A DNA stretch of 34,687 nt from Endomicrobiia bacterium (GTDB lineage: Bacteria > Elusimicrobiota > Endomicrobiia > DTEH01): positions 1 to 34,687 of the forward strand of contig JANXCA010000011.1 in assembly GCA_025060535.1 (NCBI GenBank), in the 5' to 3' direction. Numbering within the stretch: position 1 is the first letter of the stretch; every line of letters starts with the position of its first letter. Made by a program: the position numbers and the translations under genes. This document shows, one piece after another, positions 1 through 34,687 of this stretch. The notes under the pieces were generated by a model, which was not told the origin of the DNA, made no database searches, and saw only the letters and a program-made list of their open reading frames with translations.

Positions 1-2
1 AT

Positions 3-629
3 TACTTTTTACATATTTTGAGTGAAATAGGTATTATAGGTGGAGCTTTTTTGTTTTTTGTTATATTTTATTCTTTAGTTCCTAAAAAGAAGATTTATTT
101 TTATCCTGTTTTAGGAATTTTATTACAGAATTTAATAGATTATAATCTCTTGATTCCTATGAACAGTGTTTTGCTTTTTTCATCTTTAGGTTGTTTATCA
201 AAAGAAAAAGAATTTTTTGTTGGAAATAGTTCTGATTTTATAAATTGGATAAAAAATTTTATTATTATTTTTATATTTTTATATGGAATAAATACCTCCT
301 TTTATTTATCTAAAGTTGAGAGTTACTTAAAAGCTAATGATTTTTTGAAAGCGATAAATAAAGATAAAACTTGTTGGTATGCTTGGCAAGGACTAGCAGA
401 GGAAGAGTTTAAAAAAAATAATTTTAAAGAAGCTGAAAGATATTTTTTACAAGTTATAAAAAATAATCCATTACATGCTGAAAGTTATTTATATTTGTCT
501 ATTATAAATTTCAAACTTAAACAAAAACACTTAGGATATAAGTACTTAAAAGAAGCTATTAAATTAAATCCTAAAGCAGCTAATAGATACAAAAGAAGAA
601 TAGATGAGGAAATGAAAGATAAGAAATGA
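3..629 (+). CDS. O-antigen ligase-like membrane protein with C-terminal TPRs, 5'-truncated
   Basis: The reading frame is open to the left edge of the window, so this is the 3' part of a longer gene. A TTG at 18 is only an internal leucine candidate. The first visible residues (HILSEIGIIGG) resemble the late loop and membrane segment of Wzy/WaaL-type O-antigen ligases, and two or three further hydrophobic segments follow to about residue 100. The rest is soluble and reads as about two tetratricopeptide repeats (WYAWQGLAEEEFKKNNFKEA, then ESYLYLSIINFKLKQ). O-antigen ligases with TPR tails are known in many diderms. The expected job is ligation or polymerisation of surface polysaccharide at the inner membrane. 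The stop overlaps the next gene by ATGA. The family call rests on a short region. Confidence 0.6.
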   Translation, partial: YFLHILSEIGIIGGAFLFFVIFYSLVPKKKIYFYPVLGILLQNLIDYNLLIPMNSVLLFSSLGCLSKEKEFFVGNSSDFINWIKNFIIIFIFLYGINTSFYLSKVESYLKANDFLKAINKDKTCWYAWQGLAEEEFKKNNFKEAERYFLQVIKNNPLHAESYLYLSIINFKLKQKHLGYKYLKEAIKLNPKAANRYKRRIDEEMKDKK

Positions 630-1357
630 ATTATTTTTTGTTATGTGCATATAATGAATCAAAAAATATAGTAAAGGTAATAGAAAATATAAGAAAATAT
701 TTTAAGTACGAATATAAGATAATAATAGTAAATGACGGTTCAACTGATGACACAGAATTTCAAATTAAGAAACAAGTGAGAGAAAGTGAAATTGTTCTAT
801 TAAATCATAAAAGAAATTTAGGATTAGGTGCAGCATTAAGGACAGGGTTACTATATATATTAAGTAATAGCATGCTAAAAGCTAAAGATACCATAATCAC
901 ATTAGACGCTGATAATACACATCCGATAGAGATTGCAAATGTAATGGTTAAAAAAATTTTTGAAAATAATGACCTAATAATAGCTTCAAGATTTACAAAA
1001 GGAGCAATCCAATTAGGAGTTCCTCTTTATAGGAAGTTAATTTCTTTATCTGCAAGGTGCATTTTAAAGATTATATTTCCATATCCGGGTCTAAAAGATT
1101 ATACTTCTGGTTATAGGGCCTATAGAGGTAGTCTTATTCTTACTGCATATAATTATTATAAAAAAGATATAGTTAAAGAAAGAAATTTTGTAGTACAGTT
1201 AGAGATTTTGGTAAAACTTTTAAAATTCAGACCAAAAATTTATGAAGTTCCTATAAATCTTAAATACTTTTTGAAATATGGAAAAAGTAAATTAAAAATA
1301 GTAAAAAATATAATTTCATATTTAAATTTTATTTTTTCATATATTATTAAACCATGA
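626..1357 (+). CDS. Family 2 glycosyltransferase (dolichol-phosphate-mannose synthase-like)
   Basis: A GT-A fold glycosyltransferase. The nucleotide-binding motif IVNDGSTDDTE lies at residues 34-44. It is followed by RNLGLGAALRTGL (63-75) and the metal-binding ITLDADNTHP (91-100), then IIASRF. This order matches the DPM1/GT2 group, which transfers a sugar from a nucleotide donor to a lipid carrier or a growing glycan. There is no large C-terminal membrane domain, only a weak hydrophobic stretch in the last 20 residues. The start overlaps the upstream stop by ATGA, and the stop overlaps the ROK kinase in the same way. The context (ligase-like protein upstream, LptD downstream) suggests cell-surface glycan assembly. 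Donor and acceptor cannot be read from sequence. Confidence 0.85.
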   Translation: MNYFLLCAYNESKNIVKVIENIRKYFKYEYKIIIVNDGSTDDTEFQIKKQVRESEIVLLNHKRNLGLGAALRTGLLYILSNSMLKAKDTIITLDADNTHPIEIANVMVKKIFENNDLIIASRFTKGAIQLGVPLYRKLISLSARCILKIIFPYPGLKDYTSGYRAYRGSLILTAYNYYKKDIVKERNFVVQLEILVKLLKFRPKIYEVPINLKYFLKYGKSKLKIVKNIISYLNFIFSYIIKP

Positions 1358-2355
1358 AAAAGAAAAAATTATATACTGTAGGTATAGATATAGGAGGCAC
1401 AACAACAAAAATTGGATTAGTAAATTGTAATAATAACAAGTTTGTTTTAGAAAGATATGTAGAAGTGGATACGCTACCAGGACAGAATAATTTAGACAAA
1501 ATGTTAGATGTAATAATTAAGGAAATAAACAAATTTAAAAAAGAAATAACAGCTTGTGGAGTAGGAGTTGCAGCATTAATTAATACTAAAGATGGAGTCG
1601 TAATAAAAGCTCCGAATGTTTTATGGTCAGAAGTTAATTTGAAGAAGGTGTTTCATAGAAAAATAAATCTTCCTATAATAATTGAAAATGATGCCAATGT
1701 CGCTACAGTAGGTATATATCACACTATTATAAAGAAGAAATATCCTAACTACAAAAACATTATATGTCTTACATTAGGCACAGGAATAGGTGGTGGGATA
1801 ATAATAGATGGTAAACTTCTTATGGGGACTTCAGCCACTGCTGCGGAGGTTGGACATTTTGTAATTAAAGTTAATGGTGAAAAATGTGGTTGTGGAAGTT
1901 ATGGTTGTCTTGAGAGGTTTATAGGAGCTAGATGGTTCATAAAAGATATAGTAGAGACTCTAAAAACTTCAAAATATGACACAATTATATATGAATTGGT
2001 CAACAATGATCTTTCTTTGTTAACTCCTAAACTCCTATATGAAGCTGCTTTAAAAAAAGATAAATTTGCTTTAGAACAATGGAAAAAATTTGGGAAATAC
2101 TTAGCTGTTGGAGTTTGTAATCTTATAAATATACTAAATCCAGAAATAATTGTATTTACTGGAGGAGTAGCAAAAGCAAGTAAATTTTTCTTACCTTTTC
2201 TTAAAAAAGAGATTAAAAATTATTTTTGGCCAGTGATTTCTAAAAGTAGATATTATCCTGCGAAATATGTAAAATATGTTGTTGTTGCTGATAAAAAAAT
2301 CTACGGAGTAATAGGTGCTGGAATTTTAGCATATGAAAATTTTCTCTCCTTATAA
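1354..2355 (+). CDS. ROK-family sugar kinase (probable glucokinase)
   Basis: An actin-fold sugar kinase of the ROK family. The phosphate-binding loop GIDIGGTTTK is at residues 10-19 and the catalytic-base motif ENDAN at 111-115 (Asp113). A second phosphate loop, GTGIGGG, is at 142-148. The ROK zinc site is complete: EVGH (His168) and the cysteines of CGCGSYGC (178-185). The 333-residue length is normal. Such enzymes phosphorylate glucose or related hexoses and N-acyl hexosamines with ATP; an intact kinase site with no N-terminal HTH argues for an enzyme rather than a repressor. It is coupled by ATGA to the glycosyltransferase, and its end overlaps lptD by 23 nt, so it is probably transcribed with envelope genes. 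The exact substrate is uncertain. Confidence 0.88.
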   Translation: MKKKKLYTVGIDIGGTTTKIGLVNCNNNKFVLERYVEVDTLPGQNNLDKMLDVIIKEINKFKKEITACGVGVAALINTKDGVVIKAPNVLWSEVNLKKVFHRKINLPIIIENDANVATVGIYHTIIKKKYPNYKNIICLTLGTGIGGGIIIDGKLLMGTSATAAEVGHFVIKVNGEKCGCGSYGCLERFIGARWFIKDIVETLKTSKYDTIIYELVNNDLSLLTPKLLYEAALKKDKFALEQWKKFGKYLAVGVCNLINILNPEIIVFTGGVAKASKFFLPFLKKEIKNYFWPVISKSRYYPAKYVKYVVVADKKIYGVIGAGILAYENFLSL

Positions 2356-4309
2356 AGTTTATCTCCTTATATTTTTTTTATTTCTTTTTTTTAAATTTTC
2401 TTATTCAGAAGATAATATGAAATTAACCGCAGAAAATATAATTTATGATAATGCTAACAAAAAAGTTATAGCAGAACAAAATGTAGAGGTCAAATATAAA
2501 GATATTCATCTTATAACACAACATCTGATATATGATATAGAGAATAACATAATTTACATTGACACTAATACTATCTTTACTTATCAAGGGGATGAAGTTT
2601 ACTTAAAAAAACTTTCTTATGATTTAGATAAGGAAATAATAAAAATATATGATTTTTATGTGTACTATTCTCCTTATTATAGTTATAGTAAAGAATGTGT
2701 TTTTCAGGAAAAAAAATTTTATTTAACACAAGCTAAAGTTACACATTGTAGTTTAAAATATCCTCACTATTATTTATCTTCAAAAAAAGTTGTTATTTAT
2801 CCTGATGATAAAATACTGATATATAATCCCAAACTGATAATAAGAAATATTCCTATCTTTTGGCTTCCATATTATGAAGTTTCATTAAAGCCTAAAAAAG
2901 ATTATTTAACAATAGAACCTAGCTATGAAAGTGATAGAGGGATTGCTACAAGGATAAGGTATGGTAGGCGAATTTTAAAAGACTTGGAACTGATATTTAA
3001 TTGTAATAACTATTCTACAGAGAGTATAGGGTTATCAACAGAATTAAGATATTCTACAGATTTTTATAACGGTATTTTCTATACGCACTATATATCTGAA
3101 TTTAAAAATAAAAATAACAGGTGGAATATAAGAATAAACAATCTTCACAAACTTCCATATAGATTTTCTTTTAGGAATAATTTGGAATTTGTAAGCGATG
3201 AAAGTTTGTATTATTACTATAATAAAGAAAATTGGTTTTTACTTAAAAGAGAAATAAACTCATCAGCTTCCTTATCTTGGGATAGCCAAAAAATGTCTTC
3301 ACGAATTTCTTATCTTAGAAGGGATGCTTATTCAGATGAAGATAAGAAATTCAAAAATTCTAATATTCAGATACCTTTTGAATTTACGATATATCCTTTT
3401 AATATTACTAAATTAAAAATTTCAGATAATTTTAAAGTAATTAATACTTTAATTGAAGCCACTACATTTTATAAACTTACTTCAGAAAATAATTTTTCTA
3501 TAACATTTCCTATTAAGTTTTATTTTTTAAGTTTTACACCTTCTATTAACATTGTCTCAAATTATTTGTATCATTCATTAAGCGGAATATTTTATAATAT
3601 ATATGGATTTTTGATTCCTTTAAGGATAAATATCTCTAAAATAGGTGTTGTGGATTTTAGTTATAGTTATAAAATAAGGAGTAAAGATAATAACTTTGAG
3701 ATTTTTTATACAACATCTGCTTTTAGCAATAGTTTACAAGTTAGGTTGGATTTATTTTATAAAAGAAGTTTCTTTAGATGTTATTCTATATATGATTTTT
3801 TAAAAAATAGAAGTGTATGGTTTCATAATTTTTCTCCCATAGTTAGTAATGTAGGTGTTTCATATAAATTTTTTGATTTTAGCTTGCATACAGAGTATAA
3901 TTTACAAAATAATGTCTTACAAAATTCCCAATTTTCTTTAGGAGCTATAGTAGTAAATAATAAATTTTCTATTGGATATGGTAAAAATTATTATCAACCA
4001 GATACTCATTATTTTTCTACACATCTAGATATATACATTCCTAATAATTTACAATTTAAATTAAAGGCGTTAACTAATATTAACAAAGGAAGATATGAAT
4101 TTCCTAATGCTAGATTTGAGTTTTATAAGGACTTACACTGTTGGGAAGCAATGGTATTTTGTGATATTAGAAAGTCACTTTCCTTAGAAAATAAGGCGAA
4201 ATATATATATGAAGTAGGTGGAAATATAGGTTTAAAATTTAAACCATATGTAGGTACTGGTGGTAAAGTTTCTGAAATTGATAAAAGATATTTTCCTTGG
4301 AGAGAGTAA
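2333..4309 (+). CDS. lptD: LptD/OstA-like outer-membrane LPS assembly protein
   Basis: The N-terminus has a long hydrophobic signal sequence (about residues 8-24, likely cut after FSYS). An OstA-type region with repeated short beta strands follows, beginning KLTAENIIYDNANKKVIAEQ. The segment with THCSLKYPHYYLSSKKV and IFWLPYYEVSLKPKK matches the junction of the LptD periplasmic domain and barrel. From about residue 190 to the end the protein alternates aromatic and polar residues, as in a 26-strand outer-membrane barrel. LptD inserts LPS into the outer leaflet. At 658 residues it is somewhat shorter than E. coli LptD (784), as in many other phyla. The start overlaps the ROK gene by 23 nt. LptE and the other Lpt parts are not in the window. 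Confidence 0.85.
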   Translation: MKIFSPYKVYLLIFFLFLFFKFSYSEDNMKLTAENIIYDNANKKVIAEQNVEVKYKDIHLITQHLIYDIENNIIYIDTNTIFTYQGDEVYLKKLSYDLDKEIIKIYDFYVYYSPYYSYSKECVFQEKKFYLTQAKVTHCSLKYPHYYLSSKKVVIYPDDKILIYNPKLIIRNIPIFWLPYYEVSLKPKKDYLTIEPSYESDRGIATRIRYGRRILKDLELIFNCNNYSTESIGLSTELRYSTDFYNGIFYTHYISEFKNKNNRWNIRINNLHKLPYRFSFRNNLEFVSDESLYYYYNKENWFLLKREINSSASLSWDSQKMSSRISYLRRDAYSDEDKKFKNSNIQIPFEFTIYPFNITKLKISDNFKVINTLIEATTFYKLTSENNFSITFPIKFYFLSFTPSINIVSNYLYHSLSGIFYNIYGFLIPLRINISKIGVVDFSYSYKIRSKDNNFEIFYTTSAFSNSLQVRLDLFYKRSFFRCYSIYDFLKNRSVWFHNFSPIVSNVGVSYKFFDFSLHTEYNLQNNVLQNSQFSLGAIVVNNKFSIGYGKNYYQPDTHYFSTHLDIYIPNNLQFKLKALTNINKGRYEFPNARFEFYKDLHCWEAMVFCDIRKSLSLENKAKYIYEVGGNIGLKFKPYVGTGGKVSEIDKRYFPWRE

Positions 4310-4322
4310 AGATTTAAAAGTA

Positions 4323-4363
4323 TTGACAAAAAAAATAAAATTTTATATTTGTTAAAAACAAAT
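4323..4363 (+). promoter_or_regulatory. Candidate sigma-70 promoter with inverted repeat upstream of the ABC operon
   Basis: A perfect -35 box TTGACA is at 4323-4328. Candidate -10 boxes are TATATT at 4344-4349 (spacing 15) or TATTTG at 4346-4351 (spacing 17). Directly over and after the -10 lies an inverted repeat, ATTTGTT-AAA-AACAAAT at 4347-4363, with 7-bp arms and a 3-nt centre, in the place expected for a repressor operator. It lies in the only intergenic gap between lptD and the transporter operon. The -10 is not ideal, so this is a moderate call. Confidence 0.4.
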
Positions 4364-4411
4364 CGTTTCTTTTCAAAAAGCAAAATCTTTTAACTTTCTA
4401 AGTCTTATGAT

Positions 4412-5332
4412 ATGATTAAAATTAATAATGTCACAAAAACTTTTGGTAAAGTTGTAGCTTTAAATAATGTATGTTTTGATATAAACGATAATGAGATACT
4501 AGGTCTTTTAGGTCCTAACGGAGCAGGAAAAACAACACTTATGAGGATTATTACTGGTTTTTTACCTGCTGATAGTGGATATGTGAGCATTGATGGAAAG
4601 GTGGTTTCTTTAGACACATTAGATTTAAAAATGATAATAGGATATTTACCTGAAAATAATCCATTATATGAAGATATGAATGTGTTTGAATATCTTAAGT
4701 TTATAGCAGAAACAAGAAATATTTCTAATATAAACAGCAGAATAAAGGAAGTTGTAAGTATTTGTAGATTAGAGGATGTATTATTAAGAAACATTTCAGA
4801 ACTTTCAAAAGGATATAGACAAAGAGTTGGTTTTGCAGCTTCTATTTTGCATGATCCGAAAATTTTAATTTTAGATGAGCCGACTGCAGGGTTAGATCCA
4901 AATCAAGCTCACGAAGTTAGACAATTGATAAAAGAGTTTAAAAAAAATAAAATAGTAATACTTTCTACTCATATCTTATCTGAAGTAGAAGAAGTAGCTG
5001 ATAGAGTTGTGATTATTAACAAAGGTCAAATAGTAGCACAAGGTAATATTGAAGATCTTCATAGTTTAGTGATGAAAAGAAATGTTACTAGGTTAGCTGG
5101 TAGATTTAATAAAGAATTAATTGATTATTTACCAACTGTATTAGAAGGTATTTATCAGATAAGATTAATTTCACAAGAAGATGAGATAAAAGAATATGAA
5201 ATAGAAACTGAAAGAGATTTAGATATAAGAGAACAACTTTTTGAATTAGCTGTGAAAGAAAAATGGAAATTAATAGAACTCCATCGTATCTCTGTTTCAT
5301 TACAAGATATATTTAGGGAATTAACAAAATGA
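4412..5332 (+). CDS. ABC-2 type transporter ATP-binding protein (GldA-like)
   Basis: A complete ABC ATPase: Walker A GPNGAGKT at residues 34-41, signature LSKGY at 131-135, Walker B ILILDE at 151-156, D-loop AGLDP, and switch histidine in STH at 187. The LSKGYRQRVG signature and a C-terminal domain of about 90 residues after the nucleotide-binding domain are typical of the GldA/NatA/CcmA group, which pairs with ABC-2 permeases. It is the first gene of a four-gene set with a permease, a GldG-like protein and a DUF4340 protein. Such sets are widespread outside gliding bacteria and their substrate is unknown. I see no strong SD site before the ATG. The stop overlaps the permease start by ATGA. 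Confidence 0.9.
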   Translation: MIKINNVTKTFGKVVALNNVCFDINDNEILGLLGPNGAGKTTLMRIITGFLPADSGYVSIDGKVVSLDTLDLKMIIGYLPENNPLYEDMNVFEYLKFIAETRNISNINSRIKEVVSICRLEDVLLRNISELSKGYRQRVGFAASILHDPKILILDEPTAGLDPNQAHEVRQLIKEFKKNKIVILSTHILSEVEEVADRVVIINKGQIVAQGNIEDLHSLVMKRNVTRLAGRFNKELIDYLPTVLEGIYQIRLISQEDEIKEYEIETERDLDIREQLFELAVKEKWKLIELHRISVSLQDIFRELTK

Positions 5333-6093
5333 TGAAAATAATTAATATGATTAATCAAAAAATAGCAAAGTTCATAAATGAAAATGTAGTTATAAATAAA
5401 AAAAATATTTTTGCTATTTTTAAAAAAGAACTGCAACTGTATTTTAACTCTCCTATAGCATATATTGTATTATTTATCTTTTTGATAATTTCTGGATTTT
5501 TTTATTCAAGACCATTATTTATTCAGAATTATGCTACTATGAGGCATTATTTTGATGTTTTACCTCTCTTTTTGTTGTTTTTTGTGCCAGCAATTACAAT
5601 GAGAATTTATTCTGAAGAATATAAGACAGGTACAATAGAACTTATATATACTTTACCATTTAGTAAAGTGGAAGTTGTTTTAGGAAAATATGTTGCTGCG
5701 GTAGTAGTAATACTTAGTGGTATAGTTTTAAGTATAATCTATCCTATTACTTTATTTGTTATTGGTAAGCCAGATATTGGTATGATAATTTCCGGGTATT
5801 TTGGAGTATTTTTGTTGTGCTTATTTTTTGCAAGTATAGGAGTCTTTGCTTCTAGTTTAACTAAAAATCAGATAGTTAGTTATATTATAGCCTTTTTTAT
5901 TATGTTTGTATTTTTTATCTTAGGTAAAATAGGTATATTTTTACCTCATTGGTTATCTTATATAAGCATAGATTTCCATTATGATAATTTTGTACGCGGA
6001 GTAATAGATATAAGAGATATAGTATTTTTTATCTCTTTTACATTTTTGTTTTTGTATAGTACTTATTTATCTACTACTTATAGGATAAGATGA
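5329..6093 (+). CDS. ABC-2 type permease (GldF-like)
   Basis: An integral membrane protein of 254 residues with about six predicted transmembrane helices. It starts with a cytoplasmic amphipathic stretch (IFAIFKKELQLYFNSPIAY) typical of ABC-2/GldF permeases. The region MRIYSEEYKTGTIELIYTLP is a hallmark of this family: a conserved EE plus a G-T-I-E-L coupling segment that contacts the ATPase. It is joined by ATGA overlaps to the ATPase gene before it and the GldG-like gene after it, so the three subunits are probably made in fixed ratio. The substrate is unknown. In Flavobacterium the Gld proteins act in gliding, but this cluster type also occurs in non-gliding bacteria. Confidence 0.88.
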   Translation: MMKIINMINQKIAKFINENVVINKKNIFAIFKKELQLYFNSPIAYIVLFIFLIISGFFYSRPLFIQNYATMRHYFDVLPLFLLFFVPAITMRIYSEEYKTGTIELIYTLPFSKVEVVLGKYVAAVVVILSGIVLSIIYPITLFVIGKPDIGMIISGYFGVFLLCLFFASIGVFASSLTKNQIVSYIIAFFIMFVFFILGKIGIFLPHWLSYISIDFHYDNFVRGVIDIRDIVFFISFTFLFLYSTYLSTTYRIR

Positions 6094-7655
6094 TGAAGAT
6101 AATGAAAGAAAGACAAAATCTATTAATTAAGATAGTGTTAGCTTTAGTTACTGTAGGTTTGATTAACCTTATTTTTTATTTTGGTTTTTTTAGGTTCGAT
6201 CTTACTGCTAATAAAATTTATTCTTTATCTAAAGCATCTAAAAAATTGGTTTCAAAATTTGATGACTATATAATTATAAGAGCAGTATTCAGTAAAGTTC
6301 TTCCAGAACAATTTAAGTTTGTAAGGATTTATGTTGAGGATATTCTTAAGGAATATAGAGCATCTTCTCGGGGAAAAATAAAATTTGAATTTATAGATCC
6401 TCAGCAACCTAAATCCAAACTTTCAGAACAAGAAGTTCAGTCCATGGGTATTATCCCTGTAGAGTTTACAGTTGTAGAAAAGGATAAATTTGAGATAAAA
6501 AAAGGGTATATGGGATTAGCGATGTTGTACAAAGATAAAAAAGAAGTAATTCCAGTAATAAACAATATAGAAACATTAGAATACGATATCACTTCTGCAT
6601 TAAAGAGACTTACTGTTAAAGATAAAAAAACAATAGGAATCCTTCGATCACACAGAAGCAACACTCTTTTGGATGAGAAATATACACAATTTAGACAACA
6701 GATGAATAAATTTTATATTCTAAATGAAGTAGATATTTCAACAGAAAGTATGGCAAATACTGATGCTTTGGTTATTATATCTCCTAAAGAAAACTTAGAA
6801 GATAAAGAGTTATTTTATTTAGATCAATATATTCTTTCTGGCAAACCTGTAGCATTTTTATTAAGTAGATATAATATTAATCTTCAAACTTTCTGGGCAG
6901 TAAAGATTTACTCTAATATATTTGATTTATTATCTCATTATGGAATAGACATAAATGAAGGTTTAATAGCAGACTATCAGTGCCAAAGAGTTTCTATAAC
7001 TTCAAGACATATGTTTTTTGTTATGACAAATGTTGTTGAATATCCATATATGCCAATAATAACAAAATTGAATAAAACACATCCATTAGTTAAGAATATA
7101 TCTCAAGTTGTCCTGCCTTTTGTGTCTTCTATTAATATAAAATCTGGCTTAGAGCAAATCAATTATACTATCTTAATGGAAACTTCAAAATATAGTTTCA
7201 TTAAAAAAGATGTTTATTCAATAAATCCGTTAACTGTAGATTTCAGAATGCCTAAAGATGCCCAGAGAGGACCTTTTATTGTTGGTGTAGAATTAAAAGG
7301 AAAATTTAAAAGTTTTTATGAAAAAGAAGAAAAGTTTAAAGAATTAAAGTTAAATCTTAAAGATTATCTTAAAGAAACTCCCTCTGATAAAGAATCCAGG
7401 ATATTAGTGATTTCCACAGGGGATTTTGTAGAGCAGGAGTTAGGTTTATTAGCAAATGTGTTTGATTATTTAGGACAAGAGCAGGATTTGTTATATATAA
7501 GAAGCAAAAATGTCACACCTCCACCTATAAGAGTAATGTCTGCTACTTTTAAAGTTATATACAGATATTTTGTAATGATTTTACCTGCACTTTTAGTAGT
7601 GGCTTTTGGATTGTTAAGATGGTATTATAGAAAAAATCAAGTAGTTCAGCTATGA
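6090..7655 (+). CDS. GldG-like ABC-associated membrane protein
   Basis: One N-terminal transmembrane helix (about residues 12-32) leads into FFRFDLTANKIYSLSKASKK, the conserved opening of the GldG/'ABC-type uncharacterized transport system' family. It is followed by VEDILKEYRASSRGKIKFEF and a large extracytoplasmic part. A second helix lies near the C-terminus (about residues 490-511). The topology is therefore a periplasmic domain held by two membrane anchors, normal for the family. It follows the GldF-like permease with an ATGA overlap and precedes the DUF4340 gene with another. The protein is thought to shape or gate the extracytoplasmic side of the transporter, but no substrate is established. 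The length, 521 residues, is within the usual range. Confidence 0.85.
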   Translation: MMKIMKERQNLLIKIVLALVTVGLINLIFYFGFFRFDLTANKIYSLSKASKKLVSKFDDYIIIRAVFSKVLPEQFKFVRIYVEDILKEYRASSRGKIKFEFIDPQQPKSKLSEQEVQSMGIIPVEFTVVEKDKFEIKKGYMGLAMLYKDKKEVIPVINNIETLEYDITSALKRLTVKDKKTIGILRSHRSNTLLDEKYTQFRQQMNKFYILNEVDISTESMANTDALVIISPKENLEDKELFYLDQYILSGKPVAFLLSRYNINLQTFWAVKIYSNIFDLLSHYGIDINEGLIADYQCQRVSITSRHMFFVMTNVVEYPYMPIITKLNKTHPLVKNISQVVLPFVSSINIKSGLEQINYTILMETSKYSFIKKDVYSINPLTVDFRMPKDAQRGPFIVGVELKGKFKSFYEKEEKFKELKLNLKDYLKETPSDKESRILVISTGDFVEQELGLLANVFDYLGQEQDLLYIRSKNVTPPPIRVMSATFKVIYRYFVMILPALLVVAFGLLRWYYRKNQVVQL

Positions 7656-8608
7656 AAAATTATTTTAGATGGATTTTTTTACTCTTTATCCTTTTAATAA
7701 TTTTACTTATAAGAGTAGTAAAAAGAAGTTATTATTTTTCTAAACAGATTTTTAAGAACAAAGAAGTTGTAGAGGTGGAATTTAATAGTTTAGATAATAA
7801 GAAAATAAACATTGTAAAACTTGATAAATCCTGGGTAGTAAAAACACCTTTTAAGGAATATAAACCAAATGAAGGTTTAGTTAAGGAGATTTTTGAAAAA
7901 ATAAAAAATTTTGAATTGTTAGAAATAATAACCAACAATCCACAAAATTATTCTGATTACTTAGTAAATACAGAATCGGCTACTGTTGTTAAGATATTTT
8001 TCAAAAAAGAGAAGAAGCCAAGAATTCTTTATTTAGGTAAAATAGGAGGATTTTCATTTAATGAGATTTATATAAGAATAGAAAACGACCCTAATGTTTA
8101 CTTAGCTAAAGGTATAGCTTCTACAAATTTTAGAAATTATTTTTATGAATTTTGTGATAAAACACTACTAAAATCAAACACGGAAGAAATAAATTCTTTG
8201 GAAATAAGTTTTCAGAAAAAAATTATGAATTTAAAAAAAGAACTTAAAAATGGAACTACAACTTGGATAGATTTAAAGACAAATAGAAATATAGATGTAC
8301 AAAAAGTTGAAAATTTTCTTCGTCTTTTTTTAATTTTTACTTCAGATGTTATACTTGAGGAAGAGATAGATTATAATAAATTAAAAGAAGACTTTAAGAT
8401 TTTATTAAATTTTAAAGAAAATGCGAATGTAGAAATAACCTTCTTTAAAGAACAAAAGTTAAGGGATTTTCCTGTATATCCTGTCAAAATTAAATATACT
8501 AATCGGTCTCCTTCTATAGAAACGATAGGAGATGTAGAAACTCTATATGGTGTGTATAAATATAAATATGATGATTTTACTCAAAGAATTACTCCATTTT
8601 TTAATTAG
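7652..8608 (+). CDS. DUF4340-type membrane-anchored periplasmic protein
   Basis: An N-terminal transmembrane anchor (about residues 4-22) is followed by a soluble, beta-rich domain. Features such as VEFNSLDNKKINIVKLDKSW, KEIFEKIKNFELLEI and VVKIFFKKEKKPRILYLGKI fit the DUF4340 family, which is usually found immediately after a GldG-like gene. It overlaps that gene by ATGA and ends the transporter operon; a gap of 117 bp follows. Its likely place is on the outer face of the inner membrane as an accessory to the ABC-2 transporter. The assignment leans on gene order as well as pattern, since the family is poorly conserved. No catalytic motif is visible. Confidence 0.7.
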   Translation: MKNYFRWIFLLFILLIILLIRVVKRSYYFSKQIFKNKEVVEVEFNSLDNKKINIVKLDKSWVVKTPFKEYKPNEGLVKEIFEKIKNFELLEIITNNPQNYSDYLVNTESATVVKIFFKKEKKPRILYLGKIGGFSFNEIYIRIENDPNVYLAKGIASTNFRNYFYEFCDKTLLKSNTEEINSLEISFQKKIMNLKKELKNGTTTWIDLKTNRNIDVQKVENFLRLFLIFTSDVILEEEIDYNKLKEDFKILLNFKENANVEITFFKEQKLRDFPVYPVKIKYTNRSPSIETIGDVETLYGVYKYKYDDFTQRITPFFN

Positions 8609-8643
8609 GCTCCCTTCTTCTTTTCTTTAAATTTTTATCCAAA

Positions 8644-8673
8644 TTGTTGTTTTTTCTATAGTAATTTTATAAA
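8644..8673 (+). promoter_or_regulatory. Weak candidate promoter for leuA
   Basis: In the 117-bp gap before leuA, TTGTTG (8644-8649) and TATAAA (8668-8673) are separated by 18 bp. A TATTAT at 8707-8712 is another possible -10 but lacks a -35 at a good distance. I see no leucine-codon leader peptide, T-box or attenuator hairpin, and no clear SD before leuA. Confidence 0.25.
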
Positions 8674-8725
8674 GATTTTTTACATAATTAGAACTCAAAA
8701 TTTTTATATTATTTAATTAAGTACT

Positions 8726-10303
8726 ATGAAAGAAAAGATTTACATTTTTGACACAACTTTAAGAGATGGTGAACAGTCTCCAGGTGCTTCTTTAACTCCC
8801 AAAGAAAAGTTAGAGATAGCGCTTCAGTTAGAAAGATTGAATGTAGATGTTATTGAGGCTGGTTTTCCAATAGCTTCTTTAGGTGATTTTGAGGCAGTTT
8901 CTCTAATAGCTAAAAATGTTAAAAAGACAATAATAGCTGCTCTTGCAAGAGCAAAAAAAATAGATATAGAAACAGCTGCTTCTGCTTTGAAGTTTGCAAA
9001 ACGTGCGAGGATTCATACATTTATAGCGACATCAGATATTCATATAAAATATAAATTAAAAATGTCCCGTGAAGAAGTTTTAAAAACAGCAGTTGAAGCT
9101 GTAAAATATGCAAGGAAATTTACTGATGATGTAGAGTTTTCCTGTGAAGACGCAGCAAGGTCTGATGTAGAATTTATGTGTAAAGTAATAGAAGAAGTTA
9201 TAAAAGCAGGTGCAACTGTAATTAATATTCCTGATACAGTAGGATACTCTATACCAGAAGAGTTTGGAAGTTTAGTAAATCATATAAGAAACACTGTCCC
9301 TAATATAGATAAATGCATTCTTTCAGTCCATTGTCATAATGATTTAGGGCTAGCTGTAGCAAATTCAATTTCTGCAATAATAAATGGAGCCCGACAGGTA
9401 GAATGCACTATAAATGGAATTGGAGAAAGAGCAGGGAATGCATCCTTAGAAGAAATAGTTATGATTATTAAGACAAAGAAAAATTATGAACTTCTTAAGA
9501 ATTTTTATACTGATATTAATACAAAAGAAATCTATCCTACAAGTAGGTTAGTGTCTAACCTAACAGGAATAGTTGTTCAACCAAATAAAGCTATAGTAGG
9601 GAAAAATGCTTTTAGACACGAAGCAGGTATCCATCAAGATGGTGTGTTGAAGCAAAGACAGACCTATGAGATAATAAGTCCTAAAGATGTAGGAGTGCCT
9701 TCTAGTGAGCTTGTTTTAGGTAAACACTCTGGTAGACATGCTTTAGAAAAAAGATTATCTGAGTTAGGTTATAGAATTAACAAAAAATTGTTAAATAAAA
9801 TTTTTATTAAATTTAAAAATTTAGCAGATAAGAAAAAATATATTTTTGATGAAGATATTATTGCTATAGTGAATGAAGAGCTAGGTAAAGAAAAACAACA
9901 ATTAGAATTAAAATATTTCCATATTAGTAGTGGTAGTGGTATAATTCCTACTGCTACTGTTGAGATAGCAATTATTTCTGATTCCAAACAAAAGTTATTT
10001 AAAGAAGTGGAATGTGGAGATGGTCCAGTAGATGCGGCTTATAAAGCTATAGATAAAATTTTACTTAAACTTTTAAATTTTAAAAATCCACCTAAATTAG
10101 TTGATTATCAATTAAAAGCTATTTCTTCAGGTAAAGATGCTCAAGGAGAAGTAGTTGTTAAGTTAGAATATGATGGAGAACTTTTTACAGGAAGAGGTAT
10201 TTCAACAGATATTATAGAAGCAAGTATAAAATCATATATTTCGTGTTGGAATAATCTTTTAATTAGAAAAAAACTTACAAAAAAAATAAAGATTTCCCTA
10301 TGA
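8726..10303 (+). CDS. leuA: 2-isopropylmalate synthase
   Basis: Catalyses the first committed step of leucine synthesis: acetyl-CoA plus 2-oxoisovalerate gives 2-isopropylmalate, in the cytoplasm. The TIM-barrel motif [15 protein letters not shown] is at residues 9-23 (Arg13, Asp14). Metal ligands lie in [10 protein letters not shown] (His202, His204), and [15 protein letters not shown] follows at 229-243. The last 130 or so residues form the LeuA allosteric domain, including [12 protein letters not shown] and [12 protein letters not shown], so leucine feedback inhibition is expected. The length of 525 matches full LeuA. Homocitrate and citramalate synthases are relatives, but adjacent leuC and the EAGFPIAS motif favour LeuA. 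The stop overlaps leuC by ATGA. No SD is evident. Confidence 0.95.
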
Positions 10304-11577
10304 AAAAACCTCAAACTATTACTCAAAAAATAATAGCAAGACATGCAAATAAAAAATATGTAGAAGAGGGGGAATTTGTACTGGCAAAAGTTGATTTGGC
10401 TTTGAGCAATGATGTTACCACTCCTTTAGCAATTAAGCAATTTTATAAGATATTTGAAAATATAAAAGAGCCAAAAGTGTTTGATAGAAATAAAATAGTA
10501 ATTGTGATGGATCATTTTACTCCTAATAAGGATATAGATTCTGCTCAACAAAATAAATTTACAAAAGAATTTGCAGAAAAATTCAAAATTAAACATTTTT
10601 ATTTTGGAGGATGTGTTGGTATTGAACATACATTACTTCCTGAAGAAGGTTTAGTTTCTGTTGGAGATTTGATAATAGGTGCAGATTCACATACTTGTAC
10701 ATATGGAGCGTTAGGTGCTTTTTCTACTGGAGTTGGTTCTACAGATTTAGCAGCGGTGTGGGCTAGTGGAAAAATTTGGCTTAGGGTTCCAAAAACTATA
10801 AAAATAGTATATTATGGAAAATTAAACAAAAATGTAGTAGGAAAGGATTTAATTTTGTCAACTATAAAAACATTAGGTGTAGATGGAGCAAATTATAAAT
10901 CTTTGGAATTTACTGGTGAAGTTATTTCTAAAATAAGTATTTATAGTAGATTTACTATGAGTAATATGGCAATAGAATGTGGAGCAAAGAATGGAATTTT
11001 TGAACCTGATAAAATTACATATAATTATTTAAAAAATGTAAAAGCAAAAATTCCTAAAGATTTTTATATTAAAAGTGACCCTGATGTAAAGTATGATGAG
11101 ATTGTAGAGATAGATTGTAGTAAAATTTATCCACAAGTAGCTTTGCCTTATCTTCCTTCAAATAGTATTAATGTAAAAGACCTAAAAGAGAAAATTTATA
11201 TAGACCAAGTAGTCATAGGTTCTTGTACAAATGGTTGGTATGAAGATTTATATTTAGCTGCAAAAGTATTAAGGAATAAAAAAGTAAATTCTAATGTGAG
11301 ATGTTTAATTTTTCCTGCGACTCCTAAAATTTACAAGCAAGCTTTAAAAAACGGTTTGATAGAGATATTTTTAAATGCTGGATGTGTTATTAATCCTCCA
11401 ACTTGTGGACCTTGTTTAGGAGGACATTTAGGAATTCTTGCTGAAGGTGAAAAAGCAGTAGCTACTACAAATAGAAATTTTATAGGTCGTATGGGACATG
11501 TTAAAAGTGAAGTATATTTGACTAATCCAATAGTAGCAGCATATTCTGCAATTAGAGGTTATATTTCTGATTGTTAA
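10300..11577 (+). CDS. leuC: 3-isopropylmalate dehydratase large subunit
   Basis: The aconitase-fold large subunit that, with LeuD, isomerises 2- to 3-isopropylmalate. The substrate and cluster loop [18 protein letters not shown] is at residues 127-144. The three [4Fe-4S] cysteines are visible: Cys309 in VIGSCTNG, and Cys369 and Cys372 in [10 protein letters not shown]. The length of 425 and the start ([11 protein letters not shown]) fit the shorter 'type 2' LeuC/HacA class found in archaea and many deep-branching bacteria, which works with a stand-alone small subunit. It is coupled to leuA by ATGA. Its stop overlaps the stop of the convergent pseudouridine synthase by 4 bp, so leuD is not directly next to it. 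Confidence 0.94.
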
Positions 11578-12305
11578 GTGTTATATTTTCTTAAGTATTT
11601 TAGAAGAAGTTGTAAGTCTTTAGGGAGTGGTGCTATAAATTCCATATATTTTTGTTTTCTAAAGTGAAAAAATTTAATTTTATAAGAATGTAAAGCAGGT
11701 CTTTCAATTAATGGTTTTTCTTTTTCTTTGTTTTTATAGTTTTTTTTAATTGAGGATAAATAAAAACAATTATAATTGCTATATAACTCATCTGCTACAA
11801 TCGGATAACCTATAGTAGCCAGATGTATTCTAATTTGGTGCCTTCTTCCGGTTATAGGCTTTATTTCTAAAAATGTGTAATCTTTAAATTCTTCTAATAC
11901 TTTATAATAAGTGACAGCTTCTTTGCCTTCTTTAAAATCAATTATTATTTTTTGTGGATTGTTTTTATCTTCAGCAATGGGAAGTTGAATTTTACCTTCT
12001 TTTGTTGGAACTTTACCATAAACTATACATATATATGTTTTTTCTACTTCATGTAAGAAGAATCTTTTAGTAAGTTCTTTATGGGCTAGAGAGTTTTTAG
12101 CAAAACATACTATACCTGATGTTCCTTTATCAATTCTGTGAATTATATAGACTTTATTATAATACCTCTCAAGTATCTCTAATAAATTTTCTTTAAAAAT
12201 ATCAAACCTATCAGGAATAGTTAACAACCCAGCTGGTTTGTTAACTATTATATAGTCATCATCTTCATATAGTAGTAGTTGTTTTATATCTATATTGAAA
12301 TTCAT
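11574..12305 (-). CDS. RluA-family RNA pseudouridine synthase
   Basis: Converts uridine to pseudouridine in rRNA or tRNA. The opening YIIVNKPAGLLTIPD and the catalytic motif HRIDKGTSG (residues 56-64, Asp59 the catalytic aspartate) are diagnostic. So is the later RRHQIRIHLATIGYPIVADE. There is no N-terminal S4 domain, and at 243 residues it is a short RluA/RluD-type enzyme; the target uridine cannot be inferred. It is the only minus-strand gene among plus-strand leucine genes, meeting leuC tail to tail with a 4-bp overlap and sharing a 59-bp divergent promoter region with the coiled-coil gene. A good -10/-35 pair places the transcript start only a few bases before the ATG. Confidence 0.92.
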   Translation of the reverse strand: MNFNIDIKQLLLYEDDDYIIVNKPAGLLTIPDRFDIFKENLLEILERYYNKVYIIHRIDKGTSGIVCFAKNSLAHKELTKRFFLHEVEKTYICIVYGKVPTKEGKIQLPIAEDKNNPQKIIIDFKEGKEAVTYYKVLEEFKDYTFLEIKPITGRRHQIRIHLATIGYPIVADELYSNYNCFYLSSIKKNYKNKEKEKPLIERPALHSYKIKFFHFRKQKYMEFIAPLPKDLQLLLKYLRKYNT

Positions 12306-12306
12306 A

Positions 12307-12335
12307 TTGAAAAATATAATAAATTTTTATAAAAT
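12307..12335 (+). promoter_or_regulatory. Promoter of the coiled-coil/leuD gene set (plus strand)
   Basis: TTGAAA at 12307-12312 and TAAAAT at 12330-12335 are separated by 17 bp. An alternative -10, TATAAA, is at 12328-12333. Transcription would start near 12342, leaving about 30 nt of leader that includes the SD at 12361-12367. Confidence 0.42.
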
Positions 12336-12344
12336 TATTTTCAA
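12316..12344 (-). promoter_or_regulatory. Promoter of the pseudouridine synthase gene (minus strand)
   Basis: Read on the minus strand, TTGAAA (12344-12339) and TATTAT (12321-12316) are separated by exactly 17 bp. The -10 ends 10 nt before the ATG, so the leader would be only about 4-5 nt, close to leaderless. It overlaps the plus-strand promoter almost completely. Confidence 0.5.
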
Positions 12345-12360
12345 CAAATATTTATCACAA

Positions 12361-12367
12361 AAGGGTG
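12361..12367 (+). promoter_or_regulatory. Ribosome binding site deciding the start of the coiled-coil gene
   Basis: AAGGGTG lies 6 nt before the ATG at 12374. The GTG at 12365, in the same frame, is part of this SD and so is unlikely to be the start codon. Confidence 0.6.
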
Positions 12368-12373
12368 AATTTA

Positions 12374-12886
12374 ATGTTCTTTAAGAAATTTTTTAAAGTT
12401 TCATTATATTTTTTAGTTGGCATAATCTTAATTAACATTTTATATTTATTAATCCAAGAAGTTTATTATCTGCCATTTACTATTGAAATAATAAAACTTA
12501 AAAAATGGAAAAATAAATATGAGACATTCATAAAAGAAGAGCAAAAAAGAGTAAATGCTGCTGTGTTAGAATTAGAGAATTTAAATAAAAAGATAAAAAA
12601 TTATTCCAAAAGAATAAGTTTAGGAGAATATCATTTGATTAATAAATATAATAGTATGGTAAATGAATATTATTATCTAGCAAAAAATTATGAAACTTTA
12701 TTTGATAATCATAAAAAAAATTTGATGTTGTTTGAACAAAACTCTAAAAAACTACAACGACTTATAAACGATTATAGTAAAAGAAGATTTCTTTTGTTTA
12801 TTCCTTTTAAATTAAAATATGAATTTAAAAAAGGAGAAGTTTCTTATACTATAACAAAATCTAATAATTATGAAAATAAGAGGTAA
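12374..12886 (+). CDS. Membrane-anchored coiled-coil protein, unknown function
   Basis: Not recognised as a known family. The protein of 170 residues has one strong N-terminal transmembrane helix (about residues 9-29, VSLYFLVGIILINILYLLI). A long helical, lysine- and glutamate-rich region follows (about 45-140) with heptad-like spacing, for example VLELENLNKKIKNYSKRI, and then a short basic tail. The form is that of a single-pass membrane protein with a coiled coil, like LemA-type or septum-associated proteins, but I see no LemA signature. The start chosen is the ATG with an SD 6 nt upstream; a GTG 9 nt earlier is also in frame. The stop overlaps leuD by 17 nt, so the two are probably translated from one transcript. 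Any functional link to leucine synthesis is doubtful. Confidence 0.65.
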   Translation: MFFKKFFKVSLYFLVGIILINILYLLIQEVYYLPFTIEIIKLKKWKNKYETFIKEEQKRVNAAVLELENLNKKIKNYSKRISLGEYHLINKYNSMVNEYYYLAKNYETLFDNHKKNLMLFEQNSKKLQRLINDYSKRRFLLFIPFKLKYEFKKGEVSYTITKSNNYENKR

Positions 12887-13379
12887 AGTTTATAAGTGTC
12901 CTGATAATATAGATACAGATGTGATAATACCAGCTAAGTATTTAAATACTTCGGATGAAAAATACCTAGCGCAGCATTGCTTAGAACCTCTTGTTGAACA
13001 GGTTGGTAGAAAACTTACTGAAGAAAACATAATAGTAGCTGGAAAAAATTTTGGATGTGGTTCTTCTAGAGAGCATGCTCCTTTAGCTATAAAAGCAGCA
13101 GGAATAAGATGTGTGATTGCTGAAAGTTTTGCGAGGATATTTTTTAGAAATGGTATAAACATTGGGCTTCCTTTGGTTGAGTTAAAGGATGCTTCTAAGT
13201 TATTCGATGATAACGATGAGATAGAAATAGATTTATCAAATGGGATAGTTAAAAATTTATCTAAAAATCAACAATACCAATTTCTTCCTTTTCCTCAATT
13301 TTTACAGAATATAATAACTGCAGGTGGTTTAGTTGAGTTTTTAAGAAAACAATTAGTTAATGAAAAAGCTTCTAGTTAA
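12870..13379 (+). CDS. leuD: 3-isopropylmalate dehydratase small subunit
   Basis: The swivelling small subunit of isopropylmalate isomerase, partner of LeuC. It begins GKVYKCPDNIDTDVIIPAKY, and the substrate-binding NFGCGSSREHAPLAIKAAGI is at residues 60-79, followed by AESFARIFFRNGINIGLPL. The length of 169 fits the stand-alone archaeal-type LeuD that pairs with the short LeuC. It overlaps the coiled-coil gene by 17 nt and the SpoVG-like gene by 20 nt, so it is inside a different transcription unit from leuA-leuC. leuB is not in the window. The homologous small subunit of homoaconitase is the main alternative; the company of leuA and leuC favours LeuD. Confidence 0.93.
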   Translation: MKIRGKVYKCPDNIDTDVIIPAKYLNTSDEKYLAQHCLEPLVEQVGRKLTEENIIVAGKNFGCGSSREHAPLAIKAAGIRCVIAESFARIFFRNGINIGLPLVELKDASKLFDDNDEIEIDLSNGIVKNLSKNQQYQFLPFPQFLQNIITAGGLVEFLRKQLVNEKASS

Positions 13380-13983
13380 GGTTATTTTCTTAGCTATCCT
13401 TATTTTATTTTTTAATTTCTTTTGTAGTTTAGAAGAAATCAATCCTATTTTTATAAGTTCTTTTGAAAAAGTAAGAGAGAATGAATACAATATAATTTTA
13501 AGTAATGTTATATTAATAAGGGAGATAAAATTAAATAAAATAAAAATAGGTAAAAAGGAAATTACAGAGTTGGAACTGCCGAGCTATAAATCTTCAACTG
13601 GTAGAGAGTATCCACAAATCAAAATTCTTTCAGATAAATTATATCAGCAAATATTAAAAACATTAGTTGAAGAGAAAATAGAAAATATAGTTGGTGATGT
13701 TGGTTATCCAGATTTCAAGATAAATAAATTTATTTCTAATCATAATAAGAATTCTAAAATTAAAATAAATGCTTCTGTTGTTTTTGGTGATTCTGTTGAG
13801 GTGGAATGTAAAATAATGGAAGACACTTCTAACAATATTATAGTATTATGGCCTTCTCAAAAAATAAATAAAACTAATAAATGGATTAAACTAATAGAAT
13901 TCATTTCACCTACTTATCAAAAATTTATAGAGAAACAACTTATACATAGATATAAAGTATACAAGTTGGAAAAAGGTATATAG
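13360..13983 (+). CDS. Exported protein with two tandem SpoVG-like domains
   Basis: Residues 4-22 form a hydrophobic signal or anchor with two lysines before it, ending FFCS. Two similar halves follow. Residues 31-106 contain a beta-rich part, then LELPSYKSSTGREYPQIKI and an amphipathic helix. Residues 117-200 contain INASVVFGDSVEVECKIM, VLWPSQKINKTNKWIKLIEF and a final helix. Each half follows the SpoVG order: strand pair, a short bulge with P-S-x-K or equivalent, then 'G/K x x-hydrophobic' and a helix like IQDAVLNEY. Known SpoVG proteins are single-domain, cytoplasmic and nucleic-acid binding; export is odd. No ATG follows M1 before the middle of the protein, and the hydrophobic start is in frame, so it is probably real. 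The Cys at 22 is not in a standard lipobox. The start overlaps leuD by 20 nt. Confidence 0.65.
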   Translation: MKKLLVKVIFLAILILFFNFFCSLEEINPIFISSFEKVRENEYNIILSNVILIREIKLNKIKIGKKEITELELPSYKSSTGREYPQIKILSDKLYQQILKTLVEEKIENIVGDVGYPDFKINKFISNHNKNSKIKINASVVFGDSVEVECKIMEDTSNNIIVLWPSQKINKTNKWIKLIEFISPTYQKFIEKQLIHRYKVYKLEKGI

Positions 13984-14028
13984 TTTTTTAGTTTTTAATC
14001 TTCCTATTTTGCTTTTTTATAACAAATC

Positions 14029-17000
14029 ATGGAAAAAATATTTTTTGATAATAAACTCTTAATAGGTGTGTCTGATTATATTATTTCTTATTTTGACTCC
14101 GATAAGGATTCAAATTTAGTAGTGTTAATGGATGATTTTATTGATATTTCATATTTTAAAGAGAATTTTTTAGAGTATAAAGAATTAGTTTTGAAATATA
14201 GGATTTTTAATTTTAAAAAAGATTTTAAAACTTTTTTATTATCTAAAGATAAAAATAATAGTTTAGATTATGAAAGTATAATTGATTTAGCAAACTTTTA
14301 TAAAACAATAAATGAAAATAAAAAGATATGCTTTATTACACAAAATTCTCTTTTGAATTATGAGTTACCAGAAGATTTTGAACCAATACTTATGGAAAAG
14401 GCAAAAAAAATAGAATTAGATGATTTATTAGAAAAACTTATTACATACGGTTATAGGCGAGTAGAATATGTGGAAATGGTGGGAGAGTTTGCAGTTAGAG
14501 GTAATATTATAGATATTTGGGGAAATAGTATTGCATATAAAGAAGGAAGTTGTAATTTTTTAAAACCATTAAGAATACTAATAGATGATGAGAATAAAAT
14601 AGAAAGTATCAGGTTATTTAATCCTTCTTCCCAAAGGAGTACATTGCTTGAGGATTTTTTGAGAGTTGATATTTATCCTGTAGATTTACAAAAAATTCCA
14701 AAAGGGATAAAGTTAATTGATATTTTAGATGAAAAAAAATATGAATTTGTGTTTTTTTCTTTAGAAGCAGATAGTTATTTAGAAGGATATTATCCTAACA
14801 AAAGATACTATGGCAACCTTGAACTTTTTGAAAAAGATATTAAAAATTTTATTTTAGAAAAATATAAAATTCTTATAGGATATCAAAATGAATACCAACT
14901 AAAAAATATAAAAAACATAGTTGGTGAATATGATAATATAGAACTAGTAAATACTTCCTTATCTTGTGGGTTTTTTAATAAAATTAAAAAATTATTATTT
15001 ATTACTTATGATGAGATTTTTTCTAAATTTGAAATACATACTTTAACTAAAACACCTAAGATATATGAAAGTATAAGGTTAGAGAACATATGGGAAATAC
15101 AGCCAGAAGATTATGTTGTTCATTTTGAATACGGAATAGCTAAATTTTTAGGAACGAAAAGACTTACAATAAGAGGTATAACTAAGGAATTTTTAGTTTT
15201 ACAATTTCGTGATAATGCTATTTTATATCTTTCTGTTTCAGATATAAATCAAATAGAGAAATATATTTCTTTAACAAATAAAGCACCAAATTTGTCCTCT
15301 TTAAGTAAAGAAAGTTGGGAAAAAATAAAACTAAGAATAAAAGAATCACTGAAAGAATTCATTATTCAGTTATATTCTCTTTATTCTGAAAGAAAAAAAC
15401 TTAAAGGTTATCAATATAAATCTGACAAACAACTTGAAGAAATGTTTGCTTCTACATTTGAATATGAAGAGACAGAGGATCAACTTAAAGCTATAGAAGA
15501 TGTATATAGAGATATGGAGAGTGAATATCCTATGGATAGAATAATAGTAGGAGATGTTGGTTTTGGGAAAACAGAGGTAGCTTTAAGAGCCACATTTAAA
15601 GCAGTAATTAATAAAAAACAAGTAATAGTCTTATGTCCAACTACTGTTTTGGCACATCAGCACTTTGTTACATTTTCAAAACGGCTTGAGCCATTTGGTA
15701 TTAAAGTTGCTTTAGTATCTCGTTTGAAATCTAAAAAAGAGATAAAGGAAATTTTTGAAAAGTTGAAAAATGGAGAAGTTGATGTAGTAATAGGTACTCA
15801 TATTTTGTTAAGTGACGAGATAGATTTTTTTGACTTGGGACTTATAATAATAGATGAAGAGCATAAGTTTGGTGTTAAGCAAAAAGAAAAAATTAGGTTA
15901 AAGTATAAAACATATGAAAGATTTGCAGGAGGTTTTATCCCAGATGTATTATATCTTACAGCTACACCTATCCCACGCACATTAGCTTTTGGTTTAGAAG
16001 GGATAAAAGATATTTCTATTATAGAAATTCCACCTCAAGGTCGTCAACCTATAGAGACTTTTGTTTTGCCTTATAGTAAAGATACTATAATTTATGCCAT
16101 CACAAAAGAACTTCAAAGAGACGGTCAAGTATACTATATTTTTAATGATATTGAAAAAATTATATACAAAGTAGGAGATATAAGTAAGTATTTCCCTAAT
16201 GTAAAAATAGAATTTATTCATAGTAAATTACCACCTAAAAGAATTGAAGATATTATGATAAAATTTTTAAATAAAGAAATACAAATTTTAGTTTCAACTA
16301 CAATTATTGAAGCTGGTTTAGATATTCCAAATGTGAATACTATTATAATAGAAGAAGCTCACAAATTTGGTTTGGCTCAACTTTATCAACTTAGAGGTCG
16401 TGTGGGAAGAAGAGACAAAAAAGCATATTGTTATTTTCTCTACTCTAAAGAAAACTTAACTTTGGATTCTAAAAGACGTCTTTCAGCTCTTATGGAGTTT
16501 ACTTCTTTAGGAAGCGGGTATTATTTAGCCTTGAGAGATTTAGAAATAAGAGGTGCTGGTGAAATTCTTGGTACTAAACAACATGGTTTTGTAAATGAGG
16601 TCGGGTTGAATATGTATTCAAAAATTATTAAACAGTTATTATATGAGATAACAACAAAAAAAGAGTATAAAGAATTTAATCCAGTTATTGATCTTATGGT
16701 AGAGGCCTATATTCCAGAAGATTATATAAAAGATGTAGAAACTAGAACAGTTTTTTATAGAAAATTGCTTTCGGTTTCTAGTTATGAAGAAATAAAAAAT
16801 ATTAAAGAAGAAATGTATGATAGATTCGGAGAGATTAAAGATATTAATAATAAAAAAATTTTAGAAAACCTTCTATACTTGTGTTATTTTAAACTGTTTA
16901 TGAAAAAATATAAAATTGAACGTATATATGATGAAGATGTAGGTGAAAATAAAAAAATTTTTTTAGTGTTTAAAGAAAAAAAAGACTTTTGGAAATTTAA

Positions 17001-17142
17001 GGAATACTTTAATGACTCTTTTATTACAGTTAATGAAAAAGAATTCTATATAGAGTTTAAAAAACAAAATTTTTCACTTTCTTCTATTTTAAATAGGTTT
17101 TTAGAAATAGAAAAATCTCTAACAGGTAAGATGAACACATAG
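14029..17142 (+). CDS. mfd: Transcription-repair coupling factor Mfd
   Basis: Removes RNA polymerase stalled at DNA lesions and recruits UvrA. The domain order is complete. A UvrB-like module fills about residues 1-330, with GEFAVRGNIIDIWG near 150. The CarD-like RNA-polymerase-interacting domain (about 360-430) starts YVVHFEYGIAKFLGTKR. The RecG-like translocase follows, with Walker A GDVGFGKTE near 508, IIDEEHKFGVKQK near 606, LTATPIPRTL near 643 and QLRGRVGRRD near 787. A TRCF C-terminal domain lies at about 860-1000. At 1037 residues it is slightly shorter than E. coli Mfd (1148). It lies 45 nt after the SpoVG-like gene; TATAAC at 14018-14023 sits 5 nt before the ATG, so a leaderless transcript is possible but no -35 supports it. 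The 3' end overlaps the convergent Mth938 gene by 24 nt. Confidence 0.96.
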   Translation: MEKIFFDNKLLIGVSDYIISYFDSDKDSNLVVLMDDFIDISYFKENFLEYKELVLKYRIFNFKKDFKTFLLSKDKNNSLDYESIIDLANFYKTINENKKICFITQNSLLNYELPEDFEPILMEKAKKIELDDLLEKLITYGYRRVEYVEMVGEFAVRGNIIDIWGNSIAYKEGSCNFLKPLRILIDDENKIESIRLFNPSSQRSTLLEDFLRVDIYPVDLQKIPKGIKLIDILDEKKYEFVFFSLEADSYLEGYYPNKRYYGNLELFEKDIKNFILEKYKILIGYQNEYQLKNIKNIVGEYDNIELVNTSLSCGFFNKIKKLLFITYDEIFSKFEIHTLTKTPKIYESIRLENIWEIQPEDYVVHFEYGIAKFLGTKRLTIRGITKEFLVLQFRDNAILYLSVSDINQIEKYISLTNKAPNLSSLSKESWEKIKLRIKESLKEFIIQLYSLYSERKKLKGYQYKSDKQLEEMFASTFEYEETEDQLKAIEDVYRDMESEYPMDRIIVGDVGFGKTEVALRATFKAVINKKQVIVLCPTTVLAHQHFVTFSKRLEPFGIKVALVSRLKSKKEIKEIFEKLKNGEVDVVIGTHILLSDEIDFFDLGLIIIDEEHKFGVKQKEKIRLKYKTYERFAGGFIPDVLYLTATPIPRTLAFGLEGIKDISIIEIPPQGRQPIETFVLPYSKDTIIYAITKELQRDGQVYYIFNDIEKIIYKVGDISKYFPNVKIEFIHSKLPPKRIEDIMIKFLNKEIQILVSTTIIEAGLDIPNVNTIIIEEAHKFGLAQLYQLRGRVGRRDKKAYCYFLYSKENLTLDSKRRLSALMEFTSLGSGYYLALRDLEIRGAGEILGTKQHGFVNEVGLNMYSKIIKQLLYEITTKKEYKEFNPVIDLMVEAYIPEDYIKDVETRTVFYRKLLSVSSYEEIKNIKEEMYDRFGEIKDINNKKILENLLYLCYFKLFMKKYKIERIYDEDVGENKKIFLVFKEKKDFWKFKEYFNDSFITVNEKEFYIEFKKQNFSLSSILNRFLEIEKSLTGKMNT

Positions 17143-17469
17143 TGCTAATTTGTCTTTGAATTTTGGATAAAGTTCATTGAATAATTTTACTGCTTCATAA
17201 GTATCTACTATATATGAATCTATTTGATTAGTCCTTAAATATTCTTTTAGATGCTCATCTACTTTTAACATAGAGTTTGCTCCGCAACCAATTATTAAAA
17301 TTTTAGGTTTATTTTCTAATATATCATCTATATCTTCTATAGATAGTTTATGACCTTCTTTGCGCCACCAATTGGATTTAATTTTGTTTGAAAAAATTTT
17401 TATATCAGTTGTATAAGTGTTTTCATTAATAATTATCTTACCAAATTCATAGTGTTGAATCTTAATCAT
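17119..17469 (-). CDS. Mth938/DUF498 domain protein
   Basis: A small cytoplasmic protein of 116 residues of the Mth938 (AAMDC-like) fold. The N-terminal part YEFGKIIINENTYTTDIKIF is followed by NWWRKEGHKLSIEDIDDIL. Then come KILIIGCGANSMLKV and an end with YEAVKLFNELYPK, matching the family's pattern. Its biochemical role is not established. I chose the ATG at 17469-17467: it overlaps the rhomboid stop as ATGA and has GGAAG 6 nt upstream. A TTG at 17481 is in frame but sits over that SD. It ends the minus-strand run that begins with rex and overlaps the end of mfd on the other strand by 24 nt. Confidence 0.82.
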   Translation of the reverse strand: MIKIQHYEFGKIIINENTYTTDIKIFSNKIKSNWWRKEGHKLSIEDIDDILENKPKILIIGCGANSMLKVDEHLKEYLRTNQIDSYIVDTYEAVKLFNELYPKFKDKLALCVHLTC

Positions 17470-18164
17470 AAGTACTTCCAATATACCTTATATCTTCTTT
17501 TTCTTCTTGTTTTTATTGCAATAATAATTCCACATAGAAATCCGCCTATGTGTGCCCAATAAGCTACTCCTCCAACATCTTGCCCTACAGCAAGTTTTAC
17601 CATTAAACTTTGTGTTCCGCTTAAAAATTGAAATATTATCCAAAACCCCAAAAATACAACAGCAGGTAGAACCACTATTCTACTAAAAATTCCAAATGGT
17701 ATAAGTGTTAAAATACCTGCTGATGGGTACATCACAAAATATGCACCAAGTACTCCTGAAATTGCTCCAGATGCTCCGATCATGGGAATTCTACTTGTGG
17801 GATTAAGTAAAAATTGAAAAATGCTTCCACAAATTCCACATAATATATAAACTATAAAATACTTTAAATGCCCAAATCTGTCTTCTACATTGTCTCCAAA
17901 AATATATAAAAACCACATATTTCCAATAAAATGTACGAAACCACCATGAAGGAACATAGATGTGAATAAGTTCCACCAAGAATTTGAAAAATCTGTGATT
18001 AAGCGGAAAGGTATAAGGCCATAAGAGTAAATAAAGTTTTCTATTTCATAAATATTCTGTAGATAAAAATATTGATATATAAACACCAAAGTATTTAAAG
18101 AAATGATAATATAATTTATAAATGGCTTTCTATAAGATGGAATGTTATCTTTAAGTGGAATCAT
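17466..18164 (-). CDS. Rhomboid-family intramembrane serine protease
   Basis: A polytopic membrane protease with six or seven helices. The catalytic serine lies in MIGASGAISGVLGAYF (Ser132 in GASG) and the histidine in AYWAHIGGFLCG (His205), forming the Ser-His dyad. The N-terminal family motif FLHGGFVHFIGNMWFLYIFG (71-90, Asn82) is intact, so an active enzyme is expected. Rhomboids cut membrane-anchored substrates within or near the membrane; the exported proteins encoded next to it are possible substrates, but this is speculation. The tail is very basic. The start overlaps the stop of the upstream exported gene by ATGA, and its own stop overlaps Mth938 in the same way. Confidence 0.93.
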   Translation of the reverse strand: MIPLKDNIPSYRKPFINYIIISLNTLVFIYQYFYLQNIYEIENFIYSYGLIPFRLITDFSNSWWNLFTSMFLHGGFVHFIGNMWFLYIFGDNVEDRFGHLKYFIVYILCGICGSIFQFLLNPTSRIPMIGASGAISGVLGAYFVMYPSAGILTLIPFGIFSRIVVLPAVVFLGFWIIFQFLSGTQSLMVKLAVGQDVGGVAYWAHIGGFLCGIIIAIKTRRKRRYKVYWKYL

Positions 18165-19219
18165 TTCTTTTTTGTTTTTTCTTCTTGTAACTTTGGTCTT
18201 GTAATATTTAGTTGAACTAAATTTGTGTATCCCACATTACCAAAAATATCTCTTGCTGCAAACCTTATCCAAAAATCTCCTGAGATTTCTTGGGGAATCA
18301 TTTCAAGATTTAAATGGAACACAAAGGGTTGACAATAAGTATATTTAGAAAACCTTGTAAAATTCTCTCTATCAGTTGATATTTCCATATATACACATTC
18401 TATATTAGGTGTTAAAGGTTGAATAAAAAAAACTTTTTCATCATTTTCTGGCCTTCCATCAGTAATTTGTGCTATTTTTACTTCCACTGGTAAATTTTCT
18501 GCACCTTTTGGGACTAGTTTAATAATTATTGCTGGATCAAAGACCCTAATTTGTGTTTTTAAAGAATTGTTAGGATTTATAGGAGGTGCTCCATTTATTT
18601 CGTTATTTAGCCATATATTTAATTCCTTTTGATTTTTTTCTCGCCATGCTCCTGCTAAAATAGGTGCAGAAGATGCTGAGTTTAAATAAGGTGTATTAGA
18701 ATAAATACAAATCCATATGTCTTCTGAAAAATTTACTTTTTCTATAGGAATTTCTGTAAAAAACCATTTAGCTTCGCCTGTTGTAGTAATTGCATTTTCC
18801 CAATCTCCTTCTGTAGGAATATCTTTTACTCTACATAAAAAATATCTTTGATCAGATTTCCAGGCAGGAGTAGACGCAATTCCTATGTATATGTTACCAT
18901 CTATTATTTCTTTTTCCCATGGAGGTGAAGATGGTTTTGGCTTTGTTTTAGCTCTTCCTAACTTAGCACCTACATAAATTTTTGAAAATAATTCTTTTGG
19001 TGGTAGAAGTGCTTTATTGAATTTTTTAATCCAACACATATTGCTACCTACATACCAGTTTCCATCCCAGCCACTATTTGCAAATAGAGTATATTCATTC
19101 ATTGGAACACCGCCAGTTATATATGTAGGATAATAACTTTCTTGACAAAAAGTTTTATTTGAAATAAGCAAGAAAATAAATAACAATATAAACTTTTTCA
19201 TACTTACTTTTAACCCCAT
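18161..19219 (-). CDS. Exported protein of unknown function
   Basis: Not recognised. A signal peptide is clear (KKFILLFIFLLISNKTFC, likely cut near TFC-QES). The mature part is about 325 residues, rich in Trp, Tyr and Pro, and looks all-beta. Phrases such as LFANSGWDGNWYVGSN, GNIYIGIASTPAWKS and a C-terminal ISGDFWIRFAARDIFGNVGY suggest carbohydrate-binding-like or fibronectin-like beta sandwiches, but no motif proves it. The last 80 or so residues resemble an Ig-like or FN3-type module. It has an ATG directly after the parB stop (19219) and another at 19201 that gives a more typical signal peptide; either could be used. It sits between parB and the rhomboid gene in one compact run. Confidence 0.72.
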   Translation of the reverse strand: MGLKVSMKKFILLFIFLLISNKTFCQESYYPTYITGGVPMNEYTLFANSGWDGNWYVGSNMCWIKKFNKALLPPKELFSKIYVGAKLGRAKTKPKPSSPPWEKEIIDGNIYIGIASTPAWKSDQRYFLCRVKDIPTEGDWENAITTTGEAKWFFTEIPIEKVNFSEDIWICIYSNTPYLNSASSAPILAGAWREKNQKELNIWLNNEINGAPPINPNNSLKTQIRVFDPAIIIKLVPKGAENLPVEVKIAQITDGRPENDEKVFFIQPLTPNIECVYMEISTDRENFTRFSKYTYCQPFVFHLNLEMIPQEISGDFWIRFAARDIFGNVGYTNLVQLNITRPKLQEEKTKKK

Positions 19220-20080
19220 TTACTTTTTAAAAATTTTTATAATTTTATCAAATTCATCCAAAGATTTATAATATATAATAATTTTACCCTTAGTGTTTGA
19301 AGAAGGTCTAATTTTAGTTTTTAACCCAAGGGTTTCAGAAATTTCTTTTTCAAAGTGTTTTATTTCTGCTGTGATAAAAATGTCTTTTTGTTTCTTTACT
19401 TTTTTTGACTTTAATGATTTTACGATATTTTCTATATCTCTTACAGTGAGTTTATCTTGAATGATTTTATTTGCTAACTCAATGATAGTGTTTTCATCTT
19501 TTATACTTGCTAATGCTCTAGCATGACCTGCTGATATTAAACTATCTTGAATATAGTTTATTACTTCTTGAGGTAAGTTTAGTATCCTTAATGTATTTGC
19601 TATAACACTTCTATCTTTAGAAAGTATCCTTGATAATTCTTCTTGAGTAAGGTTATATTCTTCAATTAGACTCTTATATGCATAGGCTTCTTCTATAGGA
19701 TTTAAGTCTTCTCTTTGTATGTTTTCTATAAGAGAAATTATCTTTCTTTGTTTTTCATCTAAATTTTTTACTATTGCCGGTATTTCTTTTATATTAGCAA
19801 TTTTTGCAGCACGCCATCTTCTTTCTCCACATATAATTTCGTATTTATTTTCCTCTATAGGAGAAACTATTATTGGTTCAATAATTCCTGATTGTTTTAT
19901 TGATTCAGCAAGTTGCTTTAAAGTTTCATCCTTAAAGTTTCTTCTTGGTTGCCATTTTGGCGGTTGAAGTTTATCTATTTCTATAAAAATTATACCTTCT
20001 GGTGTAGGTTGAGAAGGAATATTGCTGTTAGAAAGTTCAGATATTAATGCTTCTAATCCTCTACCAAGATGTTTTTTCAT
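19220..20080 (-). CDS. parB: Chromosome partition protein ParB
   Basis: A CTP-dependent DNA clamp that loads at parS for chromosome segregation. The protein begins HLGRGLEALISE, the usual start of chromosomal ParB/Spo0J and the part that stimulates ParA. The ParB/Srx CTP-binding box ICGERRWRAAK follows, then ENIQREDLNPIEEA. The helix-turn-helix reads LTQEELSRILSKDRSVIANT and the end is a short dimerisation domain. At 286 residues it is the normal chromosomal size. It overlaps parA by ATGA. I see no perfect 16-bp parS (TGTTTCACGTGAAACA) in the window. dnaA, rsmG and mnmG, common neighbours near origins, are absent. Confidence 0.95.
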   Translation of the reverse strand: MKKHLGRGLEALISELSNSNIPSQPTPEGIIFIEIDKLQPPKWQPRRNFKDETLKQLAESIKQSGIIEPIIVSPIEENKYEIICGERRWRAAKIANIKEIPAIVKNLDEKQRKIISLIENIQREDLNPIEEAYAYKSLIEEYNLTQEELSRILSKDRSVIANTLRILNLPQEVINYIQDSLISAGHARALASIKDENTIIELANKIIQDKLTVRDIENIVKSLKSKKVKKQKDIFITAEIKHFEKEISETLGLKTKIRPSSNTKGKIIIYYKSLDEFDKIIKIFKK

Positions 20081-20850
20081 ATTTTATTTTTAATTCCTAA
20101 AATTTCTTCTGCTAATTGTAGATATGATATTGTTACTTTAGAAAACCTGTCATAATAAAGTAAAGGTTTTCCATAACTTGGTGCTTCTGCTGCACGGATA
20201 CCCCTAGGAATTATTGTATTATATACTTTATGCTGAAAATATTTTTTTACATTATCTGCAATTTCTTCACTTAAAGAAGTACGAGTATCATACATAGTAA
20301 GTATTACTCCTTCTATAGATAAATTTTTGTTTAGATGACTTTGAACAAGATTTATTGTTTTTAATAACTGAGCTAATCCTTCTAAAGCAAAGTATTCACA
20401 CTGAATAGGTACCAGTACACTTTCACAGCTTGCAAGTGCATTTATTGTTAGCAGTCCTAATGATGGTGGACAATCTATTAAAATATAATCATATAGCATT
20501 TTTATTGGCTCTAGTGCATTTTTTAATCTGTATTCTCTATTTAACATGCTTACAAGTTCAATCTCAGCACCGGTTAAATCTATGTGAGAGGGTACTATAT
20601 CTAACCAATCTACAGATGTATTCATAATAACATTTGTTATATCCAAATCTTCAATAATTACTTTGTATATATTTTTATAGATGGTTTTATCTCTTTTTAT
20701 ACCGAATCCGCTAGTAGCATTTGCTTGAGGATCTATATCCACTACAAGCACGCTTTTTCCGTAGTATGCTAAAGAAGTAGCTAAGTTTATCACAGTGGTG
20801 GTTTTTCCTACACCTCCTTTTTGATTTGCAACAGCTATAATTCTGTTCAT
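20077..20850 (-). CDS. parA: Chromosome partition ATPase ParA/Soj
   Basis: A deviant Walker A P-loop ATPase: NQKGGVGKTTTVINLA at residues 9-24 carries the signature lysine KGGVGKT. VVDIDPQANAT (Walker A' region) and LIDCPPSLGLLT (Walker B) follow. The 257-residue length without an N-terminal HTH marks it as chromosomal Soj-type rather than plasmid type Ia. It binds DNA nonspecifically as an ATP dimer and is released by ParB. It is coupled to parB by ATGA and begins 1 nt after the stop of the UPF0016 gene, so parAB appears to share a transcript with the upstream rex run. No promoter of its own is visible. Confidence 0.95.
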   Translation of the reverse strand: MNRIIAVANQKGGVGKTTTVINLATSLAYYGKSVLVVDIDPQANATSGFGIKRDKTIYKNIYKVIIEDLDITNVIMNTSVDWLDIVPSHIDLTGAEIELVSMLNREYRLKNALEPIKMLYDYILIDCPPSLGLLTINALASCESVLVPIQCEYFALEGLAQLLKTINLVQSHLNKNLSIEGVILTMYDTRTSLSEEIADNVKKYFQHKVYNTIIPRGIRAAEAPSYGKPLLYYDRFSKVTISYLQLAEEILGIKNKI

Positions 20851-20851
20851 T

Positions 20852-21115
20852 TTATTTTGAAAATAAAAAAACTATTCCGATTATGATAAAAATTACTCCG
20901 CTTATATATTTTAAATAATAGTAGGGGAATAATTTATGTAAAGTACTTCCTATTGCTACTGCTAAAAAATTAGTAAAACAAAATGCTAATGTTGCTGCTA
21001 ACCAAACATTTAATGGTTTGGAAGATTTAGTAGCAAATGATATTATAGCAAGTTGGGTTTTATCAGCCATTTCTGCAAAAAGCATACTTATGAAAACAGT
21101 TATTATTTCTTTCAT
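20852..21115 (-). CDS. Short UPF0016/GDT1-family membrane protein (half-size)
   Basis: An 87-residue protein with three predicted helices, one copy of the UPF0016 (TMEM165/GDT1, MneA/Mnx) repeat. The cation-site motif, usually E-x-G-D-[KR]-[ST], appears as EMADKT (residues 15-20), with Ala replacing Gly. Full proteins hold two inverted repeats; half-size forms are known and probably dimerise. Family members move Mn2+ or Ca2+ across membranes. The start overlaps the PAC2 stop by one base and the stop lies one base from parA. A partner half could be elsewhere in the genome; I see none here. Confidence 0.75.
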   Translation of the reverse strand: MKEIITVFISMLFAEMADKTQLAIISFATKSSKPLNVWLAATLAFCFTNFLAVAIGSTLHKLFPYYYLKYISGVIFIIIGIVFLFSK

Positions 21116-22122
21116 TACTCCTCCATGTCTTGTTTTTTATTTTTAAGAAATAAAAGTAAAAATTTATCTTCGTATTCTTTATATACTCCCCATTTATCTA
21201 ATTCTTCTTTTAATTGTTTAGCATATTTTATATTTTCAGAGGCTAATTTAAATAATTCATTGATTCTATTTTTTGCAGATTGAGGAAGTGAAAATTTTAT
21301 CTGTTTTTTTAGTTCTTCAAAAGTTATACCAGATGTCTCTTCGGTTAAATTCTGTTTTCTTTTTAAGAAATTTTGTTTTGTATCCATATTTAATTGTTTG
21401 AAAAATCTCTGTGTTTTTTTATTTATATCTGTTAATATATTTTTTATTTTTTCGTCAAATATTTTTATATCTTCATATAATTTAGTAAAGTCAACCTCAA
21501 ATAAAAATATATCTTTTAATACCTTAAGAATAGAAAAAGCTGCTTGGGGATTAACCATTTCAGTTGTATAAAATGGAATTTCGCAGAAAATACATATGCC
21601 GTTGATATTAGATTCTTTTGCTAAAGCAAGTAATACTCCATTTGTGCCTTCAATTGAACCAAAATTGAGGATTTCAATTTCATTAAATAGTTTGATGTCG
21701 TTAGAGGTCCTTGCGATATATAATTTAGGATAATCTGTATGTAAAATATAAGATGGTAAAGCACTAAAAGTGATTATTAATGATGCTTGTAGTTGTTGAA
21801 AGAAATTTATAATTTCTTGAGTAAATTTTAAAAAATGAAAAGAAGCAGGTTCATAAGTTGCTGCAATAAATACAAAATCTGAATGTTTTTGTCTTGAATA
21901 GAATATTTTGTCTGATATATATGGAGTAGAGTAGATAATTCCTTTCTCAATAATACTACTTTGAGGAACAATATATTCTTCAATCTCAATTTCTGCAAGT
22001 ACGGAAGCTTGGAGTTGAGAAATTAAATAATTTATAACATAGTTGCCAATCATTCCTATTGATGGCCAAGAATAAAAAACTATTGGTTGTTTTAATTTTA
22101 TTTTACTTTTTTGTATGATCAT
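21115..22122 (-). CDS. PAC2-family protein with helical C-terminal extension
   Basis: The N-terminal 220 or so residues fit the PAC2 (proteasome assembly chaperone 2-like) family. QPIVFYSWPSIGMIGNYVIN opens the domain. FVFIAATYEP, IITFSALPSYI, GSIEGTNGVLLALAKE and GICIFCEIPFYTTEMVNPQA follow in the normal order. Bacterial and archaeal PAC2 proteins are common but of unknown function; some sit near proteasome or ATP-grasp genes, neither of which is here. Residues 230-335 are charged and helical, probably a coiled coil, longer than in minimal PAC2 proteins. The start overlaps rex by 20 nt and the stop touches the UPF0016 gene. Confidence 0.85.
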   Translation of the reverse strand: MIIQKSKIKLKQPIVFYSWPSIGMIGNYVINYLISQLQASVLAEIEIEEYIVPQSSIIEKGIIYSTPYISDKIFYSRQKHSDFVFIAATYEPASFHFLKFTQEIINFFQQLQASLIITFSALPSYILHTDYPKLYIARTSNDIKLFNEIEILNFGSIEGTNGVLLALAKESNINGICIFCEIPFYTTEMVNPQAAFSILKVLKDIFLFEVDFTKLYEDIKIFDEKIKNILTDINKKTQRFFKQLNMDTKQNFLKRKQNLTEETSGITFEELKKQIKFSLPQSAKNRINELFKLASENIKYAKQLKEELDKWGVYKEYEDKFLLLFLKNKKQDMEE

Positions 22123-22756
22123 ATTTTTTTAATGTATTTAAAATACAAGCCAGTCTTAGAAACTCTATTGTTAAGTCTATTTTTAATATTTTTACATTAC
22201 TTCTATAAGGTGGATTTACTACCGCAGGTGTAAAATTTAATATACCTTTTATTCCACAGGAGATGACATAATTTATAGTAGTTTGTGCTTCTTCTTGAGG
22301 TACGGTTATTACAGCAATATCGATTTTATGTTTTTTAGCAAAATTTTTTAAATTATTTAAATGATAGATTTTAATTCCATTTATTTTTTTATTTACTACT
22401 TTTTTTGATATATCAAAACCAGCTATTATACTAAATTTATGTTTTTTAAAACCAGGATATTTCATTAAAGCAGAACCTAATTTTCCACAACCAATAATTA
22501 CTACATTCCAGTTTTTGTTTATTCCTAAAACATTTGAAATTTTTTCTAAAAGAATGCTAACTTTATATCCTTTTTTAGGAACTCCTAACTGCCCAAGTAA
22601 GGCAAGGTCTTTTCTGATGATTTCTGGTGTAAAACCTAATTGGTCTGCAATTTCCTTTGAGGATATAAACTCTTTCTCATAAGGTTTAAGTAAAAGTTGA
22701 TAATATAAAGAAAATCTTGTAATTGTTCTATTTGAAAATGATATAAATTTTTTCAT
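22103..22756 (-). CDS. rex: Redox-sensing transcriptional repressor Rex
   Basis: An NADH/NAD+-responsive repressor. The N-terminal winged helix contains ISSKEIADQLGFTPEIIRKD (31-50) and LGQLGVPKKGY. The Rossmann domain begins WNVVIIGCGKLGSALMKY (83-100, GCGKLG nucleotide loop) and includes GFDISKKV (113-120). At 217 residues it is full-length. Rex usually represses fermentative and respiratory genes when NADH is low and often controls itself. It is the first gene of the minus-strand run and diverges from the 22898 gene across a 141-bp gap. I could not find a convincing Rex operator palindrome there. The end overlaps the PAC2 gene by 20 nt. Confidence 0.93.
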   Translation of the reverse strand: MKKFISFSNRTITRFSLYYQLLLKPYEKEFISSKEIADQLGFTPEIIRKDLALLGQLGVPKKGYKVSILLEKISNVLGINKNWNVVIIGCGKLGSALMKYPGFKKHKFSIIAGFDISKKVVNKKINGIKIYHLNNLKNFAKKHKIDIAVITVPQEEAQTTINYVISCGIKGILNFTPAVVNPPYRSNVKILKIDLTIEFLRLACILNTLKKYDHTKK

Positions 22757-22832
22757 AAGTTTTTTGTTTTGATGATATACTAAATATTTTTTTTTAAAAC
22801 AAGTAATAAAAAATTATTCATTAATTAATTTA

Positions 22833-22861
22833 TTGACAACTTAAAATTTTTATAGTATTAT
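22833..22861 (+). promoter_or_regulatory. Strong sigma-70-type promoter upstream of the 22898 gene
   Basis: Perfect -35 TTGACA (22833-22838), 17-bp spacer, -10 TATTAT (22856-22861). Transcription should start near 22868, giving about 30 nt of leader with AAGGGGG at 22881-22887 as SD. On the opposite strand the same -35 reads TTGTCA (22839-22834) and has a weak -10 (TAATTT, 22816-22811) at 17 bp, so rex may share the element. Confidence 0.6.
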
Positions 22862-22897
22862 ATAAAAACATTTTTAAATAAAGGGGGTTATTATATT

Positions 22898-23659
22898 ATG
22901 AAGAAAAGAAAAATGTTGTTTATTGTTTTTTTAACAACACTTAACTTTTTATATTGTGCTGATATGTTTGAAGAATTTAAAAATAGAGCACAACAACAAT
23001 ATGTAGATCCATTTACAAAAGATCTTACAGGAATAATATGTGCAAACTCTTTAAATACTGCTGAAAGTTTAGGATTATTTAAGGCTGTGCCTCCTTCTAT
23101 AGGATTAGATATTGGAGTTTCTTTAGTTCTTAAAAATGTTTCACCAGAAAATGTAATTTTAAATGAAGCTTTTAAAGATATGGGATTTAAATATATTCCA
23201 TTTTCAGTTTTAAATTTAAGTAAAGGTTTGCCACTTAACTTAGATTTAATTGGTAGATTTTTGGGTTCTTCAGATTTTGTTTTTTATGGTATAGGTCTAA
23301 AATATAAATTTTTATCGCTTCCTCCATTGATACCTGTGGTAAATTGTGCAGTAGGTGTGTTTTATAATACACTTGATGTTAAAAAAATTTTAAAACACAC
23401 ATCCTATTCTTTAAATATCATAGTTTCTGTAGATAAAATTCCTTTTGTAAGACCATATATTTTGGCAGGGATAGATAATGCTGAGTTAGTGGTAGATGAG
23501 GAGGTAGGTATAGGTGAGATGAAAAGTAAGTTTAACAATGGGATGAGATATGAAGTTGGATTGAAGTTATCTTTTATTCCTTTTATTTATTTTAATTTAG
23601 GATATTCAAATATATATGGAGTAGACGGTTATTCTTTAAGTTTAGGAGCTAAGTTTTAA
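22898..23659 (+). CDS. Exported, probably outer-membrane beta-barrel protein, unknown family
   Basis: Begins with a signal peptide (KKRKMLFIVFLTTLNFLYCA). The mature 230 residues alternate hydrophobic and polar residues with Gly and aromatics (FVFYGIGLKYKFLS, YEVGLKLSFIPFIYFNLGY). They end in LSLGAKF, with the terminal aromatic expected of BAM-assembled barrels. About ten to twelve strands would fit. It looks like an outer-membrane protein of unknown role, perhaps similar in form to DUF6588-type barrels, but I cannot confirm that. It has the best promoter in the window and a G-rich SD (AAGGGGG, 10 nt before the ATG), so it is probably well expressed. It is followed 5 nt later by the HNH gene. 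Confidence 0.7.
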   Translation: MKKRKMLFIVFLTTLNFLYCADMFEEFKNRAQQQYVDPFTKDLTGIICANSLNTAESLGLFKAVPPSIGLDIGVSLVLKNVSPENVILNEAFKDMGFKYIPFSVLNLSKGLPLNLDLIGRFLGSSDFVFYGIGLKYKFLSLPPLIPVVNCAVGVFYNTLDVKKILKHTSYSLNIIVSVDKIPFVRPYILAGIDNAELVVDEEVGIGEMKSKFNNGMRYEVGLKLSFIPFIYFNLGYSNIYGVDGYSLSLGAKF

Positions 23660-23664
23660 ATTAT

Positions 23665-24261
23665 ATGTCTCAAGTTTTAGTACTGAATAAACATTTTATA
23701 GCAATATCTTTAATTTCTTGGAGAAAAGCGATAAAATTAGTATATCTTGAGAGAGCAGATGTAGTAGATGAAGAGTATAGGACTTATTCTTTTAAAGATT
23801 GGTTTGAAATTTCTCAATGTATGAGAGATAATCCTGCTGGGTTTATTTATACCCCTAAATTTAAAATAGCAATTCCTGAAGTTATAGCATTAAAGTTTTA
23901 TGATAAAGTTCGCTTTGAAGAGCCAAAGTTGACTAGAAAAAATATATACGAACACTATGGATATAGATGTTGTTATTGTGGGGGAAAATTTAGCGTAGAT
24001 AAGCTTAATATAGATCATATTTTACCAAAATCTCGTGGAGGAAAAACAGATTGGAATAATATAGTGACATCTTGTATTGAGTGTAATTTAAAAAAAGGAA
24101 ACAAAACTCCACAAGAGGCAGGTATGAAACTTGTTATACCTCCATTTAAACCCAATAGAAGGTTAAAACTTGCTTTTGTATTTAATCCAAATGTGAAAAT
24201 TCCTACTTCTTGGCAGAAATTCATAGATAATATATATTGGAATGTTGAATTAGAAGAGTAG
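23665..24261 (+). CDS. HNH endonuclease-family protein
   Basis: The N-terminal 90 residues (SQVLVLNKHFIAISLISWRK, VYLERADVVDEEYRTYSFKDW) are the conserved front domain of a common chromosomal HNH family found in many phyla. The HNH fold follows at 100-150. A zinc-holding pair is in RCCYCGGKF (Cys102, Cys105) and a second in SCIECN (Cys137, Cys140). The catalytic IDHILPKSRGGKTDWNNIV has Asp117-His118 and Asn131. The fold is complete, so nuclease activity is possible. The family is not tied to a restriction system and no methylase is near; its role is unknown. It starts 5 nt after the barrel-protein gene and probably shares its transcript. Confidence 0.9.
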   Translation: MSQVLVLNKHFIAISLISWRKAIKLVYLERADVVDEEYRTYSFKDWFEISQCMRDNPAGFIYTPKFKIAIPEVIALKFYDKVRFEEPKLTRKNIYEHYGYRCCYCGGKFSVDKLNIDHILPKSRGGKTDWNNIVTSCIECNLKKGNKTPQEAGMKLVIPPFKPNRRLKLAFVFNPNVKIPTSWQKFIDNIYWNVELEE

Positions 24262-24286
24262 ATAATTATCATTTAGGAGGTAAAAT

Positions 24287-25174
24287 ATGTATTTATCTCC
24301 TTTAAGTTTAATAATTATAGTATTAGGTATAATATATGTATTTAAGGCAATAAAAATAGTTCGTCAACACGAAAGGGGACTTATTGAGACATTAGGAAGA
24401 TATACTCGCACAGTGGAGCCAGGATTAGTTGTTATATTTCCTCCTCTTCAGAAAATTAGGATTGTGGATATGAGAGAGCAAGTTATAGATGTTCCTCCAC
24501 AAGATGTTATAACTAAAGATAATGTAGTGGTCACTGTTGATGCAGTGATATACTTTCAAGTGATTGACCCCGTAAAAGTAGTATATGAGGTGTCTAATTT
24601 TTCTTTAGCTGCTTTAAAATTAGCTCAAACAAATCTAAGAAATGTAATAGGAGATCTTGAATTAGATCAGACACTTACTTCAAGGGAAAAAATTAATTTA
24701 CAGCTAAGACAAGTATTAGATGAAGCTACTGATAAATGGGGAGTAAAAATTACAAGGGTAGAAATTCAAAAAATAGAACCGCCAAAGGACATTACTGATG
24801 CTATGAGTAAACAGATGAAAGCTGAGAGAGAAAAGAGAGCAATGATACTTGAAGCAGAAGGTATAAGGCAAGCAGCGATTTTAAAAGCAGAAGGAGAAAA
24901 ACAGGCAGCTATCCTTACTGCTGAAGGTAAAGCAGAGGCGATAAAAAAAGTAGCAGATGCTGAAAAGTATCAAATAGAGATTGTTTATGATGCGATTCAC
25001 AAAGGGAGACCCACTAATGATCTTATAGCTATAAAATATCTTGAAACCCTTCAGAAAATAGCAGATGGTAAAGCTACTAAGATTTTTCTCCCTATTGAAG
25101 CTACAGGTGTATTAGGGTCAATAGCGGGAATAAAAGAATTATTTGTAGAAACTAAAGAGGAAGAAAAGAAATAA
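24287..25174 (+). CDS. SPFH/stomatin-prohibitin-family membrane protein
   Basis: One N-terminal helix (residues 3-20) anchors the protein. The SPFH domain then runs from RQHERGLIETLGRYTRTVEP (26-45) to about residue 180, including TKDNVVVTVDAVIYFQV and WGVKITRVEIQKIEPP. A helical region has three 11-residue repeats of the form AEGxxQAAIL (188-220), typical of bacterial stomatins, which form large ring or cage assemblies in the membrane. The usual NfeD partner and protease gene are not adjacent. A perfect AGGAGG (24275-24280) lies 6 nt before the ATG, so translation should be efficient. Likely role: membrane microdomain organisation or protease control. Confidence 0.92.
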   Translation: MYLSPLSLIIIVLGIIYVFKAIKIVRQHERGLIETLGRYTRTVEPGLVVIFPPLQKIRIVDMREQVIDVPPQDVITKDNVVVTVDAVIYFQVIDPVKVVYEVSNFSLAALKLAQTNLRNVIGDLELDQTLTSREKINLQLRQVLDEATDKWGVKITRVEIQKIEPPKDITDAMSKQMKAEREKRAMILEAEGIRQAAILKAEGEKQAAILTAEGKAEAIKKVADAEKYQIEIVYDAIHKGRPTNDLIAIKYLETLQKIADGKATKIFLPIEATGVLGSIAGIKELFVETKEEEKK

Positions 25175-25206
25175 TTTTATTTACTTACAAAGAAAGGAGA
25201 AAAACT

Positions 25207-26592
25207 ATGCAAGAAATCTTAGAAAGAATATCTGACACGATAGAATATAAAGATGGAGAAGTAGAAATAAAAAATATAAATTTACTAAGAGAAAAAGTAA
25301 TAGATGAACTTGTTTGGAAAGCAGTGTTTGGCACTGAGGAAGAAAAAACTTTTATAAGGAAGTTAATAAGATTAATAGCTCAGAAGTTAAACTTAGGACC
25401 ATCTAGTATATATGATTTATATGTAGCAATTGGAAAAGGTGAAGTAGGAGGATTTACTGTTCCTGCTGTAAATGTTAGAGGTTTAGCTTATGATACAGCT
25501 AGGGCTTTATTTAGAGCGGCGAAAAAGCTTAATGTAGGTGCAGTAATATTAGAAATAGCTCGTTCAGAGATGGGTTATACAAATCAACCTCCAGACGAAT
25601 ATACTGCAGTAATTTTAGCTGCTGCAATTAAAGAGGGATATGATGTGCCTATTTTCTTACAAGGAGACCATTTTCAAGTAAATGCTAAAAAATATAAAGA
25701 AAATCCACAAAAAGAGATTGATGGGATAAGAGAGTTAATAAAAAATTCCATAAATGCTGGATTTTACAATATAGATCTTGATACATCTACTTTGGTTGAT
25801 GAATCAAAACCATCTCTTGATGAGCAACAAAAAGAGAACTATAAAGTAGCTGTGGAGTTGACAGAATATGTAAGAAGTATCCAGCCTAAAGGAATAGAGG
25901 TAAACCTTGGTGGAGAAATAGGTGAGATAGGAAGTAAAAACTCAACAGAAGAAGAGCTTATAGCATATATGGAAGGTTATAAAAAACTCCTAAAACCTGG
26001 ATTAAAAGGAATTACTAAACTTGCAATTCAAACTGGTACAACTCATGGAGGAGTTCCGTTGCCTGATGGAACTGTTGCCAAGGTAAAGTTAGATTTTGAT
26101 GTAATAGAGAGGTTGACTAAAATTGCAAAAGAGAAATATAATTTAGCTGGTTGTGTACAACATGGTGCTTCAACATTACCTGCTGAGCTTTTTGATAAAT
26201 TCCCAAAAGTAGGAACCCTAGAAATCCATCTTGCAACAGAATTCCAAAATATAGTTTTTGATCATCCTTTGTTTCCTTCTGAATTGAAACAGCAGATTTA
26301 TAAATACTTAGATGAAAATTGTAAAGATGAAAGAAAACCTTCTGATACTGAACAACAGTTTTATTATAAGACTAGAAAGAAAGCTTGGGGTCCGTTTAAG
26401 AAGGAAGTATGGAGTTTGCCAAAGGAGATAAAGGATGTAATATGTGAGGAGCTACAGAAAAAATTTGAGTTTCTTTTTGAAAAATTGAATGTAAAAAATA
26501 CGAAGGATATAGTAAAAAGATATACTAAGTTAGTAAAAGTAGATGTAGTAGATGTTGTAAGTAAGAAAGAAAAATTTGAAGGTGCAGATTAA
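25207..26592 (+). CDS. Class II (metal-dependent) aldolase, long form
   Basis: A class II fructose/tagatose-bisphosphate aldolase-type TIM barrel. The visible landmarks are GGFTVPAVNVRGLAYDTARA (81-100), the Asp-His pair in LQGDHFQ (154-155), and EVNLGGEIGEIGS (231-243). His280 in GTTHGG and VQHGASTL (317-324, His319) match the zinc and phosphate sites. The protein is 461 residues, against about 285-360 for typical FBA. There are about 75 extra residues in front and a 100-residue helical tail, so it belongs to a long subfamily. Expected reaction: reversible cleavage of a ketose 1,6-bisphosphate to DHAP plus an aldehyde; the actual substrate is uncertain. AAGGAG lies 7 nt before the ATG. It follows the SPFH gene by 32 nt. 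Confidence 0.85.
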   Translation: MQEILERISDTIEYKDGEVEIKNINLLREKVIDELVWKAVFGTEEEKTFIRKLIRLIAQKLNLGPSSIYDLYVAIGKGEVGGFTVPAVNVRGLAYDTARALFRAAKKLNVGAVILEIARSEMGYTNQPPDEYTAVILAAAIKEGYDVPIFLQGDHFQVNAKKYKENPQKEIDGIRELIKNSINAGFYNIDLDTSTLVDESKPSLDEQQKENYKVAVELTEYVRSIQPKGIEVNLGGEIGEIGSKNSTEEELIAYMEGYKKLLKPGLKGITKLAIQTGTTHGGVPLPDGTVAKVKLDFDVIERLTKIAKEKYNLAGCVQHGASTLPAELFDKFPKVGTLEIHLATEFQNIVFDHPLFPSELKQQIYKYLDENCKDERKPSDTEQQFYYKTRKKAWGPFKKEVWSLPKEIKDVICEELQKKFEFLFEKLNVKNTKDIVKRYTKLVKVDVVDVVSKKEKFEGAD

Positions 26593-26610
26593 TATGTTTT
26601 AGGAATTAAA

Positions 26611-26829
26611 ATGAATGAAATTGGTAAGTTTTTGATTTTTGTGGGAGCTACAATTATATTAGTTGGGGTTCTTCTTTTGACACTTGAAAAAATTCCATAT
26701 ATAGGGAAGCTTCCTGGTGACATTTTAATAAAGAAAAAAAATTTTGTTTTTTATTTTCCATTGGCCACTTCTATAATTTTAAGCATCTTATTAACATTAA
26801 TAATAAATCTTTTCATTAGGAGAAGATAA
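26611..26829 (+). CDS. DUF2905 small membrane protein
   Basis: A 72-residue inner-membrane protein with two helices (about 6-24 and 46-68). The loop between them, KIPYIGKLPGDILIKKKN, is the diagnostic GxLPGDI motif of DUF2905, followed by FYFPLATSIILSILLTL. Function is unknown. In other bacteria this family is often next to ruvB or queA/tgt genes; here it lies two genes before queA, which fits that habit. An AGGA sits upstream of the ATG. The stop is 3 nt before the SpoIID start. Confidence 0.88.
   Translation: MNEIGKFLIFVGATIILVGVLLLTLEKIPYIGKLPGDILIKKKNFVFYFPLATSIILSILLTLIINLFIRRR
26818..26822 (+). promoter_or_regulatory. Ribosome binding site supporting a TTG start for the SpoIID-like gene
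   Basis: AGGAG lies 10 nt upstream of the TTG at 26833, inside the end of the DUF2905 gene. No ATG or GTG follows in frame before the signal sequence, so the TTG is the likely start. Confidence 0.5.
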
Positions 26830-26832
26830 ATC

Positions 26833-27963
26833 TTGTTAGTTAAAAATCTTTTCTTTTTTATATTTTTTCTTAGTTTTTTAGATTTTTTGTTTTCTTTAGA
26901 GTATATTGTAAAGGTTTGTATTAAAGAAAATATAAAAAGTTTTCAAATAACAAATAACAAAAATTATGTGTTAATAAAATCTAAAGATGGTAAATTTTTG
27001 AAAGTAAAAGGTAGTTTAAAAATTTTTCTAAGTAAGGATAATAAGATTGAAATTTTAAATAAATATTATTTGCCTCCTATAAAAATTTATTCAAAAGACA
27101 AAATAATAATAGATGGGAAAATTTATATGGGTGAAGTTGAAGTACTTACTAAAAATAATTCTTTATTGTTAGTTAATATCATAGATATAGAAAAGTATTT
27201 ATATGGTGTTGTACCATATGAAGTGGTTGGTAGTTGGAACGATGAGATGCTTAAGGTTCAGGCAGTAATATCTAGGACATATACAATTTCTAATTTAGCA
27301 AGACATAAAGAGGATGGATATGATTTATGTTCTTCATATCATTGTCAAGTGTATGAAGGAATTTCAGAAAAAATGCATCAGAGGGTTAAAAAAGCAGTAG
27401 ATGAAACATTTGGTTTAGTTATAGTAGAAGACAAAAAAAATTCTCCTATTCAGGCATATTATCATGCTGCTTGTGGTGGAGCTACAGAAGATGTTAAAGA
27501 AGTATGGAGTGGAGTTGCTTCCTTTAGATATTTATGTGGTGTAAAATGTGGATACTGTAAAGATTCACCTCATTATAATTGGAGTTATCAAATTTCAAAA
27601 GATGAATTCATTAAGTTATTAAAGCGAAATGGTTTTTCTTTAGGAGGTGACATTAGAAGTATTAAAAAATTTTCTTCTACAAAAAATGGAAGAGTAAAGG
27701 AGTTAATAATTGAATCTAATACTTCTTCTTTTATAATTAAAGCTGAAGAGTTAAGGAAAATTCTTGGATATACCAATATAAAAAGCACAAAAATTACTAA
27801 AATAGAACTCATAAATAAAACTATAAGTTTTTATGGTAAAGGTTGGGGACATGGTGTAGGTTTGTGTCAGTGGGGTGCTTCTTTTCTTACTTTCAATGGT
27901 AAAAATTTTAAAGAAGTTATAAGATATTATTATCCAAATACGACTATTAGAAAATATTACTAA
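26833..27963 (+). CDS. SpoIID/LytB-domain exported protein (peptidoglycan lytic transglycosylase-like)
   Basis: A TTG start with AGGAG upstream opens a signal sequence (residues 4-21, ending LFS). The SpoIID domain includes IDIEKYLYGVVPYEVVGSW, with the catalytic glutamate Glu130. It continues with KVQAVISRTYTISNLA, CSSYHCQVYEG, YYHAACGGATEDVKEVWSGV and KGWGHGVGLCQWGA near the end. In sporulators SpoIID cuts glycan strands stripped of stem peptides. In non-sporulating diderms such proteins are presumed cell-wall or division enzymes. No sporulation genes are in the window. At 376 residues it is a normal length. It precedes queA by 24 nt, as part of the DUF2905-queA-tgt gene run. Confidence 0.9.
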   Translation: MLVKNLFFFIFFLSFLDFLFSLEYIVKVCIKENIKSFQITNNKNYVLIKSKDGKFLKVKGSLKIFLSKDNKIEILNKYYLPPIKIYSKDKIIIDGKIYMGEVEVLTKNNSLLLVNIIDIEKYLYGVVPYEVVGSWNDEMLKVQAVISRTYTISNLARHKEDGYDLCSSYHCQVYEGISEKMHQRVKKAVDETFGLVIVEDKKNSPIQAYYHAACGGATEDVKEVWSGVASFRYLCGVKCGYCKDSPHYNWSYQISKDEFIKLLKRNGFSLGGDIRSIKKFSSTKNGRVKELIIESNTSSFIIKAEELRKILGYTNIKSTKITKIELINKTISFYGKGWGHGVGLCQWGASFLTFNGKNFKEVIRYYYPNTTIRKYY

Positions 27964-27987
27964 TTTTTAAATTTTTTAAAAAAAATT

Positions 27988-29034
27988 ATGAAAGATAATT
28001 TAAATTTAGATAGTTATGATTTCTATCTACCTAAGGAGTTAATAGCACAACTTCCTCCTCCAAAAAGGACGGATTCAAAACTTTTAGTATATTTTAGACA
28101 AGAAGATAAAGTACAACATTTAAAATTTTCAGATATAGTTAATTTATTAGATGAGGATTGGTGTATAATTTTAAATAATACAAAGGTAGAAAACAGAAAA
28201 ATAGAATGTAAAAAACCTACTGGTGGTGTAGTGCCGATTCTTATTACTTCTTATGAAAATAATAAAATAAAATTTTTGCCATATAAAAAAATAAAAATAA
28301 ATCAAAAATTAATCCTTCCAAATGGTAAGGAAGGATTAGTTGTGGATAAAAATTTAGAAACTTCTGAATTTGAGTTATTGGGAGATTTTAAGATATCAGA
28401 GATTGAAGAGATAATTAAAGAATATGGTTTAGCTCCTCTTCCTCCTTATATAAAAAGAAAACCAAAAGATCCATTATATAACATAGATTCTGAAAGATAC
28501 CAAACGGTATTTGCTAAAGTACCTGCTTCTTTAGCTGCTCCTACTGCTGGTTTTCATTTTGATAATATGTTACTTGAGACTCTTGAAAAGAAAGGGGTAA
28601 AGATACTATATCTTACTTTAAACATTGGTTTATCTACTTTTAAACCGATTAAGACAAAAGATGTTAGCCAACATAAGATGCAACCTGAAGAGCTAATTAT
28701 TGATGAGGATACTGCTAAAAAAATTAATACATATTTTGAAAATAATAAAAAAATTTTATGTGTAGGTACTACGGTCGTTAGATCTGTTGAGTTTTTGTAT
28801 TCTAAATTTGGTAAGATAAAAGAGTATAAAGGTTTAGTTGATATATATATTTATCCTGGATACAAATTCAAATTTGTAAAAAGTATGATTACTAATTTTC
28901 ATCTGCCTAAATCTACAAACTTATTATTAGTAGCGGCACTTATAGGGAAAGAGAAACTTTTTGAGCTTTACAAAATTGCTATAGAAAAAAAATATAAATT
29001 CTACTCTTATGGAGATGCTATGCTTATAATATGA
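27988..29034 (+). CDS. queA: S-adenosylmethionine:tRNA ribosyltransferase-isomerase QueA
   Basis: Transfers and rearranges the ribosyl part of SAM onto 7-aminomethyl-7-deazaguanine in tRNA, giving epoxyqueuosine. The start SYDFYLPKELIAQLPPPKR is the family hallmark. It is followed by IILNNTKVENRKI, APLPPYIKRKP, RYQTVFAKVPASLAAPTAGF and, near the end, NFHLPKSTNLLLVAALIG. The length of 348 is typical. No SD is visible in the A/T-only gap before it. Its end overlaps an HD-domain gene by ATGA, which in turn touches tgt, so both queuosine steps are in one operon. queC, queD, queE, queF, queG and queH are not in the window. Confidence 0.95.
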   Translation: MKDNLNLDSYDFYLPKELIAQLPPPKRTDSKLLVYFRQEDKVQHLKFSDIVNLLDEDWCIILNNTKVENRKIECKKPTGGVVPILITSYENNKIKFLPYKKIKINQKLILPNGKEGLVVDKNLETSEFELLGDFKISEIEEIIKEYGLAPLPPYIKRKPKDPLYNIDSERYQTVFAKVPASLAAPTAGFHFDNMLLETLEKKGVKILYLTLNIGLSTFKPIKTKDVSQHKMQPEELIIDEDTAKKINTYFENNKKILCVGTTVVRSVEFLYSKFGKIKEYKGLVDIYIYPGYKFKFVKSMITNFHLPKSTNLLLVAALIGKEKLFELYKIAIEKKYKFYSYGDAMLII

Positions 29035-29696
29035 AAATTTTTGATCAAATAAAAAATAATAAAGAAGCCCTAACATATCTTAAACAAGCTGATGAAAATT
29101 TTAAAGCGTTAGGCTATACTGAACAAGGTATTTTGCATGCTCATTTTACATCTCAACAAGTTTATAAGATTCTTTCTTCTCTTGGGTTTTCTTTAGAAGA
29201 TATAGATATAGCAATGACTGCAGGTTTTCTACATGATATAGGTTGTTGCATTTCCTATAAAAACCATTCTCAACAAGGAACATTTGTGGCTAATAAAATT
29301 TTATCTAAAATCAATATATCTGATGAAGAAAAAATTAAAATTTTAAGTATTATTGGTTCACATGAAGATACTGATTTAGAGATGTTCCCAATATCTGAGT
29401 TAGCTGCTGCAGTTAGTATCGCTGATAAAACAGATGTAAGAAGACAAAGAGTAATAAAGACCGATTTTAAATACTTTGATCAGTATGATAGAGTTCATTA
29501 TGCAGTGGTAGATAATAGTTTAGATATTATTGATATTTCTAAAGTTATAAGATTAAGCATTAGGATTGATGAAGAGATATGTAGTGTACTTGAATATTTT
29601 GAGTTGTTTTTATCAAGAATTAATTTTTGTAGAAGAGCGGCTGGGAAGTTAGGAGTTAATTTTGAGTTATACATAAATGATGTGAAGTATTTGTAA
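29031..29696 (+). CDS. HD-domain phosphohydrolase-like protein in the queA-tgt operon
   Basis: A 221-residue protein with an HD-type metal site: His36/His38 (LHAHFTSQQ), His68-Asp69 in AGFLHDIGCC, His79, His111 in GSHEDTD and Asp132 in SIADKTDV. The full H...HD...H...H...D set suggests a working di-metal phosphohydrolase, possibly on a nucleotide or cyclic nucleotide, but the substrate cannot be told. The final 60 residues (RVIRL-like to end) form a separate small domain with no recognised motif. It is locked between queA (ATGA overlap) and tgt (one-base overlap), which suggests co-translation. A queuosine-related job is possible but not shown. HD proteins of this type also occur alone elsewhere. 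Confidence 0.82.
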   Translation: MKIFDQIKNNKEALTYLKQADENFKALGYTEQGILHAHFTSQQVYKILSSLGFSLEDIDIAMTAGFLHDIGCCISYKNHSQQGTFVANKILSKINISDEEKIKILSIIGSHEDTDLEMFPISELAAAVSIADKTDVRRQRVIKTDFKYFDQYDRVHYAVVDNSLDIIDISKVIRLSIRIDEEICSVLEYFELFLSRINFCRRAAGKLGVNFELYINDVKYL

Positions 29697-30838
29697 TGAA
29701 AAGTTTTAAGGTTATATATAGAGATAAATTATCTCAAGCTCGTGTTGGAATTTTAAAATTAGGTAATTTAGAAATTTTCACTCCTTTATTTCTTCCTGTA
29801 GGTACTTTAGGCGTAGTAAAAACTCTTAGTTATGAAGAACTTAAAGAAATAGGGGTAGATGCTTTTATTGCTAACGCATATCATCTATATTTAAGACCTG
29901 GTGAAGAGATTCTTAAGAAATTTTGTGGATTAAAAAAATTTATAAACTGGGACAGAGGATTATTTACTGACTCTGGCGGATTTCAAATATATAGTTTAAA
30001 AGAACTAAAAAAAATTACAGAAGAAGGTGTAGAATTTAGGTCTCATATTGATGGTTCTAAACATTTTTTTACCCCTGAGAAAGTTATAGAGTTTCAAGCT
30101 GTTATTGGTTCTGATGTTAGTGTATGTTTGGATGAATGTGTTGAGTATCCTGTGGATTATAATTATGCTAAAAGATCTGTAGAAGTTACAACACTATGGG
30201 CTAAAAGATGTAAAAAAAAATTTGATGAAATAAAAAAAAACAATTTTGGCAATTCACAAAATCAGCTTTTGTTTGGTATAATTCAGGGCTCTGTGTATAA
30301 AGATTTAAGAAAAAAAAGCATTGAAGAAATTTTAAGTATAGGATTTGATGGTTATGCTATTGGTGGATTAGCAGTTGGAGAGCCTAGGGAATTAATGTGG
30401 GAGGTGGTTAATTTTATATCTGAGAATTTATCTCAAGATGAGGTAAAATATATAATGGGTATAGGAGAGTTAGAGGATATATTTTTTTGTATAGAAAAAG
30501 GCTATGATATAATGGATTGTGTATTGCCTACAAGAAATGGTAGAAATGGTCAGGCGTTGACTTCTTTTGGTAAAATTAATATAAAAAACTCCAAATATTC
30601 AACAGATGAATCACCATTAGATAACGAATGTAGTTGTTTTGTATGTAAAAACTATAGTAGAGCTTTACTTCATCATTATTATAAATCTCAGGAATTGTTA
30701 GTTTTGAAACTTATGTCATATCATAATGTTTATTTCATAATAAATCTTTTTAAAACCATAAGAGAAAAAATAATAAAAGATGAATTTTTAAGATTTAAAG
30801 AAGATTTTTTAAAAAAATTTAATTCAGAGATATGTTAA
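29696..30838 (+). CDS. tgt: Queuine tRNA-ribosyltransferase (tRNA-guanine transglycosylase)
   Basis: Swaps guanine 34 of His, Asp, Asn and Tyr tRNAs for preQ1 in bacteria. The general acid/base Asp92 is in FTDSGGFQIYS and the nucleophile Asp274 is in DIMDCVLPTRNGRNGQALTS. FGIIQGSVYKDLR and YAIGGLAVGEP line the substrate pocket. The zinc site is complete: Cys312, Cys314 and Cys317 in ECSCFVC and His343 in SYHN. At 380 residues it is standard. The start overlaps the HD gene stop (TAATG) and the end overlaps the HEAT gene by 7 nt. Confidence 0.96.
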   Translation: MKSFKVIYRDKLSQARVGILKLGNLEIFTPLFLPVGTLGVVKTLSYEELKEIGVDAFIANAYHLYLRPGEEILKKFCGLKKFINWDRGLFTDSGGFQIYSLKELKKITEEGVEFRSHIDGSKHFFTPEKVIEFQAVIGSDVSVCLDECVEYPVDYNYAKRSVEVTTLWAKRCKKKFDEIKKNNFGNSQNQLLFGIIQGSVYKDLRKKSIEEILSIGFDGYAIGGLAVGEPRELMWEVVNFISENLSQDEVKYIMGIGELEDIFFCIEKGYDIMDCVLPTRNGRNGQALTSFGKINIKNSKYSTDESPLDNECSCFVCKNYSRALLHHYYKSQELLVLKLMSYHNVYFIINLFKTIREKIIKDEFLRFKEDFLKKFNSEIC

Positions 30839-31971
30839 ATTTAAAGTTTATAAAAATTTTAATTTTTATACTCCTCTGTAGAGTTTTATATGCAGAAATT
30901 ACTAAAGAAGTTTGTGAGGAATGGATTTCTAACACTTTAGTTTCATCTTCTGAAAGCAGTATTAAAATTTATATTTTAGAAAATCTCCAAGATATACCTT
31001 CAGCAAAATTTTTACCAGGAGTAAAAAAAATTTCTCTATTAAAAACAACTCCTGAGAATGTTTATCTAAAATCCTTATATGTCCTTTATAAAGTTTATAA
31101 AAGTACTTCTGCTTTGGAAAAAATTGCGAATTTTTTATTACAAAAGCCTAAAAAAGAATCTTCGGAGACTCCTCTTATTAAAGCAAAGATTTATCTTAAA
31201 AATCAACTTAGAGCAGAAGCTGCAAAAATGATAGGAGAGTTAGGTGATGAGAGACATCTTGAAATTTTATCAAAGACAGTTAAAGATGAATATGGTATTG
31301 TATCAGATGCTTCATATTTTGCTTTGGCAATGTTGTCTAAGAGAGGAAAGATAAAACCATTAAATGAATTAAAAGAATTTTTTTATTCAGGTTTAAAAGA
31401 TGTGGATTATAAAGTGAGATTAAAAGCTGTAAGGTACTTGGGAGAGTTAAGATATCCAGATTCTGTGGGACCTTTAAGTTTACGTCTAAAAGATACCTCA
31501 AAAGAAGTTGTGGTTGAAACAATCATTAGTTTAGGTAAAGTAGGTGATGTTTCGGTATTACAGGATTTACTTCAATTTAAAAATAGTCAAGAAGATGCTT
31601 ATAGGGTAGCTTTAGCAGAAGCATTAGGTAGTTTAGCTGAGGTTTTGGTTATATCCTCAAAAGATACTTCTGTTATGGATAAAATTAGAAATGTTTTAAA
31701 TAGTTTAATGAACGATCCTAATGGTATGGTAAGAGTTACAGCAGCTGCAGCTTTGCTTAGAATCTCAGATAGAAGTGGTATAGAAGTTATAAAAAAAGGT
31801 TTAGAAAGCATAGATACAGATGTAATTTTGTATTGTATAAAAAGTTTGGGTAATTATGGAAATTTTCAAGATATTAAATTAATTGAAAAATTTACACAAC
31901 ATAATGATTTGCTTATTCAGACATATGCATATGTTAGTATTTTAAAAATTTATTATAAAGAAAGGAAATAA
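30832..31971 (+). CDS. Exported HEAT-repeat protein
   Basis: A signal peptide (residues 5-21, likely cut after LYA) is followed by a helical protein of about 355 residues. From about residue 127 to the end it has HEAT/PBS-lyase-like repeats of 30 to 40 residues: RAEAAKMIGELGDERHLEIL, VRLKAVRYLGELRYPDSVGP, VVETIISLGKVGDVSVLQDL, VALAEALGSLAEVL, VRVTAAAALLRISDRSGIEV and YCIKSLGNYGNFQDI. These form a curved solenoid for protein binding; no enzyme site is seen. Location is periplasm or cell surface. The start overlaps tgt by 7 nt. The stop lies 4 nt before the heptose kinase. Partner unknown. Confidence 0.85.
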   Translation: MLNLKFIKILIFILLCRVLYAEITKEVCEEWISNTLVSSSESSIKIYILENLQDIPSAKFLPGVKKISLLKTTPENVYLKSLYVLYKVYKSTSALEKIANFLLQKPKKESSETPLIKAKIYLKNQLRAEAAKMIGELGDERHLEILSKTVKDEYGIVSDASYFALAMLSKRGKIKPLNELKEFFYSGLKDVDYKVRLKAVRYLGELRYPDSVGPLSLRLKDTSKEVVVETIISLGKVGDVSVLQDLLQFKNSQEDAYRVALAEALGSLAEVLVISSKDTSVMDKIRNVLNSLMNDPNGMVRVTAAAALLRISDRSGIEVIKKGLESIDTDVILYCIKSLGNYGNFQDIKLIEKFTQHNDLLIQTYAYVSILKIYYKERK

Positions 31972-31975
31972 TTAT

Positions 31976-32971
31976 ATGAAGATAAACAAACAAAAGTTAT
32001 TAAGTATTATAAAAAAATTTCACGATAAAAAAATTTTAGTTGTAGGTGATATAATGTTAGATAAATACGTTTGGGGTGAGGTTGAAAGAATTTCTCCAGA
32101 AGCACCTGTACCTGTAGTAGATGTAAAAAAAGAAACACAAAATTTAGGTGCTTGTGGTAATGTAGCTTATAATATAGTTTCAGTTGGAGCAAAGGCATAC
32201 GTAGTAACAGTCGTAGGCAATGATTTATATGCTGAGGAGATAAAGAATATGCTTTTAAGCAGAGGAATAAACATAGATGGAGTTTTTTCTGATAATACAA
32301 GACCTACGACAGTAAAAACAAGAATAATAGCGCAAAGTCAACAAATTGTAAGAGTAGATAAAGAAAGTAGGGTTCAAATAACAGCATCTCTTTTTGAGAA
32401 AATAAGAAATTATATAGAAGATATAAAATCAAAAATTGATGGGATTTTGATTTCTGACTATGGTAAAGGAGTGATTACAAAATCTCTTTTGTCATACTTG
32501 ATAAAACTTTCTAAAAAGTTAGATATTCCTATAACTGTAGATCCTAAAATTGAACACTTTATGGAATATAAAAAAGTAACTGTACTTACTCCAAACTTAA
32601 ATGAAGCAACTCAAGGTATGAGATTGCATAAAAAACCAAAAACAGAACAAGAAATTTATGAATTAGGTAAAAAAATTCTTAGGAAGCTAAATCCAGAAGC
32701 TTTAGTAATTACAAGAGGTCCTGATGGAATGACTTTATTTGAAAAAGAAAAAATTTATCATATTCCTACAAGAGCAAAAGAAGTATATGATGTAACAGGA
32801 GCAGGAGATACAGTTGTGGCTTTGCTTACTTTGTCTCTTACGGCTGGTGCTGATTTTGTTTCTGGTTGTGAAATTTCAAATTTTGCAGCTGGTGTAGTAG
32901 TAGGTAAGGTGGGTACTGCTACTGTTTCTAAAGAAGAATTAGAAGAGGTAATTAAAAATCATGCTGATTAA
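31976..32971 (+). CDS. rfaE1: D-glycero-beta-D-manno-heptose-7-phosphate kinase (RfaE1/HldE kinase domain)
   Basis: A PfkB/ribokinase-fold sugar kinase. The opening VVGDIMLDKYVWGEVERISP (22-41) with EAPVPVV (42-48) is the signature of the RfaE/HldE kinase domain. GACGNVAYNIVSVGA (58-72), RVDKES and the catalytic TGAGDT (274-279, Asp278) follow. It ends at residue 331, so it is the stand-alone kinase; the RfaE2 adenylyltransferase domain that is fused in E. coli HldE is missing here and must be coded elsewhere. The product, heptose 1,7-bisphosphate, leads to ADP-heptose for the LPS core. AAGGAAAT precedes the ATG. The stop overlaps wzm by 11 nt, fitting a surface polysaccharide operon. Confidence 0.92.
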   Translation: MKINKQKLLSIIKKFHDKKILVVGDIMLDKYVWGEVERISPEAPVPVVDVKKETQNLGACGNVAYNIVSVGAKAYVVTVVGNDLYAEEIKNMLLSRGINIDGVFSDNTRPTTVKTRIIAQSQQIVRVDKESRVQITASLFEKIRNYIEDIKSKIDGILISDYGKGVITKSLLSYLIKLSKKLDIPITVDPKIEHFMEYKKVTVLTPNLNEATQGMRLHKKPKTEQEIYELGKKILRKLNPEALVITRGPDGMTLFEKEKIYHIPTRAKEVYDVTGAGDTVVALLTLSLTAGADFVSGCEISNFAAGVVVGKVGTATVSKEELEEVIKNHAD

Positions 32972-33734
32972 TAAAAGAAATTATCAATATTTAGTTGACC
33001 TTATAACTGAACTTGCTAAAAAAGAATTAAAAGTACGCTATAAAAATAGTTTTTTAGGATATCTATGGTCTATTTTGAGTCCTTTAACTTCAGCAGTTGT
33101 TTTTTTTGTAGCGTTTAAAATTGTTATAAAATTAAAGATTGAAAACTATGTTTTATTTTTGATATCTGGTTTATTTTGTTGGCAGTGGTTTACAAATTCC
33201 CTACTTGGTTCTGCTAATTTATTCCTAAATAATGCTAACTTGATTAAAAAAGTAAGCTTTCCGAGAGATGCCCTTGTATACTCTATGGTGATAAACGATA
33301 TGATACATTTTATTCTTTCCTTCCCAGTCATATTTTTGTTTATGGGTCTTTATAGACAAAACTTTTCATATTATTTATTTCTCTTACCTATAGCAATTAT
33401 ATTACAATTTTTTTTTGTGTCGGGTATGAGTTTAATTATAAGTTCTATAAATTTGTTCTTTCGCGATCTTGAGAGATTAGTTGTAGTCTTTACTAATCTT
33501 CTTTTTTATGCAACTCCAATAATTTATTCAGAAGAAATGGTCCCATTAAAATATAAAATAATCCTTTCTTTAAATCCAATGGCAAATTTTGTTATTCTAT
33601 ATAGAGATTTACTTCTATCTAATAGAGTACAAATAAATATACTGATGCTTTGTTTTATCTATAGTATAGGATTTTTCTATTTAGGTTATAATATATATAA
33701 AAATCTACAATGGAAATTTGCAGAAATAATATGA
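32961..33734 (+). CDS. wzm: ABC-2 type polysaccharide/polyol-phosphate export permease (Wzm/TagG-like)
   Basis: A 257-residue integral membrane protein with six helices. The start ELAKKELKVRYKNSFLGYLW and SILSPL is the conserved cytoplasmic loop of Wzm/RfbA/TagG permeases. LINFNLFFRDLERL-like sequence (seen as SSINLFFRDLERLVVVFTN) and YATPIIYSEEMVP are further marks of the family. With the ATPase that follows it exports a completed O-antigen or similar glycan across the inner membrane. It is linked to the heptose kinase by an 11-nt overlap and to the ATPase gene by ATGA. The glycan is not known. Confidence 0.93.
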   Translation: MLINKRNYQYLVDLITELAKKELKVRYKNSFLGYLWSILSPLTSAVVFFVAFKIVIKLKIENYVLFLISGLFCWQWFTNSLLGSANLFLNNANLIKKVSFPRDALVYSMVINDMIHFILSFPVIFLFMGLYRQNFSYYLFLLPIAIILQFFFVSGMSLIISSINLFFRDLERLVVVFTNLLFYATPIIYSEEMVPLKYKIILSLNPMANFVILYRDLLLSNRVQINILMLCFIYSIGFFYLGYNIYKNLQWKFAEII

Positions 33735-34471
33735 AAGATGTAGTTATTGAATTTGATAATGTGGTAAAGTATTATTCTTTATATCATAGTTTTATTGGAA
33801 TTAAAAACTTTTTGTTTAATCTTCCGAAAGCAATTAAAACTTTTAAAAAAAATAAATTTTGTGCATTAAAAAATATTAGTTTTAAACTAAACCGAGGAGA
33901 AACTTTAGCGATCATAGGGCAGAATGGCGCTGGAAAGAGTACAATTTTAGGTCTAATTGCCAAAGTTTTAAAGCCAACAAGTGGAAGGGTTTTGGTAAGA
34001 GGTAGAGTAGTTGGACTTTTAGAACTTTCGGCTGGGTTTCATCCTGATCTTACGGGATATGAAAATATAATACTAAATGGAATCTTGTTAGGCATGACAA
34101 AAAAAGAAATACTTTCAAAAGTTAATGAAATAATTGAGTTTTCAGAGTTAAAAGAATTTATCTATCAACCAATTAGAACTTACTCAAGTGGAATGTTAGC
34201 GAGATTAGGATTTTCTGTTGCAATAAATGTTCCTGCAGATATTTTGTTAGTAGATGAAGTTTTAGCTGTTGGAGATATTAATTTTCAAAAAAAATGTTAT
34301 AAAAAAATTGAAGAATTAAAAAATAAAGACACAACGATAATTTTTGTAAGTCATGATCTTGAAGCAGTAGTAAAGATATGTAGTAGATGTATTTTGCTTC
34401 ATCAAGGAGAAATAATAAAAGATGGGAATACTTATGAAGTTGTTGAGTATTATAAAAAAAATTTTTCATAA
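33731..34471 (+). CDS. wzt: Polysaccharide exporter ATP-binding protein (Wzt/TagH-like)
   Basis: The ATPase partner of the Wzm-like permease. Walker A GQNGAGKST is at residues 63-71, signature YSSGM at 151-155, Walker B with DEVLAVGD at 175-182 and the switch histidine of VSHDLE at 208. GLLELSAGFHPDLTGYENI (95-113) is the Wzt/TagH hallmark. The ATG at 33731 is preferred because it forms an ATGA overlap with the permease stop and gives the usual KDVVIEFDNV start; an ATG at 33710 is in frame but overlaps 25 nt. The protein ends just after the nucleotide-binding domain (246 residues), with no C-terminal carbohydrate-binding domain, so it is the short form. It overlaps the next gene by 38 nt. Confidence 0.93.
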   Translation: MKDVVIEFDNVVKYYSLYHSFIGIKNFLFNLPKAIKTFKKNKFCALKNISFKLNRGETLAIIGQNGAGKSTILGLIAKVLKPTSGRVLVRGRVVGLLELSAGFHPDLTGYENIILNGILLGMTKKEILSKVNEIIEFSELKEFIYQPIRTYSSGMLARLGFSVAINVPADILLVDEVLAVGDINFQKKCYKKIEELKNKDTTIIFVSHDLEAVVKICSRCILLHQGEIIKDGNTYEVVEYYKKNFS

Positions 34472-34687
34472 ATTATTTTCTTTTGATAACATTCCTAGGC
34501 ATCAACATTTGAAAATTAAATATGAATTTTTATTTAAAAGTTTAGAACAAACTTCCCAAGAAATTCCCGATTTTAAATATGAAGAATGGAAAGAAAAATA
34601 TGGTGATGATATGTTTTATTTTTTATTTGAGCAACAGTTTCGGGGGAGTTCTAAAGTAATAAAAGAGCGGCAAAAAATATATATAGA
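34434..34687 (+). CDS. Start of a probable surface-polysaccharide methyltransferase, 3'-truncated
   Basis: An open frame runs from an ATG inside the end of wzt to the right edge of the window (84 codons, no stop), in a different frame from wzt. The N-terminus is basic (KLLSIIKKIFHKLFSFDNIP) and the last residues are FRGSSKVIKERQKIYI. The pattern E-x-x-FRGS-x-x-x-IKERQ-x-Y is typical of the region just before the SAM-binding domain in methyltransferases that cap O-antigen chains beside wzm/wzt. The catalytic domain itself lies outside, so the call is tentative. An in-frame ATG at 34422 has AAGGAG at 34404-34409 upstream (12-nt spacing), so the start may be 4 codons earlier. Confidence 0.55.
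   Translation, partial: MKLLSIIKKIFHKLFSFDNIPRHQHLKIKYEFLFKSLEQTSQEIPDFKYEEWKEKYGDDMFYFLFEQQFRGSSKVIKERQKIYI

Follow-up and report, generated by a model that had tools for sequence, protein, structure and literature searches.

A tandem SpoVG-fold protein with a predicted export signal is widespread in the Elusimicrobiota

The DNA analysed here (the window, a stretch of 34,687 nucleotides from an Endomicrobiia bacterium, contig JANXCA010000011.1 of assembly GCA_025060535.1) encodes a protein that consists of two SpoVG-fold domains in one chain. This architecture is firm. SpoVG itself is a widely conserved regulator of the bacterial cytoplasm, a single-domain protein that binds nucleic acid. 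The two domains, together with an export-type start, set the protein of the window apart from SpoVG, with export being predicted. The double protein, with its export-type start, occurs widely among the Elusimicrobiota. Searches of the open-access literature turned up no exported or two-domain SpoVG, in agreement with the initial annotation, which had considered such a form undescribed. The best-supported mechanism, to which a probability of roughly 0.4 is given, is that of an exported envelope protein that mimics the SpoVG dimer within one molecule and whose ligand outside the cytoplasm would be a polyanion, possibly nucleic acid.

The tandem-SpoVG gene (P0001; 13360..13983, + strand) is an open reading frame for 207 amino acids with an ATG start, and homologues of it were found. 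Its first 20 bases are shared with the end of leuD (12870-13379), and mfd (14029-17142) begins 45 bases after its stop; the overlap with leuD and the position ahead of mfd had been reported before and agree with the reading frames. This setting is specific to the genus and gives little indication of function. The genome assembly amounts to approximately 1.9 Mb in 235 contigs. Between an RluD-like gene and leuD, the + strand also encodes a protein of 173 amino acids (12365-12886) that looks exported and coiled-coil-like and is strongly basic; it has no counterpart in the other loci compared.

The initial annotation had divided the protein into two halves of SpoVG pattern, residues 31-106 and 117-200 (13450..13677 and 13708..13959, both + strand), and structure prediction bears this out for both. 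The AlphaFold model of the full-length protein, made from an input alignment of four sequences (the window protein and related loci), has a pLDDT of 86.3 and a pTM of 0.77, and contains two repeats with the same order of strands and helix. When this model was compared with the PDB using Foldseek, the sole matches at a probability of 0.99 were the SpoVG structures 2i9z and 2ia9, with TM-scores of 0.63-0.67 by target. The first half, modelled alone, reached a pLDDT of 87.4. Its top eight PDB matches were all SpoVG chains, with a probability of 0.98-1.00 and a TM-score by query of 0.55-0.70; the top eleven included every one of the ten SpoVG chains listed. As the Foldseek E-values are all above 0.001, it is the ranking, the probabilities and the sequence evidence that carry the argument for the fold.

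By both Pfam and hhalign, the N-terminal halves are more diverged from SpoVG than the C-terminal halves. In the window protein, the SpoVG family profile PF04026 matches residues 125-199 of the C-half at 20.1 bits (E-value 7e-4), which is below the curated cut-off of 29.6, and it does not match the N-half. With the halves of the relatives taken separately, most C-halves score above this cut-off. A single homologous N-half does so (G058, 31.8 bits), seven more are sub-threshold, and 9/22 N-halves searched alone give a match, the best at 8e-8. Since the homologues’ C-halves and some N-halves match too, the PF04026 signal is not due to chance. In hhalign comparisons, the C-half aligned strongly with canonical SpoVG at 1.5e-10, as had been proposed from the sequence; the two halves aligned with each other at 1.3e-5, and the N-half aligned weakly with canonical SpoVG at 2.8e-4. 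A sequence search with the N-half profile produced no SpoVG match, and a sequence-only search of the PDB with the window protein alone gave nothing meaningful. The likeness to the characterized SpoVG family (B. subtilis, S. aureus, L. monocytogenes and B. burgdorferi) resides in the fold of each half, in the above-cut-off C-half profile of most relatives and in the R-K doublet of some lineages; the presence of two domains per chain is a point of difference.

Approximately 49 of the 60 relatives sampled carry a tandem-SpoVG homologue, by a hand count in which a few copies are broken or cut at contig ends. Stand-alone SpoVG occurs in 20/60; both forms are present in 16 genomes, the double form only in 33 and the stand-alone form only in 4, with the absences being of lower weight because the assemblies are incomplete. 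Genomes with the tandem protein are thus often without a stand-alone SpoVG, a further difference from the known family. The genome of the window has both forms, its stand-alone SpoVG being located at G000:C99:18748-18990. Across the phylum, families f12, f14, f15 and f23 also gave full-length matches, and f16 and f19 gave divergent ones. The one scan that reached outside the phylum had a single match there by record title, on a 4.7-kb contig labelled Caldiserica (L001) that may be misbinned. This contig has a single open reading frame (L001:2917-4089) with a signal-peptide-like start and four SpoVG-fold domains, equivalent to two tandem units in series. Co-occurrence with the competence channel ComEC was rejected as a test, as ComEC is nearly universal and losses track genome reduction.

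In a tree of 73 domains, a branch with support of 96/95 separates the N-halves from the C-halves, which group with canonical SpoVG. This split, which is all that was taken from the tree because the alignment is short, points to one old duplication. Two tandem-SpoVG genes follow one another in G065. In genus g5, with genomes of approximately 1.1-1.3 Mb, there are gene copies broken by internal stops (G033:C10, G055:C13 and G170:C32; L058, L057), and the gene is absent from most of the smallest genomes of this genus. Family f21 (L107, L111, L113 and L114) has a second short SpoVG-type protein, lacking an export signal, beside canonical SpoVG. No exported single-domain intermediate was seen among the extra SpoVG proteins of f21 that were read in frame (6/10 were out of frame and excluded), as these are short and have no hydrophobic N-terminus.

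In the AlphaFold model of the window protein, residues 2-22 (13363..13425, + strand) form a hydrophobic helix that may be either a signal peptide or a membrane anchor. A strongly hydrophobic, signal-peptide-like stretch is common to 54/57 homologues across the phylum, and 56/57 have a signal-peptidase-I-type cleavage motif just before the first strand, according to simple sequence rules rather than a trained predictor, with a loose motif rule and several starts chosen by rule. The apparent signal peptide noted initially is retained for the window protein as a hydrophobic helix, though one without a clean cleavage motif. The protein may for this reason stay anchored by its N-terminal helix. The missing motif, and the cytoplasmic location of the characterized SpoVG proteins, would also suit a regulator that remains in the cytoplasm, tethered to the membrane by a hydrophobic N-terminus that is not cleaved and faces inward, and that still binds chromosomal DNA or RNA. 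This is very unlikely, as the cleavage motif of nearly all homologues would be needless for such an anchor.

DNA binding by S. aureus SpoVG depends on each of the residues K50 and R51 (PMC3688583), and the crystal structure of B. subtilis SpoVG is a dimer with positively charged grooves (PMC4959528). The mature part of the tandem homologues is strongly basic, with a median pI of 9.6 and a net charge of +11; control proteins of exported type encoded in the same loci have a median pI of 7.1. The net charge per residue is above the 90th percentile of the controls in 54/57 homologues. Among neighbour proteins overall, 38% have a pI of at least 9, and the basicity is partly background, because many of these genomes are lysine-rich.

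The DNA-contact doublet gives a divided picture. At the aligned place, 53/58 N-halves have a tyrosine, so that the doublet of the known family is lost from this half. Both positions are basic in 17/57 C-halves, and at least one member has an R/K-K doublet in its C-half in 10/16 lineages. The window protein has the doublet of SpoVG in neither half: the Y76 region takes its place in the N-half and Q167-K168 (13858..13863, + strand; function assigned from PMC3688583) in the C-half. The other four of the five sampled members of its family have R-K at this position. Most f3 C-halves, and all four from f16, have likewise lost the doublet. Y76, Y84, C150 and W164 are strongly conserved in the tandem family and differ from canonical SpoVG; Cys150 (13807..13809, + strand) is the sole cysteine of the mature part and is conserved in 49/58 homologues.

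These losses and the residues particular to the tandem family argue for a structural or protein-binding envelope scaffold, in which the exported SpoVG fold would have been repurposed for outer-membrane or peptidoglycan-associated partners and nucleic-acid binding would have been lost. The outer-membrane barrels encoded beside the gene in several lineages are consistent with this possibility, which is nearly as likely as polyanion binding. The high positive charge in all sampled lineages and the R-K doublet retained in many of them speak against it.

The gene neighbourhood differs among lineages, and the linkage therefore changes by lineage. Immediately upstream of the tandem-SpoVG gene, f2, f4, f15, f23 and part of f12 have a gene for a PorV/PorP-like outer-membrane barrel. 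Several of the barrel loci encode further barrels with HHH_3 domains, and secreted proteins with LTD, FlgD_ig or CHU_C domains. PorV/PorP barrels belong to type IX secretion, and those with helix-hairpin-helix domains adjoin the tandem-SpoVG gene in f4, f12, f15, f23 and related loci. They are not homologous to the tandem-SpoVG protein, and its possible membership in a type IX-like system is suggested only by the neighbourhood. Searches of the protein against Pfam and NCBIfam returned no type IX component or C-terminal sorting domain; it is only the neighbours that match PorV/PorP and CHU_C/FlgD_ig. Open reading frames of the SprA_N family (the type IX secretion translocon family), mostly of approximately 1700-1850 amino acids, are present in 19/60 relatives (G030:C30, G016:C2, G010:C144 and others). 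In the genome of the window, G000:C161 (L126:3201-7978) encodes in series a secreted PLD-like protein, an HHH_3 barrel and a further barrel-like protein, without a SpoVG gene; this set resembles loci that hold the tandem-SpoVG gene in other genomes. A multi-pass membrane protein adjoins the gene in several lineages (L078, L079, L099 and L001:4293-4670), with no Pfam match in the two copies scanned. A reading of the f16 neighbours as a pilM-pilQ operon was rejected, the genes being an M48-type protease, EF-P and a HAD hydrolase (by reading) and a subtilase (by Pfam).

Two GGDEF proteins (diguanylate cyclases) are encoded directly after the gene, usually overlapping or abutting it, in the majority of the loci sampled from f3, f7, f9, f10 and f11. 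YfiR is a small exported periplasmic regulator of a membrane diguanylate cyclase, and the tandem-SpoVG protein of these families resembles it as a small exported-type protein encoded just before a cyclase gene. The protein could sense the state of the envelope and control the two downstream membrane cyclases as a periplasmic input to c-di-GMP. This is unlikely. The fold is different from that of YfiR, the N-terminal membrane parts of the cyclases show no sizeable periplasmic domain by eye, and constant linkage to a cyclase with such a domain was not found, the association being confined to some families. The cyclase pair is not in this position in f1, f2, f4, f12 and others; the pair in the genome of the window sits elsewhere (G000:C153), and G017 has kept the tandem-SpoVG gene in the absence of the pair.

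Polyanion binding by an intramolecular SpoVG pair is the reading favoured by the fold and profile matches of both halves, the branch that sets the N-halves apart, the signal-peptide-like starts, the basicity, the R/K-K doublet of 10/16 lineages, the barrel neighbours and the dimeric state of B. subtilis SpoVG. The loss of the DNA-contact doublet from the N-halves, the low proportion of C-halves with two basic positions (17/57), the partly background basicity and the varying neighbours count against it. The two linked folds would reproduce within a single polypeptide the arrangement that canonical SpoVG reaches by dimerizing. The second domain would do most of the binding, with the first completing the pair, and the strongly basic mature protein would most likely act outside the cytoplasm by binding a polyanion, possibly nucleic acid. 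Its probable location is periplasmic or at the cell surface, beside outer-membrane barrels, because the gene lies beside barrel genes in several lineages, some of them with helix-hairpin-helix domains. It is rather unlikely that the protein is an extracytoplasmic nucleic-acid binder acting with these HHH barrels, in an undescribed surface system of the Elusimicrobiota that would capture or organize DNA outside the cell.

That a two-domain form with an export signal is widespread in one phylum, and often occurs where the cytoplasmic SpoVG is missing, suggests a move of the SpoVG fold to another compartment. The tandem-SpoVG protein is a candidate component of the envelope in a phylum that has been little studied. 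As a putative SpoVG dimer that occurs naturally in a single chain, it would also be useful for structural work.
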